Translations under genes and position numbers: made by a program | The notes under the pieces: model-generated | Seen by the model: only the letters and a program-made list of their open reading frames with translations | The model's database searches: none | Told to the model about the DNA's origin: nothing | Source: Chthoniobacteraceae bacterium | Lineage (GTDB): Bacteria; Verrucomicrobiota; Verrucomicrobiia; Chthoniobacterales; Chthoniobacteraceae | DNA length: 64,000 nt | Assembly: GCA_947471505.1 (NCBI GenBank) | Contig: CANIWM010000006.1 | Location: 1 to 64,000, forward strand | Direction of reading: 5' to 3' | In this document: positions 1 to 64,000 of the stretch, one piece after another | How positions within the stretch are numbered: position 1 is the stretch's first letter | How the letters are laid out: each line of letters opens with the position of its first letter

Positions 1-63
1 ATCGTCCTGGCCAATTATTGCTTTGAGTTCACTCACGGTCTTCTTATTCTTTTTATGGGTCAT
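1..63 (-). CDS. 5' end of an unknown gene, cut by the window edge
   Basis: An ATG at 63 on the minus strand opens a frame of 21 codons that runs off the left edge. The visible N-terminus is MTHKKNKKTVSELKAIIGQD, which is lysine-rich with no signal peptide. It starts 40 nt after the stop of the DUF1186 gene on the same strand, so it could be the second gene of that operon. No clear Shine-Dalgarno is visible. Too little is present to name a family. Confidence 0.4.
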   Translation of the reverse strand, partial: MTHKKNKKTVSELKAIIGQDD

Positions 64-103
64 GGTTGTTTTTTAGGTTTGGGTTGCTTGATCGCTCCCT
101 TCC

Positions 104-1390
104 TTACCATGACCCGCTTTCTTTTTGCTGAACTCTTCGCACTCTACCGTATTTCTTCCCGCTATTGCAGGGGCAGGGGTCGTTGCGCCCGATTTTTGGC
201 TCTGCGATGAAGGGGACTGCCGGAGGGCGCGGGGTGTAAGGCGCACCCTCATAGGCTCTTGCTGCGGGAACGGGCCCTTCGGTGCGGTCCCTCGCCCTGA
301 TATGGTAGCAGGACCACCAAGCGGATGATTCTGCGACATCGGTGATCTGGGCTGTCCTCCGCTCAAAGTGTCCGCCTTTCGCGGCAGCCTTGGTATTCTG
401 AATGTCCTCCCAAGAAATGACCATGCCATCTATCCATCCTTCCTCGAAAGGCGCGCGCAATTCGGGGACGAGCTCGGTGATGCCGAGGTCCACAACGACG
501 GTTGCGAGGTGGCTCCAAACGTGACTTTCCTCACTCCCTAGCTTCCCCGCGATGAGTTCGCGCAAATAGGCAATCAGCTCCTCGCGGCTGAGTTTCCCGC
601 GCTGCACGAGCACGGCGAGCGTATCCAGCGCCACGCCGCGTGAGTATTCGTAAAGCGCAGGGTTTTCGATGAGCGCGCGGATTTCCGGCAGATCGCGACC
701 GGCGACGGAGGCGAGGATGCCGGCACCGTCTTCTAGCAAAACATCGCCGGAAAAAGCATGGTGCGCCTCTTCTCCAAGCGAGAACCAACGGAGCACGGCA
801 GGGAGTGCTTTTGGCTCGCACCATTTGCCCAACAGGAGAAGTGCATGGCAGCCAAATTGTGAGTCGCGGGATGGGTCTTTTTCCACTTCGTCGAGTTCCG
901 AAAGGAGTCTAGCAAGAAGGGGCTCGACGAGTGCTTTACGATGGAAATCTGCCGCTCTGAAGGCTTCCCGTGGCGGGCATCCTCGCACTTCGGCAAGCGC
1001 TTCAATCACCTCATCCGGGGTGATGAATTCGCCGTTGCCCTCGGGCGTTTTCCCGGTGCGGTGGGACTTTGCGTGCTCAAGCACGGACCACATGGCGCAT
1101 TGGGTGCAGAAAGCCCCGAGCGGGAAATCAATGCCCTCCTCGTGCTCGCAGCCTAAGATTTCAGGAGCGTTGATTTGCGAGGCGATTTTGTGCGCTGAGA
1201 AAAACTCCGCGACTTCATCAGCGATCTCCGAGTCATCGCGAATATCCCCTTCTTTCACATGCCAACACTGCATGGCTGTTAGCTCCGCGCCGGGCGCTGG
1301 GATGACGCAGGCGGTGAGTTTTGTCGCACGCTCAGGGTCGGGGCCGTAAGGAATCAGCGTGCCGAGTGGATACTGGTGTTCGTCGTTCAT
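104..1390 (-). CDS. DUF1186-type protein with C-terminal SEC-C zinc motif
   Basis: A 428-aa cytoplasmic protein of unknown role. The middle is helical and HEAT-like (segments such as ALLLLGKWCEPKALPAVLRW), as in DUF1186 proteins. The C-terminus carries the SEC-C metal-binding motif GRNDPCPCNSGKKY, which in SecA and many other proteins binds Zn through Cys residues. The start at 1390 (MNDEHQYPLG) is preferred over 1462 because a GCAGGAA ribosome-binding site lies just upstream. After KKY the usual KKCC ending is missing and the frame reads GRVRRVQQKESGSW. A neighbouring frame reads ECEEFSKKK, so a late frameshift (or sequencing error) may have altered the tail. The DUF1186 assignment is by resemblance; the SEC-C motif is clear. 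Confidence 0.75.
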   Translation of the reverse strand: MNDEHQYPLGTLIPYGPDPERATKLTACVIPAPGAELTAMQCWHVKEGDIRDDSEIADEVAEFFSAHKIASQINAPEILGCEHEEGIDFPLGAFCTQCAMWSVLEHAKSHRTGKTPEGNGEFITPDEVIEALAEVRGCPPREAFRAADFHRKALVEPLLARLLSELDEVEKDPSRDSQFGCHALLLLGKWCEPKALPAVLRWFSLGEEAHHAFSGDVLLEDGAGILASVAGRDLPEIRALIENPALYEYSRGVALDTLAVLVQRGKLSREELIAYLRELIAGKLGSEESHVWSHLATVVVDLGITELVPELRAPFEEGWIDGMVISWEDIQNTKAAAKGGHFERRTAQITDVAESSAWWSCYHIRARDRTEGPVPAARAYEGAPYTPRPPAVPFIAEPKIGRNDPCPCNSGKKYGRVRRVQQKESGSW

Positions 1391-1523
1391 TTCCTGCCGA
1401 GAAAACGGATAATGCGAAGCGGTAGCAATCGCCTTTTTTACGTAATTGCTGACCTGTCGCAATAAGCTGCGTAAGCACTGGAAAACACTCGCAGCCCGAC
1501 TTCGCTCCTCCTATTTTCCCCGC

Positions 1524-2066
1524 ATGAACGAAGACAACTACCTATCCCTGACGCGCGACGTGGAAGCCGTGCAAATCCCCGCTGGCACACACTCCACGCT
1601 GCCCGTAGGCACCCAAGTGCATCTCACGCAAGACCTCGGCGGCACCTTCACCGTCCTCGCGCCGAGCCACGGCGGGCTGTTCCGCATTCAGGGCAAAGAC
1701 GCCGACGCGCTCGGTCGCACGGCACCCGAGCAAGCCGCGGCCAGCGGCCCTTTTGAAATAGACCACGTCTGGGGCAAACTCCGCGAATGCTACGACCCGG
1801 AAATCCCTGTCAATATCGTGGACCTCGGCCTCATCTACGATGTCGCCGTCGATGAAGACGATTCCGGCAACGGCAAGCGCATCGCCGTGAAAATGACCCT
1901 CACCGCCCCCGGTTGCGGCATGGGGCCGACGATTGCCGCCGATGCCGAACAGCGCATCCTCACCCTCCCCGGCATCGCCTCCGCGCGCGTGGAAGTCGTC
2001 TGGGAGCCTTGCTGGAATTCCACGATGATTTCCGCTGCGGGCAAAGAGCAACTTGGCATGGAATGA
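1524..2066 (+). CDS. sufT: SufT-type Fe-S cluster assembly protein (DUF59/MIP18)
   Basis: A 180-aa protein with the two-part SufT layout. The N-terminal section (LTRDVEAVQIPAGTHSTLPVGT) is typical of SufT, followed by a DUF59/MIP18 domain with IVDLGLIYDV, TLTAPGCGMGP and VEVVWEPCWNSTMIS. MIP18-family proteins help insert Fe-S clusters into target proteins. The Cys in the APGCGMGP loop is the conserved one. The start at 1524 is chosen because family similarity begins there; the frame stays open upstream. Its stop overlaps the ATG of the next gene (ATGA), implying translational coupling. No sufBCD genes are in the window, although a cysteine desulfurase lies at 36972. Confidence 0.9.
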   Translation: MNEDNYLSLTRDVEAVQIPAGTHSTLPVGTQVHLTQDLGGTFTVLAPSHGGLFRIQGKDADALGRTAPEQAAASGPFEIDHVWGKLRECYDPEIPVNIVDLGLIYDVAVDEDDSGNGKRIAVKMTLTAPGCGMGPTIAADAEQRILTLPGIASARVEVVWEPCWNSTMISAAGKEQLGME

Positions 2067-2428
2067 GGCTGGATCAATGGCTCTGGACGGTGCGCGTCTT
2101 CAAAACACGCGCCAATTCTGCCGACGCGATCAAAGGCGGGCACATCGAGGTCAATGGCCAGCCCTGCAAGCCTGCGCGGGAGATGAAAGTGGGCGATCTC
2201 ATCATCGCCAAAGTCGGCCCACTCACTCGTACCCTCCGCTTCCTCGCCGAGCCACCATCCAGAGTCGGCGCGAAGCTCGTCGCTCAATTCGCCGAAGACC
2301 TCACACCCCCGGAAGAATATCAAAAGGGCCGTGAACCCAGTTTTTTCCCCGTCATGCGCCGCGAACGAGGAACAGGCCGCCCGACGAAGAAGGAGCGGCG
2401 GGAATTGGACGAGCACGAAGGCCTGTAA
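2063..2428 (+). CDS. hslR: RNA-binding S4 domain protein (Hsp15-like)
   Basis: A 121-aa protein opening with an S4 RNA-binding fold, MRLDQWLWTVRVFKTRANSA, with the strand/loop GGHIEVNGQPCKPAREMKVGD. It ends in a basic, charged tail (RRERGTGRPTKKERRELDEH), as in Hsp15/HslR, which binds stalled 50S subunits carrying nascent chains. The start at 2063 overlaps the sufT stop by 4 nt; longer upstream frames lie inside sufT and are shadows. The downstream flank is a long repeat-filled intergenic region. The S4 fold is certain. The precise Hsp15 role is inferred from length and tail. Confidence 0.88.
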   Translation: MRLDQWLWTVRVFKTRANSADAIKGGHIEVNGQPCKPAREMKVGDLIIAKVGPLTRTLRFLAEPPSRVGAKLVAQFAEDLTPPEEYQKGREPSFFPVMRRERGTGRPTKKERRELDEHEGL

Positions 2429-2470
2429 AAGCGGCCCCTACAGAGAAAAACGCGCGCTTTTAGCAGTCGA

Positions 2471-2638
2471 AGTATCAGGGCAAAAAAAGTGCGGCCCCCC
2501 GGTGACGAAAGTCACCAGAAGGCCGCTGTTCCCCCCAGAACGCCCCCAGAATGCTCCGGGAGCGTAATATCTGCAAGGACTTTCTTCGCTTTTTACCAAA
2601 AAAGTTCCGACCTCTCTGTAAACGACGTGCGGATGCGA
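2471..2638. repeat. Structured intergenic repeat, copy 1
   Basis: 168 bp almost identical to 2781-2948. The core at 2481-2543 (63 bp) is identical in all three copies. It starts with C and seven A. It then forms a 6-bp outer stem GCGGCC (2491-2496) / GGCCGC (2521-2526) enclosing a 6-bp inner stem GGTGAC / GTCACC (2501-2516) capped by GAAA, a GNRA tetraloop on the plus strand. A small GTTC/GAAC hairpin follows. This copy differs from copy 2 mainly just after the core (CCC instead of GGC). Confidence 0.9.
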
Positions 2639-2641
2639 GTG

Positions 2642-2719
2642 GGGCTTTCCTAAGCCCCGATGGTCGAGTGTGCGTCACGGCGCTCGCCACTGACGTGGCA
2701 ACGGGGCTTAGGAAAGCCC
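2642..2719. repeat. Perfect 17-bp inverted repeat in spacer A
   Basis: The left arm GGGCTTTCCTAAGCCCC (2642-2658) and right arm GGGGCTTAGGAAAGCCC (2703-2719) are exact reverse complements, separated by 44 bp. The loop contains its own short symmetries (CGTCACGG, TGACGTGG). The pair sits wholly between repeat copies 1 and 2. It resembles paired REP-type elements, though no REP family is assigned here. Confidence 0.85.
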
Positions 2720-2780
2720 GCTCCTATCGCGCCTCGTCTGTCACATGCCGCCTCTCTTTTGTTCATCGGTAGCCGTCCAA

Positions 2781-2948
2781 AGTATCTGGACAAAAAAAGT
2801 GCGGCCCCCCGGTGACGAAAGTCACCAGAAGGCCGCTGTTCCCCCCAGAACGCGGCCAGAATGCTCCGGGTGCGTGATATCTGCAAGGACTTTCTTCGCT
2901 TTTTACCAAAAAAGTTCCGACCTCTCTGTAAACGACGTGCGGATGCGA
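2781..2948. repeat. Structured intergenic repeat, copy 2
   Basis: 168 bp with the invariant 63-bp core at 2791-2853 and the same nested hairpin as copies 1 and 3. It is preceded by GCCGTCCAAAGTATC, also found before copy 3. The segment after the core (TATCTGCAAGGACTTTCTTC, then TTTTTACCAAAAAAG) matches copy 1 through GTGCGGATGCGA. Confidence 0.9.
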
Positions 2949-2958
2949 TGGCCGTGTA

Positions 2959-3098
2959 GCGAAAGTAGTCCACGACTTTAGTCGGTCTAACGGTGGCAAA
3001 GAGAAGCAGCGAACGCTTCGCAGGGAGATGTCGCCGGAGAAAACGACCCGCTCACGCCCGATGATGTCTCGCTGACTAAAATCGCGGACTGCTTTCGC
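2959..3098. repeat. Imperfect 25-bp inverted repeat in spacer B
   Basis: The left arm (2959-2983) begins GCGAAAGTAGTCC and ends TTTAGTC. The right arm (3074-3098) begins GACTAAAATCGCGG and ends CTTTCGC. They match as reverse complements at 22 of 25 positions. The 90-bp loop holds a smaller GCGAA/TTCGC hairpin. This spacer is unrelated to spacer A, so two different inverted-repeat elements alternate with the three repeat copies. Confidence 0.8.
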
Positions 3099-3109
3099 GT
3101 GCCGTCCAA

Positions 3110-3248
3110 AGTATCCGGGCAAAAAAAGTGCGGCCCCCCGGTGACGAAAGTCACCAGAAGGCCGCTGTTCCCCCCAGAACGCGGCCAGAATGCTACGTAG
3201 GCGTATTACCTGCAAGAACTTTCTTCGCTTTTTGCCAAAAAAAGTTCC
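3110..3248. repeat. Structured intergenic repeat, copy 3
   Basis: About 139 bp with the invariant core at 3120-3182. The tail has diverged more than in copies 1 and 2 (TACGTAGGCGTATTACC, TTTTTGCCAAAAAAAG) and ends about 20 bp before the PP2C stop codon, lacking the final CGACGTGCGGATGCGA section. It is the copy closest to a gene. Confidence 0.88.
3121..3165 (-). terminator. Probable intrinsic terminator of the kinase/PP2C operon, formed by repeat copy 3
   Basis: Read on the minus strand, the nested GC-rich hairpin (3165-3130) is followed by AC and seven T (3127-3121). That is the standard layout of a Rho-independent terminator. It lies about 105 nt after the PP2C stop. Copies 2 and 1 would give the same structure further downstream. 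On the plus strand no T-run follows the hairpin, so only leftward transcription would be stopped. Confidence 0.6.
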
Positions 3249-3270
3249 CCCGCTCCTGTTGGGGCAGGGA

Positions 3271-4074
3271 TCAATATGCCTCGATCACTAGCGCCGTCGT
3301 GTTGTCCCGACCCGATCTGGCCAAGGATTCCGCCACGATTTGTTGTGCGGGGTTCGAGTCTGGGGTTCGGAGAAGTTCTTCGAGTTGGCTATCGAAAAGC
3401 CCGTCGATGACCCCATCGCTACAGATTAGAAAGCGGTCGCCGGGATGGTAGCCGACGACACCGAGCTGGGGATCGACGAACTGATTGCCTGCGCCGAGCG
3501 CCTTTTGCAGCGAGTGCCGACCCGGATGCTCGCGGGCTTCGCGTTCGTTCAGCTTGCCGTTGCGGTAGAGCCAGCCGACGTAGGTGTCGTCTTCGGTGAG
3601 CTGTTTCATTTTACCCGCTGCGGGGAGGTAATAGATGCGGCTGTCGCCAAGGTGCGCAAAATAGACCCAGCCGGGCGAGAACCAGCACAGGCTCAGGGTT
3701 GCGCCCATCCCTGAGCATTCTTCGTAGCTCTTTCCGAGGGCGGCAATTGCGGCGTGGATTTGGTGGACGAGCTCGGTGAGTACGTCGTTTTTCGCCGCGC
3801 CGACGAGGGTGAACGAACGGGGGAGAAGGCGCGTGATTTTATCCACGGTGATCTGGCTGGCAAACTCACCGGATTTTGCGCCGCCCATTCCGTCGCTGAC
3901 GGCGAAAGCGAAGTCCGCCTCGGCGATGCTGGCCTCGCCAAATTTGCCGAGCCGGTGCAGCTCGTTTGCGTCGAACCGCAGTCCAAGGAAGGAATCCTCG
4001 TTGTTTTTGCGCACGCGGCCTACGTCGGAGAGGCCGTGCCAGCGCAGACCTTGGACGTTATTGGGTGGCTCCAT
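3271..4074 (-). CDS. PP2C-family (PPM) Ser/Thr protein phosphatase
   Basis: A 267-aa soluble metal-dependent phosphatase that removes phosphate from Ser/Thr (or acts on a two-component partner). The PPM motifs appear in order: GRVRKNNEDSF near residue 20, AVSDGMGGAKSG with the metal-binding Asp-Gly, HLGDSRIYYL, the LTEDDT loop, FLICSDGVIDGL, and C-terminal SGRDNTTALVI. No membrane segment is seen. Its first 17 nt overlap the end of a miniature kinase-like gene on the same strand, so the two are probably translated together as a phosphorylation/dephosphorylation pair. No ribosome-binding site precedes the ATG, consistent with coupling. Likely transcription end is the hairpin in repeat copy 3. 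Confidence 0.93.
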   Translation of the reverse strand: MEPPNNVQGLRWHGLSDVGRVRKNNEDSFLGLRFDANELHRLGKFGEASIAEADFAFAVSDGMGGAKSGEFASQITVDKITRLLPRSFTLVGAAKNDVLTELVHQIHAAIAALGKSYEECSGMGATLSLCWFSPGWVYFAHLGDSRIYYLPAAGKMKQLTEDDTYVGWLYRNGKLNEREAREHPGRHSLQKALGAGNQFVDPQLGVVGYHPGDRFLICSDGVIDGLFDSQLEELLRTPDSNPAQQIVAESLARSGRDNTTALVIEAY

Positions 4075-4456
4075 CGGATGCGGGTTCTAGGATGGTGGCA
4101 AACTCGAAATCAATGAGGCAAAAACGCCCGTCGGAGATCCGGTAAGTCACATTGCGCATGAACGCATCATCGTGGCGAACGCCGTAGGGCAGCAGCTCGG
4201 CGAACAGCTCGGCCACTCGCGCGTCGTCGAGATGCTCTACGCGCGCGCCGCAGTTGGTGGTGACGATTTTTAGCGCGTCGGGATCGACCTCCAGCAAGCG
4301 CGGGACGAAGGGGCAGCCTTTGCTCTCGAGGAAACGGAGCACGCGCACTTCGTTGTCGAATCGCTCCTTCGCATTCGGTCCGCGATATGTCTTATGGACC
4401 CGCCCATCGTAGCTGATGCGGACGAGCGCGCGCTGAGTGTCCTTCACGTCTCTCAT
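4058..4456 (-). CDS. Miniature protein-kinase-like protein (RIO/Bud32-like core)
   Basis: A 132-aa protein with the catalytic half of a kinase fold and little else. K22 lies in HKTYRG, followed by an acidic helix ERFDNEVRVLRFLE resembling the kinase Lys-Glu pair. The catalytic loop is H95-D-D-A-F-M-R-N102 (HxDxxxxN) and the metal-binding motif is D116-F-E. No glycine-rich loop is visible, and it is about half the length of RIO or Bud32 kinases. The start at 4456 (MRDVKDTQRA) is favoured over 4558 because the longer frame would reach into the divergent AEC gene. The stop overlaps the PP2C start. The substrate is unknown; it could also be an aminoglycoside-phosphotransferase-like small-molecule kinase. 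Confidence 0.72.
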   Translation of the reverse strand: MRDVKDTQRALVRISYDGRVHKTYRGPNAKERFDNEVRVLRFLESKGCPFVPRLLEVDPDALKIVTTNCGARVEHLDDARVAELFAELLPYGVRHDDAFMRNVTYRISDGRFCLIDFEFATILEPASDGATQ

Positions 4457-4538
4457 ATCTTGCGAGGCTACGCGCCTTTGCGAGTGCGGCAAAACTTTTC
4501 GGTGTTCATCGTCGCGGCGGCGTTGCAGCCTCGCGTGC

Positions 4539-5489
4539 TTGAACACCGCATACTTCACTCTGCTCGCCGCCGTGGCACCCGTCTTCGTCGTCCTCGCGTG
4601 TGGCGCGGCGCTGCGGATGCTGGGAAAAATGCGGCCCGAAGCAGACTCCAGCCTGCTCTCCGTGGCGGTGAATTTCCTTTACCCGTGCTTCATCGCGGAC
4701 GTCGTGATTCACAGCAACGCCCTGCGCGATCCTCATAACTTGTTCATCGCGCCCGCCGTCGGCTGCGGCACGCTGCTCGTCGGCTTCGCGGTCGCGTTTG
4801 GCGTGGCGATGCTGCTGCGCCTGAATCGCCCGCAACCCGCTCGCACATTCGCTTTCACGGCGGCGATCCCGAACTGGGGCTACCTCGCCATCCCCGTGGT
4901 GCAGAGCCTTTTCCCCGCGCAGAGCAAGGACACGCTGGGCGTTCTCTTCATCCACAATATCGGGCTGGAGCTCACGCTGTGGTCCGTCGGTGTGTGGCTG
5001 CTCGCGGGAGAAAAATCGTGGCGGCGTGCATTCAATATCCCATTCTTCGCCATCCTCGCCTCGCTCGTGCTGAGCGTCGCCCGCGCTGTGGAATGGATGC
5101 CGACATTCGCGCTCGAATCGCTCCACTTTCTCGGCCAAGCCGCGATGCCCCTGTCGCTCCTCCTCACCGGCGCGACGCTGGCCGATCAGCTCCGGGCAAA
5201 AGACGCGCCATCCAAGTGGTCGGCGACTTTTGCAGGCCTCGCGGTGAAGATGCTCGTCCTTCCACCGCTCATGCTCGTCGCCGCACGCTGGCTCCCCTGC
5301 TCCATCGACCTCAAGCGCGTGATGATCGTGCAGGCCGCAATGCCTAGCGCCATGGTCCCCGTCGTCCTCGCGCGGCTCTACGGCGGCGACGCCGGGCTTT
5401 CGCTCCGCATCGTGCTCGGGACGACGGCACTCGGGCTCATCACCATCCCGCTTTGGCTGAGGATTGGCTTTGGGTGGATCGGCGCGTGA
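4539..5489 (+). CDS. AEC family transporter (auxin efflux carrier-like permease)
   Basis: About 316 aa and strongly hydrophobic, with roughly ten membrane spans in two halves, the layout of AEC permeases. These export small organic anions; the substrate cannot be read from sequence. Typical features are the opening APVFVVLACGAALRML, the asparagine-containing AAIPNWGYLAIPV crossover segment, and PSAMVPVVLARLYGG near the end. The start is uncertain. The frame is open from 4437, but family similarity starts at a TTG at 4539 (NTAYFTLLAAVAP), leaving 82 bp to the divergent kinase gene. A second AEC gene is at 24686. Confidence 0.85.
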   Translation: MNTAYFTLLAAVAPVFVVLACGAALRMLGKMRPEADSSLLSVAVNFLYPCFIADVVIHSNALRDPHNLFIAPAVGCGTLLVGFAVAFGVAMLLRLNRPQPARTFAFTAAIPNWGYLAIPVVQSLFPAQSKDTLGVLFIHNIGLELTLWSVGVWLLAGEKSWRRAFNIPFFAILASLVLSVARAVEWMPTFALESLHFLGQAAMPLSLLLTGATLADQLRAKDAPSKWSATFAGLAVKMLVLPPLMLVAARWLPCSIDLKRVMIVQAAMPSAMVPVVLARLYGGDAGLSLRIVLGTTALGLITIPLWLRIGFGWIGA

Positions 5490-6662
<1,173 letters not shown>

Positions 6663-6681
6663 CGGCAGGAATCTCCTGTGG

Positions 6682-6704
6682 ACGGGGTGATGAGCCCGTT
6701 TTAG
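6682..6704 (+). terminator. Weak terminator-like hairpin after tgt
   Basis: ACGGG (6682-6686) and CCCGT (6695-6699) can pair over an 8-nt loop, followed by a short T-run (TTTTA). It lies 20 nt after the tgt stop. The stem is only 5 bp, so this is a candidate rather than a firm call. Confidence 0.35.
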
Positions 6705-6737
6705 AGTCGGCGCGTCTCGCGCTTATAATCCTTCACT

Positions 6738-9700
6738 GTGAACTCGTTTCGTACACGAACTATCTTTGTCCTCCTCTGTCTCGTCCTCGTTATCGCGCTC
6801 TTCCCTCGTGGAGAAAAGGTGACGTTGCCTTTGCCGGTCGCGCCGATGGAGTTAGCGCCGGAGCCAGCGCGCCCGGTTCGCGTGGCGGAGGTTCCGGGGA
6901 ACTCGGCGGTGGATGCGTTTGCGAAATGGACGGAGCGATTTCTCGCTGCGGAGATGGAGGAAAGGCGGGCTTTGCTGGATCAAGGGATCACGCTGGCTTC
7001 GGCGCGGCGGACGGAACTGAAGGCGCTCATCGCGCATAATCCGCGTGAGGCGCTGGCGAGGGCGGTGCCGCCGGTGGTGCGGCAGCAGTTGCCGCGTGCG
7101 GTGGTGGAGCGGCTGGAGGAGCGGGTGAATGAGGCGGCGTTTTTCGGGGTGCTGGGTGCGTTGCCAGGTGCGGGGTCGGAGGTAGGGCCGGCGATTCGGC
7201 GGCAGGTGCGGACGGATGATGGCGCGAACTATCGGGCGTTTGTATTTGGTCGCCGGAGCACCCAGCAGACGACGGATCGGGCGAGCATCGTAGGTATCGC
7301 CGTGGATGATTTTCTTGCGGTGGATGAAAGTCCGTTGCGCGTGGTGGCTGCGGGGGAAATCCCGAATCATCCGAACAACCTGACGCAACGTCGGCGGGTG
7401 ACGACGCGGGACGACGCGGGCTTTTCTGCGGGCCGAGAGCTCCGTGAGCAGGGTGCCGCGAAGCCGCTGGTGGACGTTTGCCCGATCTCGGGCATCGCGT
7501 CTCCACTGCCGGAAAGTAACGCGCCGATTTCCGCAGAGCAGCCGGTGATCGAGGCGGAGGGGCAGGTTCAGTTTTTGTGCTCAGGCGGTCACGTCCACGC
7601 GTATCGCAACATGCTGGTGGCGCGGGAGGGCGCGAACGGTGGACCAGCGAAGCCCTCGAATCTCCCGACGGCGACGCAGTCCACCGGCTACAAGTCCCAC
7701 CTCCTGATGCGCGTGGCTTTCCCCGAGGTGCGGAAGGAGAGCTTGAGCGAAAAGGAGGGCTACCAGCTCGGGAAGGATGTGGAGGATTGGTTCGTGGATT
7801 CGAGCTATGGGAAGTTGAGCTTCATCACCACGGTGACGCCCCTTTTGATCCTGCCGCGCACCGAGGCGTGGTACAAGGACGTGGATACGAGCGGGAGCTC
7901 CTACGAGGTGCTGACGGATGCGCGCATCGCGGCGAAGGCGGCGGGATTTGACCCGGCGAACTTTGATTTTGATACGGTGATTTTCACGGGCTCGCCGGGG
8001 AGCTTCGGCGGGCAGGCATACGTCGGCGGCAAAGGCTGCTGGCTGAAATCGGGCACGGGCATCGGCGTGGCGTGCCACGAGTACGGGCACAACTTCGGGC
8101 TGTGGCACGCGAACTCTTGGAACACGAGCGGCGCGTCCATCATCGGCAGCGGCACGCATGTGGAATACGGCGACAGCTTCGACACGATGGGCAGCGCGAG
8201 CGCCGGCGATTTGCAGTTCAACGCGTGCCACAAGAACCTCCTCGGCTGGATGCCCGACAGCGTCGTCCACACGGTGAAGTCGAGCGGGACGTATCGCATC
8301 TACCAGATGGACCAGCCGCGCCAGGACCCCGCGCTGCGCTACGCGATCAAAGTGAGGAAGGATACGGATCGGGATTACTGGGTGGATTTGCGGCAGAAAT
8401 CGTTCAGCAGCAATCGCTGGGTGGCGGGCGGCGTGTTCCTGCACTGGAGCCCGTGGGTGGCGAGCGAAGGCGGGTCTCACTTGCTCGATACGACGCCGGG
8501 GTCGCCGGATGATAAGACGGATGCGCCTATCGTGATCGGGCGGACTTTTAGCGACACGGAGACGGGCGTCCACATCACGCCGGTGGCGAAAAATGCGACG
8601 ACACCGACGAGCTTCGATGTGGTGGTGAATGTGGGCACTTTTTCCGCGAATCAAGCACCCACGCTGGCGATCAGCGCAGACCAGCTCGCGGTAGCTACGA
8701 GCGCCGTGGTCACTTTCACCGCGACGGCGGCAGACCTCGATGGCGACGCGCTGAGCTACTGGTGGGACTTCGGCGACAAAAACTTCGCGACCACGAACAC
8801 CGCGATCACCACGAAATCGTGGACGACGGCGGGCGACTATGCGGTGCGCTGCGTCGTCAGCGACATGAAGGGCGGCACGGCATCGCAGACGCTCGTGGTG
8901 CGCGTGGGCTCGCCGACGGTCTTTTCGGTTTCGGGCACGATCACGTTGGCAGGTCAGCCGATGGCGAATGTGCGCGTTCACAACGGGCTGACCTCCACGA
9001 GCTACAAAGGATCGTTCACGAATAGCGACGGCACGTTCGTCATCCCCGGCCTCACGGCGGGCACTTACACGATTGGCGCGGCGGCTTACGGCTACACGTT
9101 CTCGGGGGTCTCGAAGACCGTCGGGCCGAGCGCGACGGGCGTGGATTTTACCGCGACAGAGACGCCTCGGCTGAGCATCACGGCAGTCACGCCGACGGTC
9201 GCGGAGGGCGCGAATGGCACGCTGCGCATCTCCCGGACGGGCGCGACGACGAGCGCACTCACGGTGAACGTGGCGAACCCGCTGGGCTTCGCGATCAAGG
9301 GGAGCGACTTCACGCTCACGCCCGATTTCGGCTTCGCGGACCCGTATTACACGCTCACGATTGCGGCGGGGCAGGCGGACTTAAATGTGACCTTTGCGGC
9401 GACTGCGGACTCCGCGCAGGAGGGACCGGAGAATGTGACCTTCGAGCTACTGCCGACCAGCGGCTACGTGATCACAAGCAGCACCGCGACGATCTCCGTC
9501 ACGGATGATGATACGACGAAGCCACTCGTCCGCCTCATCACGCAAGACGCCGACGCCAGCGAGGCTGGGGACGCGGGGCAGTTCATCGTCGAGCGGTTCG
9601 GCACGACGGCGGCAGCGCTCAGTGTCACGGTCGCACTGACCGGCACGGCGACGAACGGCACGGACTACACGAGCATCCCGACGACGGTGACGATTCCCGC

Positions 9701-12700
9701 CGGCCAGACGCAGGCGACCGTGAACGTCACACCCATCGCCGACAGCCTCATCGAAGGGCTGGAAACGGTGACACTCACGATCAGCACGAGCGCAGCCTAC
9801 CCTTACATCCGGGCGTCAAGCAGCGCGGACTACGCGGGCACGGTGAACCTCGTGGACGCGCAGACGCCCATCGTCTCCATCGTCGCCAGCGATGCGGCAG
9901 CGGCGGAGGCGGGGAATGATCCCGGCATCTTCGTCATCACCCGCACGGGCTCGACGACGGGCGCGCTCCTCGTACAGCTCGGGCTCACGGGCAGCGCGCT
10001 GCAAGGCGTGGACTACGCGACCATTCCCGCGCAAGTCACCATCCCGGCGGGCAGCGATTTTACTACCGTAGTCGTCACGCCGATTGATGATGGAATCGGC
10101 GAGCCTGCGCAGACCGTCCGCCTTTATCTCCGCGCCGCGAGCGCCTACACCATCGGCGCGGCGGGCGACGCCACGGTGACGATTACGGATAATGCGGACG
10201 TGCCTTATGTGACCGTAAGCACGACGAGTTCGGCGAAGGAATCGGGGACGAGCGGCTCGTTCAAAATCACCACGCAGGGCACGGGCAGCGGGAACATCAC
10301 ATTGAACTACACGCTCTCCGGCACGGCGGTAAATGGGACGGACTACACGACGCTGCCCGGCACTTTGAGCATCGCGAAAAATTCGACGACCAGCATCTCC
10401 GTCGTGCCCATCCAGGATACGGAAAGCGAAGGCTACGAGAGCGTCACGCTCACGCTCACGCCCAACGCAGCTTACGGGCTGGCGATTGATAGCTCGGCGA
10501 CGCTCAACATCGAGGACGACGAAGTACCGCAAGTGAACGTCTCCACGACGGACGACACCTTTTCCGAAAACGACGGAAACACCGCGCTGTTTTTCGTCTC
10601 GCGCACCGGCTCTACGACTGCGGTGCTGACGGTGAATTACACGATGTCCGGCACCGCCACGAGCGGGGCGGACTACACAGCGCCCAGCGGCACCGTGACG
10701 ATCCCTGCCGCCGCCGCCGGAGCTTACGTGAACATCGCCATCCTCGGCGACTCGCTGCTCGAAGGCACGGAGACCATCACGCTGAACGTCACGCCCGAAG
10801 CCACGTTCAGCGCGGGCATCGGGTCCGCGACCTACTCCCTCGACGATGCGGAGACGCTCACGCTCGGGTTGCGCTATAATCCGAACACGCCGACAGTCTC
10901 GGAGGGTGTGGGGCTGGCAACGGCGACTATCACACTCAGCGGCGTCTCTGCGAATACGGTGACGGTGCAGACGATAGTGAATGGCGGCACTGCACTCGGC
11001 GGCGGGCTTGACTACGCTTACCTCGGCGAGGTGGTGGAGTTTGCGCCGGGCGAGACGAGTAAAGTGATCAATATCCCCATCACCGACGACACACTGCCGG
11101 AGGGAAATGAGACCATTATCCTCAATCTGGACAACCCCACGAACGCACGCCTCAGCAACACCGCCTCCAATACGGTCCTCACGCTCACCATCACCGATAA
11201 TGACGCCACTCCCGCTGCAACTGTCGGCTTTACCAGCACGACGGGCACGGGCTCGGAGGCTATCGGAGTCGCACCGATCTACGTGACGCTGAGCGGCGCG
11301 CAAGCGGGCGTGGTGACGGTGGATTACGCGGTGACGGGCGGCACGGCGACGGCGGCGGACCACACGATTGTGGCAGGGACGCTGACCTTTGCGGCGGGCG
11401 AAACGGCGAAGCTTCTGCCGAACAGCATCGTGGACGATGGCAACCAGGAGACGAACGAGACGATCATCCTGACGCTCTCCAATCCCACGGGAATCGTGCT
11501 CAGCGCAAACGCGACGCACACGTTCACCATCACCGACAACGATGCGATGACGCTCACGATTGCGGCGACGACTGCGAGCGCGTCGGAGCCCACGACAGAC
11601 GGGCTTTTTACCATCACGAGGACAGGAGCTATCGCCAGTGCAGCGACGGTGAATCTGGTTGTCACCGGCACCGCGACCGCAGGTGCGGACTACGTCGCGA
11701 TCCCTGTCACAGCCACTCTGGCAGCGGGTTCGGCGACGACGACGATTCCTGTGAGCGTGCTCGATGATGCGACGGGCGAGGGAAATGAAACGGTGATCGT
11801 GACGTTGGCGGCGGGCGGTTATTCCATCGGGACACCGAGCGCCGCGACGGTGACGATTACCGACGATGAACCCACGGTGAGCATCGGAGCGAGCGATGCT
11901 TCGGCTGCGGAACTTGGCACGGACCCCGGCACGATTACGATCACGCGGACGGGCAGCACAGCGGCCAGCCTCACGCTCGATGCGACGATTTCCGGCACGG
12001 CCAGCGCGCCGGATGATTACGCGGCGCTTGCGCTGCCGCTCACGATTCCTGCGGGCAGCGCATCGCTCACGCTCACCGTGGCTCCGGTGGACGACATTGC
12101 GCCGGAGGGCAGCGAGACGGTCATCGTCACGCTGAACGTCGCGGTGGGCTATCTCATCAGCGGCCCTGCGACTGCGACCGTGACGATTCTCGACGATGAT
12201 GTGAACGCGCCGCCGACGGTGACGGTGAGCAGCCCGACCATTGGCACCGTCACGCTGCCTGCGGGCGTCGGGATGATTTTGGAGGCCACGGTATCCGACG
12301 ACGGGAAGCCCATCGGCGGCTCGCTCACAAAGACGTGGAGCAAAGTCAGCGGACCGGGCACTGTGACGTTTGGCGACGCCGCGCAGCCGACTACGACCGC
12401 CCTTTTCAGCGCAGCGGGAACCTACGTCATCCGCCTCGCTGCAAACGACGGCGCGCTGGCGACCAATGCGGATATCAACGTCACAGTCCTGCAAGCCGAC
12501 CAGACATGGACTGGCTCGAACATCGCCTCTGCGACGCCTGCTGGCAGCTACTCGGAGACCGATGGGACGTTCACCGTGCTCGGCGGCGGCGCGAATATCA
12601 CCGGCTCGGCGGACACGTTCTATTTCGTGCAGCATCAGCTCGTCGGGAACTGCGATTTCCGCGCACGAGTGGTGAGCATGACGGGCGGCGGCAGCTCGGC

Positions 12701-14354
12701 GAAAGCAGGCGTGATGATCCGGCAGACGACCGCTGGCGATTCACGCGGCGCATATATGTCTTCGTATGGCACCGGCTCGACCTCGCATTCATGGCGGACT
12801 CGCGCGACGGATGGCGCGAGCTGGGCTACAAGCAGCGTGACAGGCACGCCGTCCCTTCCGCGCTGGGTTCGCGTCGTGCGCAGCGGCAGTAGTTACACCG
12901 GTTTTGTTTCGGCGGACGGCACGACATGGACCGCCGTCGGCACTGCGGGGACCGTGAATATGACGGAGCCGATGCTCATCGGCCTCGCCGTGACATCCAA
13001 TAGCACGACCGCGCTGACGACCGCCGTTTTCGATAACGTGAGCATTTTACAGACGGGTAACATCGCACCGTTCGTGAGCGCAGGCGTGGACGGATCGACG
13101 GTCCTCCCGCAGCCCGCCGCGCTCGGCGGAAGCGCGAGCGACGACGGCGCTTTCACGACGCACTGGGAAAAGCGCAGCGGCCCAGGAACCGTGATATTTG
13201 CGGACCTAGCGGCGGCGACGACGACGGCGGAGTTCAGCGCGCCGGGCAGCTATGTGCTGCGGCTCATCGCCGACGATGCACAGGTGAAGACGTTCGACGA
13301 AGTGACCATCACCACAAGCGTGCCGGAGGTGAACATCACTGCAAACGCGCCCACCGCCACGGAGGCAAACGGCGGCGTGGCAGCTTACACGATCACGCGC
13401 ACGGGATCGGGTGACTCCACGATGGCGGTGCAATTTACCGTCGGCGGAACTGCCAGCGCGGCGGACTACACGAGCGCGACGCTCGGCAACGGCGGGCTCT
13501 CCATCCCCATCGGGTCCACGATCGCCGTGGTGAGCGCGGCGATAGTAAAAGACGCGATCATCGAGGGCGCGGAGACGCTCTCCGTCACGCTCAACTCCGC
13601 CAGCGCCTACACGCTCGGCGTAAACCCCACGGCCAACGTGAGTATCCTGGATGCGCCCGTTCTTTCCATCGCCGCGACCGACCCGACCGCCACCGAGCTA
13701 GGGCTCACGACGGGCCTTTTCACCGTCACCCGAAGCGGCCCGACAGCCAGCGCACTTGCGTTCTCCGCCAGCGCCAGCGGTACCGCCAGCTTGGGCGCTG
13801 ACTATGCAGATTTCGGCACGGCGTTCACCATCCCCGCCGGGCAATCTTCGCTCGCGATCACTCTCTCCCCGCTCGCCGATACGCTCGCAGAAGGAAGCGA
13901 GACGGCGACCCTCACACTCATCGAGAGCGGCGACTTCGCCGTCGGCGGTGCATCTGCGGGAATCACCATCGCAGACCTCCCCGCAGACGATTGGCGGATG
14001 GGGAAATTTGGGGCTGGCGCTGGCAATCCAGCCATCTCCGGCGACCTCGCAGACCCCGACGGCGACGGCATCGTGAACCTCCTAGAATACGCCTTCGCAC
14101 AAGAGCCGCTGACGTATGAACCCGCCCCGGCACTGAGCCTGAGCAGCGGCGAACTCACACTCACCTACCGCCGCAACCTGCTCGCCCCCGACCTCACTTA
14201 CCTCGTGCAAAAAAGCACCGACATCTCCGCCTGGCAGCCCGCATTTCCGACAGAAGAAATCCTCTCCGACGACGGAAGCGTGCAGGTGATACGGGCGCAC
14301 GTATCCGTCGGCACAGACGTCGCAACCTTCCTCCGAATCCGTGTGACGAAGTAG
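6738..14354 (+). CDS. Giant secreted metalloprotease-like protein with about 11 Calx-beta repeats
   Basis: A 2538-aa exported protein. The GTG start is followed by a hydrophobic leader (RTIFVLLCLVLVIALFP). A propeptide-like region leads to an M6-like (immune inhibitor A) catalytic domain at about 300-630. Its zinc motif is HEYGHNFGLWH from H447, fitting HExxHxxGxxH. Then come a PKD domain (~640-725), a CarboxypepD_reg-like domain (~729-800), nine Calx-beta repeats (~811-1824), a PKD-like domain, a DUF1349-like beta-sandwich (~1923-2105), another PKD-like domain, two more Calx-beta repeats (~2197 and ~2309), and a C-terminal domain with DPDGDGIVNLLEYAF common at the end of verrucomicrobial exported proteins. 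Calx-beta repeats usually bind Ca and mediate adhesion. A TATAAT at 6724-6729 is only 8 nt from the GTG, suggesting a near-leaderless message or a different promoter. The substrate is unknown. Confidence 0.88.
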   Translation: MNSFRTRTIFVLLCLVLVIALFPRGEKVTLPLPVAPMELAPEPARPVRVAEVPGNSAVDAFAKWTERFLAAEMEERRALLDQGITLASARRTELKALIAHNPREALARAVPPVVRQQLPRAVVERLEERVNEAAFFGVLGALPGAGSEVGPAIRRQVRTDDGANYRAFVFGRRSTQQTTDRASIVGIAVDDFLAVDESPLRVVAAGEIPNHPNNLTQRRRVTTRDDAGFSAGRELREQGAAKPLVDVCPISGIASPLPESNAPISAEQPVIEAEGQVQFLCSGGHVHAYRNMLVAREGANGGPAKPSNLPTATQSTGYKSHLLMRVAFPEVRKESLSEKEGYQLGKDVEDWFVDSSYGKLSFITTVTPLLILPRTEAWYKDVDTSGSSYEVLTDARIAAKAAGFDPANFDFDTVIFTGSPGSFGGQAYVGGKGCWLKSGTGIGVACHEYGHNFGLWHANSWNTSGASIIGSGTHVEYGDSFDTMGSASAGDLQFNACHKNLLGWMPDSVVHTVKSSGTYRIYQMDQPRQDPALRYAIKVRKDTDRDYWVDLRQKSFSSNRWVAGGVFLHWSPWVASEGGSHLLDTTPGSPDDKTDAPIVIGRTFSDTETGVHITPVAKNATTPTSFDVVVNVGTFSANQAPTLAISADQLAVATSAVVTFTATAADLDGDALSYWWDFGDKNFATTNTAITTKSWTTAGDYAVRCVVSDMKGGTASQTLVVRVGSPTVFSVSGTITLAGQPMANVRVHNGLTSTSYKGSFTNSDGTFVIPGLTAGTYTIGAAAYGYTFSGVSKTVGPSATGVDFTATETPRLSITAVTPTVAEGANGTLRISRTGATTSALTVNVANPLGFAIKGSDFTLTPDFGFADPYYTLTIAAGQADLNVTFAATADSAQEGPENVTFELLPTSGYVITSSTATISVTDDDTTKPLVRLITQDADASEAGDAGQFIVERFGTTAAALSVTVALTGTATNGTDYTSIPTTVTIPAGQTQATVNVTPIADSLIEGLETVTLTISTSAAYPYIRASSSADYAGTVNLVDAQTPIVSIVASDAAAAEAGNDPGIFVITRTGSTTGALLVQLGLTGSALQGVDYATIPAQVTIPAGSDFTTVVVTPIDDGIGEPAQTVRLYLRAASAYTIGAAGDATVTITDNADVPYVTVSTTSSAKESGTSGSFKITTQGTGSGNITLNYTLSGTAVNGTDYTTLPGTLSIAKNSTTSISVVPIQDTESEGYESVTLTLTPNAAYGLAIDSSATLNIEDDEVPQVNVSTTDDTFSENDGNTALFFVSRTGSTTAVLTVNYTMSGTATSGADYTAPSGTVTIPAAAAGAYVNIAILGDSLLEGTETITLNVTPEATFSAGIGSATYSLDDAETLTLGLRYNPNTPTVSEGVGLATATITLSGVSANTVTVQTIVNGGTALGGGLDYAYLGEVVEFAPGETSKVINIPITDDTLPEGNETIILNLDNPTNARLSNTASNTVLTLTITDNDATPAATVGFTSTTGTGSEAIGVAPIYVTLSGAQAGVVTVDYAVTGGTATAADHTIVAGTLTFAAGETAKLLPNSIVDDGNQETNETIILTLSNPTGIVLSANATHTFTITDNDAMTLTIAATTASASEPTTDGLFTITRTGAIASAATVNLVVTGTATAGADYVAIPVTATLAAGSATTTIPVSVLDDATGEGNETVIVTLAAGGYSIGTPSAATVTITDDEPTVSIGASDASAAELGTDPGTITITRTGSTAASLTLDATISGTASAPDDYAALALPLTIPAGSASLTLTVAPVDDIAPEGSETVIVTLNVAVGYLISGPATATVTILDDDVNAPPTVTVSSPTIGTVTLPAGVGMILEATVSDDGKPIGGSLTKTWSKVSGPGTVTFGDAAQPTTTALFSAAGTYVIRLAANDGALATNADINVTVLQADQTWTGSNIASATPAGSYSETDGTFTVLGGGANITGSADTFYFVQHQLVGNCDFRARVVSMTGGGSSAKAGVMIRQTTAGDSRGAYMSSYGTGSTSHSWRTRATDGASWATSSVTGTPSLPRWVRVVRSGSSYTGFVSADGTTWTAVGTAGTVNMTEPMLIGLAVTSNSTTALTTAVFDNVSILQTGNIAPFVSAGVDGSTVLPQPAALGGSASDDGAFTTHWEKRSGPGTVIFADLAAATTTAEFSAPGSYVLRLIADDAQVKTFDEVTITTSVPEVNITANAPTATEANGGVAAYTITRTGSGDSTMAVQFTVGGTASAADYTSATLGNGGLSIPIGSTIAVVSAAIVKDAIIEGAETLSVTLNSASAYTLGVNPTANVSILDAPVLSIAATDPTATELGLTTGLFTVTRSGPTASALAFSASASGTASLGADYADFGTAFTIPAGQSSLAITLSPLADTLAEGSETATLTLIESGDFAVGGASAGITIADLPADDWRMGKFGAGAGNPAISGDLADPDGDGIVNLLEYAFAQEPLTYEPAPALSLSSGELTLTYRRNLLAPDLTYLVQKSTDISAWQPAFPTEEILSDDGSVQVIRAHVSVGTDVATFLRIRVTK

Positions 14355-14357
14355 CCG

Positions 14358-15121
<764 letters not shown>

Positions 15122-15125
<4 letters not shown>

Positions 15126-15880
15126 CCGAAAATTCCGTTTACGTAGTCGCTGGTGCGTTGGTCCTTCGGGTTGGAGCCGAAGAGTTGTTCGGTGGGACCG
15201 AGCTCGATGATTTCGCCGTTCCACAGGAACATGGTCCGCGCGGCGAGGCGGCGGGCTTGCTGAACGAGATTGGTGACGAGGATAATCGTCATGTCTTTCT
15301 TGAGCTCCTTGAGCACGTCTTCGATGCGCATCGTGGTGACGGGGTCAATGGCGATGCTGAATTCATCGAGGCATAAAATCTCGGGGCTGTGTGACAGCGC
15401 GCGCGCGATGGTGAGGCGCTGCTGTTGTCCGCCGCTCAGTTTGGTGCCGAGGCTGTCGAGACGGTCTTTTACTTCGTCCCAAAGCGCGGCTTGCGTGAGG
15501 CATTTTTCGACGAGCACATCGAGCTCGCCTTTGTTGTTCATGCCGGCGGCGCGCGGCGCAAATGCGACGTTTTCCCAGATGGTGAGCGGGAGTCCGACGG
15601 GCAGAGGTGCGACCATTCCGATGCGGCGGCGCAGGCCATAGACGTCGCTCATTTTTGCGGTGTCTTCGCCATCAACGCGGATGGTGCCGCTCATTTTCAC
15701 ATCGCTGGTAAACTCGATCGTGCGGTTGATGCAGCGGAGCAGCGAGGTCTTTCCAGACTGTGCGGGCCCGATGATTCCGAGAATCTCGTTTGGCTCGATG
15801 TGGAAGTTGATTCCGTGGATGACTTCCTTTGCGCCGTAGCTGAGGCGCAGGTTTTCGACTTGGACTTTTGGATTTACCAT
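15122..15880 (-). CDS. pstB: Phosphate ABC transporter ATPase, copy B (intact LSGGQ, no Q-loop Gln or switch His)
   Basis: A 252-aa PstB paralogue. Walker A is GPAQSGKT (38-45), the signature LSGGQQQRL (148-156) is perfect and Walker B is LCLDE (169-173). The Q-loop, normally MVFQ, reads MVAP with P92 in place of Gln. The switch His, normally VTHN, reads VTNL with N204. The D-loop SALD is IAID. Its own ATP pocket should therefore hydrolyse poorly, yet it can supply a normal signature to its partner. It overlaps pstA by 7 nt and copy A by 4 nt, so both ATPases should be made at similar levels. The start at 15880 is supported by family alignment. Confidence 0.93.
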
Positions 15881-16785
15881 TTTTTGCGGCCGCGCAGCCA
15901 GGAGCGGAAGATGATTGCGGTGAGGTTGACGAACAACACGAGCCCGAGGAGGACTGTGGCGATGGCGAACGGCAGCGCGTGCGGCGCGTTCGTCACCTGC
16001 GTTGTAACGGTGAACAGGTGCATCGAGAGCGCCATGCACTGGTCATTCAGCCCGTAGGCGAATAGATTGCCCTCCTCGATTCTGCGGTAAAACACAGCGC
16101 CGGTGAACATGATCGGTGCTGTCTCGCCGGCGGTGCGGCTGACTTGCAAAATGACACCGGTGAGGATGCCGCTGACGGAGTTTGGCAGGACGATGCGCCA
16201 GATTGTCTGCCACTTGGTCGCGCCAACATTCCAGCACGCTTCGCGGAACTGGCGCGGCACGGAGGCGAGCGCTTCCTTGGTTGAGGCGATGATGACTGGC
16301 ATCGTCATAATCGCCAGTGTGAGCGCTGCGGCGATGATGCTTCGGCCCATTCCGGCGAAGAGCACAAATGCGCCGAGTCCGAAAAGCGCGTGAACGATGC
16401 TGGGCACGCCGGCGAGGTTCACGACTGCGAGATTTACGACACGGTTGAACCAATTGTCTTTCGCGTATTCGTTGAGATACACGGCGGCGAGAACGCCGAT
16501 GGGCGCGCTGATGCAGAGCGAGACGATGACGAGCCAGAAGGTGCCGAGGAGCGCGCTCCAGATGCCGCCTTTGCGCATTCCGCCGATGGGGTTTGTCGTG
16601 AGAAATTCCCAGTTGATAAGCGAGACGCCCTCTTTGATGAGGTAGCCGACGATAAGGAAAAGCGGGATGACGATGCACGCCACCATGAGGGCGAAAATGC
16701 CGCGGGCGATTTTCTCGGAGCGCTGCTTCTTTCGCGTGAAGGCGGTTTCGCCAAACTGGGATACGGGTTGTTCCGGAGCGTGCAT
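15874..16785 (-). CDS. pstA: Phosphate ABC transporter permease PstA
   Basis: A 303-aa inner-membrane permease with a short cytoplasmic N-terminus, a first membrane span (IFALMVACIVIPLFLIVGYL), a periplasmic loop containing FLTTNPIGGMRKGGIW, then five further spans. The ABC permease coupling loop lies around REACWNVGATKWQTIWRIVLP. With PstC it forms the channel through which PstS delivers phosphate. It is two nt downstream of pstC and overlaps pstB copy B by 7 nt. Confidence 0.95.
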   Translation of the reverse strand: MHAPEQPVSQFGETAFTRKKQRSEKIARGIFALMVACIVIPLFLIVGYLIKEGVSLINWEFLTTNPIGGMRKGGIWSALLGTFWLVIVSLCISAPIGVLAAVYLNEYAKDNWFNRVVNLAVVNLAGVPSIVHALFGLGAFVLFAGMGRSIIAAALTLAIMTMPVIIASTKEALASVPRQFREACWNVGATKWQTIWRIVLPNSVSGILTGVILQVSRTAGETAPIMFTGAVFYRRIEEGNLFAYGLNDQCMALSMHLFTVTTQVTNAPHALPFAIATVLLGLVLFVNLTAIIFRSWLRGRKKW

Positions 16786-16787
16786 GG

Positions 16788-17687
16788 TTACTTGTTCTTG
16801 ATGCCTTTCACGACAAGGTCGGCAACGAGGTTGACGATGAACGTGATGGTGAAAAGCAGGATGCCGATGAGGAAAAGGACGCTGTAGTGCGGCGAATGTT
16901 CGGGCGCCTCGCCGAGTTCGGCGGCGATGGTGGCGGTGAGTGTGCGGACACTGTCGAAGACGCTGTGAGGCACATTGACCGCGTGCCCGGTGGCCATGAG
17001 GACGGCCATCGTTTCACCAACTGCGCGTCCGACTCCGAGCAGGATTGCGGCGAGCAGTCCGTTTTTTGCAGCGGGTAGAAGCACGCGCCAGATCATCTGC
17101 CAGCGGGTCGCGCCGAGGGCCACTGCGGCTTCGCGGTAGCTGTCGGGCACGGCCTTCAGTGCATCTTCGCCGATGCTGACCATGACCGGAATACTCATCA
17201 GCGCGAGGAGGATTGCGGCATTCAGCACGCAAAGTCCGACTTGCACGCCGAAGAATTTTTGGATGAGCGGGTTCATCACCGTGAGGCCGATGAATCCCCA
17301 CACGATGCTGGGAATCGCAGCGAGCAACTCGATGACAATCTTCAATCCCTCACGCGTCTTCCCGGTGGAAAATTCCGAGACAAAAATTGCCGCCCCGAGA
17401 CCAAACGGAACCGCGATAAGCATCGCGACGCCGGTAACACTGAGCGTTCCAGCGATGAGCGCAAACGTGCCGTAGCGCACATTGCTCATCGAAGTGGGAT
17501 ACCACTCATTGGTCGTGAGGAATTTCCAAAGGCTGAACTTTTCGTTGCCAAAAATCGGCCACGCTTCGCGGAAGACGAAGTAGAAGATCGCGAACACGAA
17601 AATGATCGCGCTCATCCCGGAAAGCCGGATGAGCAGCTCGATCACTTTCTCGCCGTAGATGCTGAATTTTGAACGCGAATTGGTCAT
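16788..17687 (-). CDS. pstC: Phosphate ABC transporter permease PstC
   Basis: A 299-aa permease of the Pst system. Visible are a first membrane span (SAIIFVFAIFYFVFREAWP), the periplasmic loop FLTTNEWYPTS also found in PstA, the MLIAVPFGLGAAIFVSEF region, and the coupling segment REAAVALGATRWQMIWRVLLPAAKNG. Its length matches PstC. It lies 67 bp after pstS with a strong hairpin between them, so pstC-A-B-B may be expressed below pstS. Confidence 0.95.
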   Translation of the reverse strand: MTNSRSKFSIYGEKVIELLIRLSGMSAIIFVFAIFYFVFREAWPIFGNEKFSLWKFLTTNEWYPTSMSNVRYGTFALIAGTLSVTGVAMLIAVPFGLGAAIFVSEFSTGKTREGLKIVIELLAAIPSIVWGFIGLTVMNPLIQKFFGVQVGLCVLNAAILLALMSIPVMVSIGEDALKAVPDSYREAAVALGATRWQMIWRVLLPAAKNGLLAAILLGVGRAVGETMAVLMATGHAVNVPHSVFDSVRTLTATIAAELGEAPEHSPHYSVLFLIGILLFTITFIVNLVADLVVKGIKNK

Positions 17688-17701
17688 GCCTTTGGGAGAA
17701 A

Positions 17702-17735
17702 GGGCGGACGGCGTTTGGATATACGCCGTCCGCCC
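17702..17735 (-). terminator. Intercistronic hairpin between pstS and pstC
   Basis: GGGCGGACGGCG (17702-17713) and CGCCGTCCGCCC (17724-17735) form a perfect 12-bp stem with a 10-nt loop. It starts about 20 nt after the pstS stop on the transcribed strand. The T-run after it is poor. It probably acts as a partial terminator or 3'-end stabiliser that keeps pstS mRNA above the permease genes, as commonly seen for ABC binding-protein genes. Confidence 0.65.
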
Positions 17736-17754
17736 GTGATTGGATTACGGTCGG

Positions 17755-18669
17755 TTATTTGTCTTTAGGCGCGAACTCGGGAAGTGGGACGTAGCCACTC
17801 TCGATAACGAGCTTCTGTCCCGGCGCAGACACGATCCATTTCAGATACGCATCGACCTCAGGCTTTGCGCCCGGCGGGACATACATGAACATTGGGCGGG
17901 CGATGGGGTATGTCTTATCAAGCGTGGTTTTAATGGTTGGCTCAATGCTTGGGTCGCCGGTTTTCTTGGCGACTTTAATGACTTTCACTTTGTCCGTGCG
18001 GTAGCCGATGCCGCTGTAACCGATGGAACTGACAGTCGTGCCAACAAGGTCCACGACTTCTTTCGAGCCGTTCATGTCGCGCGAGCCTGCTTTGAAGTCG
18101 TTCTTTTTGCCGACGACTGCTTCGCGGAAATAGTGGTAAGTGCCAGAGCTGTTCTGACGGCTCACGCGGTTGATTTCGTCCTGCCCAGCAGGCATCGTAA
18201 CGCCGATGTCGCTCCACTTGTTGATCTTGCCGCCTTCTTTATAAATCTCGCTGAGCTGCTCCACGGAGATTTCCGTGATCGGATTGCTCGGGTGGACGTA
18301 AATGGCGAGCGCGTCGTAGCCGACGAGGTGCTCGGTCGGGTGCTTGCCGCCGTATTTCGCGGTGGCCTTCTCTTCTTCTTCTTTTTCGAGTTGGCGCGAG
18401 CTGTTGGCGATGTCGCAGGTGCCGTTGATGAGTGCCGCGACACCGATACCGCTGCCGCCACCAGCGACTTCTACGGAGACTTTCGGGTCCACGTCGTGGT
18501 ATTTCTCGGCCCAGGCTTGGGCGAGATTCACCATCGTGTCGGAGCCGATGTTTTGGATGGAGACGCCGTCTTTCTTGCCGCCGCCGTCAGCGGATTTTTT
18601 GCCGCAGCCAGTCAGCATGAGGCTGGTTGCTGCAAACGTTGCGATGCTCAGTGTGAGGATTCGTTTCAT
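17755..18669 (-). CDS. pstS: Phosphate-binding lipoprotein PstS
   Basis: A 304-aa substrate-binding protein that captures phosphate outside the inner membrane. The N-terminus MKRILTLSIATFAATSLMLT precedes a lipobox Cys at 22 (LTGC), so it is a lipoprotein. The phosphate-binding loops are recognisable: IGSDTMVNLAQAW, EVAGGGSGIGVAALING, SRQNSSGTYHYFREAV and GTTVSSIGYSGIGY. The start at 18669 is chosen because signal peptide and lipobox follow at once; the frame to 18747 has no support. It is 44 bp downstream of the phoU fusion. Confidence 0.96.
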   Translation of the reverse strand: MKRILTLSIATFAATSLMLTGCGKKSADGGGKKDGVSIQNIGSDTMVNLAQAWAEKYHDVDPKVSVEVAGGGSGIGVAALINGTCDIANSSRQLEKEEEEKATAKYGGKHPTEHLVGYDALAIYVHPSNPITEISVEQLSEIYKEGGKINKWSDIGVTMPAGQDEINRVSRQNSSGTYHYFREAVVGKKNDFKAGSRDMNGSKEVVDLVGTTVSSIGYSGIGYRTDKVKVIKVAKKTGDPSIEPTIKTTLDKTYPIARPMFMYVPPGAKPEVDAYLKWIVSAPGQKLVIESGYVPLPEFAPKDK

Positions 18670-18713
18670 TGTGTGTGTGTCTTGGGTTTGTTTTTGTTTT
18701 TTCGTGTAGGAAA

Positions 18714-19808
18714 TCAGGAGATTTTGTCGCCGAGCACGCCTTCGCAAAGGTCGGTGATTTGCTCGTAGAGAAAGGTGTAGGTCTTCTCGAAGGCGGCATT
18801 GCGTTCTGCCGGGTCGGTGATGGTGCTCGGGTCCGACAGGCTCCAGTCGAGGCAGACGGCCTTTGTCGGCTTCGGGAATGCGCGCTTCGCCGCCGGGTCG
18901 AGCGCGACGATGATTTGCGCGGCCTCCAGATTTGGAAGCTGGCCGATGCCTTTGCTCTGCGGATTGCGCGGGGCGATGCCCTTGCTCTCAAGGAATGCGG
19001 CCGTCGCGGGATCAATCGGCTGCGGGTCGAGACCAGCGCTGGCGAAGATGAACTGCGGCTGTTCGAGCTGGTTGGCAATCGCCTCGGCAAGCTGGCTGCG
19101 GCAGTGGTTGTGCTCGTCGATGAAGACCATGCGCCACGTATCGCCGCCATGCGCTTTCGGGTCTTCGCCCGTCACCATATAGATGACTTCCTCGGCGATG
19201 TTGGTGGACTGATCAGCCACCCGCTCGTAACGGCGGGCAACGGTCTGGAGCGGGTTCGCCGCCTCCTGCGGGATCTTGCCGTCCTTCACGAGCTGGAAAA
19301 TGTCGGCGTTGATCTGCGAGCGGAGCGCATCCGTCTCGGCCTCGCGTTTCATCACATCGCGGGCGAGGTCCGCATCGCCGGTCACGAACGCCTTCACCGA
19401 GTCGCGCAACATCGGGATGGCGATGGCGGCGAGTTGCTGAAACCGCTCCATCGGCACAGTCGCAGAGGTTTTCGTGAGCTTGATGATCTGCCGCGCGATG
19501 CTCTCGGCGTAATCACCGACGCGCTCCAGTTCGAGGTTCACCTTGATGGTGATGTAGGCAAAGCGCAGGTGGCGGGCGACGGGCTGCTGGCGGACGAGGA
19601 ACTCCAAGCAAAGGCGATCCACTTCTTTCTCCAGTTCGTCGATGCGACGGTCGCGAAGGATAACGGCGTACGCCTTCTTCCGGTCCTGAGCGACAAGTGC
19701 GCCGATGCAGGCGGTGAGCGCGTCTTCGGCGAGCTTGGCCATTTCGGAGACTTTGCCGCGGATGCGGCTCACGTCCCGTTCGAGTGATTCTTCGTAGTGC
19801 GATGGCAT
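18714..19808 (-). CDS. phoU: PhoU fused to a low-molecular-weight phosphatase/ArsC-fold domain
   Basis: A 364-aa two-part protein. Residues 1-215 are a complete PhoU with two three-helix bundles and the metal-binding signatures ERVGD (95-99) and ERVAD (195-199). PhoU restrains Pst transport and PhoR signalling when phosphate is ample. Residues 226-364 have the low-molecular-weight protein tyrosine phosphatase / ArsC fold. The P-loop, normally C-x5-R-S, reads D231-E-H-N-H-C-R237-S, so the catalytic Cys is Asp and the domain should be a pseudo-phosphatase. The DWSLSDP acid loop (321-327) is kept, which suggests the pocket still binds phosphate or arsenate. First gene of the pst operon; the start at 19808 lies 249 bp from the divergent DUF47 gene. 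Confidence 0.92.
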   Translation of the reverse strand: MPSHYEESLERDVSRIRGKVSEMAKLAEDALTACIGALVAQDRKKAYAVILRDRRIDELEKEVDRLCLEFLVRQQPVARHLRFAYITIKVNLELERVGDYAESIARQIIKLTKTSATVPMERFQQLAAIAIPMLRDSVKAFVTGDADLARDVMKREAETDALRSQINADIFQLVKDGKIPQEAANPLQTVARRYERVADQSTNIAEEVIYMVTGEDPKAHGGDTWRMVFIDEHNHCRSQLAEAIANQLEQPQFIFASAGLDPQPIDPATAAFLESKGIAPRNPQSKGIGQLPNLEAAQIIVALDPAAKRAFPKPTKAVCLDWSLSDPSTITDPAERNAAFEKTYTFLYEQITDLCEGVLGDKIS

Positions 19809-19834
19809 TTGTTAGTTCCTAACATTCGCCTGCA

Positions 19835-19947
19835 ATTGTTACGAAAAGATGGCGAGGTTGTGCCGTGTCCGTGACATGACGCCGACTCTTCGTGTTTCTC
19901 AGAAAATCCACAAATCTGCCGCAAGATTGACGCCGTTTCGTAACAAT
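19835..19947. repeat. 12-bp inverted repeat in the phosphate control region
   Basis: ATTGTTACGAAA (19835-19846) and TTTCGTAACAAT (19936-19947) are exact reverse complements, one facing each divergent operon. A related CGTAACATT occurs at 19980-19988. The three CGTAACA-type sites in 150 bp suggest binding sites for one regulator acting on both sides. Confidence 0.6.
19861..19878 (-). promoter_or_regulatory. Weak Pho-box-like repeat upstream of phoU
   Basis: On the minus strand the sequence reads CATGTCA, CGGA, CACGGCA: two 7-mers sharing 5 of 7 positions with a 4-bp spacer, about 53 nt before the phoU ATG. The 7-4-7 layout is that of a Pho box, but the match is weak. Confidence 0.35.
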
Positions 19948-19967
19948 TCTCCAAGAACGACACCTGT

Positions 19968-19985
19968 CCGTCACACAGCCGTAAC
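19968..19985 (+). promoter_or_regulatory. Pho-box-like direct repeat upstream of DUF47-pitA
   Basis: CCGTCAC, ACAG, CCGTAAC: two 7-mers sharing 6 of 7 positions in an 11-bp period, the spacing of PhoB boxes (7 + 4). A third, weaker unit ACGACAC lies 11 bp upstream. It is 72 nt before the DUF47 start. The placement between two phosphate operons supports a PhoB/PhoP-like site; the exact sequence differs from the E. coli CTGTCAT consensus. Confidence 0.5.
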
Positions 19986-20057
19986 ATTCAGGGCCAACGT
20001 TCGCCGCTCTCGGCGCACGGTGCGCTCATTCCACTCAAACTCAATAAATCCACTGAC

Positions 20058-20693
20058 ATGCCACTCGCCAAACTATTCGGAAAAGAAACCCGCTTCTGGA
20101 CACTCCTTCAAAACGCCGCAGCCGAAGCCAGAGTCAGCGTCGCCGCGCTCTTGAAGCTCGTCGCCGCACTCGGCAGCAGCCCGACGGAAGCCCTTCTGGG
20201 AGACATCGCGCAGAGCCGCCGCAAGGCCAAGCAGTTTGCCACCGAGACCACCGAGGCGCTCACGAAGGTGTTCAATACGCCGCTCGATCGCGAAGACATC
20301 GAGGCGCTCAGCAGTGCTCTCTATAAGATCAGCAAAACGGTAGAGAAAATCGGCGAGCGGCTCACCATCTGCCCGCCCGGAGCGAAGTTCGACCACATTA
20401 CCAAGCAACTCGGAATGCTCGAGCAAGCTGCGGGGATCACCGAGATCCTCGTGAAAGAACTCTGCGGCGGACAACACGGCGAAAGGGTGAAAGAGCACTA
20501 TGAGCGCATTCAGGCCATCGAAACCGAGGCGGACAGCGTCATGACCGAACACCTCCGCGCTCTTTACCACGGCACCGATGAGCCGCGTTCGATTGTTTAC
20601 TGGAAGGACATGCTGGAGCTTGCCGAAAAGGCGATCGACCGCTGCCGGGATGCAGGCGACATCGTTTTCACAACCATTCTGAAAAACAGCTAG
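20058..20693 (+). CDS. DUF47 family protein (PhoU-like partner of Pit transporters)
   Basis: A 211-aa all-helical cytoplasmic protein of the DUF47/TIGR00153 family, related to PhoU. It begins MPLAKLFGKETRFWTLLQNA and has helical repeats with ERLTICPPGAKF and IQAIETEADSVMTEHLRALY. Members are regularly encoded just upstream of pit and are thought to regulate it. Here the gap to pitA is 6 bp. It is divergent from the phoU-pst operon and preceded by a Pho-box-like repeat. Confidence 0.93.
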   Translation: MPLAKLFGKETRFWTLLQNAAAEARVSVAALLKLVAALGSSPTEALLGDIAQSRRKAKQFATETTEALTKVFNTPLDREDIEALSSALYKISKTVEKIGERLTICPPGAKFDHITKQLGMLEQAAGITEILVKELCGGQHGERVKEHYERIQAIETEADSVMTEHLRALYHGTDEPRSIVYWKDMLELAEKAIDRCRDAGDIVFTTILKNS

Positions 20694-20699
20694 GCCGCT

Positions 20700-22130
20700 A
20701 TGACGCTCCTTTCCTTGGCGGCCGTCGAGGCCGCGAGCAGCGCCAGTTCGGGGCTTACGCTGCTCATCCTCACCATCGTTTTTGCGTTGATCTTCACGTA
20801 CACGAATGGCTTCCACGATACGGCAAACGCCATCGCGACCGTCATCGGAACGCGTGTGCTCACGCCGCGTCAGGCCATCGCGCTGGCGGCGGTGACGAAT
20901 CTCGTCGGCTCGTTCTTCGGGCTCGCGGTCGCAAAGACGATCTCCAGCGGCATCGTCGATTCCGGGTTCATGAATCAGCACGCGCTCATCTGTGCGATGA
21001 TTGCGGCGATTTTCTGGAACCTCATCACATGGTATTGGGGCCTCCCGAGCAGCAGCAGCCACGCGCTCATCGGCAGTCTCATCGGAGCCGCGATGGGAGT
21101 CGCGGCCATCACGGCACAGACGACCCCTTTAAAGAGCAAGGATGGCCAGGAAATCGGCGCATGGACTGCGGCGGTAAATTACGAGGAGATAAAGGAAAAG
21201 AAGGTGAAATCCCTCATCGCCGCACCTCCTGAACTCGTCGCCGCGCTCGGCGACAAGATGAAGATCAACGGCTCACACACCGTGATGCTCGACGGCAAAG
21301 ACGTGCAGGCAGTCGTCTTTTGCGATCGCGTAAAGATGGTCAAGGAAGAGACGAAAACCGTGAAGGAAGGCATCCTGCACAAAGTCATTTACCCGATGAT
21401 TTTCTCGCCGCTCATCGGCTTCAGCGCAGGACTCATTGTCATGGGGCTTCTTTACGCGCTGATCAGTAACTGGCGGCCGGTCACCGTCACCCGGTTCTTT
21501 GGCAAAGCGCAGCTCGCCAGCTCTGCATACATGGGCTTTTCGCACGGAATGAACGACGCCACAAAGTGCATGGGCATCATCACCCTCGCACTCGTCACCG
21601 GCACGAAAGCCGGGTATTTTATCGGCACACCCGATTGGATTTCGCACTGGCTCAGCACGCCGGAAGGCTCCAGCGCGCTCACCATGGGTCTCGGCGACCG
21701 GCTGATCTCGCTGCTCCCGAACTTTCTGCAAATGGGCTACATGCCCACACCCGCCGATGTAAAAAGTCAGGGCGTGCCCGATTGGGTGGTGCTCACCTGC
21801 GCGCTCACCATGGGCGCGGGCACTGCGGCCGGCGGCTGGAAGATCATCAAGACGCTCGGACACCAAATGGTGAAGCTGCACCCCGTCCACGGCTTCGCTG
21901 CGGAAACCACCGCGGCCACCGTACTCGCAGTCACCGGGTCGCTCGGAATGCCCGTTTCGACGACACACGCCATCACCACGAGCATCATGGGCGTAGGCTG
22001 CGCCCGCCGCTGGAATGCGCTCAATTTGCCGGTCGTCATCCGCATCATGCTTGCGTGGATATTCACGCTGCCCGTCACGGCGTTGATCGCCTACGTGCTC
22101 ACGCGCTTGTTCGCACCGGGCGCTGCTTAG
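20700..22130 (+). CDS. pitA: Low-affinity inorganic phosphate transporter (Pit family)
   Basis: A 476-aa inner-membrane carrier of the PiT family, which moves metal-phosphate with protons or sodium. The two signature repeats are present: TNGFHDTANAIATVIGTRVL near the N-terminus and GGWKIIKTLG with GMPVSTTHAITTSIMGVG near the C-terminus. A hydrophilic central loop (~155-225) with alternating Lys/Glu separates the halves. It is cotranscribed with the DUF47 gene. With the divergent pst operon the cell has both high- and low-affinity uptake under one control region. Confidence 0.95.
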   Translation: MTLLSLAAVEAASSASSGLTLLILTIVFALIFTYTNGFHDTANAIATVIGTRVLTPRQAIALAAVTNLVGSFFGLAVAKTISSGIVDSGFMNQHALICAMIAAIFWNLITWYWGLPSSSSHALIGSLIGAAMGVAAITAQTTPLKSKDGQEIGAWTAAVNYEEIKEKKVKSLIAAPPELVAALGDKMKINGSHTVMLDGKDVQAVVFCDRVKMVKEETKTVKEGILHKVIYPMIFSPLIGFSAGLIVMGLLYALISNWRPVTVTRFFGKAQLASSAYMGFSHGMNDATKCMGIITLALVTGTKAGYFIGTPDWISHWLSTPEGSSALTMGLGDRLISLLPNFLQMGYMPTPADVKSQGVPDWVVLTCALTMGAGTAAGGWKIIKTLGHQMVKLHPVHGFAAETTAATVLAVTGSLGMPVSTTHAITTSIMGVGCARRWNALNLPVVIRIMLAWIFTLPVTALIAYVLTRLFAPGAA

Positions 22131-22215
22131 CCAGCTTCGGAAGCCTGTCATTGGAGAATAGCATGGCAGACTTGTCCTACACGGTCCCCTCTGCGCTATC
22201 TCTCGGCATACCGCC

Positions 22216-24654
22216 ATGAATGTCCGAACTCTGAGCATCTGCATCCTCACTCTATCGCCCTCATTTTCCGCGAAGGCGGTGGATGCGGTGGGGGTGGAGT
22301 TTTTTGAAAAGAACATCCGGCCTGTCCTCGCATCGAAGTGCTACGAGTGCCATTCGGTGGAGAGCAAAAAGCAGAAGGGCGGGCTCTTGCTCGATACGCG
22401 CGAGGGTGCGCTGGCAGGCGGAGAGACGGGACACGCGGTGGTGCCGCGCAATGCGAAGGAGAGTCTGCTACTGGAGCGGATGCGCTCGCACGATAAGGAC
22501 GAGGTGATGCCGCCGCCAAAGCAAGGCGGGCCGCTGGCGGAGGAGGTAATCGCGAAGTTCGAGCAATGGATCGCGATGGGTGCGCCGGACCCTCGGGAGG
22601 GCGGGGCGAAGGTGGTCGCACGGAAGATTGATGTGGAGGAGGGGCGGAAGTTTTGGGCGTTCACGCAGCCGGTCTCGGCGAAGCCGCCGGTGGGGAAAAG
22701 TGATTGGGCGCGGACGGATGTGGACCGCTTTATCCGCACAGCGCAGGAAGCAAAGGGGATCGCGCCGGTTGCCGATGCGGAGCCGCGTGCTTTGTTGCGT
22801 CGGGTTTATTTCGACCTCATCGGACTGCCGCCGAGGCCGGATGAAGTGGATGCTTTTCTCGCTGCGCCGTCGCTGGAGAAAACGGTGGATGCGCTGCTGG
22901 CATCGCCGCAGTTTGGCGAACGCTGGGGGCGGCATTGGCTCGATGTTGCGCGGTATGCGGAGAGCACGGGGAAAGAGCGCAATTTCACGTTCCCGGAGGC
23001 GTGGCGGTATCGGGATTGGGTCATCGCGGCGGTGAATGCGGATAAGCCTTACGACCAGTTTGTGCGGGAGCAAATCGCGGGGGACTTGATGCCGCACTCG
23101 TCGCCGCAGGAGCGCGATGGGCTGCTCGTGGCGACGGGCTTTTTGGCCCTGGGGCCGAAGGGGCTGAACGAGAAGAACAAGAAGCAGTTCACGGCGGACT
23201 TGGTGGACGAGCAGCTCGATACCGCGAGCCGCGCCGTGCTGGCGACGACGGTGGCGTGCGCGCGTTGCCACGACCACAAATTTGACCCGATCACCCAGCG
23301 CGATTACTACGCGATGGCGGGGATTTTCCACAGCACCGAGACTTACTACGGCACCTCGGGCGGCAAGAACCGCAACGGCTCGCCGCTCATCCCGCTGACG
23401 CCGCAAGCTGCGACGGAGTCCCCTACCCCGCCCGCCGAGGTCATCGCGCCCGTGGGCGATAAACTGACGTCCGAGCAAGAAGCCCGACTGGTGGCTTACG
23501 CGCAAAAGAAGAACCCGAAGCTCGCCGCCCGCATCGGCACATTATCGGGCCCGCAGAAGACGCTCATCTTCTCCCGTCTCTACGCAGCGGCTATCAAGCA
23601 GAAGGGCAAATTAGATGACGTGAAGCCGCTCGACCCGACGCGCCCCGAGTGCATGGGCGTGCTTGAAACAAAGCCGACCAATGCGCCCCTCCTCATTCGC
23701 GGAGAAGTGGACCAGCCGAGCGACACGATCCCTCGCGGATTCGCCGCCGTATTTTCTCCCGCACCGCCCGCTATTCCAGCGACGGCGAGTGGCCGCGTGC
23801 AGCTCGCGCAGTGGCTCACGCAGGGGAATCCCCTGACGGCGCGCGTGATGGTGAACCGCGTGTGGCAGCATCTCTTCGGCGATGGGCTCGTGGCGACGGA
23901 GGACAATTTCGGCGCGATGGGAGAGAAGCCGAGCCACCCGGAGTTGCTCGACTTCCTCGCGGTGAAATTTGCGACGCCCGTGGCCAGCGGCGGCCTCGGC
24001 TGGAGCACGAAGCGGCTCATCCGCGAACTCGTGCTGACGCGCACTTACGGCCTCTCCGCCGCGCACAATAGCGCGGCGAACGAGATCGATCCGAGCAACC
24101 GCTTGCTGTGGCGGCAAGAGCCGCGCCGCCTCGATGCCGAGAGCATCCGCGATGCGATCCTCGCCGTCAGCGGGCAGCTCGACGCCGTGCCGCCGAACGG
24201 CTCCATCGTTCACAACATCGGCAACGGCTACATCGGGCGCGGGCTGTCGCCGAGCGCGTTCACCGATGCCCAGTCGAAGAAGCGCAGCGTCTATCTGCCC
24301 ATCGTGCGGGACTTCGTGCCGGAGTCGCTAGAGCTGTTCGACTTCGCCGAGCCGAGCCTCGTCATCGCATCGCGGGAGACGACGAATGTCCCGTCGCAGG
24401 CGCTCTATTTAATGAACAGCCCATTCGTGCGAGCCAGCGCGCTGGCCACCGCGCAGCGCGTGCTGGCGAGCCCTGGCGACTTGGCGGGCCGCATCGACTT
24501 GCTGCACCAGCTCGCCCTCGGGCGAAAGGCGACCGATGCCGAGCGCCTGCGCGCCATTGCGTATCTCGGGGAGAAAGGCGCGGCAGCCGAGGCATCGTGG
24601 GCGACGCTCAGCCACGCGCTGTTTGCGTGCGCCGAGTTTCGCTATTTGAACTAA
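22216..24654 (+). CDS. PSCyt1/DUF1549/DUF1553 exported protein
   Basis: An 812-aa exported protein typical of Planctomycetota and Verrucomicrobiota. After a signal sequence comes a cytochrome-like PSCyt1 domain with C42-Y-E-C45-H46, a heme-binding CxxCH. A DUF1549 domain follows (RTDVDRFIRTAQE, PRALLRRVYFDLIGLPP, FGERWGRHWLDVARYAES), and then DUF1553 (GRVQLAQWLTQGNPLTARV, NRVWQHLFGDGLVATEDNFG). The family is associated with polysaccharide use but the biochemistry is unresolved. A DUF1501 (sulfatase-like) partner usually follows; here an AEC transporter does, so the gene stands alone. Confidence 0.93.
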   Translation: MNVRTLSICILTLSPSFSAKAVDAVGVEFFEKNIRPVLASKCYECHSVESKKQKGGLLLDTREGALAGGETGHAVVPRNAKESLLLERMRSHDKDEVMPPPKQGGPLAEEVIAKFEQWIAMGAPDPREGGAKVVARKIDVEEGRKFWAFTQPVSAKPPVGKSDWARTDVDRFIRTAQEAKGIAPVADAEPRALLRRVYFDLIGLPPRPDEVDAFLAAPSLEKTVDALLASPQFGERWGRHWLDVARYAESTGKERNFTFPEAWRYRDWVIAAVNADKPYDQFVREQIAGDLMPHSSPQERDGLLVATGFLALGPKGLNEKNKKQFTADLVDEQLDTASRAVLATTVACARCHDHKFDPITQRDYYAMAGIFHSTETYYGTSGGKNRNGSPLIPLTPQAATESPTPPAEVIAPVGDKLTSEQEARLVAYAQKKNPKLAARIGTLSGPQKTLIFSRLYAAAIKQKGKLDDVKPLDPTRPECMGVLETKPTNAPLLIRGEVDQPSDTIPRGFAAVFSPAPPAIPATASGRVQLAQWLTQGNPLTARVMVNRVWQHLFGDGLVATEDNFGAMGEKPSHPELLDFLAVKFATPVASGGLGWSTKRLIRELVLTRTYGLSAAHNSAANEIDPSNRLLWRQEPRRLDAESIRDAILAVSGQLDAVPPNGSIVHNIGNGYIGRGLSPSAFTDAQSKKRSVYLPIVRDFVPESLELFDFAEPSLVIASRETTNVPSQALYLMNSPFVRASALATAQRVLASPGDLAGRIDLLHQLALGRKATDAERLRAIAYLGEKGAAAEASWATLSHALFACAEFRYLN

Positions 24655-24685
24655 GCGCGCGGGGTGCGTAGGAAGGTGGACTTTC

Positions 24686-25690
24686 ATGCTCATCTTCACC
24701 GTCTTCGCGCAAGTGCTGCTGCCGATTCTTATCATGTTCAGCGCAGGCTGGGCGCTCGATAGGAAGTGGGGCGTGGACCTCGCGACGGCGGTGAAGCTGA
24801 ACCTCAATCTCTTCGTCCCCGCGTTCATCTTTTACGAGCTGACGACGACACGGTTGAACGGCAGCGAGGCGTTGAAGGCGGTGGGCTACACGGTGTCTGT
24901 CGTGGTGGTGCTCTTCGCCATTGCGGCGCTCGTGGCGAGGTTCACCAAGGCGACTCGGGAGCAGACGCGCTCGCTGCAAATCGCGTCCATTTTCTACAAC
25001 TCGGCGAACTACGGCATCCCGCTGATGCACCTCGCTTTCCCCGGCCCGGCGGAGGCGCTGCAAGTGTTCGTGATCCTTGTGCAAAACATCGGCAACTTCA
25101 CGCTCGGCGTCTTCCTTCTCTCCTCGGCGAAGCACACGGGCTTTCGCGCACTCGCGCCGATCTTCCGGCAGACTTCCGTGTGGGCGGTGATTATTGCGCT
25201 GACCGTCCGCGCCATTTTCGGGCCCATTACGCCCGATCTGGACGTGGCAGTAAGCGAAAATACCGCAACGCTTTCGTGGCCGATCTTAGACATGGTAGGG
25301 ATGCGGTGGCTGTGGGTGCCGCTGAAGTATTTCCATGATGGGCTCGTCGCCGTCGCCCTCGTGACGCTCGGCGTGCAGCTCTCGAAGTCGAAGGCCGGGG
25401 CGGCGCTCCCGCGCATCCGCTGGGCGCTCGTGATACGGTTGCTCGTCGGGCCGGTGGTGGGCTTGGCTCTCGTGCGGGTGTTCCAGTTTCACGGCGACTT
25501 GGCGAAGGCGATGATCCTCAGCACGAGCTTCCCCACAGCGGTGAACACGGCGCTGATTGCGCATGAGTTCAAGGCCGATACGGAGTACGCATCCGGCGCA
25601 GTTTTTTGGTCCACGATCTTCAGCATGTTCACCGTCACCGCGCTCATCGCGTTGCTGAGATGGCCAGCGGCGGCGTGGTTGTGGGGCTAG
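24686..25690 (+). CDS. AEC family transporter (second copy)
   Basis: A 334-aa permease with about ten membrane spans, opening MLIFTVFAQVLLPILIMFSAGW and with NSANYGIPLMHLAFPG in the first half, the conserved crossover region of AEC proteins. It is only distantly similar to the AEC protein at 4539, so it is not a recent duplicate. The substrate is not predictable. It ends 46 bp before the adenosine deaminase gene on the same strand. Confidence 0.9.
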   Translation: MLIFTVFAQVLLPILIMFSAGWALDRKWGVDLATAVKLNLNLFVPAFIFYELTTTRLNGSEALKAVGYTVSVVVVLFAIAALVARFTKATREQTRSLQIASIFYNSANYGIPLMHLAFPGPAEALQVFVILVQNIGNFTLGVFLLSSAKHTGFRALAPIFRQTSVWAVIIALTVRAIFGPITPDLDVAVSENTATLSWPILDMVGMRWLWVPLKYFHDGLVAVALVTLGVQLSKSKAGAALPRIRWALVIRLLVGPVVGLALVRVFQFHGDLAKAMILSTSFPTAVNTALIAHEFKADTEYASGAVFWSTIFSMFTVTALIALLRWPAAAWLWG

Positions 25691-25736
25691 AAGCTGCGTG
25701 TGGCTTTTTCGGGGGGGTATTGAGTAACGTGCCCGC

Positions 25737-26831
25737 ATGAACCTCGATACCGCTCTGCTTCAACGAATCCCCAAAGTATTGCTCCACGAACATCTGGATG
25801 GCGGGTTGCGACCGGCGACGGTGATCGAGCTGGCGAAGGACTGCGGCTACCACGGGCTGCCGATAGGCGATGCGGCGGAGCTGGGCGCATGGTTTCATCG
25901 CGGAGCGAACAAGGGCTCGCTGCCCGAATACTTGGAGGGCTTCGCGCATACGTGTGCGGTGATGCAAACGCGGGCGGCGATTGAGCGGGTGGCGTTTGAG
26001 TTCATCGAAGACATGCACGCGGACGGCGTGGTGTATGCGGAGAGCCGCTTCGCGCCTTGCTTCCACCTGGAGCGAGGGCTGACGCCGGAGGCTGTCGTGC
26101 AGGCGGCGGTGGACGGCTTTCGGCGAGGCGAGGAGAAATATGGCGTGCGCTGGGGGCTCATCATTTGCGGGATGCGGCATCGCACGGATTCACTGGAGTG
26201 GGCCGAGTTGGCGATCGACTTTCGCGACCGTGGAGTCGTGGGGTTCGATCTGGCTGGCGAGGAATCCGGGTACCCACCGAAGAAGCACGCGGATGCTTTC
26301 CAGGCGATCCAGCGGGCGAACTTTTTCTCCACACTGCACGCGGGCGAGGCGTTCGGCGTGGCGAGCATTTGGCAGGCGCTACAAATGTGTGGCGCACATC
26401 GGCTGGGCCACGCCACGCGACTGGCGGACGACATGCACGTCGTGGACGGGAAGATCACGCACCTTGGTTCATTGGCGCAGTACGTTCTCGACCGCCGCAT
26501 ACCGCTCGAGATGTGTCTTTCCTCGAACGTCCACACGGGCGCCGTGCGGTCGATGGCGGAGCACCCGTTTAAGATGTATCATGACCGAGGATTCCGGGTG
26601 ACGATCAATACGGACGACCGGCTGATGAGCGATACCACCATGACGAAGGAGTTTGCTATTGCTGTAGAGCAGTTCGGGTTGGGGCTGGGCGATTTGGAGA
26701 AGGTAACGATCAACGCGATGAAGAGCGCATTCATCCATTTCGACGAACGGCTGCGGCTGATCTACGATGTGATCAAACCGGGATTTAGTGCTGTAAAAAA
26801 CACTGACGATTCGTCAGTTTCCTCGCGATGA
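25737..26831 (+). CDS. add: Adenosine deaminase
   Basis: A 364-aa zinc enzyme that converts adenosine to inosine in purine salvage. Zinc ligands appear as H17-E-H19 in LLHEHLDGG, the catalytic HAGE motif in STLHAGEAFG, RLGHATRL, and the INTDDRLMSDTTMTKEF segment with the catalytic Asp pair. The last 15 residues (VKNTDDSSVSSR) are encoded by a hairpin-forming stretch and look like a non-conserved tail. The stop overlaps the next gene's ATG (ATGA). Confidence 0.95.
   Translation: MNLDTALLQRIPKVLLHEHLDGGLRPATVIELAKDCGYHGLPIGDAAELGAWFHRGANKGSLPEYLEGFAHTCAVMQTRAAIERVAFEFIEDMHADGVVYAESRFAPCFHLERGLTPEAVVQAAVDGFRRGEEKYGVRWGLIICGMRHRTDSLEWAELAIDFRDRGVVGFDLAGEESGYPPKKHADAFQAIQRANFFSTLHAGEAFGVASIWQALQMCGAHRLGHATRLADDMHVVDGKITHLGSLAQYVLDRRIPLEMCLSSNVHTGAVRSMAEHPFKMYHDRGFRVTINTDDRLMSDTTMTKEFAIAVEQFGLGLGDLEKVTINAMKSAFIHFDERLRLIYDVIKPGFSAVKNTDDSSVSSR
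26802..26820 (+). terminator. Hairpin flanked by A-run and T-run inside the end of add
   Basis: ACTGACG (26802-26808) and CGTCAGT (26812-26818) form a 7-bp stem with loop ATT, preceded by TAAAAAAC and followed by TTTCC. It lies in the last codons of add, ten nt before the lipoprotein ATG. It could attenuate transcription into the next gene or hide its ribosome-binding site. Confidence 0.35.
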
Positions 26832-27250
26832 AACTCACAACTATCTCTCTCCTCCTCCTCACGTTCTTCGCCGGTTGCGCCTCAAGGCAGCCTGCGCGTA
26901 CCGCGCTCGCGGCACCGCCAGCCGCGAACGATTGGACCACTGAATACGTCGGTCAAGGCTCCGTCAGGACCACGATCACAAATGCCGCAGCGTCGGCGCT
27001 TTTCCTTAAAGTCCGCAGCGGTGAAGTGACCGCCGCGCAGGCGGAACTCGGGCTCAATGCAAGCCGCGACCTGAATCTCGCGCCCGGTTCATACGTCACG
27101 GAGATGAAGATCACCCATGGGAGTAAGGAGGATTTTTACCGAGGGCCCGGCTTCGTCATCCCACCCAACACCGCGCGTATGAATTTGCGCCTGCAGGTCG
27201 CCAGCCATACGAATCTCGTGCCCATTAGCCGCAAGGAGTTCGAGCGGTAG
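26828..27250 (+). CDS. Small lipoprotein of unknown function
   Basis: A 140-aa protein with signal MKLTTISLLLLTFFA and a lipobox ending at C17 (FAGC), so probably lipid-anchored. The mature part is rich in Ala, Asn and Thr with predicted beta strands (RTTITNAAASALFLKVRSGE, GSYVTEMKITHG) and no recognised domain. The start overlaps the add stop. It ends 14 bp from the convergent Ser/Thr kinase gene. I do not recognise the family. Confidence 0.8.
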   Translation: MKLTTISLLLLTFFAGCASRQPARTALAAPPAANDWTTEYVGQGSVRTTITNAAASALFLKVRSGEVTAAQAELGLNASRDLNLAPGSYVTEMKITHGSKEDFYRGPGFVIPPNTARMNLRLQVASHTNLVPISRKEFER

Positions 27251-27264
27251 AAGCGGCGGGCCGA

Positions 27265-30105
27265 CTAGTTCGACTTTTTGATCGATACGTTATCGAATTC
27301 GCCTGTGCCGAGCGCCCGGGCTTGGTGGGAGCAGACGAAGATGCCGACAATGGCGATGGGACCGAGCCCAGCGGGGGTTTCTTCACCGATTTTGGTCCAC
27401 GCTTGGCCATCGGGGGATTCGTAGCCGGTGAGGAGGGGGCCAGTGCGTGCGAGCTTGAACCAGATGGGGAGTGCGCGCTTTTCGAGATTGACGCCGATAG
27501 ACGGCTTCCCTGGGTCTTTGCGGGAGAGAAACTGGGCTTTTTCTCCAGGGCCAGCGGCCATCATGGCGTGGCTGGATTCTTTGCTGAAGTCGCTACGGAC
27601 CATGATGCCTGCTTTACTCCACGGATGCGGGCCGGCGACTTTGGTGACTCGGGCGATGAGCTCGAAGTCGCCTTCTACGGACTGTTGCGCTAAGTGAAAG
27701 GAGTCTTGCACGCCCCAGATGTCTTCACCGCCGCCTTTGATGACATAGCGCCCGTTTTTCGGGTCAAACGTGGCAGTCCCAGCGACCGTCACGGGGCCGA
27801 CAGGATACAGCGCGAACGGAGAATCCGGGGAGAAACGGATAGCAGCGGATTCTGCTGGTTCGTAGGTGGCTTTTGCCTGCGCGGCCGCATCGGTCAGCTC
27901 GACCTCAAATATGCGGGCTGCTTTGTCTTTCAAGTCCCAAGAGCCTACGGAGATGGTGATGCGGACGTAGCGAGCGGTGAAGGGCGCGACGAGGCGGTCG
28001 ATAATGTCGGCGCGATTACCAAAAACTTCGTCGGCTGTTTTCCACGCGGTCGTGTTGTCGCTGTATTCAAGTTTGAAGTCGCGGAGGCGGTGGGCGACCT
28101 TCTGTCCAGGTACCGGGGGTGGGGCGAGGCGCATCGCCCAGCGGCCTACGGCCTTTGGGGCACCAAAGTCGAACTGTATCCACTTGTTTGGCGAACCGCC
28201 AGAGCTCCAGCGTGTGGTCGGATCGCCATCGACTGCGTATTCTGGTTTGTCGTCTTTGCCTTGGTTCCACGCAGAGACCGAAAGTGTGGCCCCCGTCACG
28301 AGGTTCATGCCTCGGCGTTGTTCGGCTTCTGCGGCCACGACTTTATCCGCGGCGGCGATGGCGGCTTTTACTTTCGGCAAAAGGCGGCTCGTTGGGCGCA
28401 GCTTTGATTGGAAGGCTTTAAGAGCGGCTAGGGCGGTGTGCCGTTCGGTGGGGCCTTTCGCGGATTTGAGGGCATTCGTTACCATTCCGAAGGTCGTGAA
28501 TTCGTCCTCAAACGGCCGGGCGATTTTCTTAAGCTCGGAGAGGAATTCGTATTCGCGCTGGTGGCTACTGGTGGTGAACTGTCGAAAGAGCGCTGGGGCG
28601 ACTTCCAAATCGCCCGCTTCATATGCTTTGATGGCGAGGAAAAGCGCAGCGACGGATTCGTAGTTTCCACGGTTGTAGGATTCGGCCGAGGTCGCAGACA
28701 CAGGGGACGAGGAGGCGAGCGTCGGGGCGAAGTTGGCAAAGAATTTTCCATGTGGAGTGGAGGCATCAAGCTTCCCGAGCGATGACGACGCCGCTTGCGG
28801 ATTTCCCGAGAGTTGGTGCGAGAGCGCTTGGAAAATGATGGCCCACGCCCGCTGGTCTCCACTTGATGACTCGGCGAGTGCTCGGAAGGATTCTATCGCT
28901 CGTACGCTGTTCCCATCGGCGAGTTGGTCTCGCGCTTCCATCCAGCCGGGGCCAAATGAGGACAGGCTGGAGGTATCCGCGATTTGTTGTGCTTTGTCTC
29001 CTCGCGATTTGACGAGGATCCAACCACCGACGGTGAGCCCGGCGATGAGGACGACGAGGGTGGCGATGGTGATGAGGCTGTTTGCTTTCCGCGAACCCGC
29101 GTCTTCGATGACGACGCGGCTCTGCTGCTTGGTCGCGCCGCCTTTTGCTTTGGTGAGTGCTTCGTCGCGGGCAAACTGAAGCTGCTCGATGAACTCGTCG
29201 TAGCTGGCGTAGCGGTCTTCGGCGTTCTTTGAAAGGGTGCGTCCGATTACGAAAGCGGTCGCATTCGTCACGTCTGGTGCCCACGACTGGATACTGACAG
29301 CGTTGGCGTAGATGTGCTTCATCGCGACGCCTGTTGAGTCCACCGCGTCGAAGGGCGGGCGCCCTGCAATGGCGTGAAAGAGTGTCGCGCCGAGCGAGTA
29401 AATATCGCTGCGAAAATCCTCCGGCACGCGGTTTAGCCGTTCGGGAGAAAGATAGTAAGGAGTCCCCCAAATCTCGCCGTCGTCGCTGGCGGCCTGCTCC
29501 AGAAACATCGCCAGTCCGAAGTCCACCACCTTGGCCGAACCGTCTTCGCCGAAGAGCACGTTGCCCGGCTTTACGTCGCGGTGGATCAGCCCTTGTTCGT
29601 GGCCGGCGCGCAGTCCTTGGGCGACTTCGATGCCGATTTGCAGCGCTCTGGCTTCCGGCACACGGCCCAGCTTTTCCATGAGGTCGTCGAGTGTGCCTTT
29701 GGCGACGAGCTCCATCGCGAGATAGACGTGGCCTTCGTCCGTGCCGAACGAAAATACCCGGACGATATTCGGATGATTGATGGACGCAGTGATGTGCGCC
29801 TCGCTCTCAAATTTCCGGACGAACTCGGCATCGTTTGCATACTCGGTGCGCAACAGCTTCAGCGCGACGAGACGGTTCAGATTATTGTCCACTGCCTTGT
29901 ACACGAGCCCTTGCCCGCCGCGACCGACGATCTCCATGAGCTCGTAATGCCCGAATTTCCGCCGGACATTGATAGCCGACGAGCAGACAGGGCAGGTCCG
30001 CTCCGCAAAAATCTGAGCCCCTGTAACGTCGAGCATCGCCCCGCACGCGGGACAAGGTTCTGTTTGAGAAGTAGGCGTTTTCAAGGCTGGAATTGTGGCG
30101 GACAT
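27265..30105 (-). CDS. Transmembrane Ser/Thr protein kinase with discoidin-like and beta-sandwich C-terminal domains
   Basis: A 946-aa protein. An N-terminal zinc ribbon (C18, C21, C38, C41) precedes a Hanks-type kinase domain (~54-315) with glycine loop GRGGQGLV, K83, HRDVKPGN at 175-182 and DFG at 195-197, all intact. One membrane span follows at ~344-365, then a helical region with repeated-unit character (~385-590), an F5/8 type C (discoidin) domain (~600-735: YAVDGDPTTRWSSG, KWIQFDFGAPKAVGRW), and a DUF1349-like concanavalin fold (~755-946: DFELIARVTK, SKAGIMVRSD). The layout suggests an outer sensor binding carbohydrate-like ligands coupled to an inner kinase. A PP2C phosphatase is encoded at 3271, but they are not linked. 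Confidence 0.92.
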   Translation of the reverse strand: MSATIPALKTPTSQTEPCPACGAMLDVTGAQIFAERTCPVCSSAINVRRKFGHYELMEIVGRGGQGLVYKAVDNNLNRLVALKLLRTEYANDAEFVRKFESEAHITASINHPNIVRVFSFGTDEGHVYLAMELVAKGTLDDLMEKLGRVPEARALQIGIEVAQGLRAGHEQGLIHRDVKPGNVLFGEDGSAKVVDFGLAMFLEQAASDDGEIWGTPYYLSPERLNRVPEDFRSDIYSLGATLFHAIAGRPPFDAVDSTGVAMKHIYANAVSIQSWAPDVTNATAFVIGRTLSKNAEDRYASYDEFIEQLQFARDEALTKAKGGATKQQSRVVIEDAGSRKANSLITIATLVVLIAGLTVGGWILVKSRGDKAQQIADTSSLSSFGPGWMEARDQLADGNSVRAIESFRALAESSSGDQRAWAIIFQALSHQLSGNPQAASSSLGKLDASTPHGKFFANFAPTLASSSPVSATSAESYNRGNYESVAALFLAIKAYEAGDLEVAPALFRQFTTSSHQREYEFLSELKKIARPFEDEFTTFGMVTNALKSAKGPTERHTALAALKAFQSKLRPTSRLLPKVKAAIAAADKVVAAEAEQRRGMNLVTGATLSVSAWNQGKDDKPEYAVDGDPTTRWSSGGSPNKWIQFDFGAPKAVGRWAMRLAPPPVPGQKVAHRLRDFKLEYSDNTTAWKTADEVFGNRADIIDRLVAPFTARYVRITISVGSWDLKDKAARIFEVELTDAAAQAKATYEPAESAAIRFSPDSPFALYPVGPVTVAGTATFDPKNGRYVIKGGGEDIWGVQDSFHLAQQSVEGDFELIARVTKVAGPHPWSKAGIMVRSDFSKESSHAMMAAGPGEKAQFLSRKDPGKPSIGVNLEKRALPIWFKLARTGPLLTGYESPDGQAWTKIGEETPAGLGPIAIVGIFVCSHQARALGTGEFDNVSIKKSN

Positions 30106-30184
30106 GGAGCAGCCGTGGATTTAGCAAACGGCGTGCGAGCCGTCGGAGGAAGCCAAACCCTACTACAGGCTGCGGAGTAAACAA

Positions 30185-30216
30185 AGAGCCCGCCTACCGG
30201 ACAGCAGACGGGCTCT
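30185..30216 (-). terminator. Intrinsic terminator of the 50-codon small gene
   Basis: AGAGCCCG (30185-30192) and CGGGCTCT (30209-30216) pair perfectly. On the minus strand the hairpin is followed by TTGTTT. It begins 13 nt after the stop of the small gene at 30230, which supports transcription of that gene. Confidence 0.65.
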
Positions 30217-30229
30217 TGCATAAAGGTTT

Positions 30230-30382
30230 TCAGTGTGCGGGATTGAAACGCACGGAGTCCGTTACGGCTCCGGTGAACATGCTAGTGCCGTGGCCCTCGT
30301 AAGGATCGCGAGGCATCGGTCGGGTCGAGTCACCGTCGGCCCAAAGAACGACGGGGGCTAGGTGTATAAGCATCTTTTTCAT
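30230..30382 (-). CDS. Small 50-aa protein, unknown
   Basis: The reading frame encodes MKKMLIHLAPVVLWADGDST, then RPMPRDPYEGHGTSMF and TGAVTDSVRFNPAH. It begins with a KK and hydrophobic stretch that could act as a short leader. It is polar and Pro/Gly-rich after that, with no Cys. Support comes from the terminator 13 nt after its stop and from its place as the only open content of a 366-bp gap between divergent genes. A clear ribosome-binding site is missing (GCGGGAC at about 15 nt). I do not recognise a family. Confidence 0.5.
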   Translation of the reverse strand: MKKMLIHLAPVVLWADGDSTRPMPRDPYEGHGTSMFTGAVTDSVRFNPAH

Positions 30383-30471
30383 GCGGCGCGAATGTCCCGC
30401 TTCGCACATCTTTTCGCAAGCCCGAACTGTTTGCTTGCGATTAACGCCGGTTGTGAGGACTGAATCGTGCC

Positions 30472-31440
30472 ATGCGACGTTGCATTATTTTTGGAGGAAA
30501 CGGTTACATCGGCACCATGCTTGCGCGGCATTTTGCCGCTGCGGGGAAGTTCGACGAGGTCGTGCTCGTGGACGTAAAAAAGCCTGCCCATTCACTGCCC
30601 GAGCGCACCCGGTTCATCGAACACGATGTGCGCAAACCCATCGCTGGAGAACTCGCCACGCTGCCCGCCGAGTGGATATTTAATTTCGCCGCGGTCCACC
30701 GCGAGCCCGGCCACGAGCCGCACGAATACTACGACACGAATCTTCACGGCGCACGAAACGTCTGCGCCTTCGCCGTGGCCACTGGGTGCCAGAACCTCTA
30801 CTTCACCAGCAGCATCGCCAGCTACGGCCCCACCACCGGGCCGACCAGCGAGGCCTCGCCAAACTACCCGAAGACCCCCTACGGCATCACCAAACACGCC
30901 GCCGAGCTGATCCACGAAGTCTGGCTCCGCTCCGTCGAGGGCCGTCGGCTCATCGTCTGCCGCCCCGGCGTCATCTACGGCCCCGGCGACCCCGGTAACA
31001 TCCTCCGCATGATTCGCGCGGTCAAAAAAGGCCGCTTCTTTTTCCCCGGCGACGCAGGCATCCGCAAAAGCTACGGCTACATCTTCGGCCTGCTGGAGAG
31101 CATCGACTTCATGATGGCCCGTGCCGAGCCGCACCTCATCTACAACTACGTCGAGCGAGAGACCGAGCCGCTCCGCGAACTCGTCCGCCTCAGTGGCGAT
31201 GCCGTGGGGAGAAAAGGCAGCGTCGTCCGCCTGCCCATCACCGCCCTCGTTATGGCCGCGCACGTCGTCCAAAAGCTCACTGGAGGTAAATCGCCCATCC
31301 ACCCCGTCCGCGTGCGCAAAGCCGCCACGCCTACCCACATCGTCCCCCAGCGGCTCATCGATCTTGGCTTCGAGTTCCAATACGATTTCGCCAGCTCGCT
31401 CCAGCACTGGAAAAAAATCGCGCCCGAGGACTTCGCGTAG
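30472..31440 (+). CDS. NAD-dependent epimerase/dehydratase (extended SDR)
   Basis: A 322-aa Rossmann enzyme with the nucleotide-binding motif GGNGYIG at residues 8-14, the catalytic Ser in TSSIASYGPTTG, and the YxxxK motif Y-G-I-T-K. Residue order resembles UDP-sugar epimerases/4,6-dehydratases; the substrate is unknown. The 30-nt leader overlaps nothing. It is followed by argA after 54 bp. Upstream 30383-30471 holds no further gene that I can see. Confidence 0.88.
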   Translation: MRRCIIFGGNGYIGTMLARHFAAAGKFDEVVLVDVKKPAHSLPERTRFIEHDVRKPIAGELATLPAEWIFNFAAVHREPGHEPHEYYDTNLHGARNVCAFAVATGCQNLYFTSSIASYGPTTGPTSEASPNYPKTPYGITKHAAELIHEVWLRSVEGRRLIVCRPGVIYGPGDPGNILRMIRAVKKGRFFFPGDAGIRKSYGYIFGLLESIDFMMARAEPHLIYNYVERETEPLRELVRLSGDAVGRKGSVVRLPITALVMAAHVVQKLTGGKSPIHPVRVRKAATPTHIVPQRLIDLGFEFQYDFASSLQHWKKIAPEDFA

Positions 31441-31494
31441 GCGACTTTTCGCTTCACACCCGCCGCGAATCGCCGCACAAGACGCGCACATTTG

Positions 31495-32802
31495 ATGAAG
31501 GTTTCTGATCTGCGCGGCATACTCACTTACGTCCCACGTTTCCGGGAAAAAATCTTCGTCGTCGCAGTGGATGGTGAAGTCGCTGCTTCGGCGAATTTTT
31601 CCAACATCCTCCTCGACCTCGCCGTGCTCCGTTCGCTGAGCGTGAAGATCATCCTCGTCCACGGCGCAGCCATGCAAATCGTCCGCCTCGCAGCAGATCG
31701 CGGCGTCACGCTCACGAGCACCGACGGCATCGGCATCACCGACGAGCCCACGCTCAAAGTCGGCCTCGACGCCGCCACGACGCTGATGAACGACATCATG
31801 CAAGGGCTCACCAGCGTGGACCTGCGCGCCACCTACGCGAATATCATCATCGCCCACCCGTGGGGCATCATCGGCGGCGTGGACCAGCAGCACACCGGGC
31901 GAGTCGAGCGCGTGGACCGCGAAGCCCTCACGCTCTTTTTGAACGCGGGCATCATCCCCGTCATCCCGCCCATCGGGTTCGACGGCGAAGGCCGCACCTT
32001 CCGCGTCAACAGCGACACCATCGCCCTCGAAGTCGCCGAGGCCATGCAGGCGATGAAAATCATCTACCTCTCCGCCCGCGACGGCGTCCTCATTGGCGGC
32101 ACGCTCCTCCAGCAACTCTCCATCTCCGAGGCCGACGAGATCGTGAAAAAGAAACGTTCGCTCGTGGACAGGAACACCCTCTCCAAAGTCGAAGCCGGAG
32201 CCCGCGCCTGCCGCAACGGCATCCCCCGCGTCCACATCATCAACGGCAACGCCGACGAAGCCCTCCTCGCCGAAGTCTTCAGCACCGAAGGCGTCGGCAC
32301 CATGATCTACGGCAACGACTACCAGCAGATCCGCCGCGTCTTCAAAAAAGACATCCGCGCCGTGCTCAACCTCATCAAACAAAGCGTCGAACACGCCGAA
32401 CTCGTGAAGCGCACCCGCGCCGACATCCTCGCCCAGCTCGACGACTACTGGGTGCTCGAAATTGACCGCCAACTCGTCGCCTGCGTCGCCGTGCATCTCT
32501 ACCCCGAAGCCCAAAAAGCCGAGCTCGCCTGCCTCTACGTCTCCAAGCACCACGAAGGCCAAGGCTACGGGCGCAAACTCATGGCCTTCGCCGAGCAACT
32601 CGTCGCCCAGCGCGGAGCCAAAGCCCTCTTCGCCCTCAGCACCCAAGCCTTCAACTACTTCGTCGCCAAAGGCGGCTACGCAGAAGTCACCCCCGAAGAA
32701 CTCCCCCCCGAGCGCCGGAAAAAATACGACGCCAGCGGGCGCAACTCGAAGGTGCTGCAAAAGGCCGTCATCCCCACTGCGGTGGACGCGGCGAGGACGT
32801 AG
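31495..32802 (+). CDS. argA: Amino-acid N-acetyltransferase (N-acetylglutamate synthase)
   Basis: A 435-aa two-domain enzyme making N-acetylglutamate, the first step of arginine synthesis. Residues 1-290 are an amino-acid kinase fold (LVHGAAMQIVRLAADRG, NAGIIPVIPPIGFDGEGR, VNSDTIALEVAEAM) that binds arginine as feedback inhibitor. Residues ~300-435 are a GNAT acetyltransferase (AELACLYVSKHHEGQGYGRK, GAKALFALSTQAFNYF). Length and order match E. coli ArgA. The ATG at 31495 is preferred to the TTG just before it. No other arginine genes are in the window. Confidence 0.95.
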   Translation: MKVSDLRGILTYVPRFREKIFVVAVDGEVAASANFSNILLDLAVLRSLSVKIILVHGAAMQIVRLAADRGVTLTSTDGIGITDEPTLKVGLDAATTLMNDIMQGLTSVDLRATYANIIIAHPWGIIGGVDQQHTGRVERVDREALTLFLNAGIIPVIPPIGFDGEGRTFRVNSDTIALEVAEAMQAMKIIYLSARDGVLIGGTLLQQLSISEADEIVKKKRSLVDRNTLSKVEAGARACRNGIPRVHIINGNADEALLAEVFSTEGVGTMIYGNDYQQIRRVFKKDIRAVLNLIKQSVEHAELVKRTRADILAQLDDYWVLEIDRQLVACVAVHLYPEAQKAELACLYVSKHHEGQGYGRKLMAFAEQLVAQRGAKALFALSTQAFNYFVAKGGYAEVTPEELPPERRKKYDASGRNSKVLQKAVIPTAVDAART

Positions 32803-32847
32803 GTTTGAAGCGTTGCTCCGAGCGCGTTTCCCATTATAGGAGGGCGC

Positions 32848-35800
32848 ATGATCACACGCGGACTTTTACTCATCGCTTGCGCCTCGGCGCTTCACGCTCA
32901 GACGGTCACGGAAATCTACAACTTCCGTCGTGATGGCGAGCAGCCGATGGGGCGGCTCTTGCTGAATAATGGGGATTATTACGGGACGACGTATCTCGGC
33001 GGTTCATCGCTGCATGGGGATGGGACGGTGTTTCGCCTTACGCCTGCGGTGACGGGGGGCGCGGCGGAGAATCATCATCTGATGTTTCATCCCGAGGGCG
33101 GCAGTTCGGGGTCGAATCCTGATGGTGGATTAACGCTGGGGATGGATGGGAACTTTTACTTCTCCGTGCGCTTCGGCTTGCTGGGAAGTCTGAACGGAGT
33201 CGGGGGAAACGGGGTCCTTTTTAAGATGACGCCTGCGGGTGTGGTGACGCAGGTTTTCGCGGCGAGTGGGGCGATTGTGGATAATCCGCTGGGCGAACTT
33301 GTGGAGCATACGGCGGGGGTATTCTTTGGGCAGACGGAGAGCATCACGTCGTCGTTCGATACGGCGTTTTTCCAGCTCGGCGTGTCGCCATTTTCCCTCA
33401 CATCGCTGCGTGACGGGAACAAGTTCACCGAGGGCAAACCGTATGCCGGGCTGCTGCGCGGGGCGGATGGGAAATACTACGGCGGCACTGAGCGACGGCT
33501 GCTGAGCATTGATACGGCGAATGCGAATGCGGCGGCGATTTTGCGCACGCCTACGTCGAGCAATGATGCGAACGGTTCGGGGTTCGGCTGGGGCGTGACG
33601 CAAGGCGGCGACGGCACGCTGTATGGCGTAGGCGAGACGGGCGGCAGCGCGAATGCGGGCGTGGTGTGGAAGATGAATACGGACGGAACGGGCTACGCGG
33701 TGTTGCATAGTTTCGACGGCGCGACGGGGGGGAAGAATCCGCGCTGTCGGCTCGTGCTGCACGCAAACAGCGACCTTTACGGCACGACTACGTTTGGCGG
33801 CACGGCGGATAAAGGGACGGCATTTCGCATCGCGACGGATGGCACATTCACCAAGCTGGCAGACTTCACCGGCACGAACGGCGAGCGTCCGCGCACGCTC
33901 ATCGCTGGGCGCAATGGCACACTCGCCGGTGTCACTGAGACGGGCGGGCAGGAGGGAAAGGGGACGATTTTTGAAATGACGGTGGATGGCACGCTGACGA
34001 CGCTGCACCACTTCGGCGGCGTGGGCGGCTACATCCCGAGCGGGCCGATGCTGCTGGCAAGCGATGGAAATTTCTACGGCTGCACGGCTTGGGGCGGCAA
34101 AGGGAACGGCGCGATTTACCGCATCATCCCCGGCGCGACGCCGCGCATGGAGGAGGTGTATGCGCTGAACAGCGGTGAAGGAAAATGCCCCGCGTTTGCG
34201 CTCACCGAGGGCTTCGACGGCGCTCTCTACGGCGTGACGGATGGGAACATCACCGGCTTCACCGGCAACAACAACGTGGCGTTTCGCGTGACGAAAGACG
34301 GACAGTATTCTCAACTGCGGAGCTTCTCGCAGACGAGCATCGCGCCGGATCGCGGCGGGACTTCGCGCACTGCGCTGGCGATGCGCACGGACGGCTCGCT
34401 CGTGGGGCTGGGCGACAATGTCGCGTATCGCGTGACGGCGGATGGGAAGTCGTTCCCTTTCGCAAACCTCAGCGGCACTGGGCTCTTCCCGCAAGCGGAT
34501 GGTACGTTCCTCACGCTGTCGAGCGGGCTGTCCATCGTGCGCATCAACCGCGATGGCACGACGGCAACCGTGGCGACCAATGATACGGTGTTTGCATCCA
34601 CGCCGCCAACGATGGGCGTGGATGGCGCGTTCTGGTTCCTCCAAATGAGCAACGGCGTCCCGCCTGTGCTTGTGCGGTTCCCCACCACGGGCGTGGTGCA
34701 AAAAATCACGCTCACCGGCGCGACGAGCTTGCTGAACTCATCGGAGAATGTGAGCGCGTTCGCCGAGCGGGAACCGGGAGTTTTCTACGCAGTGCGGCAG
34801 GAATTTGCGACGACTTCGGGCGAGATGCCGCAGCGGCTCGTGAAGATCGAAGCGGCGACGGGCGTGGTGACGGATGTGCTCAGTCTGGGCAATGCGCCCT
34901 CCATTTATCGGCGCGCAAATTACACGCAGTTTGTCGGCGGCTTCTTCGGCTCGCCGACGGCGGGCGGCTTCCTCGTGCGGCCCAGCATCAGGCGCGGCGC
35001 GGACGACAACCTCGACATCACTCTGCCGCAAGACGTGCTGGAGCAAGGCGGGCGTTTACTCAAAGTCGAACTGCCCGCCCGCATCGGCACTGCGCCGACG
35101 GTCATGGGCGGCGCGGCGACGGGCGTGACGCTCAGCGCCGCTTCGCTGGCTGGCGAGGTGAACCCGCAGGGCGTGCAAACGTATGGCTGGATCGAGTTTG
35201 GGTTCACGACGGCATACGGCTTCCGTGGTGCCGTCACGGATGCGGGCACGGGCTCCTCGTCCGTTGCAGTCGCGGCCACGCTCGGAGGGCTGCGCGGCGG
35301 CACGATGTATCACTACCGCACCGTCGGCGTCAGCGCGGCAGGGGTGACTTATGGCGAAGACCAGACGTTCAGCACATTGCCAAACGCAGCGCCCGTCGCC
35401 GTCAATGACACTGCCACGGTGCGGCTCGTGCAGCCGTTCAAACCGGTCACTTTCTCGGCGCTGCAAAACGACACCGATGGCGACAACGACGCTCTTTCCA
35501 TCGTAACAACCACGAACTCGAAGAGCGGCTCCGTTTCTATCTCCGGCGGCAACATCACCTACACGCCGAACACCTCCGGCACGAACATCTTCAGCGCGGC
35601 GGGGGACAGCTTCAACTACCTCATCAGCGATGGGCGTGGCGGGGAATCCGCAGGGACCATCACCATCCTCGCGGGCGTGAATGCGGCCCCCGTCGCAGTC
35701 GCCGATACCGTGCTCATTCGTGGGAAAGAGACGGTGCAGATCCAGCCGCTCACGAACGACACCGACGGCGATGGCGATACGCTGAGCATCCAGACTTTCC

Positions 35801-36969
35801 AGTTTGGCGCGCAGGGCACGGTCGCGAAAACCGACACCACGCTCAGCTACACGCCCGGCAAGTTTTTCACCGGCAATGACTCGTTCACCTACACGATCAC
35901 CGACGGCTTCGGCGGGCAGTCCACGGCGACGGTGTCGGTGGTGAATCCGTTCATCCCGCTCGCGGGAGGCTACGAACCCATCGTGGGCGACGACGACGGC
36001 GTCCTCACGCTGAAAGTAACCACTGGCGGTGCACTCACCGGCAAGCTCCAGCTCGGCGCGAAGAAGTTCACGCTCAACGGGCTCGTCGGGTTCGATGGCG
36101 TGTTCACCCAGACCATCAAACGCAAAGGACTCGCCGACCTCGTCGTCTCGCTGACCTTCACGAATCCCAACCAAATCGCGACCGTCACCGGCACCGTGGA
36201 CGGGCTCACTGTGTCGCCCGATGTCCGGCTCGCCGCGACTCCGCCCGCGCCCGCTTTCGCCGCAAAATACACCGTCCTCCTCACGCCCGATGCGAACACC
36301 ATCCCCGCCGCGCTCAAAGCATTCGGCTGGGCCACTGCTAGCCTTTCCGCGAAAGGCGCGTTCGCCATGTCCGGCCTCACGCCCGACGGAAAACCGGTGT
36401 CGCTCGGCGGGAGAATGCGTGTGGATACGTCCGTCGTGCTCTTCCAATCTGCTGCCGCTCCCGGCTCATCGTTCGTCGGAAAATTCTCCTTCGCCGATGC
36501 TCTCGATAGCGACTTCAGCGGCACGCTGCGCTGGACGCGCGGCGCGGTGACAAAGGGCATCTTCCTCGGTGCGCTGGACACCACCTTCACGCTCACGGCT
36601 TGCAAATTCACCCCGCCCGCCAAAGGCGTCCACACCCTCACCTACACCACGCCGCTCTCTGCCAGCGGCCTTCTCAGCCTCACAGACGGCGGGCTGAATC
36701 CAGCCATCTCGCGCCTCTTCACTGTTGATGGAAAAGACAAAGCCCTCGCAGAAGCGACCAATCCCGAGTCCTCAAAACTCACGCTCATCAACCGAGCCGA
36801 CGGTCGCTTTGAGGGCACCTTCAAACATCCGTCTCTCCAGAAAAACCCGACGATCAAATTCCGTGGCGTCCAGCTCCAGACCGCCACCGCTGGCACCGGC
36901 CCGAACAAAGCGTTTGGCCTCTTCACCATCCCGACCGCCGCAGGCAGCTTCACCTTCACCCCGCAGTAA
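32848..36969 (+). CDS. Secreted GloVer-repeat protein with cadherin-like domains
   Basis: A 1373-aa exported protein, with signal peptide MITRGLLLIACASALHAQ and a strong AGGAGG site 4 nt before the ATG. The first ~450 residues contain tandem GloVer repeats (DLYGTTTFGGTADKGTAFRI, then GTLAGVTETGGQEGKGTIFE), a propeller-like repeat named for Gly-Leu-Val-rich units. A fibronectin-III-like domain follows (~741-840), then two cadherin-like/VCBS-type domains (~847 and ~945, each with NDTDGD), and a C-terminal beta-rich region (~1032-1373) shared by many verrucomicrobial surface proteins. Function is not established; adhesion or extracellular anchoring is likely. It overlaps no other gene and ends 2 bp before the cysteine desulfurase start. 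Confidence 0.88.
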   Translation: MITRGLLLIACASALHAQTVTEIYNFRRDGEQPMGRLLLNNGDYYGTTYLGGSSLHGDGTVFRLTPAVTGGAAENHHLMFHPEGGSSGSNPDGGLTLGMDGNFYFSVRFGLLGSLNGVGGNGVLFKMTPAGVVTQVFAASGAIVDNPLGELVEHTAGVFFGQTESITSSFDTAFFQLGVSPFSLTSLRDGNKFTEGKPYAGLLRGADGKYYGGTERRLLSIDTANANAAAILRTPTSSNDANGSGFGWGVTQGGDGTLYGVGETGGSANAGVVWKMNTDGTGYAVLHSFDGATGGKNPRCRLVLHANSDLYGTTTFGGTADKGTAFRIATDGTFTKLADFTGTNGERPRTLIAGRNGTLAGVTETGGQEGKGTIFEMTVDGTLTTLHHFGGVGGYIPSGPMLLASDGNFYGCTAWGGKGNGAIYRIIPGATPRMEEVYALNSGEGKCPAFALTEGFDGALYGVTDGNITGFTGNNNVAFRVTKDGQYSQLRSFSQTSIAPDRGGTSRTALAMRTDGSLVGLGDNVAYRVTADGKSFPFANLSGTGLFPQADGTFLTLSSGLSIVRINRDGTTATVATNDTVFASTPPTMGVDGAFWFLQMSNGVPPVLVRFPTTGVVQKITLTGATSLLNSSENVSAFAEREPGVFYAVRQEFATTSGEMPQRLVKIEAATGVVTDVLSLGNAPSIYRRANYTQFVGGFFGSPTAGGFLVRPSIRRGADDNLDITLPQDVLEQGGRLLKVELPARIGTAPTVMGGAATGVTLSAASLAGEVNPQGVQTYGWIEFGFTTAYGFRGAVTDAGTGSSSVAVAATLGGLRGGTMYHYRTVGVSAAGVTYGEDQTFSTLPNAAPVAVNDTATVRLVQPFKPVTFSALQNDTDGDNDALSIVTTTNSKSGSVSISGGNITYTPNTSGTNIFSAAGDSFNYLISDGRGGESAGTITILAGVNAAPVAVADTVLIRGKETVQIQPLTNDTDGDGDTLSIQTFQFGAQGTVAKTDTTLSYTPGKFFTGNDSFTYTITDGFGGQSTATVSVVNPFIPLAGGYEPIVGDDDGVLTLKVTTGGALTGKLQLGAKKFTLNGLVGFDGVFTQTIKRKGLADLVVSLTFTNPNQIATVTGTVDGLTVSPDVRLAATPPAPAFAAKYTVLLTPDANTIPAALKAFGWATASLSAKGAFAMSGLTPDGKPVSLGGRMRVDTSVVLFQSAAAPGSSFVGKFSFADALDSDFSGTLRWTRGAVTKGIFLGALDTTFTLTACKFTPPAKGVHTLTYTTPLSASGLLSLTDGGLNPAISRLFTVDGKDKALAEATNPESSKLTLINRADGRFEGTFKHPSLQKNPTIKFRGVQLQTATAGTGPNKAFGLFTIPTAAGSFTFTPQ

Positions 36970-36971
36970 GC

Positions 36972-38066
36972 GTGCTCTATTTCGACCACAACGCCACGCA
37001 TCCCCTCAGCCCTGCCGCCCGCCAAGCGTGGCTCGACGCGGTGGATAAACACGGCGCGAATCCCTCCTCGCCTCATCGCCCCGGTCAGCGCGCCGACGCC
37101 GCACTCGACGCTGCCCGCGATGCGCTGGCGCGGCACCTCGGCTGCGCGGCGGACACGATTGTTTTCACCAGCGGCGCGACGGAATCCAGCAATGCCGTCC
37201 TCCACCACATCGCCGCCGCCGCCGACGGCGAAGTGTGGCTCTCCGCCATCGAGCACCCGTGCGTCATTGAGGCTGCGCAGCAATGGCTGCCCGGTCGTCA
37301 TCGCCTCCTCCCCGTGCGTGGCGACGGCACGCTCGACCTCGACTTCCTCGCCGACGCGCTGCGCAAAAGCCGCCCCGCCCTCATCGCCACGATGGCCGCG
37401 AATAATGAAACCGGCGTCCTCCAGCCGTGGCCCATCGTCCGCGAGCTGTGCGAAAAGCACGGCGTCCCATTCTTCTGCGACGCCGCACAGTGGATGGGAA
37501 AGATGCCCGCCCTCGGTCTCGGCGCGTGCGACTTCCTCTCCGGCTGCGCGCATAAATTCGGTGGCCCGCCCGGCGTCGGATTTCTCAAATGCACGCGCGA
37601 CTTCCGCCCGCTCCTCGCCGGCGGCCCGCAGGAAAGCCGCCGCCGCGCCGGGACCGAAAACGTCCCCGGCGTCCTCGCCATGCTTGCCGCGCTCGACGCC
37701 TGCCAGCCACGCACCGCCGAAGATCGTCTGTGGTTTGAAGGCGAACTCCTCGCCGCGCTCCCCGCCGTCCGTTTGCTCGGAAGTCGCGACGCCGTCTTGT
37801 GGAATACCGTCTGCGCCATCATGCCGGAGAGCCCCGACTGCCGCCGCCGCTGGGTCGTCGTGCTCGACCGCCTCGGCCTCGCAGTTTCCACCGGCTCTGC
37901 ATGTGCCAGCGGCAAAGAAAAGCCCTCGCACGTCCTCCTGGCCATGGGCCTCTCAGCAGGGGAAGCAGGCCGCGCCTTACGCTTCAGCAGCGGATGGAAC
38001 ACCACACGCGCCGACTGGGCACAACTCCTCGCCGCGATCCAAGCCGCCGCCCGCGAACTCGGCTAA
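36972..38066 (+). CDS. Cysteine desulfurase (NifS/IscS family)
   Basis: A 364-aa PLP enzyme that moves sulfur from cysteine to acceptor proteins for Fe-S clusters and tRNA thiolation. It opens LYFDHNATHPLSPAARQAW after a GTG. PLP-site features are present: TSGATESSNAV, AANNETGVLQP, the Schiff-base Lys in SGCAHKFGGPPG, and the catalytic Cys loop STGSACASGKEKPSHVL. It sits 2 bp after the GloVer protein and tail-to-tail with cysH, with a 4-bp overlap. No iscU or sufU scaffold is adjacent. Confidence 0.93.
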   Translation: MLYFDHNATHPLSPAARQAWLDAVDKHGANPSSPHRPGQRADAALDAARDALARHLGCAADTIVFTSGATESSNAVLHHIAAAADGEVWLSAIEHPCVIEAAQQWLPGRHRLLPVRGDGTLDLDFLADALRKSRPALIATMAANNETGVLQPWPIVRELCEKHGVPFFCDAAQWMGKMPALGLGACDFLSGCAHKFGGPPGVGFLKCTRDFRPLLAGGPQESRRRAGTENVPGVLAMLAALDACQPRTAEDRLWFEGELLAALPAVRLLGSRDAVLWNTVCAIMPESPDCRRRWVVVLDRLGLAVSTGSACASGKEKPSHVLLAMGLSAGEAGRALRFSSGWNTTRADWAQLLAAIQAAARELG

Positions 38067-38800
38067 ATGCTCTCGCCGAGAAAAGTGTGGATGCCGCACT
38101 CCGTCTTCTCGAAGCCCGTCCAGCGCCCCGCACGTTCATTTTCCCCCGAACCCGCGAGATGCGTGCAAGGCCAGCAGCCGATGCTGCGGTAGCCGCGATC
38201 ATGCAGCGGGTTGTAGGGGATGCCGTTGGCCTTGATGTATGCCCACACGGCGTCGCGGTCCCAATTCGCCATCGGGTTCATCTTCGCGATGAAGAGCTCC
38301 CGCAAATCGTCGAAGCGATACAGCTCCAGGATGCGCGTCTTATCCCGCGTATCGCTCTGCTGGCGGCGGACCCCGGTGATCCACACAGACAGCCCGGCCA
38401 GCTTGCGCTGGAGCGGCAGCACTTTGCGGATCGTGCAGCAAGTATCCGGTGCCTTTTTCCAAAGCTCGGGGCCGTTCTCGGCAGCTTGTTGGTCGAGAGT
38501 GAGGTCGGGCTGCACGGCTTCAATGGAGATGCCCCAGTGTGCCTCCAGCCGTTGCTTCAGCTCGTAGGTTTCCGGGAAGAGCAGATTTGTATCGAGGGTG
38601 AAAATGGGGAACTTCAACCCCGCCTTCACCGCATGGTCGATCATCGCCAGCCCCGCTCCTTGGAAGCTCGTGCCGATGGCCGCAAGGCTACCAAAGCGCC
38701 CCCAAGCCCACGCGAGCACATCCTGAAGCGGGGCAGTCTCAAACTCATCGGCGAGGGTTTTGACCTCGGTTGAACTCAGCTCATCAATACGCAGTGACAT
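38063..38800 (-). CDS. cysH: Phosphoadenylyl/adenylyl-sulfate reductase, 4Fe-4S type
   Basis: A 245-aa reductase that converts activated sulfate (APS or PAPS) to sulfite with thioredoxin. It has both DTCCTIRKV (CC) and IGCWPCTH (CxxC), the four Cys that hold a 4Fe-4S cluster in APS reductases, and the redox Cys in ECGIH at the C-terminus. The cluster favours APS as substrate. The start at 38800 (MSLRIDELSS) is chosen because the longer frame lacks similarity. No other assimilatory sulfate genes are near. Confidence 0.95.
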   Translation of the reverse strand: MSLRIDELSSTEVKTLADEFETAPLQDVLAWAWGRFGSLAAIGTSFQGAGLAMIDHAVKAGLKFPIFTLDTNLLFPETYELKQRLEAHWGISIEAVQPDLTLDQQAAENGPELWKKAPDTCCTIRKVLPLQRKLAGLSVWITGVRRQQSDTRDKTRILELYRFDDLRELFIAKMNPMANWDRDAVWAYIKANGIPYNPLHDRGYRSIGCWPCTHLAGSGENERAGRWTGFEKTECGIHTFLGESI

Positions 38801-38897
38801 TTGGAAAAAAACGGGGGCGGACGGTGGAACCAGCACAGGTACAATGCAAGAGCGGATGTAAGTATCGGCTATCGCTACGGCCTGATGAACGCAAAGA

Positions 38898-38923
38898 GGC
38901 ACCGGCCTTTGCAAGCCGGTGCC
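38898..38923 (-). terminator. Terminator-like hairpin after the DUF4142 gene
   Basis: GGCACCGGC (38898-38906) and GCCGGTGCC (38915-38923) form a perfect 9-bp stem with loop CTTTGCAA, about 28 nt after the DUF4142 stop on the minus strand. The following minus-strand sequence is TCTTTGCG, weakly T-rich. It is also suited to end leftward transcription before cysH. Confidence 0.55.
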
Positions 38924-38951
38924 GTTTCACTGTTAAGTTTCTGTTTGCGGG

Positions 38952-39524
38952 CTAGTTCGTCGCCTTCTCTTTGGTTTTGTCTCCGCCGAGCGTCAGGAGG
39001 AGCGCTTCGCTGTTCTTCAAATGCGTACGCAGGCCGGGAAGCGTGTTGTCAGCAAATGCCTTCAAGTCGGCGTTCTTCGTTGTCGCCGAGAAGTCCTCGA
39101 ACATGGACACGCACTTTTTGTGGCTGGCCACGGTTGCAGCGACGTAAGTGCGATCGAAATCCGCATCCGTCTTCGCTTTGAGGCCGTCGATGAACGCTTG
39201 ATGTTCGCCCAAGTCTTTCGGCAATTTCATCGTCATGCGATCGGCGAGTGTGGCGAGGTTTTTGTTCACGTCGGTGTGATCCTTCTCGATGCTTTTGGCG
39301 AAGTCCTTCACTTCGTCGCGCTTGGTCTTGCCCTGCGCGATGTCGGCGGCCTTGATTTCCATGAGGTTCGCGCGCGTGACGGCATCCATGAAGGTCGCGT
39401 CTGCGGTCGCACTGGCAGCGGCGGTGTTTTCAGTCTTCACCACATCTGCCGCAAAAATCGCGGATGATGTGCTGAACGCAACGAGTGCGGCGGTGATGGT
39501 GGTAGTGATGATATTGTGTTTCAT
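38952..39524 (-). CDS. DUF4142 domain protein, exported
   Basis: A 190-aa protein with signal peptide MKHNIITTTITAALVAFSTS ending near IFA-AD. The mature part is a four-helix ferritin-like fold typical of DUF4142: DATFMDAVTRANLMEIKAAD, VKDFAKSIEKDHTDVNKNLA and MEDFSATTKNADLKAFADNTLP. Members are often induced by stress and lie in the periplasm; function is not established. The start at 39524 is taken from the signal peptide. 39525-39789 is a 265-bp divergent promoter region in which I see no gene. Confidence 0.9.
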   Translation of the reverse strand: MKHNIITTTITAALVAFSTSSAIFAADVVKTENTAAASATADATFMDAVTRANLMEIKAADIAQGKTKRDEVKDFAKSIEKDHTDVNKNLATLADRMTMKLPKDLGEHQAFIDGLKAKTDADFDRTYVAATVASHKKCVSMFEDFSATTKNADLKAFADNTLPGLRTHLKNSEALLLTLGGDKTKEKATN

Positions 39525-39789
39525 ACAAAAGGTTATCGGCACGGCGCGATTTGCGGTTGTATCGAATCGCGCAAATTTAGGACTAATCGTTTTCGCGGCC
39601 CGAGCTAGCCCGTGCATGGCGATGAGCGGAATCCGTTTTTGATGCGGTGTGCGGGAGGCTCTTTCGCGGGAAAAAGAGGAGCCCTTGCTGGTTGCGGCGG
39701 TGTGGCTTTTGGCGTGCGTTTCCTCATCCCGCGCACGGGTGGATGCGAATTGTTTCGCCACGGTTCCGCGTGTTCGGCTATCGGTAGGG

Positions 39790-41568
39790 ATGCAAAAACG
39801 TCCATTCACTGAGCTCGGCCTGTCGCCGGAGCTGCTTAAAGCGGTCGCGCATGTCGGCTACGAAGTCGCATCGCCCATTCAATCTGCCGCCATTCCTATC
39901 TTACTCGAAGGCCGCGATGTCATCGGCCAATCACAGACCGGCTCTGGCAAGACGGCCGCGTTTGCTTTGCCCGCTATCGAGAAAGTGGACCCGCTCCTCA
40001 AGGCTCCGCAGGTGCTCATTTTGTGCCCGACGCGGGAGCTGGCAGTGCAGGTCGCCGAGGAGGTGTCGCGGCTTGCGGCATTCAAGAAAGGCGTGCGCGA
40101 GCTGCCGGTGTACGGCGGGGCGAGCTACGAGCGGCAGTTCATGGGGCTGCGTGCGGGCGCACAGATCATCATCGGCACGCCGGGCCGCGTGATGGACCAT
40201 CTGGAGCGCAAGTCGCTCTCGATGGAGCATGTGAAAATGGTCGTCCTCGATGAAGCCGACCGGATGCTCGATATGGGCTTTCGCGAAGACATGGAGACGA
40301 TCCTCGCGAAGGCGAAACCAGACCGCCAGACGGTGATGTTCTCCGCCACCGTGCCGCCCGCGATTAAGCGGATGATCGACCGCTTTACCAAGAACGTCGC
40401 CACCGTCCACATCGAGAGCCAGACGGTCTCCGCGCCGGACATTGAGCAGTTTTATTACGAGGTGCAGCGCCGCTCGAAGCTGGAAGTGCTCTGCCGCGTG
40501 ATTGATTTCCTCGACTTGAAATACGGTATCATTTTCTGCGCGACAAAGATGATGGTGGACGAACTCACCGAGCATCTCTCGGCGCGCGGCTTCTCCGCCG
40601 ACAAGCTCCACGGCGACATCGCCCAAGCCGCTCGCGAGCGCGTCATGCGGCGGCTGAAGGAGAAGAAGATCGAGTTCCTCGTGGCCACCGATGTCGCCGC
40701 GCGCGGGCTCGATGTGGACGACCTCGAAGTCGTCTTCAACTACGACCTCCCGCAAGACTGCGAAGACTACGTCCACCGCATCGGACGCACCGGGCGCGCA
40801 GGCCGCTCGGGGAAAGCGATCACCTTTGCCGACGGGCGCGAAGTCTGGAAGCTCCAGCACCTCATGCGCTTCACGAAGAGCACCATCAAACGCCAAGTCG
40901 TGCCCACGCTCGAAGCGCTGGAAGAGCGCCGTGGCGACGCACTCTTTGAGAAAGTGCGCGGTGTGCTCGAGAGCGGCAACTTCAAGAAATCCGACAGCTT
41001 CGTGGACCGCCTCCTTGATGCCGGGCACACGCCCACCGACATCGCCTCCGCCCTCATCTCCCTGCTCGACGGCGACGTTCCAAAGCCCGCGCAGATCGCC
41101 GAAGACCGCCCGCCGCAAAGATTCGAGCAACGCCGCGACGACCGAGGTCCACGCCGCGATGGTCCCCCGCAGCGCCGCGACGACCGCCCACCGCAACGCG
41201 AAGAACGCCCGCGCCCACAGCCGCCACAGCGCGACGACCGTCCTCCACAACAGCGCGAGGAGCGCCCGGTGAAGCCACGCGCCGCCACACCAACTCCGCG
41301 CCCTGCGGCACGTCCGTCCAATTCCCACGAGCCCGACATGGTTCGCCTCATGATGAATGCCGGCCTCGACTGCGACGTGAAGCCCGGCGACGTCGTCGGC
41401 TTCCTGCTCAACGAAACCTCGCTCCCCCGCGAAGCTCTCGGCGCAATCAGTGTCCTGCCGAAAGCCACGCTGTTCGACGTGCATGAAGACCACGCCCGCG
41501 ACATCGTTCTCGCTCTACGTGGGATGCGGTTCAAAGGCGTAAAGCTCGCCGTCCGCCCAGCGGAGTAA
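39790..41568 (+). CDS. DEAD-box RNA helicase with DbpA-like RNA-binding domain
   Basis: A 592-aa ATP-dependent RNA helicase. Q motif FTELGLSPELLKAV with SPIQSAAIP, Walker A SQTGSGKTAAF, DEAD in VVLDEADRMLDMG, SAT in MFSATVP, and HRIGRTGRAGRSG are all intact. An Arg/Pro/Gln-rich low-complexity tail (PPQRRDDRPPQREERPRPQP) is followed by a DbpA/CsdA-type RNA-binding domain at the C-terminus. This matches the DeaD/CsdA group active in ribosome assembly and cold adaptation. The start at 39790 has a GGTAGGG site; the frame open from 39649 lacks similarity. It lies 90 bp before tRNA-Lys on the same strand. Confidence 0.95.
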   Translation: MQKRPFTELGLSPELLKAVAHVGYEVASPIQSAAIPILLEGRDVIGQSQTGSGKTAAFALPAIEKVDPLLKAPQVLILCPTRELAVQVAEEVSRLAAFKKGVRELPVYGGASYERQFMGLRAGAQIIIGTPGRVMDHLERKSLSMEHVKMVVLDEADRMLDMGFREDMETILAKAKPDRQTVMFSATVPPAIKRMIDRFTKNVATVHIESQTVSAPDIEQFYYEVQRRSKLEVLCRVIDFLDLKYGIIFCATKMMVDELTEHLSARGFSADKLHGDIAQAARERVMRRLKEKKIEFLVATDVAARGLDVDDLEVVFNYDLPQDCEDYVHRIGRTGRAGRSGKAITFADGREVWKLQHLMRFTKSTIKRQVVPTLEALEERRGDALFEKVRGVLESGNFKKSDSFVDRLLDAGHTPTDIASALISLLDGDVPKPAQIAEDRPPQRFEQRRDDRGPRRDGPPQRRDDRPPQREERPRPQPPQRDDRPPQQREERPVKPRAATPTPRPAARPSNSHEPDMVRLMMNAGLDCDVKPGDVVGFLLNETSLPREALGAISVLPKATLFDVHEDHARDIVLALRGMRFKGVKLAVRPAE

Positions 41569-41658
41569 TCCGGCACGGCGCGGATCGCGAGAAAGTGGCT
41601 TTTCGGGCTTGCACCATTGCGCCGAACCACATACTTCCCACCCTCCGTTTTACGAAGC

Positions 41659-41730
41659 GGGTTGGTAGCTCAATGGTAGAGCAGCGCCCTTTTAAGGCGT
41701 TGGTTGCGGGTTCGAGTCCCGCCCAACCCA
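41659..41730 (+). tRNA. tRNA-Lys (anticodon TTT)
   Basis: A 72-nt cloverleaf. Acceptor GGGTTGG / CCAACCC with discriminator A, D-arm GCTC-AATGGTA-GAGC, anticodon stem GCGCC / GGCGT with loop CTTTTAA (anticodon TTT), T-arm GCGGG-TTCGAGT-CCCGC. The 3' CCA is not encoded. The last 39 nt are overlapped on the opposite strand by the 3' end of the glycosyltransferase gene. Confidence 0.97.
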
Positions 41731-44448
41731 CTCCCCGGTTTTCTCTGGGAAGCTGATTGGGAGAGGGTTTCGCTGGCAGTCAACAAGAGGCCCGTAGCCC
41801 CCGCGGATAAGCGCGAGATAGCCGTCCGCCATTTTGGAAATAGAAAACTCCTTCGCGATATGATCGCGTCCCGCCTGCCCCATCGCCGCCCGTTTTTCCG
41901 GCGAATGGGCGAGGGCGACCAGTGCTTCGGCGAAAGCGGGTACGTCGCCGCGTGGGACGAGATGCCCCGTCACGAGATGGAGCACTTGCTCCGCCGCGCC
42001 GCCGTGGTGGGTCGCGATGATGGGCAGACCGGCGGCGGCGGCTTCCAGCGTGCCGTTTGGGCAGCCTGCGGGCTCGGAGATCATCAGGAATATGCTCAGC
42101 GACTGTAAAAACGGGCGGATGTCCGCCAGTTCGCCCATCCACTCCACCGGGAGTCCATCGGCGAGCCTGCGCAGCTCGGCGGCGTGCTCCGGGAAGTCGC
42201 GCTCCGGCCCGCCCGCGATCCGCAGCACGAAAGGCGGGAGCCGAGGTGCCGCCAGCCGCACCGCCGCCAGCAAATCGCCGAGTTTTTTGTCCGGCGAAAG
42301 CCGCGCCGCCGTGCCGAGGACAAGCCGTTCTTTTTGCACATCGCTCGCCGGTGGAAGCAGCGGGATTCCGTTGCGGATGACCGAAACCGGGCAGCCCAGC
42401 TCCGCCGCACGCGGGGCTTCCGCGTGATACTTCACCACCATCCCGGCGAGCCGCGCAGCGTAGTCGGCGGGCGTGCGATAGGGCAGGCCTGTGGGTGGGT
42501 TTTCAAAAAAGCGGGCGAGCGAGGAGAAGAGCATCTCGCCGGGGCTGATGTCGAAAATGCGCGTGTCGAGCAGCGCGTCGGCGAGCAGAACTTTCCAGCT
42601 CGCGATGAGATTCCAGAAGAACACGGCCTGCGGCGGATCGCGCTCGATGGCGTCGAGAAGTTCGTCTGTGTGCGACACGGCGATGACGGGAATCCCTGCA
42701 TCCATAAGCGCCCGGCGTCCGACCGTGGGAAACTCCGGCTGCTCCTGAATCACCGCGGCACGCACGCGGATGCCGCGCTCTTGCAGCGCCACGAGCAGCC
42801 GCCGCGCACTCGATTGCGCGCCTCCAGTGGAGAAATTATTCGCGATGAGCCACAGCCCGTCGCCTTTGGTTCGAGCAGCACGTCGCACCACCGCAGCCGC
42901 GAGCCACGTCGCACGCGCCGCCATTTTATGCCGCGAAAAACTGACGGGAAGTGTGGCCGTCCCTCGGTGGCAACTCGCGAGCGCGGCTGCAAATTGAGCG
43001 GCTGATGCGTCGAGGGGCAGGAGCGTCACAGCGTCGGACTGCGCGGCGATTTCACTCGTGCCGCCTGCATCCGTTGCGACGAGCGGGACGCCCGCTGCGA
43101 GCGCCTCAAGGTGCGCGAGGCTCAGCCCTTCGTAGGCGCTCACGCTCAGCATCGCGTCGGCTTGCGCGAGGAGTTCCGCAGGATTGCCAAGCAGTCCGGG
43201 ACGCTCAACCAGCGCCCTGGCGTCGTGCGTTTCGATGGCCGAATCCAGCGCCGCAATCGCCTCCGCAGAGTCTGCGCTGTAAGCCTCGCGCGCCCCGGCG
43301 ATGACAAAGCGCACGCGGCGCGGAGCCAGTAAATCAGCTATTTCACGGGCGATCGCGGGAATCCGATCCAGCCGCTTTTGTAGGCGGGGGTTCGCAAGGG
43401 TGACGACGGTAAACGGCCGTAGCTGCGACGCCTCGTCACCCCGTCGCGGCGTCCCGCTAGGAACGCCATTCCAGATCGTCCGCACCGTCATCGCCGGGAG
43501 CAGCCGAGCCACCTCGCGCTCCACCGACTGCGCGCACGCCGCCAGAAGCGTCGCATCGCCCGGCGCGAGTTCCGCGTAATCCGGCGGCCAGCCCGCGGGG
43601 AAATTGTGGATGTGCAAAATGAGCGGCAGCCCCAGCTTCGCAATCGCCCGAGCCTCCACCGCACGGATGAGATGTGCGTGGATGGCGTCCACACCAAACT
43701 CCAGCGCCACCTTCCCAATCGCCGCCGCCAACTGCTCCGGATCGCGCCGGACGCTCGACAGGTCCACGAGCCTCGGCGGCGCTGGAAACGTCTCGCGAAG
43801 CGGCCTTCCCAGCGTCACCACCGCCGCTGCGGGCAAATCGAGCGCCACCCGCTCCGCTCCACCGATCTGAATACTCGTCACGACTTGCAGCACCCGCAGC
43901 TCGCCAGAAAACCGAGCGTCGAACTCCGGCAAATGCACCACGCGGACGCTCGAACGCAGCATCGCGCGCCACGTTTTCTCCACACTCCCCAGCTCCCGAA
44001 GTCGCGCGCCAAATCGCCGCGCAGCCGCAGGCGAAAACAGCATCGCAGGCGGCGCAGGCGGACGTTTCGCCCACCACGGCAGCCGCGAAAAATCCCCGCC
44101 ACACCGCGCCAACGCACGCTCCCACTCCACCGCACCGAGCCAAGCGCCAGCCCCGATCCATTCACCCGCCGCTGGTAACTCCGGCACCCGCCGCCGCGCT
44201 GGAAACCACACGCCCGACGCCGCGACGCCCACGATTCCCTCCGCAGCCGCCAGCACTTCCGCCAGTTCGCAGGCGCGGGGCTGCGACGAGGCGTCGCAGG
44301 CACTTACTGCGACGAGGGCGTCGCAGCAACGGCCCGCCAGCTCGCAGGCGCGTGGCTGAATGATGCCGCCCGCGTTTGCCAGAGCCCGGTTCGTTCGATG
44401 AAACGATGCGCTTTGTCCGTGAACAAACGCGGCAAAATGCCCCGTCAT
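41692..44448 (-). CDS. Tandem GT4 glycosyltransferase (two group-1 modules in one protein)
   Basis: About 918 aa. A poorly conserved N-terminus (~1-180) is followed by one GT4 module starting at LRVLQVVTSIQIGGAERVAL (~185-510) and a second starting at GLWLIANNFSTGGAQSSARR (~525-890). Each has the glycine-rich GGA motif of GT-B enzymes. The second also has NGTLEAAAAGLPIIATHHGG with E-x(7)-E-like spacing. Likely role: addition of two sugars to a cell-surface polysaccharide. The last residues, WVGRDSNPQPTP, lie antisense to tRNA-Lys, so the true end may be shorter. The start at 44448 overlaps the preceding gene's stop. Confidence 0.85.
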   Translation of the reverse strand: MTGHFAAFVHGQSASFHRTNRALANAGGIIQPRACELAGRCCDALVAVSACDASSQPRACELAEVLAAAEGIVGVAASGVWFPARRRVPELPAAGEWIGAGAWLGAVEWERALARCGGDFSRLPWWAKRPPAPPAMLFSPAAARRFGARLRELGSVEKTWRAMLRSSVRVVHLPEFDARFSGELRVLQVVTSIQIGGAERVALDLPAAAVVTLGRPLRETFPAPPRLVDLSSVRRDPEQLAAAIGKVALEFGVDAIHAHLIRAVEARAIAKLGLPLILHIHNFPAGWPPDYAELAPGDATLLAACAQSVEREVARLLPAMTVRTIWNGVPSGTPRRGDEASQLRPFTVVTLANPRLQKRLDRIPAIAREIADLLAPRRVRFVIAGAREAYSADSAEAIAALDSAIETHDARALVERPGLLGNPAELLAQADAMLSVSAYEGLSLAHLEALAAGVPLVATDAGGTSEIAAQSDAVTLLPLDASAAQFAAALASCHRGTATLPVSFSRHKMAARATWLAAAVVRRAARTKGDGLWLIANNFSTGGAQSSARRLLVALQERGIRVRAAVIQEQPEFPTVGRRALMDAGIPVIAVSHTDELLDAIERDPPQAVFFWNLIASWKVLLADALLDTRIFDISPGEMLFSSLARFFENPPTGLPYRTPADYAARLAGMVVKYHAEAPRAAELGCPVSVIRNGIPLLPPASDVQKERLVLGTAARLSPDKKLGDLLAAVRLAAPRLPPFVLRIAGGPERDFPEHAAELRRLADGLPVEWMGELADIRPFLQSLSIFLMISEPAGCPNGTLEAAAAGLPIIATHHGGAAEQVLHLVTGHLVPRGDVPAFAEALVALAHSPEKRAAMGQAGRDHIAKEFSISKMADGYLALIRGGYGPLVDCQRNPLPISFPEKTGEWVGRDSNPQPTP
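44260..44358. repeat. Short palindromes with a duplicated 24-bp flank inside the glycosyltransferase gene
   Basis: Palindromes TGCGACG...CGTCGCA (44282-44298) and CTGCGACG...CGTCGCAG (44307-44326) are bracketed by near-identical 24-mers at 44260-44283 and 44335-44358 (22 of 24 match). At protein level this gives QPRACEL twice in the N-terminal low-complexity part. Confidence 0.6.
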
Positions 44449-45887
44449 CAATACGCCGTCGGGAACCCCGTGAACGTGCTCGGCCTACTCGTGGGCGGGG
44501 GACTCGTGCGAGGCAGCAACGGCAGATCATCCAGCGGCATCACCATACCCAAACCGCCGCCGACGCCGCCCGTATCTTCACCCACCGACACGACGACATT
44601 TGACGGCTCGTTCCCGGTAAAAACGAAGTGCCCCTCGGACGCCGGGCGATATTCGAAAGTCCGCGAATGCGTGCTCGCCCCGCCCAGCCAGCGCACATTC
44701 AGCGGCGTCCCCGGCGACACGCGGCCCTGAATCCAAAACCCATCCTGCACGATGCGCGTGCTAAACATCTGCCCCGGTGCCATGCGCTGCTGCACCACCG
44801 GCTCACGCGGCTGGAGCGGCGCGGTGCTTCCATCGCTTTTCAGCGCACGCCTCACCACGAACCAAATCACCACAAGCCCCACGATGATCCACGGCGAAAA
44901 TAGCCCTCTCAACGATGCGCCATTACCCTGCGGCAAAGGCTTCGCCTCATACTCAGCCGCATGTGCAGGCTGGGCCGCCCTCGGCAATTCCCCCGGAATC
45001 GCCTGCCGCGTCGCCGGCTGCGGGTTCTCCAATTCCACCCGGGCAGGCGCCACAGGCGGCGCTGGCGGCGCTGGCGGCGCGGCCACAGGCACCGGCACGT
45101 CATAAGCCACGACGCGGAATCCATTGTCCGCATTTCGGCTCCCCGGATCATTGCGGAAACGCTTCCCCGCGGTCGCCTCCGCCGCCGGACGGCTGAACGC
45201 CCCGCCGCGTAAAACACGCCGCGGTTTATCGGACAAATTCGAGTTCGTCTGGAGCGGATCGGTCGCCACGCCCGGCGGATACGGCGCGAACCAATCCTCA
45301 CACCACTCCCACGCATTCCCCAGCATATCGTGTAGCCCGAAACCGTTCGCCGCACCCGCGCTCACTGGCTGCGTCCCGCCCGGCGAATTGCCCGCGTGCC
45401 ACGCCTCGCCCGCACTGCCCGCGCCGCGCGCCGCGTATTCCCACTGCGCCTCCGTGGGTAAAGTGACCACCCGTCCCGACTGGCGCGACAGCCATACGCA
45501 GAACGCCTTCGCGTCCGCAAAATCCACCATCACCACCGGATGCTCGTCCGTCTGCGGGAAGCCCGGCGAGCGCCACGTATATTCTTTCTTCTGCACGAGC
45601 TTCCCGCCTTCCCAGCCAAAGCCCCCCGACACGCCCTTCTCCGCTTCCGTGCGATAATTCGTCGCCGCCACAAAGCGCGCAAACTGCCCGCGAGTGACGG
45701 GAAACTTCCCGATAAAAAACGGCTTCGTGAGCGCCACCTCTCTTTGCCCGTCCGCCGCTTCCCCCTGCGAGAATTTTCCGGGCGCGATGCGAATCAGCTC
45801 CATGTCCAAGCCCCCGCCCAGCGGGATCCGGATGGACTGGGCTTGGGCAGTAATGGTGAGAATTAAAAGGAGAAAGAAGCGGCTCAT
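44448..45887 (-). CDS. SUMF1/formylglycine-enzyme-fold protein without catalytic cysteines
   Basis: A 479-aa exported protein: signal peptide MSRFFLLLILTITAQAQ, then an FGE-sulfatase (SUMF1) fold at ~35-260 with FFIGKFPVTRGQFARFV, LPTEAQWEYAARG and GNAWEWCEDWFAPYP. The C-terminal active-site Cys pair of true formylglycine-generating enzymes is absent: the equivalent segment reads RGGAFSRPAAEATAGKRFRN before DNGFRVV. A Pro-rich linker leads to one membrane span (PWIIVGLVVIWFVVRRAL) and a short beta-rich tail. It probably serves as a binding/assembly fold rather than the activator of the sulfatase at 47603. Start at 45887, with AGGGA upstream. Confidence 0.88.
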   Translation of the reverse strand: MSRFFLLLILTITAQAQSIRIPLGGGLDMELIRIAPGKFSQGEAADGQREVALTKPFFIGKFPVTRGQFARFVAATNYRTEAEKGVSGGFGWEGGKLVQKKEYTWRSPGFPQTDEHPVVMVDFADAKAFCVWLSRQSGRVVTLPTEAQWEYAARGAGSAGEAWHAGNSPGGTQPVSAGAANGFGLHDMLGNAWEWCEDWFAPYPPGVATDPLQTNSNLSDKPRRVLRGGAFSRPAAEATAGKRFRNDPGSRNADNGFRVVAYDVPVPVAAPPAPPAPPVAPARVELENPQPATRQAIPGELPRAAQPAHAAEYEAKPLPQGNGASLRGLFSPWIIVGLVVIWFVVRRALKSDGSTAPLQPREPVVQQRMAPGQMFSTRIVQDGFWIQGRVSPGTPLNVRWLGGASTHSRTFEYRPASEGHFVFTGNEPSNVVVSVGEDTGGVGGGLGMVMPLDDLPLLPRTSPPPTSRPSTFTGFPTAY

Positions 45888-46037
45888 TTCCCTAAACTCT
45901 CTAGCGTCCAAATCGCCAGTGGCGACGATAATTTTACCCTCCCTACTCCGGCTAGTTCCCAAAACTCAAAGCTGGCGTCGCATCTGCGAGGCGATAGCTT
46001 TCGGCCTGCAATGTCCCTTCATTCTTCCAAGTTCACG

Positions 46038-46322
46038 ATGACGCGCCGCAGCTTTCTCGCTGCGGGAGTTTCCCTTTTTGTGTCGGCTTACGGGGAACCG
46101 ATACGGCGCGTGCCGGTGGAGTCTTCCAATTTGAAAAGCGTGGGGTTTGACCCGAAGACGAAGACGCTCGAAGTCGAGTTCCTCCACGGCGGCGTTTATT
46201 CCTACTTTGACGTGCCGGAGGAGGTCTATGCCGGGCTGATGAAGGCGGAGTCGAAGGGCGGCTTTTTTCAGAAGAACGTGCGAGGGCAGTTCCGGTTCAA
46301 GCGAATCTCTGGCGGAAAATGA
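46038..46322 (+). CDS. KTSC domain protein with twin-arginine-like leader
   Basis: A 94-aa protein with TRRSFLAAGVSLFVSAYG, a short Tat-like signal, then a KTSC domain (SSNLKSVGFDPKTKTLEVEF, YSYFDVPEEVYAGLM, GGFFQKNVRG). KTSC domains are small and often linked to nucleic-acid or lysyl-tRNA contexts; the function here is unknown. The ATG at 46038 is preferred to an upstream 46011 because the RR leader starts there. The stop overlaps the next gene (ATGA). Confidence 0.82.
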   Translation: MTRRSFLAAGVSLFVSAYGEPIRRVPVESSNLKSVGFDPKTKTLEVEFLHGGVYSYFDVPEEVYAGLMKAESKGGFFQKNVRGQFRFKRISGGK

Positions 46323-46513
46323 CGCGGGATGAAATCAAGCTCGTGCTGTTTATCCTCGTCGCGCTTGTGACGGGTGCGCTCTTCCAAGATTGGCGCGCAA
46401 AACATCCAGTGCCGCCACCCACGCCGGTTCCGTCGAAGAAAGGCGCGAAGGCTCCGCCTGTTTTGAAGAACCGGAAAGAGCCACCCGCTCCGAAGGCTGA
46501 TGAGCCGGAGTGA
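46319..46513 (+). CDS. Small single-span membrane protein, Pro-rich tail
   Basis: A 64-aa protein: a charged start, one membrane span (IKLVLFILVALVTGALF), then a cytoplasmic or periplasmic Pro/Lys-rich tail (PVPPPTPVPSKKGAKAPP). The 4-bp overlap with the KTSC gene supports cotranscription. I do not recognise a family. Confidence 0.65.
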   Translation: MTRDEIKLVLFILVALVTGALFQDWRAKHPVPPPTPVPSKKGAKAPPVLKNRKEPPAPKADEPE

Positions 46514-46597
46514 ACCCGAACGCCGCTTTTGAGCGCCGAAGGCGCAACCAAAATCCAGCGTGTTCTTGAAAGACCGAATGGCAGCGGGCGCTTCGCT

Positions 46598-47014
46598 TTA
46601 ATCGTCGCAGGGAAACAGTTCGCGAAGTTCAGCGAAGTCCTTGCCAGAACGTTTGCAGACTTCTTTCCATCCGCGCTTGAAGACGGGGCGTGCGAGGTTG
46701 GATTTCATTCCATCACACCAGAAAACCCAAGTGGATGGAGTGACACGGCCAATCTTGTGGTGAAACGCCTGTTCGTTGCAGAGATCGAAGTAATGATAGA
46801 GGTGCTCAAACACTCTCTTGTATTCGTCTTCCGAAATGTCCTCTCCAAGAAGTGCCGCCGCAGGAAGTTTGGTAGCCAGTTCCCGATACTCCTTTGCAAA
46901 CGAATCCTCGAAATTAGTGACGGACTGACGGTGCGCCAGCCATAGTTGCCATGCAGCGACGAAAACGCCGATTGTGGTGCCGAGGCTGGCAAGAGCTGAA
47001 AGTAGGTCAGTCAT
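46598..47014 (-). CDS. Membrane-anchored protein of unknown function
   Basis: A 138-aa protein with an N-terminal membrane span (ALASLGTTIGVFVAAWQLWLA) followed by a soluble helical region (FAKEYRELATKLPAAALLGE, YKRVFEHLYHYFDLCNEQAF, GWKEVCKRSGKDFAELRELF). The layout resembles small one-span proteins of the DUF4760 kind, but the assignment is not firm. AT content is higher than in its neighbours, hinting at a different origin. Confidence 0.7.
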   Translation of the reverse strand: MTDLLSALASLGTTIGVFVAAWQLWLAHRQSVTNFEDSFAKEYRELATKLPAAALLGEDISEDEYKRVFEHLYHYFDLCNEQAFHHKIGRVTPSTWVFWCDGMKSNLARPVFKRGWKEVCKRSGKDFAELRELFPCDD

Positions 47015-47039
47015 GATTGTGGCGGTGGTTTCGGTTCGG

Positions 47040-47495
47040 TTATGCCCCGGTTCTCCGAAGGCTAAACGTGTAGGTTATCTGCGAAGGAACTACCGTACCG
47101 AAATCATCTGCGATTATATCGCGGTCGAGGGTTGCCATGAATTTCATGGTCGTCCCAGACATCGTTACAATCGGCGTGAAACTCCAATGATTGGGCGCAG
47201 AGAACTGTTTTGATGTTCCCGCAATATCGACCGTGCCGACAAATAAACTGTAAAAATCAAATCCATCGTAGATGCCTTCTCCGATTGGCAAGACCATACT
47301 CAGTTTGCCGTTACTACCAAGCACAGCGGACAGTTTGACAGTATTCGTAGTTGAAATCCCAAGACTTGGAATCGTTTGGACGATTTTGACCGTTCCAGAA
47401 TACTTGCCGGGGGTTGCGTTTGCTGCTTTCGCAGGGGTTGTCGGGATCAGAGCGAAGAGCACTGCGAGAAGGAGCGTTGTGAGTGTTTTGTTCAT
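47040..47495 (-). CDS. Secreted beta-rich protein of unknown function
   Basis: A 151-aa protein with signal peptide MNKTLTTLLLAVLFALIPTT ending near AKA-AN. The mature part is Thr/Ser/Gly-rich with alternating hydrophobic residues (KYSGTVKIVQTIPSLG, TTNTVKLSAVLGSNGKLSMV). It resembles the C-terminal beta region of the GloVer protein at 32848 (pattern G-x-hydrophobic-x-LxGKL), so it may be a free-standing version of that module. Codon usage is more AT-rich than usual here. Confidence 0.72.
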   Translation of the reverse strand: MNKTLTTLLLAVLFALIPTTPAKAANATPGKYSGTVKIVQTIPSLGISTTNTVKLSAVLGSNGKLSMVLPIGEGIYDGFDFYSLFVGTVDIAGTSKQFSAPNHWSFTPIVTMSGTTMKFMATLDRDIIADDFGTVVPSQITYTFSLRRTGA

Positions 47496-47602
47496 TGTGA
47501 GGTCGGGTTAGTGATGTGTCGGAATCCGGTTACATGGAGCGTGGAAGATTGACGAGAGAAGAAATCGGCCCTGCTTCACCATGAAATGAGCTGGAGTAAA
47601 AA

Positions 47603-48901
47603 CTACTGCGTACCTTGCCGCTTCTTCAGCCGCTGCGCGCCGGGCTTTGCGCCGGGGGCGTCGTCGCGCTTTCCGGCGGCGGGGTTTAGCTCGGCGAGGA
47701 TGACGGTGAGGCGTTGGCGGGCGGCTTTGCTGGCGTCGGTGTCCTCGGCGGCGGGGATGAGTTTTTCTACGAACGGCGCGTCGCTCATCTCGAAGAGTTC
47801 AGCCGCTTCGTTCATTTTGAATCCGGGCTCGCGGACGTACCATTTCGCATTGAGTTGCACGTAGGCCCACTCGCGCGGCGTGCCTTTTTCGCCGCGTAGT
47901 TGTGGGGCGAAACTGCGGCTGTCGAACTTCATGCCTTCGGGCAACTTCCCGCCTGCCAGCTCGACGAATGTCGCCAGCGGGTCGGCGAAGCTCACCATGT
48001 CTTTCGACACTGCGCCCGCAGGCGTGACGCCGGGCCAGTTGGCGATGAAGGGGACGCGCGATCCGCCTTCCAGCATGCTGCCTTTTTTGCCGTTAATCAT
48101 CCGCCCGCCGATGGTGCTGGGGAAGTTTAGTGCGGTGCCGTTATCGCCGGAGAATAGGACGAGCGTTTTCTCGCGGAGGCCGAGTTTCTCTAGCTCGGCG
48201 ACGACTGCTCCGACTTGTTTATCCATGTAGCGGATGTTGTCTTCGTAGAGGGCTGGGTCGCCGTCTTTCGCAGTGTCGGGCGTCTTCAGGATGGGGGCGT
48301 GGACGTGGTGCATGGAGTAGTAGAAAAAGAACGGCTTGTCCTTGTTGCGGCGGATGAAATCCACGGCGAAGTCATGGACGACATCACCCGCGTAGGTGCC
48401 CTCAGGCACTGTGATTTGCTCGCCGTTTTTCAAATGCGTCCGCTGCCAATACCAGCCGCTCGCCGTCGGGTCGGTGGTGTATTCGTCGAAGCCCCAGTCG
48501 CGCGGGGTCTCGCCGACTTGCCGCCATTTCCCTGCCATGCCGGTGGCGTAGCCCGATTGCTTCAGGAGCTTGGCGACGGGGTTTTCGTCTGCCGATTTCG
48601 CGCCGGGGCCGGCGGGTCGCCACGATTGATTCCCCAGCCCGCCCGTGCGGAAGGCGTAGCGCCCGGTCATCAGCAAGCAGCGCGATGGGCCGCACACCGG
48701 CGCGGCGTAGCACGTCTCGAAGCGCGTGCCGCCCGCCGCGAGTTTATCGATGTTCGGGGTCTTGTGTTTGTCGGAGCCGTAGCAGCCGACGTTGTCTATG
48801 CCGAGGTCGTCGGCGAGGATGAAGATGATGTTCGGCTTCGCGCTATCTGCCGCGAAGGCGTGGACGCAAAGGAGCGAGAGAATGGCGATGAGTGCTTTCA
48901 T
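47603..48901 (-). CDS. Sulfatase (Cys-type, formylglycine-dependent)
   Basis: A 432-aa exported arylsulfatase-family enzyme. Signal peptide MKALIAILSLLCVHAFA, metal-binding DD in IFILADDLGIDN, and the active-site motif C70-G-P-S-R74 in VCGPSRCLLMTGR, where Cys is converted to formylglycine. Further conserved parts: GKWRQVG, the SGDNGTALNFP metal site, and NWPGVTPAG. It removes sulfate esters, probably from sulfated polysaccharides. The FGE-like protein at 44448 lacks catalytic Cys, so the activator must be elsewhere. It is divergent from the PQQ-like propeller gene. Confidence 0.95.
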   Translation of the reverse strand: MKALIAILSLLCVHAFAADSAKPNIIFILADDLGIDNVGCYGSDKHKTPNIDKLAAGGTRFETCYAAPVCGPSRCLLMTGRYAFRTGGLGNQSWRPAGPGAKSADENPVAKLLKQSGYATGMAGKWRQVGETPRDWGFDEYTTDPTASGWYWQRTHLKNGEQITVPEGTYAGDVVHDFAVDFIRRNKDKPFFFYYSMHHVHAPILKTPDTAKDGDPALYEDNIRYMDKQVGAVVAELEKLGLREKTLVLFSGDNGTALNFPSTIGGRMINGKKGSMLEGGSRVPFIANWPGVTPAGAVSKDMVSFADPLATFVELAGGKLPEGMKFDSRSFAPQLRGEKGTPREWAYVQLNAKWYVREPGFKMNEAAELFEMSDAPFVEKLIPAAEDTDASKAARQRLTVILAELNPAAGKRDDAPGAKPGAQRLKKRQGTQ

Positions 48902-48993
48902 GGTTGGACTGTCTAATAGCGGCTCACTCCGAAATTGACCTCCCCATTTTCGCCTCTTGCCTCTGCGCGGCGGCAGGAATATCTCCGCTGCGC

Positions 48994-50214
48994 ATGAAAC
49001 TTCCGTCCATACTTCTCACCCTCAGCGTCGCCACTTGTATCGCCGGTGATTGGCCGCAATGGCGCGGCGCAAATCGCGATGACAATTCCACCGAGGTCGG
49101 CCTGCTCAAAGCCTGGCCCGCTGGTGGCCCGAGCCGCGTCTGGCTCTTTGAAAATGCGGGCATGGGATACTCCGGCTTCAGCATCGCGGGCGGCAAGCTC
49201 TTCACCCTCGGCACGCGCGAGGGGAAGGAAATCCTCCTCGCGCTTGATGCAAATACGGGCAAGGAACTGTGGGCCACGCCCATCGCCGACATCCTCGGCA
49301 ACGGCTGGGGCGACGGCCCGCGCAGCACGCCGACGGTGGATGGCGACCGCGTTTATGCGTTGAGCGGAAAGGGCAGCCTCGTCTGCGCCGCAGCCGCCAC
49401 TGGCAAAGTCGCGTGGACCGTCACCATGTCGTCGCTCGGCGGCTCCACACCCGGCTGGGGCTACACCGAGTCGCCGCTCGTGGACGGCAAGAACGTCCTC
49501 TGCACGCCCGGCGGCAACAAAGGCACGATGGCCGCGCTGGATAAAATGACCGGTGCCGTCGTCTGGCAGAGCGCCGAGATCACGGAAGGCGCGCAGTATT
49601 CCTCCATCATCCCAGCCACGCTCGGCGGGAAGAAACAATACGTCCAACTCGTCATGCAGACGCTCTTCGGCGTGGACCCTGCGACCGGCAAAGTCGCATG
49701 GCGTTCCGCGTGGCCGGGCCGCACCGCCGTCATCCCCACGCCCATCGTGAAGGGCGACGAAATCTTCGTGAGCAGCGGCTACGGCGTCGGCTGCAAAAAA
49801 GTGAAAATCTCCGGCAGCGACGCGACCGATGTCTTCATGAACAAAGACATGGAGAACCACCACGGCGGCGTAATTCTCGTCGGCAGCAATCTCTTTGGAC
49901 ACAGCGGCAAGAGCGGCTGGACGTGCATGAACTTCGAGGATGGCGCGGTAAAATGGACGAACAAAGGCGTCGGCAAGGGAGCCGTAGCCTACGCCGACGG
50001 GATGCTCTACACGCTCGGCGAAAAGAGCGGCGACGTCGCACTCGTCGAGGCATCCGCAGAAGGCTGGAGCGAAAAAGGTCGCTTCACCCTCAGCCCGCAA
50101 GCCGCGAACCGGAACCCCAAAGGAGCCATCTGGGTCCACCCCGTCATCGCGAACGGGAAGCTGTATCTCCGCGACCAAGAGTTCATTTACTGCCACGACG
50201 TAAAGGCGAAGTAA
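48994..50214 (+). CDS. Exported PQQ-like beta-propeller protein
   Basis: A 406-aa protein with signal peptide MKLPSILLTLSVATCIAG, then WPQWRGANRDDNSTE, the standard opening of PQQ-binding-like propellers in PVC bacteria. Repeated blades carry AxTGKxxW signatures (ALDANTGKELWATP, AAATGKVAWTVTM, VDPATGKVAWRSAWPG). No catalytic PQQ residues can be assigned; many members are structural, like BamB. The start at 48994 has GCAGGAA upstream. It ends 6 bp before the GNAT gene. Confidence 0.9.
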   Translation: MKLPSILLTLSVATCIAGDWPQWRGANRDDNSTEVGLLKAWPAGGPSRVWLFENAGMGYSGFSIAGGKLFTLGTREGKEILLALDANTGKELWATPIADILGNGWGDGPRSTPTVDGDRVYALSGKGSLVCAAAATGKVAWTVTMSSLGGSTPGWGYTESPLVDGKNVLCTPGGNKGTMAALDKMTGAVVWQSAEITEGAQYSSIIPATLGGKKQYVQLVMQTLFGVDPATGKVAWRSAWPGRTAVIPTPIVKGDEIFVSSGYGVGCKKVKISGSDATDVFMNKDMENHHGGVILVGSNLFGHSGKSGWTCMNFEDGAVKWTNKGVGKGAVAYADGMLYTLGEKSGDVALVEASAEGWSEKGRFTLSPQAANRNPKGAIWVHPVIANGKLYLRDQEFIYCHDVKAK

Positions 50215-50220
50215 CCGCCC

Positions 50221-50622
50221 GTGTTCACGCTCTCTGCCGTAGCGGAGGACGACTTCGACGCGCTCGTCGCCATCCGCGTCGCCGCCTTGCCGGACAGCCC
50301 GGAGCGCGCTCGCGAGCGGTTGGAGGAATCGTTCTATCCCCAGCACAGCCGCTTCATTCGCGTCGCTGGCGAGACGGTCGGGTTTTACACACTCCGCCCG
50401 GCGTTCGATGGGTTTCATCTGGAGCACTTCTACGTGCTCCCGGCACGGCAGTCCTGCGGCATCGGTTCGGCGGTGATGCGTCTCCTCCTCGCCGAATGTG
50501 GCACACAGACGGTGTTCGTCGGCGTCCTGCGGGACAGCCCGGCGAACCGATTCTACCAGCGCCACGGCTTCACGCCGAACGGCGAGAGCGAGCGGGCGAT
50601 TTACTACACCCGTTGGCAGTGA
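50221..50622 (+). CDS. GNAT family N-acetyltransferase
   Basis: A 133-aa acetyl-CoA-dependent transferase, GTG start. The acetyl-CoA loop is LEHFYVLPARQSCGIGSAVM (Q/R-x-x-G-x-G/A region) and the C-terminal end ANRFYQRHGFTPNGESERAI is typical of GNAT proteins. The substrate is unknown. The last ~36 codons recur at 52999-53106 on the other side of the autotransporter gene, so this gene has been partly duplicated. Confidence 0.9.
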   Translation: MFTLSAVAEDDFDALVAIRVAALPDSPERARERLEESFYPQHSRFIRVAGETVGFYTLRPAFDGFHLEHFYVLPARQSCGIGSAVMRLLLAECGTQTVFVGVLRDSPANRFYQRHGFTPNGESERAIYYTRWQ

Positions 50623-50642
50623 GCAGTGGGTTCCACCCCCGA

Positions 50643-52820
50643 TCAAAAGCTCACGCGGAGGCCTGCGAGCACTGTGTGGCTTTCGTAGTTTGTGCGGCCT
50701 AAGTCGGCTTGGTAGGCGACATAGGCGGAGTAGCGGCTCCAAGCCACGTTCACTGCGCCGGTGAGCAGCGCGCTGTCGCGTCCGACTTTGGGGCCGGGAA
50801 CGCTGAATACGCCTCCTGCGCCATTCGCAAAGCGGGAGTCTAGGGAAAGTTCGTTGTCGAGAAACTCGTGCTGCCACTGCGCGCTGAAGGAAGGTGTGAC
50901 CCTTGCGGCCCCGACTTTCGCTGTGTAGGCCACGCGCACGCCGACGCGGGAGCGCAGGGAGTTTTCGGTCTGCGACTCGATGTGTAGCGGCTGCAACGAG
51001 CCGCGTTCGTCGAAGCTGTCGATGCCCACCGAGGTGAAGAGCATGGAGGCCATCGGCGTGACGGTGAACCCGCCGAGTTTCACATCGTAGCCAAGGCCGT
51101 AGTAGGCGTCGAGCTGTGTGCCATTGGTGCTGCCGTGGGCGGTGCCGTTCAGTGCGGTGCGCCGGGAGTCGTAGCTGTTGATGCCGCCACCGATGAGTCC
51201 CTCCGTCCAGAAGCCGCCGTCGTGATACATGGCGTAGAGCGCGACCTTTGCGCCGTCGGAGTTCAAGCGGCCCCCGCCACTGAGATCGATGTCCGAGTGG
51301 TTGTATCCGAGCGTGAGCCCGAGGACGAAATGTTCGCCGATGAGACGGTCCACGCCTACCGTGGTTCCGTAGGATTTGAGGTCGAAGCCGTTCGCGTTGG
51401 AAGTGTCGCCGAGGCTGGTAAAGTCCCCGGTCTCAGTGACGAAGAAGCCCCATCGATCCTTGGTGGGCATCCGGGAGCGTGCGGTGTCGTTCCCCATCGA
51501 CACGACGCTCTTGCCGTCGCCCATCGGCACGATGTCCTTTCCCACGCGCTGGGGAATGGGAGCTTCCTCGCTGGCGGGCGTCGCGCGGATGTCCGCGAGG
51601 CGCTGCTGCACGCTGAACACCTCCGTATTGAACTGGGCAAAACCGAGGTTGAAAATGGACGTGAGTTCCTCCGGGGCGATCAGGTCGAGGAGATGCGGCA
51701 ACGCGTTGATATCCAGACTGTCCAAGTAGGCCAAGACGTTGAGTTGGCGTTTGTCGCTGAGGACCCGGTCTAGCGCACTTGCCACGTTCGTCTGGTTGGG
51801 CGTGAGAGTGATGCCTGTCAACACGTCCTCCAAGGGGGTCTGGACAATCACGATGGTGCCATTGTCGCCGGTGCCGCCGGTGCCTCCGGTGCCGCCGGTG
51901 TCGCCAACGATGCAGATGGAGACCAGAATCGAATTGGAGTCTAGGGTCACAGCGCCATTCAGCGCCAGCAGCCGGCCATTCACCTTTGCGCCGGTCAGCG
52001 CCGAGATGGACGTCTGGGCCATGACGGTTCCGACGATCGTGGAATTCGTTCCGAGCGTCGCCGAGCTGCCGACCTGCCAGAAAACCATGCATGCCTGCGC
52101 GCCGTTAATCAGGATCACCCGGCTGTTTGATGCCGTGGTGAGCGTGGACCCGGTCTGAAAGATCCACACCGTATCCGGGTTGCCCGCGGCGTTGAGCGTC
52201 AGGGTTCCCGTGATTCCGAAAGAGCTGGGGGTCTTGTAAACGCCACCCACGAGCGTCTGCCCGCCGAGATCGTAAATCGGCACAAACGTCACATTCGCCG
52301 GGCGCCCGGCGGCGTCCAGATACGCGGCGTTCAGGTCGTTTTTCGCGATGGTCAGCAAGCCGGGGTTATTGATGGAGCCCGCAGGGCCGAAGGCATTGAC
52401 CGCATAGACGGTCCCGGTGACCATGGCGGGCGGGAATCCGGTGATGGCGGCCCCGGTCGTCGGGGACAACCCGACGTTCCCGATAATGGTGGTCGGGCCG
52501 AGGTTGGAAATCCCGGAGCCTGCCAGAACGGAAAATCCACCAGCCGTTCCGAGGCCTACCTCGGTCTGTGCCGAGGCATTCCGACTCGATAACGTCATGG
52601 CAACCGCAAGGACGAGACCCATGGACGGTATCATGGAGCGGGACTTGCCAGTCTCCGTTGCGGATTTCTTGGGCGGCGCATCAAAGGCACCTGCCAGTTT
52701 ACGTAGGAGGGAGCGACGGGACGAATGGTTGAAGTCGTCGGCAATCTTTGTGTCTTCGGCCCGAGCCGTAGGGCTCGCGGGTGCAAAGATGAATGATGGG
52801 AGCGTTATCTTTGCTTTCAT
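50643..52820 (-). CDS. Ice-binding-like (DUF3494) domain fused to an autotransporter beta-barrel
   Basis: A 725-aa outer-membrane/secreted protein. A long leader (1-84) has SRRSLLRKL and a hydrophobic stretch (MIPSMGLVLAVAMTLSS) ending ASA-Q. Residues ~88-305 form a DUF3494 ice-binding-like beta-helix (GGFSVLAGSGISNLGPTT, VWIFQTGSTLTTASNSRVIL, MVFWQVGSSATLGTNSTIVG). A short Gly-Thr linker (TGGTGGTGGTG) follows, then a helical spacer, then a ~280-residue autotransporter barrel ending in LAGLRVSF with a terminal Phe. DUF3494 proteins are usually free adhesins or antifreeze proteins; the fusion would display the helix on the cell surface. Start at 52820 from the signal sequence. Confidence 0.9.
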   Translation of the reverse strand: MKAKITLPSFIFAPASPTARAEDTKIADDFNHSSRRSLLRKLAGAFDAPPKKSATETGKSRSMIPSMGLVLAVAMTLSSRNASAQTEVGLGTAGGFSVLAGSGISNLGPTTIIGNVGLSPTTGAAITGFPPAMVTGTVYAVNAFGPAGSINNPGLLTIAKNDLNAAYLDAAGRPANVTFVPIYDLGGQTLVGGVYKTPSSFGITGTLTLNAAGNPDTVWIFQTGSTLTTASNSRVILINGAQACMVFWQVGSSATLGTNSTIVGTVMAQTSISALTGAKVNGRLLALNGAVTLDSNSILVSICIVGDTGGTGGTGGTGDNGTIVIVQTPLEDVLTGITLTPNQTNVASALDRVLSDKRQLNVLAYLDSLDINALPHLLDLIAPEELTSIFNLGFAQFNTEVFSVQQRLADIRATPASEEAPIPQRVGKDIVPMGDGKSVVSMGNDTARSRMPTKDRWGFFVTETGDFTSLGDTSNANGFDLKSYGTTVGVDRLIGEHFVLGLTLGYNHSDIDLSGGGRLNSDGAKVALYAMYHDGGFWTEGLIGGGINSYDSRRTALNGTAHGSTNGTQLDAYYGLGYDVKLGGFTVTPMASMLFTSVGIDSFDERGSLQPLHIESQTENSLRSRVGVRVAYTAKVGAARVTPSFSAQWQHEFLDNELSLDSRFANGAGGVFSVPGPKVGRDSALLTGAVNVAWSRYSAYVAYQADLGRTNYESHTVLAGLRVSF

Positions 52821-52998
52821 AGATATGTGAGTTTTTGGATGTGTGTAGTGTTTCTCTAAAAACATGGAATCGGATGAGCGGGGGGAGTTGGCCGTATCCA
52901 AACGCAGCTATTTTTTGAACTTTCACACACGCAAGGTTCCCGCCGCTCCCGATTCTTCTCTCTATGTAAGACAGAGGGACCGTCCCAAACGGCACCGC
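52821..52998. other. Upstream region of the autotransporter gene
   Basis: 178 bp between the autotransporter start and the GNAT remnant. It holds a purine-rich GCGGGGGGAG segment and AT-rich stretches that could be promoter elements for the minus-strand gene. I see no gene in it. Confidence 0.5.
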
Positions 52999-53106
52999 GC
53001 CGAATGCGGCGGGCAGACGGTATTCGTCGGCGTGCTGCGGAGCAGCCCAGCAAACCGATTCTACCAGCGCCACGGCTTCACGCCGAACGGCGAGAGCGAG
53101 CGGGCA
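52999..53106 (+). pseudogene. Decayed 3' end of a GNAT gene, duplicate of 50491-50598
   Basis: About 107 bp matching the last codons of the GNAT gene at 50221 with 10 mismatches. The final 53 bp (53053-53105 versus 50545-50597) are identical. It encodes ECGGQTVFVGVLRSSPANRF and then YQRHGFTPNGESERA before leaving frame. The 5' two thirds of the gene are missing, so it is a remnant. Together the two copies form direct repeats around the autotransporter gene. Confidence 0.85.
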
Positions 53107-53191
53107 CTTTTTTCATCCGCACGGCTATTTGAGACCCATCGGTTTTGTTGGATTGCCGGATTGCGGCGATCGGCGTTCTCATCGCGCATCA

Positions 53192-53824
53192 ATGACGCAG
53201 AACGAAATCAAACAGAACCACGGACAATTCCTCGCAGTCGCAGAACGCGCCGAGTGGAAGCCACAAGACATCGCACGCCGCGCCACGGTCGCGGAGATTT
53301 TTGCACGCGAGGCTCCGCTGGAAGTGGACTTCGGCAGCGGGGATGGCGCGTTCATCCTCGCGATGGCGCGGCGTTTTCCCGAGCGCAACTTTCTCGGTAC
53401 CGAGCGGATGTCTGGGCGCGTGGAAAAGACGTGCCGGGCGGCGGCTCGGGAGGACATCGAGAACGTGCGCATCGTGCGTTTGGAGAGCCTCTACACGGCC
53501 CAGTGGCTCCTACCCGTGGCCTCGGCGAGCGTCGTCCACATCGGCTTCCCCGACCCGTGGCCGAAGCGGCACCACCATCCCCGGCGGCTGTTCCAAGATG
53601 AGTTCATGATTGCGCTGCACCAAGTCGTCGCGGCGGGCGGCGAGGTGCGGATCAAGACGGACGACCAGCCGTATTTCCTATGGATCGAAAAGGTGCTCGA
53701 ACGCGCGAAGGGCTTCGAGCGGATCGCGTGGGAAGAAGACGCGGAATACCCGAAGACCGATTTTGAAGCGCACTTCCTCGCGCAAGGGCTACCGATTTAC
53801 CGTGCTCGGCTGCGGAAGGTGTGA
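53192..53824 (+). CDS. trmB: tRNA (guanine-N7-)-methyltransferase
   Basis: A 210-aa SAM-dependent enzyme that methylates G46 of tRNA. SAM site VDFGSGDGAFILAMA, the signature HIGFPDPWPKRHHHPRRL, and the C-terminal TDDQPYF segment match TrmB. The start at 53192 is chosen because similarity starts there; the frame open upstream crosses the GNAT remnant. It ends 3 bp from the convergent esterase gene. Confidence 0.96.
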   Translation: MTQNEIKQNHGQFLAVAERAEWKPQDIARRATVAEIFAREAPLEVDFGSGDGAFILAMARRFPERNFLGTERMSGRVEKTCRAAAREDIENVRIVRLESLYTAQWLLPVASASVVHIGFPDPWPKRHHHPRRLFQDEFMIALHQVVAAGGEVRIKTDDQPYFLWIEKVLERAKGFERIAWEEDAEYPKTDFEAHFLAQGLPIYRARLRKV

Positions 53825-53827
53825 CGT

Positions 53828-54697
53828 TTACAGCCAGCCGTTTTGCTTGAGCCAGAAAAGTAAATCCTTGCCCCACGGATGCACGTCGTCTGCCGCAGCG
53901 CCGTTCTTGCCGATGCTCAGGCCGATGCCGTGCGGGCCTTTTTGGTAAACGTGGAAGTCCCACGCGATGCCCGCTTTTTGCAGCGCGCTCACGAAGCGCA
54001 GGCTGTTTTCCACCGGCACGGCTTTGTCTTCCTGCGTGCTCCAGACGAAGCACGGCGGCGTTTCTTTCGTCACCTGTTTTTCGCTGGAGAGATACTCGAC
54101 GAGCTTGGGGTCGGGGTCTTTGCCCAGCAGGTTGTTCTTTGAGCCGCCGTGGGTGACGCCGTCTTCCATCGTGATGACGGCGTAGCAAAGAACGCCGAAG
54201 TCCGGCCTGCACGACACCTTCTCCACCGCATCCGTGGCCGCAGCGTTGCCTGCATCAAAATGCGTGATCGCCGTGCTGGCAAGATGCCCGCCTGCGCTGC
54301 TGCCCATGATGCCCACGCGCTTAAACTGCGAGGCGTCTGCGCGGACGGTGCGGATGGCGCGCTGTGCATCGCCAAGCATCACGGGGTGCCGGTAGCCTTT
54401 GCTGCCGAGCCGATATTTCAAAACGAACGCCGCCACGCCATTCTTTGCCAAGTAGGTCGCGTAGCCATCGCCCTCATGCCCCGCGAGCCCGCCGTAGCCG
54501 CCGCCGGGGCAAATCACAATCGCTGTGCCCGTGCCCGTGCCCGCTGCCGGGAGATACGGCGTGAGCGTCGGGATGTCTTGCTCGGCTTGCCCGAGCGCGC
54601 CGGGCGCATCGCCTGCCCAAAGCCGGATCGGCGCGCCGGGCTCGGCGTGAAGTGTGGAAAGGGTGAGCAGGCTGGCGAGGAAAAGTGTGAGTTTCAT
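53828..54697 (-). CDS. Alpha/beta hydrolase, acetyl-xylan-esterase-like
   Basis: A 289-aa exported esterase of the BD-FAE/acetylxylan type. Signal MKLTLFLASLLTLSTLHA, oxyanion-hole motif CPGGGYGGLAGHEG, nucleophile in GIMGSSAGGHLAS, the acid in STQEDKAVPVENS, and the catalytic His in KGPHGIGLSIG. Substrates are probably acetylated or feruloylated plant polysaccharides, which fits with the sulfatase and the multidomain protein at 58651. Confidence 0.93.
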   Translation of the reverse strand: MKLTLFLASLLTLSTLHAEPGAPIRLWAGDAPGALGQAEQDIPTLTPYLPAAGTGTGTAIVICPGGGYGGLAGHEGDGYATYLAKNGVAAFVLKYRLGSKGYRHPVMLGDAQRAIRTVRADASQFKRVGIMGSSAGGHLASTAITHFDAGNAAATDAVEKVSCRPDFGVLCYAVITMEDGVTHGGSKNNLLGKDPDPKLVEYLSSEKQVTKETPPCFVWSTQEDKAVPVENSLRFVSALQKAGIAWDFHVYQKGPHGIGLSIGKNGAAADDVHPWGKDLLFWLKQNGWL

Positions 54698-54742
54698 CGG
54701 CGCGGAAAATGGCGCATGAGCCGGGCGCGTGACTAGAAGAAT

Positions 54743-56704
54743 CTACACCTCTACGGGCGCACCGTGAATCAGGTCCTTGAGGCTCTTGAGCAGTTTGTCG
54801 GCGGTATAGGGTTTTTCGAGGACGGTCTTGATGCCGATAGCCGCGAGTGCGGCCTGGTTCTGTTTTTGAATGTGACCGCTGGAGACGATGACTTTGATTT
54901 CTGAGTTTAGCTTGCGCAGCGAACGGACGAGCGTGAGGCCGTCCATCATGCCCATGTGTAGGTCGGTGATGACGACATCAATCTCCCGCCGCTCGAAGTA
55001 GAGCGCGAGTGCGTCCGTGCCGTCTTCGGCGGTGTAGCAGCGGTAATTATGCGCTTCGAGCGTGCCGACGATGGCCTCGCGGATGGGCGCTTCGTCGTCC
55101 ACGACGAGGACGAGTTCGCCGTTGCCCCGCAGCTCTTCGAGGGTGATTTCTTGGGCCGCCTCGCTCTTGGCTTCGCGATCGGCGGGGATGAAAACTTTGA
55201 ACGTCGTGCCCACTCCGACTTGGCTCTGGATGGTGAGGAATCCTTTGTGCCCCTTGACGATGCCAATGACAGTGGCGAGGCCGAGGCCGGTGCCTTTCCC
55301 CTGCTCCTTCGTGGTGAAGAACGGGTTGAAAATTTTGTCCATGATTTCGGGCGTCATGCCGGAACCGGTGTCGGTGACGCTAAAACAGACGTGCGGCCCG
55401 CGTGTGGCCCCGGCGTTCGTGCGCACGAGGTGTTCGTCCACCTCCATGTTTTCGCAGGCGACTTTGAGCGTGCCGCCGCGTTCGCCCATCGCGTCGCGGG
55501 CGTTGACGCAGAGATTGAGCAGCACTTGGTGGAGCTGGGTGGAGTCGCCCGTGACCATCCACAAGTCGGCGGGGAAGTCTGTCCGGATGTCTATGTTTTT
55601 GGGGAATGTCTGCTGCATGACTTTCGTCATCTCGGAGGCGAGGTGCTTCGGCTGGAGCAGCACGCGTTCGCCTTCCACGCCTCGGGCAAATGTGAGCACT
55701 TGCTTCACGATGCCCGCGCCCCGTGCGGCGCTGGCTTCGATGATGTTGATCATCTTTTGCTCCGCCGGGCCGAGCGATTGGCGCATGATGCCGACGGCCA
55801 TCATGATGGGCGAAAGGATGTTGTTGAGGTCGTGCGCGATGCCGCTGGCCAGCGTGCCGATGCTCTCCAACCTTTGTGCGCGGAGGAACTGCGATTCGAG
55901 TTTCTTCGTCTCGGTGATGTCGCTGTTGATGAGCAGGATGGACTTGGGCTTCCGCTCGTCTTCGTCGCGGGCGAGCGTCCACCGACTGTTGACGATGACT
56001 TCGCGCCCGTCCTTCCGCTCGTGGTTCATCTCGCCGGCCCACTCGCCTTTATTGAGCAGCTCGGTGATGCACTTGATGGCGTCGTCCGAGTTGAGGCGGA
56101 AGAGTTCCTGCACATTGCGGCCCAAGGCTTCGTCGGCGCTCCAGCCATAGATCTTTTCCGCGCCGATGTTCCAGAACAGGACTTCGCGGTTCAGGTTACA
56201 GACGATGATGGCGTCGGCGGCGAGGTTCAGGACGTGGGCAAGCTCGCGGTTTTCCTCCTCGGTGCGCGTCTGCTCGCTGCGGTCGGTGATGGTGACGAGC
56301 GCCGCCTTGCGCCCGTGAAACCGGATGATCTGCCACGCCGTCTCGACGGAGAGCAGCGTGCCGTCCTTCGTCCTGTGCCGCCAAGCGTCCTGCGTGTTCA
56401 GGCCGCTCCGAGCGATGGACTCCATCTGCCGCCGGTAGTCGTGGAAATGGGCGACGTCTTCGGGCGGGCGCACTTTATCCGCAGTCATGGCGAGGAACTC
56501 ATCGCGCGACCAGCCGTAGCGTTTCGTCGCCGCGGCGTTCACGTCGTGAAAGCTGCTCGTCTCCAAATCGAATATCCACATCGGCAGCGGGCTGCGGTGG
56601 AACAGCTCATCAAAGCCCGGCACAGAGTCGGGCGCTGCGAGCACGGTCGGCAACGCCACGGCTGGCGGATCAAAAAACGGGATTGGCTTCGGTCGCGAAA
56701 ACAT
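54743..56704 (-). CDS. Hybrid sensor histidine kinase with two PAS domains and a receiver
   Basis: A 653-aa cytoplasmic protein without membrane spans. PAS-1 (~35-145: SPLPMWIFDLETSSFHDVNA), PAS-2 (~150-270: AHVLNLAADAIIVCNLNREV, GWSADEALGRNVQELFRL), HisKA with the phosphoacceptor in GTLASGIAHDLNNILSPIMM, HATPase (DTGSGMTPEIMDKIFNPFFT, GKGTGLGLATVIGIVKGHKG), then a C-terminal receiver (VVDDEAPIREAIVGTLEAHN, TDLHMGMMDGLTLV with the phospho-Asp). No output domain or partner regulator is next to it. Confidence 0.95.
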   Translation of the reverse strand: MFSRPKPIPFFDPPAVALPTVLAAPDSVPGFDELFHRSPLPMWIFDLETSSFHDVNAAATKRYGWSRDEFLAMTADKVRPPEDVAHFHDYRRQMESIARSGLNTQDAWRHRTKDGTLLSVETAWQIIRFHGRKAALVTITDRSEQTRTEEENRELAHVLNLAADAIIVCNLNREVLFWNIGAEKIYGWSADEALGRNVQELFRLNSDDAIKCITELLNKGEWAGEMNHERKDGREVIVNSRWTLARDEDERKPKSILLINSDITETKKLESQFLRAQRLESIGTLASGIAHDLNNILSPIMMAVGIMRQSLGPAEQKMINIIEASAARGAGIVKQVLTFARGVEGERVLLQPKHLASEMTKVMQQTFPKNIDIRTDFPADLWMVTGDSTQLHQVLLNLCVNARDAMGERGGTLKVACENMEVDEHLVRTNAGATRGPHVCFSVTDTGSGMTPEIMDKIFNPFFTTKEQGKGTGLGLATVIGIVKGHKGFLTIQSQVGVGTTFKVFIPADREAKSEAAQEITLEELRGNGELVLVVDDEAPIREAIVGTLEAHNYRCYTAEDGTDALALYFERREIDVVITDLHMGMMDGLTLVRSLRKLNSEIKVIVSSGHIQKQNQAALAAIGIKTVLEKPYTADKLLKSLKDLIHGAPVEV

Positions 56705-56752
56705 CGGTCAGAATTGACCTGCTTGGTTAGCAGCTTCCCGGCCAGTCGCGGC

Positions 56753-57574
56753 TCAGCCTTTGCCCTGAATCGCCCGGAGCCCGACTGCCGCGAGGACCAA
56801 GAACGCCCCGCCGATACTCCACCGGCCGGGCACTTCGCCGCGCTGGAGGGCGACCCAGATGGGGTTCAAAATCGGCTCCAGCATCGGGATGAGGATGGCC
56901 TCCAGCGCCGTCACCCGCTGGACGGAGATGCTGTACATGACATACGGGATGCCGAGCTGGAAGACGCCGAGCACAGCCAAAATGCCGCACGCTTTCCCCG
57001 AAGGTAGTCCCGCTGCGAAGGCGGAGGGGATGGCGATAAGGACGGTGAGGATGTTCCCCAGCAGAAGCGAAGTCGCGGGCGAACGGTCCTTTTCCACCCG
57101 GAGGCAAAGGACCATCACGGCGAAGGAAAGCCCGCTCCCCAGTGCCGCCGCGATGCCCCACGCACCGCGTGTGTCAAAGTCGTCCCGGAAAAAAAGCGCG
57201 ATGCCGCACAGTGCCACGCCGATGCAGACCCAGTCTATGCGGCGGGCCTTTTCCCCGAGCACCCACTGGCCGAGCAGCGCGACGTAGATGGGCGCGGTGT
57301 ATTGGAGGAAAATGGCGTTGGCCGCCGTGGTAAGATCGTTCGCGATCACGAAAAGCGCGACCGTCCCCGTGTAGGCGATGGCCGCCGTGATCTGCACGCG
57401 GGAGAAGGTGAAGACGGGCTTGCGAATCCACGCCCACAGGATGAGGGCGGCGAAGAACGAACGCGCCCCAGACTTCGCCAGCGAGGGCCATTCGACGGAT
57501 TTGATGAGCACCCCGCCGAGGCTCCAGAGCACCGAAGTGATGAGCAGCAGGATGACTGCGGAACGGTGCCGCAC
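56753..57574 (-). CDS. EamA/DMT family transporter
   Basis: A 273-aa inner-membrane protein with about ten spans in two EamA halves (MRHRSAVILLLITSVLWSLG, SGARSFFAALILWAW; AALGSGLSFAVMVLCLR, LGVFQLGIPYVMYSIS). The drug/metabolite family exports small metabolites; the substrate is not predictable. Its start abuts the rfbB stop, so it is the second gene of a small operon. Confidence 0.92.
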   Translation of the reverse strand: MRHRSAVILLLITSVLWSLGGVLIKSVEWPSLAKSGARSFFAALILWAWIRKPVFTFSRVQITAAIAYTGTVALFVIANDLTTAANAIFLQYTAPIYVALLGQWVLGEKARRIDWVCIGVALCGIALFFRDDFDTRGAWGIAAALGSGLSFAVMVLCLRVEKDRSPATSLLLGNILTVLIAIPSAFAAGLPSGKACGILAVLGVFQLGIPYVMYSISVQRVTALEAILIPMLEPILNPIWVALQRGEVPGRWSIGGAFLVLAAVGLRAIQGKG

Positions 57575-58552
57575 TTATTTTTTGCGCAGCGGCTCCCACC
57601 ACGCGCGGTTCGCGACATACCACGCGATGGTCTCGCGGATTCCCGCGTCTGGGCGATGGCGGGGCTTCCAGCCAAGCTCGGCCTGAATCTTCGAGGAATC
57701 GATCGCGTAGCGCCGGTCGTGGCCGAGGCGGTCGGCGACGTATTTGATGAGCGTCTCGGGCTTGCCCAGCTCGCTGAGGATCATGCGGACGACTTCGATA
57801 TTCGTCAGCTCGCCATCGCCGCCGATATTATACACCTCACCGCTCCGCCCGCGCTCCAGCACGGCCAGCGCGGCTTCGTTGTGGTCGTGGACGTGAATCC
57901 AGTCGCGCACGTTCAGCCCGTCGCCATAGACGGGGAGCGGGAGGTCGCTCATCGCGTTGGTGATCATTAAAGGGATGAGCTTTTCGGGGAACTGATACGG
58001 CCCGTAGTTATTCGAGCAGCGCGTCACCAGCACATCCTGCCCGAACGTGTGGAAATGCGCCAGCGCCAGCAAGTCCGAGCTGGTCTTACTCGCCGAGTAA
58101 GGCGAGCTGGGCTGTATCGGCGACTGTTCGCTGAACCGCCCCGTCGGCCCGAGCGAGCCATACACTTCATCCGTCCCGATCTGCAAAAACCTCCCCGCTT
58201 TATGCCGCCGTGCCGCATCGAGCAGCACGCCGGTGCCCACCACGTTGGTCTGGATAAAGGCCAGCGGCCCCGAGATGGAGCGGTCCACATGCGACTCCGC
58301 CGCGAAGCTCACCACGGCATCGAACTTCCCCTCTGCGAAAACGCGCTCCATCGCCGCCGCATCCGCGATGTCCGCGTGGTGGAAAACATAGCGCCCGCCT
58401 ACATTAGCGACGACATCCGCGAGGTTCGCCGGATTCCCCGCATACGTGAGAGCATCCACATTATGCACCGTCCACTCAGGACGCGCCGAAAGGAGAAGCC
58501 GAACAAAATTGCTGCCGATAAAGCCGCAGCCGCCAGTGACAAGAATACGCAT
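57575..58552 (-). CDS. rfbB: dTDP-glucose 4,6-dehydratase
   Basis: A 325-aa extended SDR making dTDP-4-keto-6-deoxyglucose, the first committed step to deoxysugars such as rhamnose. NAD motif GGCGFIGSNFVRLL at 7-20, DALTYAGNPANL for nucleotide recognition, the catalytic IGTDEVYGSLGPTG, the YSASKTSSD motif (YxxxK) and CSNNYGPYQFPEKLIPLMI are all present. No rfbA, C or D are in the window. Confidence 0.95.
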   Translation of the reverse strand: MRILVTGGCGFIGSNFVRLLLSARPEWTVHNVDALTYAGNPANLADVVANVGGRYVFHHADIADAAAMERVFAEGKFDAVVSFAAESHVDRSISGPLAFIQTNVVGTGVLLDAARRHKAGRFLQIGTDEVYGSLGPTGRFSEQSPIQPSSPYSASKTSSDLLALAHFHTFGQDVLVTRCSNNYGPYQFPEKLIPLMITNAMSDLPLPVYGDGLNVRDWIHVHDHNEAALAVLERGRSGEVYNIGGDGELTNIEVVRMILSELGKPETLIKYVADRLGHDRRYAIDSSKIQAELGWKPRHRPDAGIRETIAWYVANRAWWEPLRKK

Positions 58553-58650
58553 GGTCGGAGCCGATGTAGCACGCTACGCGCCGCTGCAAAGCGCGGATTG
58601 GCCCGCAGCGCGACCTATGTTCAACACGCTATCAATGGAAAGGCAGGCAA

Positions 58651-61600
58651 CTATTTCACATGCATCACACCGCGCATGACGATGTGGTGGCCGGGGAATG
58701 AGCAGATATACGGGTAGTCGCCGGGTGAGGCCGGAGCTGTGAAGTCGATGACTTGTTCCTTGCCGTTATCGAGCAGTTTGCTCGACCAGAGGATGTCCGG
58801 GCTCTCGGGGACGAAGTTCATTTCAAAGCCCTTCGCGCCCAGCGCCATCGCTTTGTTACCGATGTCATCGGCTTTGCCGGGCTTTAGCAGCAGGAGGTTG
58901 TGCGGCATAAAGTCGGCGTTCGCGAAGGTGAGTTTGATCTTCTTGCCAGCCTTTACGGTGAGTTCTTTCACGTCGTAGGACATCTTCTCAGGCACAGTCG
59001 CGATGCGGATGGTGGTGAGGTCCGGCATGTCGGAGAGGATGCCGGATTTTTGCGCGGCGGCATCCTTGGCCTCGGCGATGACGCCGCCGTGTTGTGACGC
59101 TTCGACGTTGAACCACAGATGCTGCACGGTATTCGCGGCGATGCGGGCGTGGGGCTCGGGGGACTTCAGCAATTGGCCCAGCAGCTCAATGTTGCGGACG
59201 TTGTGTTGCTGGTGAATCCAGAGCGCTTCGAGCAGGTGATGAGCGTCTTCCTTTTTCGTCGGGTCGAACTGTTTCATCCACTTTCGCGTCTCGGCGATGA
59301 CTTCCTTGGAGTCGCGTTCGCTGAGCTCGATGTGCGTGCGGTGGCGCACGCCGTCGGCGGGATGCTTGAGGTTTTCGAGCAGCGCGGGAATTGGCTGTCC
59401 GTCGATCGGGACGATCTTCTGGAGCGGCCGCCCGGTTGCTGTGACGCGGTAGATGCGGCCGTGCGCGTGGTCGCGGTTGGGGTCGCGGACGTTGTGCTGC
59501 ATGTGGCCGATGATGACGTTGTGCCAGTCGCTAAAATACAGCGAGCCGTCGGGTGCAAAAATGGCATCGGACGGACGGAAGTTTTTGTCGCCGCTCATCA
59601 GCAGGCCGCGTGATTTTTCCTCGGACTTGGAACCGTCGGCATTGACGACGGTGGCGGTGAGTTCAGCGCCGGCAGGCTCGCCCCAGACGACTCCGGTGTC
59701 GGGATTGCGGTCGAGATGGTAGTGCTTGATGCCGAGAAATCCGATGACGTTGCAGATGAGGAAATCACCCTGCATGGACTCCGGAAAATGAGTGCTGGAG
59801 ACGACTTCGCTCGCGGTCACAGGGCGCACTTCTTTTTTCAAAAGCTCGCTCATTTTGAAACCGCTGCCGCTGGGCCGCACTTGATACGCGCGGCCTCCGG
59901 TGCCGTCGGTGGCGTATTGGTAGCCCCAATAGTCGAACGAGGTTCCGTGCGGGTTTGGCGAGTTCGTCGCGTGCATCGCGATGGTGAAGCGGCGAGGGTC
60001 GAAGCGATACATTGCGCTCGCAGACGATTGCAGCGATGGGCCCCAAGGATGCTCGTAGTTGTGGACCATGAAGACGCCGCTCTGCCAGTAGATGCCGCCG
60101 TCGGGGCCGTAGATGAGATTGTTCGCACCGTGGTGCGTGTCGGAAGTGTCGAGACCTTGCAGCATCACTGTGCGGACGTCCGCCTTACCGTCGCCATCGG
60201 TGTCCTTGAGGAAAATGAGTTCCGACATGCAGGTCACGATGACGCCGCCATTCCAGAACTCGAAGCCGAGCGGGTTCTGCACTTTTGCAAACTCCGTGAC
60301 GCGGTCCGCTTTGCCGTCGTTGTTGTCGTCGTGCAGAATGAGAAGCGCGTCGTTCATCGGCTTGAGTGGCTCCCATTTCGGATAAGTCGGCCACACTGCG
60401 GCCCACAAGCGGCCCTTGGTGTCGAACTGCATCTGCACTGGGTTCACGAGCTGCGGGAAGCGGGCTTCATCGGCGAAAAGGCTCACTTCAAATCCGCTCG
60501 CGACGGCCATGCTCTTGATGCCTTCTTCACCGCTCACATATTTGAGGGTGCCCTCCTTCACAGCGCTGGAGCTTTTGCTGCCGCCGCCGACATTCGACAC
60601 GACGGGGATGGGCTTGGGCACGTTGCTGTCGTCCACTTTCTTGTCCTTGCCGGATGCGCGTGCCCACACGCGCTCGTCGCGGTTTGCGGTCATCACGTCG
60701 AGCATCGAGAGTTCGTGCTGGAGAACGACTGCGTTGGTCTGTCCGTCCACGAAGCTCAGCGTGGAGCGACCACCCCAAACATCATTGCCGTCGGAAGCGT
60801 GGTAGCGATTGTGCCAGTGCATGTCTTTGTCGAGCACCGCCTCGCGCACCGGTTCGAGGAACGGCGATGAACTGACCTGTTTCCCGAGCAGCGCCTTGGC
60901 GATCACCTCGGCGAGCAGGCGGTCGCCTTCTTCGGAAAGATGCACGCCATTGATCGTGAGCGGCGATTTCGCTGCCTTGAAAAGCTCCAGCGACGGATGG
61001 AACAAATCGACAAACGCGACGCCTGCTTCTTTCGCTGCGGCTTCAGTGGCCTTTGTGTAGGCTTCGAGCTGCGCGTTATGCGCTTTGCCGTCAGGCACGT
61101 TCGGGTTGCGCGTGTCCTCGTGCGCGATGGGACTGAAAAGCACGATGCGCGGGAAGCTCTTGCCGTTCGGTTTTGCGCCGCGCGTTTTCTTCACGAAGTC
61201 GAGCAGTTGCTTCCGGTAGTCGTCCGCCTTGCCGTCGTATGACTCGTTGTAGCCGAAGAAGCCGAACACGACGTCTGCTTTTACGTGCTGCAAATACGTG
61301 GTCATCGAAATCTGCCCGCTGCTGCGCGGGTAGCTGCCTGGACGGTCGCCGCTCGTGCTCATATTCCGGAATCGGACCGCTTGCTCCGGCATCGCGCTCT
61401 GAAGCAGCGTCTCCATCCAGCCATCATGCTGCATCCGGTCCGGAAGACCATTGCCGAGAATCGCGACGACATCGCCTTTCGCAAAAGCGAACGGAAGCGG
61501 GTCGCGGTAATCCGCAGGCACGTCTGCGAGCGCGGGTTCCTTGGACGCCTCGGGCTTTTTCTTGCCGTCAGTCTTTGCCGTCTTCTCTCCGCCTGTTGCA

Positions 61601-63213
61601 GGCTTGCCGGGCTTCCCGTCGAACGTGAGATACGTGAGCTCCCCGGCCTTTTTGACATCGATTTCCATCCCCTCCGGAGCGGCTACATTCGTTGCGCGGA
61701 AGACTTCTTTGCGGTCTGCATCAAGCAGCGTGATGGTAAATCCATCGAGGCGACTCGTGAGTCCGCTGCGATTCCAAATACCGATCTTCTCGATATCCTT
61801 CGCCTGTCCGAGATCCAGTTCCCACCACGGGAGCGTGGTGCCGGCATTCTCGGTGTGCGTCTGGCCTTTCTTATTATAGTCCGCATCCTTGTTGCCGTCG
61901 ATCGCGCGCGCGGCCACGGCGTCGCCGTTCGTGCTGGACTGCGTCGCTTTTCCCGTCGGGGCGATATTCTTCCCGCCGCTGATGACTTCAACTTCCGCGA
62001 GCGTGAGGATGCGTTTATCGCCGGGCAGTTCGATGCGGACAAAACGCGCCGGTTTTCCCGTGGCCATCGCTGGCGCCGGCGGCTCTACGGTCTTCGCCGC
62101 AGCCTCCTGCTTGGCTTCTTTTTTCGCAGCCTTGTCGCCTTTCTCTCCCTTGTCGCCCTGAGCCCCTTCTTTCTTATTCTCCTGCTTCTTCGCAGGCTTC
62201 GACTCCTCCTTGCCGGTGTTGTTGTTCGCCGGAATCTGGCTCTCGAAACCCGCATACATCTCAGGCTTGATCCCTTTGGCATATGCTCCTCCGTTGAAAG
62301 TGTTCGGCTTGAACGGCCCGACAAAATCGATCTTCAAGTCCGCCTTAATTGCGCCCTCCAGTCCAAGCGCCCAGAAACATCCGTTCACCAACATCCGGCG
62401 ATAACCTTCATTGGTGATGTCCTCGGGAGTTCCGTAAAGCGTTGTGAAAACGCGTCCCGTTTTGCCCGACGGTGATTTGTATGTACGCGTCCACTCCGAC
62501 GGCATCGGCGCTTTCTTTGCATCGGCAGGCGAATCCGGCGTCATGCCATCGAGCGGCTGGGCCATCGTGAGAATCTCGCCATCCGTCGGCTTGCCCACAT
62601 AGCCGCCCGCCTGCACCCAAATGTCCCTCACTCCGCGCAAAATCGGATGCGCCGCCTTGTCATCGACGATTGTGATGCGCGTGCTCTGTTTGTGGTTCGT
62701 CCCGTAGTGCCCGACCCAAGTCTGACCCAGCACTTGATGCCCAAAGCCCAGTTCATATCCGGGGACTTTGCTGTCGAACGAATACTTCGCATACGGGTCG
62801 CTCGCGCTCGTCTTGAACCCATGCGTCGCCGTGCGCAAACCCATCACAGGACCCCCGCGATTGAGGTAATCATCAAAGTGCTTCATCTGCTCCGCCGGGA
62901 ACTGCTGAAACCGCAGAAACACCACGGCCAAGTCTGCCGAATCCAGCGCCTCCATGCCGGGCATGTTCGAGTTTCCCGCGACAATCTCGCCCGTCGCCTG
63001 ATCGATATTAAAAAGCACCGTGCATTTGAACCCCTGATGCTTCGCCAGCAACCGCGCCATCGCCGGAAGCGACTCCTCAGAGCGATACTCGTGATCCCCC
63101 GCCATAAAGACGATGTGCTTGCCCTTGCCGGGCCCCTCGGTGCCTTCGTAAACAAGCGGCGCAGCACTCGCGAAGGTCGCGAACGGGATGAGAAAGGAGA
63201 TGATGTGTTTCAT
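58651..63213 (-). CDS. Six-part exported fusion: ThuA, discoidin, SGNH hydrolase, PVC dehydrogenase propeller, helical repeat, cupredoxin
   Basis: A 1520-aa exported protein with signal [17 protein letters not shown]. The order is ThuA-like domain (~25-260: [20 protein letters not shown]), a Lys/Glu linker (~330-385), discoidin-like domain (~388-540), SGNH hydrolase (~581-780: [30 protein letters not shown]), PVC-type dehydrogenase beta-propeller (~906-1258: [20 protein letters not shown]), helical repeats (~1270-1395), and a C-terminal blue-copper domain (~1404-1520). Copper ligands fit azurin: His in [11 protein letters not shown]1504 in ICSFPGHH, H1509 and M1513 (spacing C+5 = H, H+4 = M). 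PVC dehydrogenases usually end in a heme CxxCH domain; here copper replaces it. Likely role: extracellular sugar oxidation plus deacetylation. Start at 63213 from the signal peptide. Confidence 0.92.
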
Positions 63214-63408
63214 GGATTGGATGTGGATAATTGCGGACGCACTCTGCGTGCATGGCATCGATCAGGCGCGGCTGCGACACAAGATTGATTTCTCGCGCTT
63301 CACAACAGTGGAAAAAGGCTTCGCAAGTTGCCCTGCTTCGATGACGCCACCCTCACACTCGTCGCCAGCACGATCCTGAATTTCGACGAGGCGCTGACGA
63401 AGTAGCGA

Positions 63409-64000
63409 TCAACGCATTCCGGAAACCGAGTGCCCGCGCTTTTCTGAGTTCCCCGCCACGTCTCTCGCCAGTGCGACGACTTGCTCCGCTTGCGGGATGG
63501 ATGCGGTCCAGTCGGTGACGCCGGATTGTTGGGTGACGATTGTTGCATTCACGCCGTTCACCATGACGGCAGCGACGGCGCCGTCATCCTGAGTGACTCC
63601 GTGGACTTCGAGCCTCCCGCTCTCGCTGCGAATGCTCGTGATCATCGTCGCGGGAGCACTGTCGTCTTTGGGCTCCAGCAATGTGGGAAATGCAACGCCG
63701 CTGACTTCGGAGGCGCGGACGTCTTTGCCTGTCCATCCCTCTACGACGCGGCCGTCTTTTGCGGCGTCGGGGAATTTTGCGCTGACCACCCGGCGGATGC
63801 CGTCGCCGGTGTGGAAGTAGTAGCTCACCGGGTATTGGAGTGTGTCGTTGCGCGGGCCGCCGCCGAGGTCCACGACGTTGGATTGCGAGCGGGAGTTCAC
63901 GATTTTCAGCTCGCGGAAATGACCGCTCGCGCCTTCGCGCGGTGTTGTGCAGGCCATTTGAATCAGCGGGTCGCGGCCTACGCGGCAGTTGGCGAGCGTG
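63409..64000 (-). CDS. C-terminal part of an exported protein, cut by the window edge
   Basis: The frame is open upstream past an internal ATG at 63957 to the window end (TLANCRVGRDPLIQMACTTP), so this is the 3' part of a longer gene. It ends LARDVAGNSEKRGHSVSGMR. The visible part looks beta-rich and repetitive with an Ig/bacterial-adhesin character (SGRLEVHGVTQDDGAVAAVM, VNGVNATIVTQQSGVTDWTA). I do not recognise a family. 195 bp separate it from the fusion gene. Confidence 0.6.
   Translation of the reverse strand, partial: TLANCRVGRDPLIQMACTTPREGASGHFRELKIVNSRSQSNVVDLGGGPRNDTLQYPVSYYFHTGDGIRRVVSAKFPDAAKDGRVVEGWTGKDVRASEVSGVAFPTLLEPKDDSAPATMITSIRSESGRLEVHGVTQDDGAVAAVMVNGVNATIVTQQSGVTDWTASIPQAEQVVALARDVAGNSEKRGHSVSGMR

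Follow-up and report, generated by a model that had tools for sequence, protein, structure and literature searches.

Sibling sRNAs of bacteria are typically present in several copies per genome, which share one invariant segment and are driven by different promoters. LhrC of Listeria and the CcsR/Cuckoo RNAs of Rhodobacter are sibling or multicopy sRNAs of this kind that do not depend on Hfq. In both cases, the shared element is a C/U-rich seed, either single-stranded or in a loop, which is directed against ribosome-binding sites. The 6C RNA of Actinobacteria carries C-rich loops in two hairpins, Yfr1 of cyanobacteria has its core single-stranded between two hairpins, and CsrB and RsmY are protein-titrating RNAs. 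Here, we describe an apparently order-restricted and undescribed family of sRNA genes in the Verrucomicrobiota, which the comparison of genomes indicates to be very probably real. Three of its copies lie in the window, the whole 64,000-nucleotide stretch of DNA that was analysed (positions 1 to 64,000 of contig CANIWM010000006.1 of a Chthoniobacteraceae bacterium).

Results

A unit of about 140-170 bp is present in triplicate on the minus strand of the window (2471-2640, 2781-2948 and 3110-3248). As the first-pass annotation had noticed, the copies share a 63-bp block, CAAAAAAAGTGCGG...CCAGAACGC (2481-2543 and equivalents), without a single difference. At three permitted mismatches, 0.27 occurrences of the palindrome are expected in the window and three are present, so that it is no chance feature. 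The array is located between a PP2C phosphatase gene upstream on the same strand (3271-4074, minus; Pfam PP2C_2, 4e-19) and a convergent gene for an S4-domain (Hsp15-like) protein (2066-2428, plus; Pfam S4, 3e-10). Copy 3 starts about 90 nt past the PP2C stop codon.

The spacers between the copies contain repeats of a different nature. An 88-bp dispersed palindromic REP/MITE-like element (2638-2725, outside the sRNA) separates copies 1 and 2. It has 43 matches in its own genome, many of which are both orientations of one palindromic place, and one of its copies is found on contig C124, about 115 bp from the sRNA copy there. Between copies 2 and 3 (2951-3108) lies another inverted-repeat element, with arms GCGAAAGTAGTCCACGA and TCGCGGACTGCTTTCGC; the arm beginning with GCGAAAGTAGTCCACGA recurs elsewhere, with 11 matches in the genome. 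The earlier idea of a REP-like repeat fits these spacer elements, and not the sRNA copies.

When the identical 60 nt are folded, the minus-strand RNA is far more stable than the plus-strand RNA (-37.7 versus -25.4 kcal/mol), and its fold has a z-score of -7.8. Only the minus strand forms an uninterrupted 16-bp stem, GCGGCCUUCUGGUGAC-UUUC-GUCACCGGGGGGCCGC, followed by AC and U7. This stem is preceded by a GUUCU-GGGG-GGAAC hairpin (hairpin 1), which on its own folds with only -4.8 kcal/mol. The long stem contains G-U pairs (about 13% of stem cells in a tally of the order-wide alignment), in place of which the plus strand has A-C mismatches. This asymmetry identifies the minus strand as the functional one. 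The first-pass annotation had seen the element as a plus-strand double stem with a GNRA cap and an internal loop. This fold forms as described, but cap and internal loop are merely the complement of the perfect, UUUC-capped minus-strand stem, and the plus-strand reading is ruled out by the G-U asymmetry together with the folding energies. The GTTC/GAAC hairpin, which had been placed second, is present, yet it turns out to be the conserved part. The minus-strand intrinsic terminator had been correctly recognised, except that it belongs to the sRNA and is not mainly the terminator of the PP2C gene.

Each copy has the predicted anatomy of a complete small-RNA gene of about 60 nt, with promoter, hairpin 1, terminator hairpin and U7 tract. 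Copy 1 (2482-2541, minus; covariance-model match of 77 bits, E 3.6e-16 per genome) is predicted to be transcribed from near 2541 to the U-tract ending at 2482. According to folding and the order-wide covariance-model alignment, it begins with the invariant hairpin 1 (2528-2541), continues with the 16-bp terminator hairpin with its UUUC loop (2491-2526) and ends in the U7 tract (2482-2488). The predicted promoter (2548-2576, minus) has a -35 box TTGCAG (2571-2576) and a -10 box CATTCT (2548-2553), separated by a 17-nt spacer. Copies 2 and 3, both on the minus strand and both matched by the covariance model, have the same arrangement. In copy 2 (2792-2851), the hairpin spans 2838-2851, the terminator 2801-2836, the U7 tract 2792-2798 and the predicted promoter 2858-2886 (-35 at 2881-2886, -10 at 2858-2863). 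In copy 3 (3121-3180), the corresponding positions are 3167-3180, 3130-3165, 3121-3127 and 3187-3215 (-35 at 3210-3215, -10 at 3187-3192).

The evidence for promoters in the wider family rests on fixed positions, because the unanchored promoter score (8.95) is only slightly higher than in shuffles (8.3-8.8). The -10 hexamers are poor in many loci. TTGC or TTGA begins exactly at -35 from GTTC in 46 of 131 upstream regions, compared to about one expected per position. A second set (40/131), which starts about 14 nt further upstream, has TTG[CAT] near -49 together with a TTTnnAAGATT leader that is conserved. A third set of nine matches has an ECF-sigma-like TTCTAAC-N16-GTCTTA arrangement, with an AAC/GTC signature that resembles that of promoters of ECF sigma factors. 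It comprises L209 (4074-4137), which is the sixth copy of the window genome, on contig C35, as well as L218, L220, L266, L122, L130, L133, L138 and L146, and in several of these paralogues the terminator loop is longer. Some family members have an additional 5' hairpin of variable sequence, such as GAGUUUGAAAGAACUC in L017. As a prediction, each sRNA gene has a promoter of its own.

DNA searches detect homologues in 10/10 genomes of the genus and in 25/40 of the family set, all of which have in common a promoter-like sequence, GTTCTGGGGGGAACA, a GC-rich hairpin and a T-tract. A first covariance model was built from 28 sequences. The covariance-model search of genome and phylum, which had been proposed in the first-pass annotation, brought up further copies in the window genome (six in 6 Mb) and in its relatives, with homologues in 199 of 213 Chthoniobacterales/Spartobacteria genomes, at one to nine per genome. 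Matches are present in 109 of the 112 high-quality genomes of the order and in 42 of its 45 genera. Among the 14 genomes of the order without a match, completeness is 95% or more in three (G037, G209 and G211) and 59-88% in the other 11. G209 and G211, with genomes of 900 kb, are plausibly reduced symbionts.

Outside the Chthoniobacterales, weak matches occur in only 2 of 311 genomes of the class, and a second covariance model, from 97 order-wide sequences, finds nothing convincing in the rest of the phylum. On inspection, the weak matches of this second model are chance terminators, with the exception of one borderline sequence in G414. This sequence (L277, G414:C4:63658-63712) has an sRNA-like TTTTTGGGGGGAATA, a TTGCGA promoter-like box and a terminator, lies near a lysyl-tRNA synthetase-like gene, and may be a distant relative or a chance match. 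Among the matches listed, public contig titles name Chthoniobacteraceae, Chthoniobacterales, Spartobacteria, Terrimicrobiaceae and Candidatus Udaeobacter. A few name Akkermansia, Prosthecobacter or Opitutus, and we take these as mislabelled, since the corresponding contigs belong to members of the family studied here. A pattern match in a Niyogibacteria contig has no stem, two viral ones from IMG/VR have no terminator stem, and all three are attributed to chance; a phage search gave no match to the sRNA family.

The earlier remark that the element was not recognised as a named repeat family agrees with Rfam, where the best score, for ctRNA_pGA1, is 21 bits against a gathering score of 45, and where the sRNA positions of seven diverse loci have no match either. 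A search of open-licence PMC papers found nothing on this RNA or on sRNAs of this group. The Rfam comparison also placed Bcj14 (Burkholderia RNA 14) in a Chthoniobacterales genome (L258, 1590-1762, minus, 62 bits), which is outside its expected range.

A selected GC-rich terminator hairpin followed by a U-tract is evident from compensatory changes, which the first-pass annotation had suggested looking for. In the order-wide covariance-model alignment, which was fitted to the model, both-sided changes occur at 16/16 terminator-stem pairs, 99.2% of the cells are paired, and the covariation score is 0.588, compared to 0.161 for shuffled and at most 0.145 for slid controls. When the family was aligned independently with MAFFT, without fitting to the model, nine double-changed pairs and 97.5% pairing were already seen.

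Hairpin 1 behaves very differently. Its 15-mer, GTTCTGGGGGGAACA, is practically invariant, and its four outer pairs have zero variation in 92 distinct sequences of the order-wide alignment. Among 131 promoter-distinct matches, 127 have GTTCTGGGGGGAACA, three have GTTCCGGGGGGAACA and one has GTTCTGGGGGGAACT. The recurrent GTTCCGGGGGGAACA variant changes U5 to C and thereby a U-G to a C-G pair in the stem. As this set was gathered with the pattern GTTC[TC]GGGGGGAAC, and includes three non-members (the viral chance matches L290 and L291, and the target-search locus L294), the invariance within it is partly by construction. Less biased support comes from the covariance-model matches within the order, which were collected without the pattern and have hairpin 1 in every case, and from the free drift of the adjoining stem.

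G000 and G008, two sister species, show no difference in the core, while the units are about 90% identical overall, with flanks that differ by about 10%. In G001, two tandem copies have another stem sequence in common. The identity of the core reflects purifying selection together with homogenisation of tandem copies, and not mere recency. Of the two causes considered at first, selection or recent copying, the former is retained, whereas the latter is hard to reconcile with the same core in G008.

The genomic context varies. In the genus of the window, an array of two or three copies follows the PP2C gene, and other copies are found at unrelated places. In family f11, about 40-50 loci share a conserved position, where genes for a YqgE-like protein and alanine dehydrogenase (both recognised by eye) are divergent from the sRNA, and genes for a DUF4230 protein and for a long protein without Pfam domains are downstream of it. 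In f11 as in f4, f6, f7, f8, f12 and f13, the sRNA is followed on its own strand, often at a distance of no more than 150 nt, by a DUF4230-type gene or one for a protein of 1100 aa without Pfam domains. According to mechanical and crude ORF calls, 60 of 182 loci sit between divergent ORFs, and the next ORF is on the opposite strand in 63/182 (67 if loci at contig edges are included). Elsewhere in the window, at 6738-14354, a gene encodes a protein of 2538 aa that, as judged by eye, is of secreted type, has a metalloprotease-like N-terminal part and contains numerous Calx-beta/PKD-like repeats.

Discussion

The comparison of genomes supports the anatomy of the gene, its strand, the structure of the terminator, the invariance of hairpin 1, the near-universality in the order and the presence of differently promoted paralogues. 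The order of the parts strongly implies that transcription would start at the promoter, run through the GGGG-capped hairpin and then terminate. A sigma70-type promoter would start transcription of the minus strand at or just before GTTC, and RNA polymerase would make hairpin 1 first and then the long GC-rich hairpin with the U-tract, which would end transcription. The predicted product is a free-standing non-coding RNA with a length of about 60 nt, or about 75 nt where the 5' leader is present. The terminator hairpin would protect the RNA 3' end and serve as a structural tail, with a sequence that may drift as long as the pairing holds. Hairpin 1, displayed at the 5' end, would be the effector, because it is the sole constrained sequence and there is no conserved single-stranded seed other than its loop.

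From these features we infer that the RNA is transcribed, acts in trans and uses hairpin 1 as its recognition site. An undescribed, order-restricted sRNA family that acts in trans through its invariant hairpin 1 is, on balance, the probable explanation of the data as a whole. The hairpin itself may be read as a whole by a protein, which would be titrated or directed by the RNA, and we consider the chances of this evenly balanced. Protein binding appears likelier than an antisense seed, since both stem arms are frozen and at most four loop bases are exposed. It is also favoured by the missing RNA chaperones and the missing excess of complementary sites. Hfq and ProQ were each found in 0/24 genomes of relatives, in which the controls were detected, and CsrA is missing from 19/24, including the window genome. 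An sRNA dependent on Hfq or ProQ is thus rejected for these genomes, as is a CsrA-titrating RNA, also because the loop is GGGG and GGA is partly in the stem. Hence, CsrA, Hfq and ProQ are no candidate partners in the window genome. Tentatively, one may picture a core post-transcriptional regulatory system of a kind not seen before, universal in the order, in which the invariant GGGG-tetraloop hairpin is the sole effector and is bound by an RNA-binding protein or machine, and in which some paralogues are under ECF sigma control.

Alternatively, the RNAs could be a base-pairing antisense family, in which the G-rich loop opens the weak stem and pairs with C-rich segments in several mRNAs, so that the differently promoted paralogues are siblings acting on one shared target set. 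This is a serious possibility that we nevertheless doubt. Multiple copies, one invariant segment and differing promoters are the sibling pattern, hairpin 1 is weak enough that it could open, and the main promoter class puts the invariant segment at the 5' end. However, the complement TGTTCCCCCCB occurs at 140 sites in 40 family genomes, compared to 137 for the reversed control, which does not point to long antisense targets in large numbers. There is no overall excess of C-runs once the sRNA copies are subtracted, and visual inspection of about 50 loci revealed no orthologous target. C-runs near start codons gave no signal in a small set of 200 leaders, too few to test leaders. The missing target signal is weak evidence, since targets may be few or may use a complement of less than 10 nt. 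The frozen state of both stem arms and the failure to find Hfq and ProQ in the 24 genomes also speak against base pairing.

Promoter, sensor hairpin and terminator could also make up a leader or attenuator that acts in cis on the downstream gene, as the same-strand DUF4230-type or 1100-aa gene in seven families might suggest. We consider this improbable. The downstream gene is convergent in the window, the copies of a genome are dispersed beside unrelated genes, and a cis role cannot be general in view of the 60 divergent and 63 opposite-strand arrangements among the 182 loci. It is still harder to believe that the element is the intrinsic terminator of the PP2C gene, locally amplified. The position and strand of copy 3 would suit such a role, but other loci are in divergent or unrelated contexts (60/182 between a divergent pair), and a terminator needs neither a promoter of its own nor an invariant upstream hairpin.

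The GTTC/GAAC inverted repeat exists and invites comparison with a DNA operator, i.e. a LexA-like GTTC-Nx-GAAC palindrome that follows a promoter, but we give this very little credence. Its TGGGGG centre is asymmetric but invariant. GTTC-N4-GAAC shows no enrichment, and the few GTTC-N6-GAAC sites elsewhere comprise, among others, parS-like GTTCCACGTGGAAC. The parS-like sites, three in L123 and others in L136, L242 and L105, are located beside a gidA/mnmG-like gene cluster. Least credible of all is a mobile repeat, be it of the REP/RAYT type that the first-pass annotation had hinted at or of another. Despite the local triplication and the several dispersed copies per genome, there are only six copies in 6 Mb, at conserved or single sites, with conserved gene neighbourhoods in one family and the promoter and terminator of an sRNA gene, while it is the elements in the spacers between the copies that are truly dispersed palindromes. 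In G006, a divergent sRNA-like hairpin, CTGAGGGGAACAGCGGCCCC..., occurs in eight places with equal scores. The two that were inspected (L029 G006:C146 and L030 G006:C127) are at contig ends, and this repeat is probably a mobile element with an sRNA-like or terminator-like hairpin.

The presence of the trans-acting RNA proposed here in nearly every genome, with a 15-letter hairpin that hardly changes amid drift, makes an important job very likely. Verrucomicrobiota are abundant in soil and fresh water, and their post-transcriptional regulation is almost unexplored. A 60-nt RNA in 97% of the good genomes of the order, with an invariant 15-mer amid freely drifting sequence, offers a clean handle on it. 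The constraint on the 15-mer implies that the RNA has a universal partner in its hosts, which lack the customary RNA chaperones. Any isolate of the order in culture would allow the sRNA prediction to be put to the test.

With respect to its organisation, the family is similar to LhrC and the CcsR/Cuckoo RNAs in having short paralogues in each genome, one invariant element, an intrinsic terminator and often different promoters. In contrast to their seeds, the element is G-rich and fully base-paired, a hairpin of 5 bp capped by a GGGG loop. Like 6C RNA, the RNA is small, lineage-wide and equipped with homopolymeric loop bases by a terminator, but there is one G-rich loop in about 60 nt, the host is a member of the Verrucomicrobiota, and Rfam has no match. 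It shares with CsrB and RsmY a hairpin with a G-rich loop, multiple copies and a possible role as a protein sponge. However, there is one hairpin per RNA, GGA is outside the loop, where CsrA needs it, and the RNA is present in spite of the absence of CsrA in 19 of the 24 genomes. Yfr1 is likewise tiny, near-universal in its lineage and endowed with an ultraconserved core and its own terminator, but in our case the core itself is a hairpin. We know of no sRNA class that resembles hairpin 1 as an effector. The RNA is thus a new family within the known class of stand-alone bacterial sRNAs.

Follow-up and report, generated by a model that had tools for sequence, protein, structure and literature searches.

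A PhoU protein fused to an ArsC-like domain with aspartate in the catalytic cysteine position, encoded beside two unlike PstB ATPases

The pst operon of the window (the whole stretch of 64,000 nucleotides analysed here) opens with a gene for a PhoU protein whose C-terminal domain has the fold of ArsC and the low-molecular-weight (LMW) phosphatases, with aspartate in place of the catalytic cysteine. The observation is real, conserved and wider than was seen by the earlier sequence-only reading of this DNA, and it seems to be a variant of the phosphate system that has escaped notice rather than a simple phosphate sensor. We lean towards the reading that the family is an old one: the C-terminus of PhoU acquired an ArsC-like domain, which exchanged its cysteine for aspartate early and now serves as a docking or allosteric module on an unequal pair of PstB proteins. 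What is new is that a dead-enzyme PhoU goes together with an asymmetric pair of Pst ATPases; the mechanism that we propose for it is an inference.

The fusion gene and its operon

The order of the operon is phoU::pseudo-arsC, pstS, pstC, pstA, pstB1 and pstB2, with every gene on the minus strand between positions 14358 and 19808, and genes for a PhoU_div protein and a PiT permease lie next to it in divergent orientation (Table 1). Box-like matches to the Pho box occurred in four of 12 upstream regions, at differing positions and with none conserved. The PhoB family cut-off was passed in one of 18 genomes, and kinase and regulator partners of the fusion were not found in this way. Downstream of the operon, on the plus strand (6738-14354), lies the gene for a secreted-looking protein of 2538 amino acids with many repeats, which we take to be of the Calx-beta type.

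Table 1. Features of the phosphate gene cluster in the window
Feature	Position	Strand	Details and evidence
phoU::pseudo-arsC fusion gene	18714..19808	-	364 aa, ATG at 19808; opens the pst operon
PhoU part, residues 1-217, two PhoU repeats	19158..19808	-	profile matches; VIA-align Z 30.5 to 1t72
pseudo-ArsC (LMW-phosphatase fold) domain, residues ~224-359	18732..19139	-	profile, alignment, fold comparison
P-loop remnant D231-E-H-N-H-C-R237, Asp in catalytic Cys position	19098..19118	-	translation, alignment
acid loop D321-W-S-L-S-D326-P327	18828..18848	-	translation
pstS, phosphate-binding protein	17755..18672	-	TIGR02136, 234.1 bits
pstC, permease	16788..17687	-	TIGR02138, 292.2 bits
pstA, permease	15874..16785	-	TIGR00974, 265.7 bits
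pstB1: LSGGQ intact, Q-loop Gln to Pro, H-loop His to Asn	15122..15883	-	278.2 bits, under PstB equivalog cut-off 343.2; motif columns
pstB2: Walker A/B, Q-loop and H-loop intact, LQLEQ replaces LSGGQ	14358..15125	-	325.1 bits, under PstB equivalog cut-off 343.2; motif columns
PhoU_div (DUF47) gene, divergent neighbour	20058..20693	+	PF01865, 37.5 bits
PiT/PHO4 phosphate permease, neighbour	20700..22130	+	PF01384, 293 bits

The window protein passes the full-length PhoU profile phoU_full (165.3 bits; cut-off 130.25), two of its stretches match PF01895 (PhoU), and residues 228-353 match LMWPc (PF01451) with 36.9 bits against a cut-off of 23.2. Its AlphaFold model has a pLDDT of 91.9 and a pTM of 0.65, values at which each predicted fold should be reliable and the relative placement of the two domains should not. 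VIA-align compared the PhoU part with 1t72 and gave the C-terminal domain a Z of 20.0 to the ArsC of Bacillus subtilis (1jl3); the latter fold also matches ArsC2 (8p5n), which was co-crystallised with arsenate, and the VIA-align rows list the mitoribosomal chains 7pua_FW and 9hny_FW as well. The profile scores and fold matches bear out the earlier claim of a PhoU fused to an ArsC/LMW-phosphatase fold within a pst operon. The fold assignment was right but can be sharpened: the domain is closer to ArsC than to the LMW phosphatases.

When the domain is aligned with arsenate reductases of known structure, Asp231 falls on the catalytic Cys and Arg237 on the Arg of the P-loop ('vfidehnhcrsqlaea' in the window protein, 'mfvckrnscrsqmaeg' in an arsenate reductase). 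The P-loop was read correctly in the sequence-only reading as D231-x5-R237. The domain thus fails the C-x5-R test for the catalytic loop, and with Asp in the Cys position phospho-cysteine chemistry is predicted to be impossible, as that reading had said. It also fails the equivalog profile for thioredoxin-type arsenate reductase, TIGR02691 (38.3 bits where 174.3 are required). A phosphatase fold without its catalytic nucleophile, retained over evolution, is what identifies a pseudophosphatase by sequence, and this is what was found here.

The catalytic position across the fusion family

The search of 57 relatives yielded twelve full-length fusions, that of the window included, and every one has Asp in the catalytic position; they are 48-96% identical to the window protein. 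Since the other 11 carry it too, a recent accident or a sequencing error is ruled out as the source of Asp231. Nine genus members have the fusion as their sole match to the window protein, so no second PhoU was detected there, and in eight of 30 named host genomes the fusion is the only phoU_full match. A scan of species genomes added 41 further fusions, the record titles of which name Verrucomicrobia, Lentisphaerae, Acidobacteria, Myxococcales, Deltaproteobacteria, Eisenbacteria, Magnetococcales, gammaproteobacterial symbionts and Rhodothermia; most of the records are metagenome-assembled genomes, so single taxon labels may be wrong. No relative was found in viral contigs, and none of 150 matching plasmid records spans 80% of the query. 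One genome (G944) has two operons of the Asp family (L350 and L351). In a Lamellibrachia symbiont (L058) the operon seems to be interrupted past pstC, with no PstB match within the stretch examined.

An early count of 53 fusions gave 49 Asp, two Glu, one Cys and one Ser, with Arg237 in 26. After members had been added and one near-duplicate removed, the 61 rows of the first set read 56 Asp, two Glu, two Cys and one Ser, and a further 20, found later among 297 genomes from a single phylum and 369 from a single class, read 19 Asp and one Ser, with the Arg in four. Together, the 81 sequences of the family have Asp in 75, Glu in two, Ser in two and Cys in two; some are near-identical, so these are not 81 independent events. 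The sequence-only reading had named a majority of orthologues with Cys as evidence against it, and inside the fusion family Cys was found in those two of 81. Ordinary PhoU loci (L072, L074-L110), a second row for one gene (L031, the same as L005) and a broken fusion with Asp (L271) were left out of the counts; L041 was dropped from the tree as near-identical to L043, and L184 and L185 were dropped because their P-loops are identical to those of L048 and L049. The later search also returned G445, G466, G461 and G465, which were already known, and G780, which has PhoU only. In L271 the fusion gene (6356-7210) passes into the 3' portion of a PstB2-like gene, through a large deletion or an assembly error.

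LMWPc domains outside PhoU served as the control and keep C-x5-R in 43 of the 43 that could be read; the control comprised 45 loci (one set of 30 and 15 of 20 further stretches, a subset of rows), two of which, L154 and L175, were unreadable by pattern. Loss of the cysteine as the common state of LMWPc domains is thereby ruled out.

The residues around the catalytic position have fared unequally. In the first set, none of the 59 non-Cys rows departs from F229, A241 or W322; next among the best-kept positions of the domain comes Asp231 (56 of 59), which shares fourth place with residue L303. Three scaffold positions, which we take to be the counterparts of bovine LMW-PTP residues Asn15, Ser19 and Ser43, are kept in 46 (Asn234), 47 (Ser238) and 54 (Ser257) of these rows; Cys236 is present in 36, the acid-loop Asp326 in 34, and a second acid directly after Asp231 in 38. 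Across all 79 non-Cys members an acid, Asp or Glu, occupies the catalytic position in 77, and the phosphate-gripping Arg is present in 29 (25 of 59 and four of 20) and absent from 50. The earlier statement that Arg237 and the acid-loop motif DWSLSDP remain is thus true of the window protein, and ten of the 12 close fusions, that of the window among them, keep the Arg, but the statement does not hold family-wide. By sequence, then, the loop scaffold and the acid are mostly retained, and the residues predicted to grip phosphate and to donate a proton are often gone.

The domain is under purifying selection: in 21 pairs of close relatives its dN/dS is 0.03-0.28, and that of the PhoU part is 0.03-0.24. 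Open reading frames of the complete Asp-family members in one set span 354-379 amino acids. Of the 12 close fusions, the one furthest from the window protein shares 40% identity with it in the domain and 48% over the whole protein.

A tree of 94 domains, built with the P-loop columns removed, places the family in one clade (support 86/91); within it the Cys-bearing members L056 and L284a branch first (85/81) and the other 59 group together at 96/84. In an earlier tree of 84 domains, with the P-loop included, support for the family was 100/96. As the Cys pair branches first, the catalytic cysteine was probably lost once, early, within the fusion family, a placement that has moderate support and depends on the outgroup.

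Nine other PhoU-ArsC fusions have Cys in six cases (L263-L266, L291 and L361) and Ser in three (L292, L293 and the second fusion of L284), and the PstB adjoining them is canonical in all nine. That every PhoU-ArsC fusion is dead is therefore ruled out. When both kinds are read together (n=90), the catalytic position is Asp in 75, Glu in two, Ser in five and Cys in eight. In the 94-domain tree, which does not include L361, these other fusions group with ArsC and away from the Asp family, so PhoU and ArsC have been fused on more than one occasion, with loss of the Cys at least twice. In L263-L266 the fusion, with its Cys intact, lies 3' of a single canonical PstB, and in L263-L265 a protein that reads, by eye, as an ArsR-like domain plus ArsC precedes pstS, which points to arsenic; pst operons inside arsenic islands have been described (PMC3834237). 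PhoU-LMWPc fusions are rare in the phylum, with nine in 387 genomes. The phylum-wide scoring of Cys versus Asp that the sequence-only reading had proposed came out divided over these nine: five, one of them the broken L271, belong to the Asp family and have Asp or Glu, but the other four have Cys and are of the separate, arsenic-linked kind.

Two side observations belong here. The Ser-bearing fusions of L292, L293 and L284 (13763-14890) read SVEDAGR, with the Arg kept, and are the better candidates for a phosphate pocket that only binds. Separately, an LMWPc domain with an intact C-x5-R lies near the start of a frame of 743 amino acids (G000:C23:62929-63351), and similar long frames are present in many relatives.

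Two unlike PstB ATPases

The columns for Walker A, Q-loop, signature, Walker B and H-loop read K, P, LSGGQ, E and N in PstB1, and K, Q, L[QLSPR]LE[QE], E and H in PstB2, in which LQLEQ or LSLEE stands in place of LSGGQ; the Walker A Lys and the Walker B Glu are present in both proteins. Complementary damage of this type was found in 58 of 59 readable pairs (42 of 42 in the first set and 16 of 17 in the later one), and the exception, L347, has Tyr at the PstB2 H-loop. The first set comprised 55 family loci, of which 42 have complete pairs, seven have no PstB in reach, four have PstB1 only and two (L289 and L290) are further degenerate; the later set comprised 20 loci, with 17 readable pairs and three incomplete ones. 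For L036 the PstB2 H-loop was read off a second fragment behind an assembly gap. P93 and N205 of PstB1, like Q94 and H208 of PstB2, do not vary among the 29 sequences compared for each protein. A single canonical PstB is present in each of eight ordinary pst operons: L072, L074, L075, L165, L166 and those that lie beside the family operon in L045, L055 and L284.

The window pair shows the complementary loss of catalytic motifs in two nucleotide-binding domains by which degenerate-site transporters are recognised; from such damage one of the two ATP sites is predicted to be of the consensus type and the other degenerate. We infer that the two proteins pair as a heterodimer in which one site hydrolyses ATP and the other is degenerate, a pairing suggested by the adjacency of their genes. 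A more damaged ATPase pair adjoins the fusion in L289 and L290, with no match to PstS, PstC or PstA in the stretch; there (L289, 7665-10576; L290, 7792-10677) a putative Ser/Thr kinase gene precedes the fusion, and two PstB-like ATPases in which the Walker B Glu has become Gln come after it.

A PstB1 profile run over the 387 phylum genomes gave 21 matches at E <= 1e-85, of which 20 belong to asymmetric pairs and one (L314) is canonical. Four of the 20 genomes with asymmetric pairs have the fusion (G000, G067, G116 and G269); in the other 16 no fusion was found, and the six loci examined among them (L315-L317 and L318-L320) have an ordinary PhoU at the end of the operon. These six rule out the fusion as the cause of the PstB asymmetry, for which the pseudo-ArsC domain is evidently not needed. 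The asymmetric ATPase pair is wider than the fusion, which probably arose inside it. A second, more distant asymmetric kind of PstB also occurs in the phylum (L318-L320 and L303-L313), with a VTNN H-loop and a signature that is mostly LPLDQ or LPMDQ, or LSPEQ in L311; in L318-L320 it is accompanied by an ordinary PhoU.

Possible roles of the pseudo-ArsC domain

PhoU connects PstSCAB with the sensor kinase, likely via PstB and PhoR (PMC12096839). In the mechanism that we propose, the hydrolysing site would be made by the nucleotide pocket of PstB2 and the LSGGQ of PstB1, and the degenerate site by the pocket of PstB1 and the LQLEQ or LSLEE of PstB2. The PhoU body would dock on the PstB1-PstB2 heterodimer, as an ordinary PhoU is thought to do on PstB. 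Asp231 would replace the buried thiolate in such a way that the P-loop stays folded and closed to phosphate, and the dead ArsC domain would offer a surface, without catalysis, to either the unequal ATPases or the sensor kinase. A bolder version, which we regard as doubtful, is that labour is split between the two ATP sites: one would hydrolyse, the site of the PstB1 pocket and PstB2 LQLEQ or LSLEE would bind ATP as a regulator, and PhoU with its dead ArsC domain would be the dedicated reader docked there, with phosphate status signalled from the degenerate site.

The sequence-only reading had proposed instead that the dead pocket still binds phosphate, or arsenate, and reports cytoplasmic phosphate to PhoU. 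The retention of Arg237 in most close fusions, the well-kept Asn234, Ser238 and Ser257, and the fold match to an ArsC2 crystallised with arsenate all favour such a pocket, and the Trp beside the acid loop and the kept P-loop scaffold weigh against docking in that they would also fit a retained ligand site. With its scaffold mostly kept and Arg237 present, the window protein may bind an anion. We nevertheless consider phosphate sensing an unlikely explanation, also as the general function at the level of the family: only 29 of the 79 non-Cys members have the Arg, Asp326 is variable, and the conserved carboxylate at the base of the loop would be expected to repel phosphate. Nor does sensing explain why the acid is retained alongside frequent loss of the Arg.

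Decay of the catalytic residues, together with the lower identity of the domain than of the whole protein in the most distant close fusion, could be taken to mean that the domain is a vestige, a decaying fusion partner that acts as a mere tail or stabiliser. The purifying selection on it, the acid in all but two non-Cys members, the three invariant residues and the steady length of complete frames make this a poor prospect. Slighter still is the prospect that Asp231 binds a metal or accepts a phosphoryl group in the manner of receiver or HAD domains; a second acid often follows it, and 'LFVDEDN' resembles, we presume, the start of a receiver domain, but neither that second acid nor the Arg is conserved and the fold is clearly that of ArsC. 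Least credible is a surviving enzyme with Asp231 as its nucleophile or Cys236 as a migrated one. The window protein does have Cys236 and an intact acid loop, but in the 59 rows Cys236 and Arg237 are kept in only 36 and 25, respectively, and the score against TIGR02691 falls far short. Our preferred reading remains that of a docking or allosteric module.

The protein shares with the PhoU of Pst systems (TIGR02135; 1t72, 4q25) the two PhoU repeats, the fold and the pst operon, and it differs from it in its C-terminal pseudo-ArsC domain, its two unlike PstB partners and the position of its gene, which is first or second in the operon rather than at its end. With the thioredoxin- and glutaredoxin-type ArsC and the LMW phosphatases (PF01451; 1jl3, 8p5n, 2l17) it has in common the fold, the P-loop scaffold and, in the window member, the acid loop; unlike them it has Asp for Cys, mostly lacks the phosphate-binding Arg and is fused to PhoU; to judge from sequence, it is not an active member of that group. 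A dead phosphatase domain kept as a regulator also describes the pseudophosphatases of the STYX group and PTPRU. These, like RPTP gamma and zeta, in whose D2 domains the Cys is replaced by Asp, belong to the classical or dual-specificity PTPs of eukaryotes, which have another fold, whereas the domain described here is a bacterial ArsC fold within a transporter regulator. The second domains of RPTP gamma and zeta are reported as dead domains kept as regulators, RPTP gamma forming a head-to-toe D1-D2 dimer (PMC2638020).

In the ABC transporters TM287/288 and TAP, motif damage likewise leaves one consensus and one degenerate site, and RbsA and NupO of B. subtilis are importers with one degenerate site (PMC11466899); the same source lists B. 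subtilis PstBA and PstBB without a remark on such a site in the part consulted. The present case differs from these in being a phosphate importer with two separate PstB subunits that both keep the Walker A Lys and the Walker B Glu. In Enterococcus faecalis, too, pstB1 and pstB2 lie side by side and have different functions, but both have canonical motifs (PMC12096839), a test of the Firmicute-type double PstB that the window pair fails. The PhoU and LMWPc architecture may be listed in domain databases. In titles and the openings of abstracts, with subscription papers thinly covered, we found no description of a PhoU-ArsC fusion, of its dead domain or of the degenerate PstB pair, and the words 'fusion', 'fused' and 'arsenate' were absent from the main text of a 2026 study of PhoU clades (PMC13170248).

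This family is a natural experiment on how PhoU learns the phosphate status of the cell. Its two ATPases are encoded by separate genes that can be mutated singly, which is impossible where there is a single pstB gene. The family also adds a bacterial group with the ArsC fold to the pseudophosphatases, and its Cys-bearing sister proteins allow the dead and the intact catalytic loop to be compared directly.
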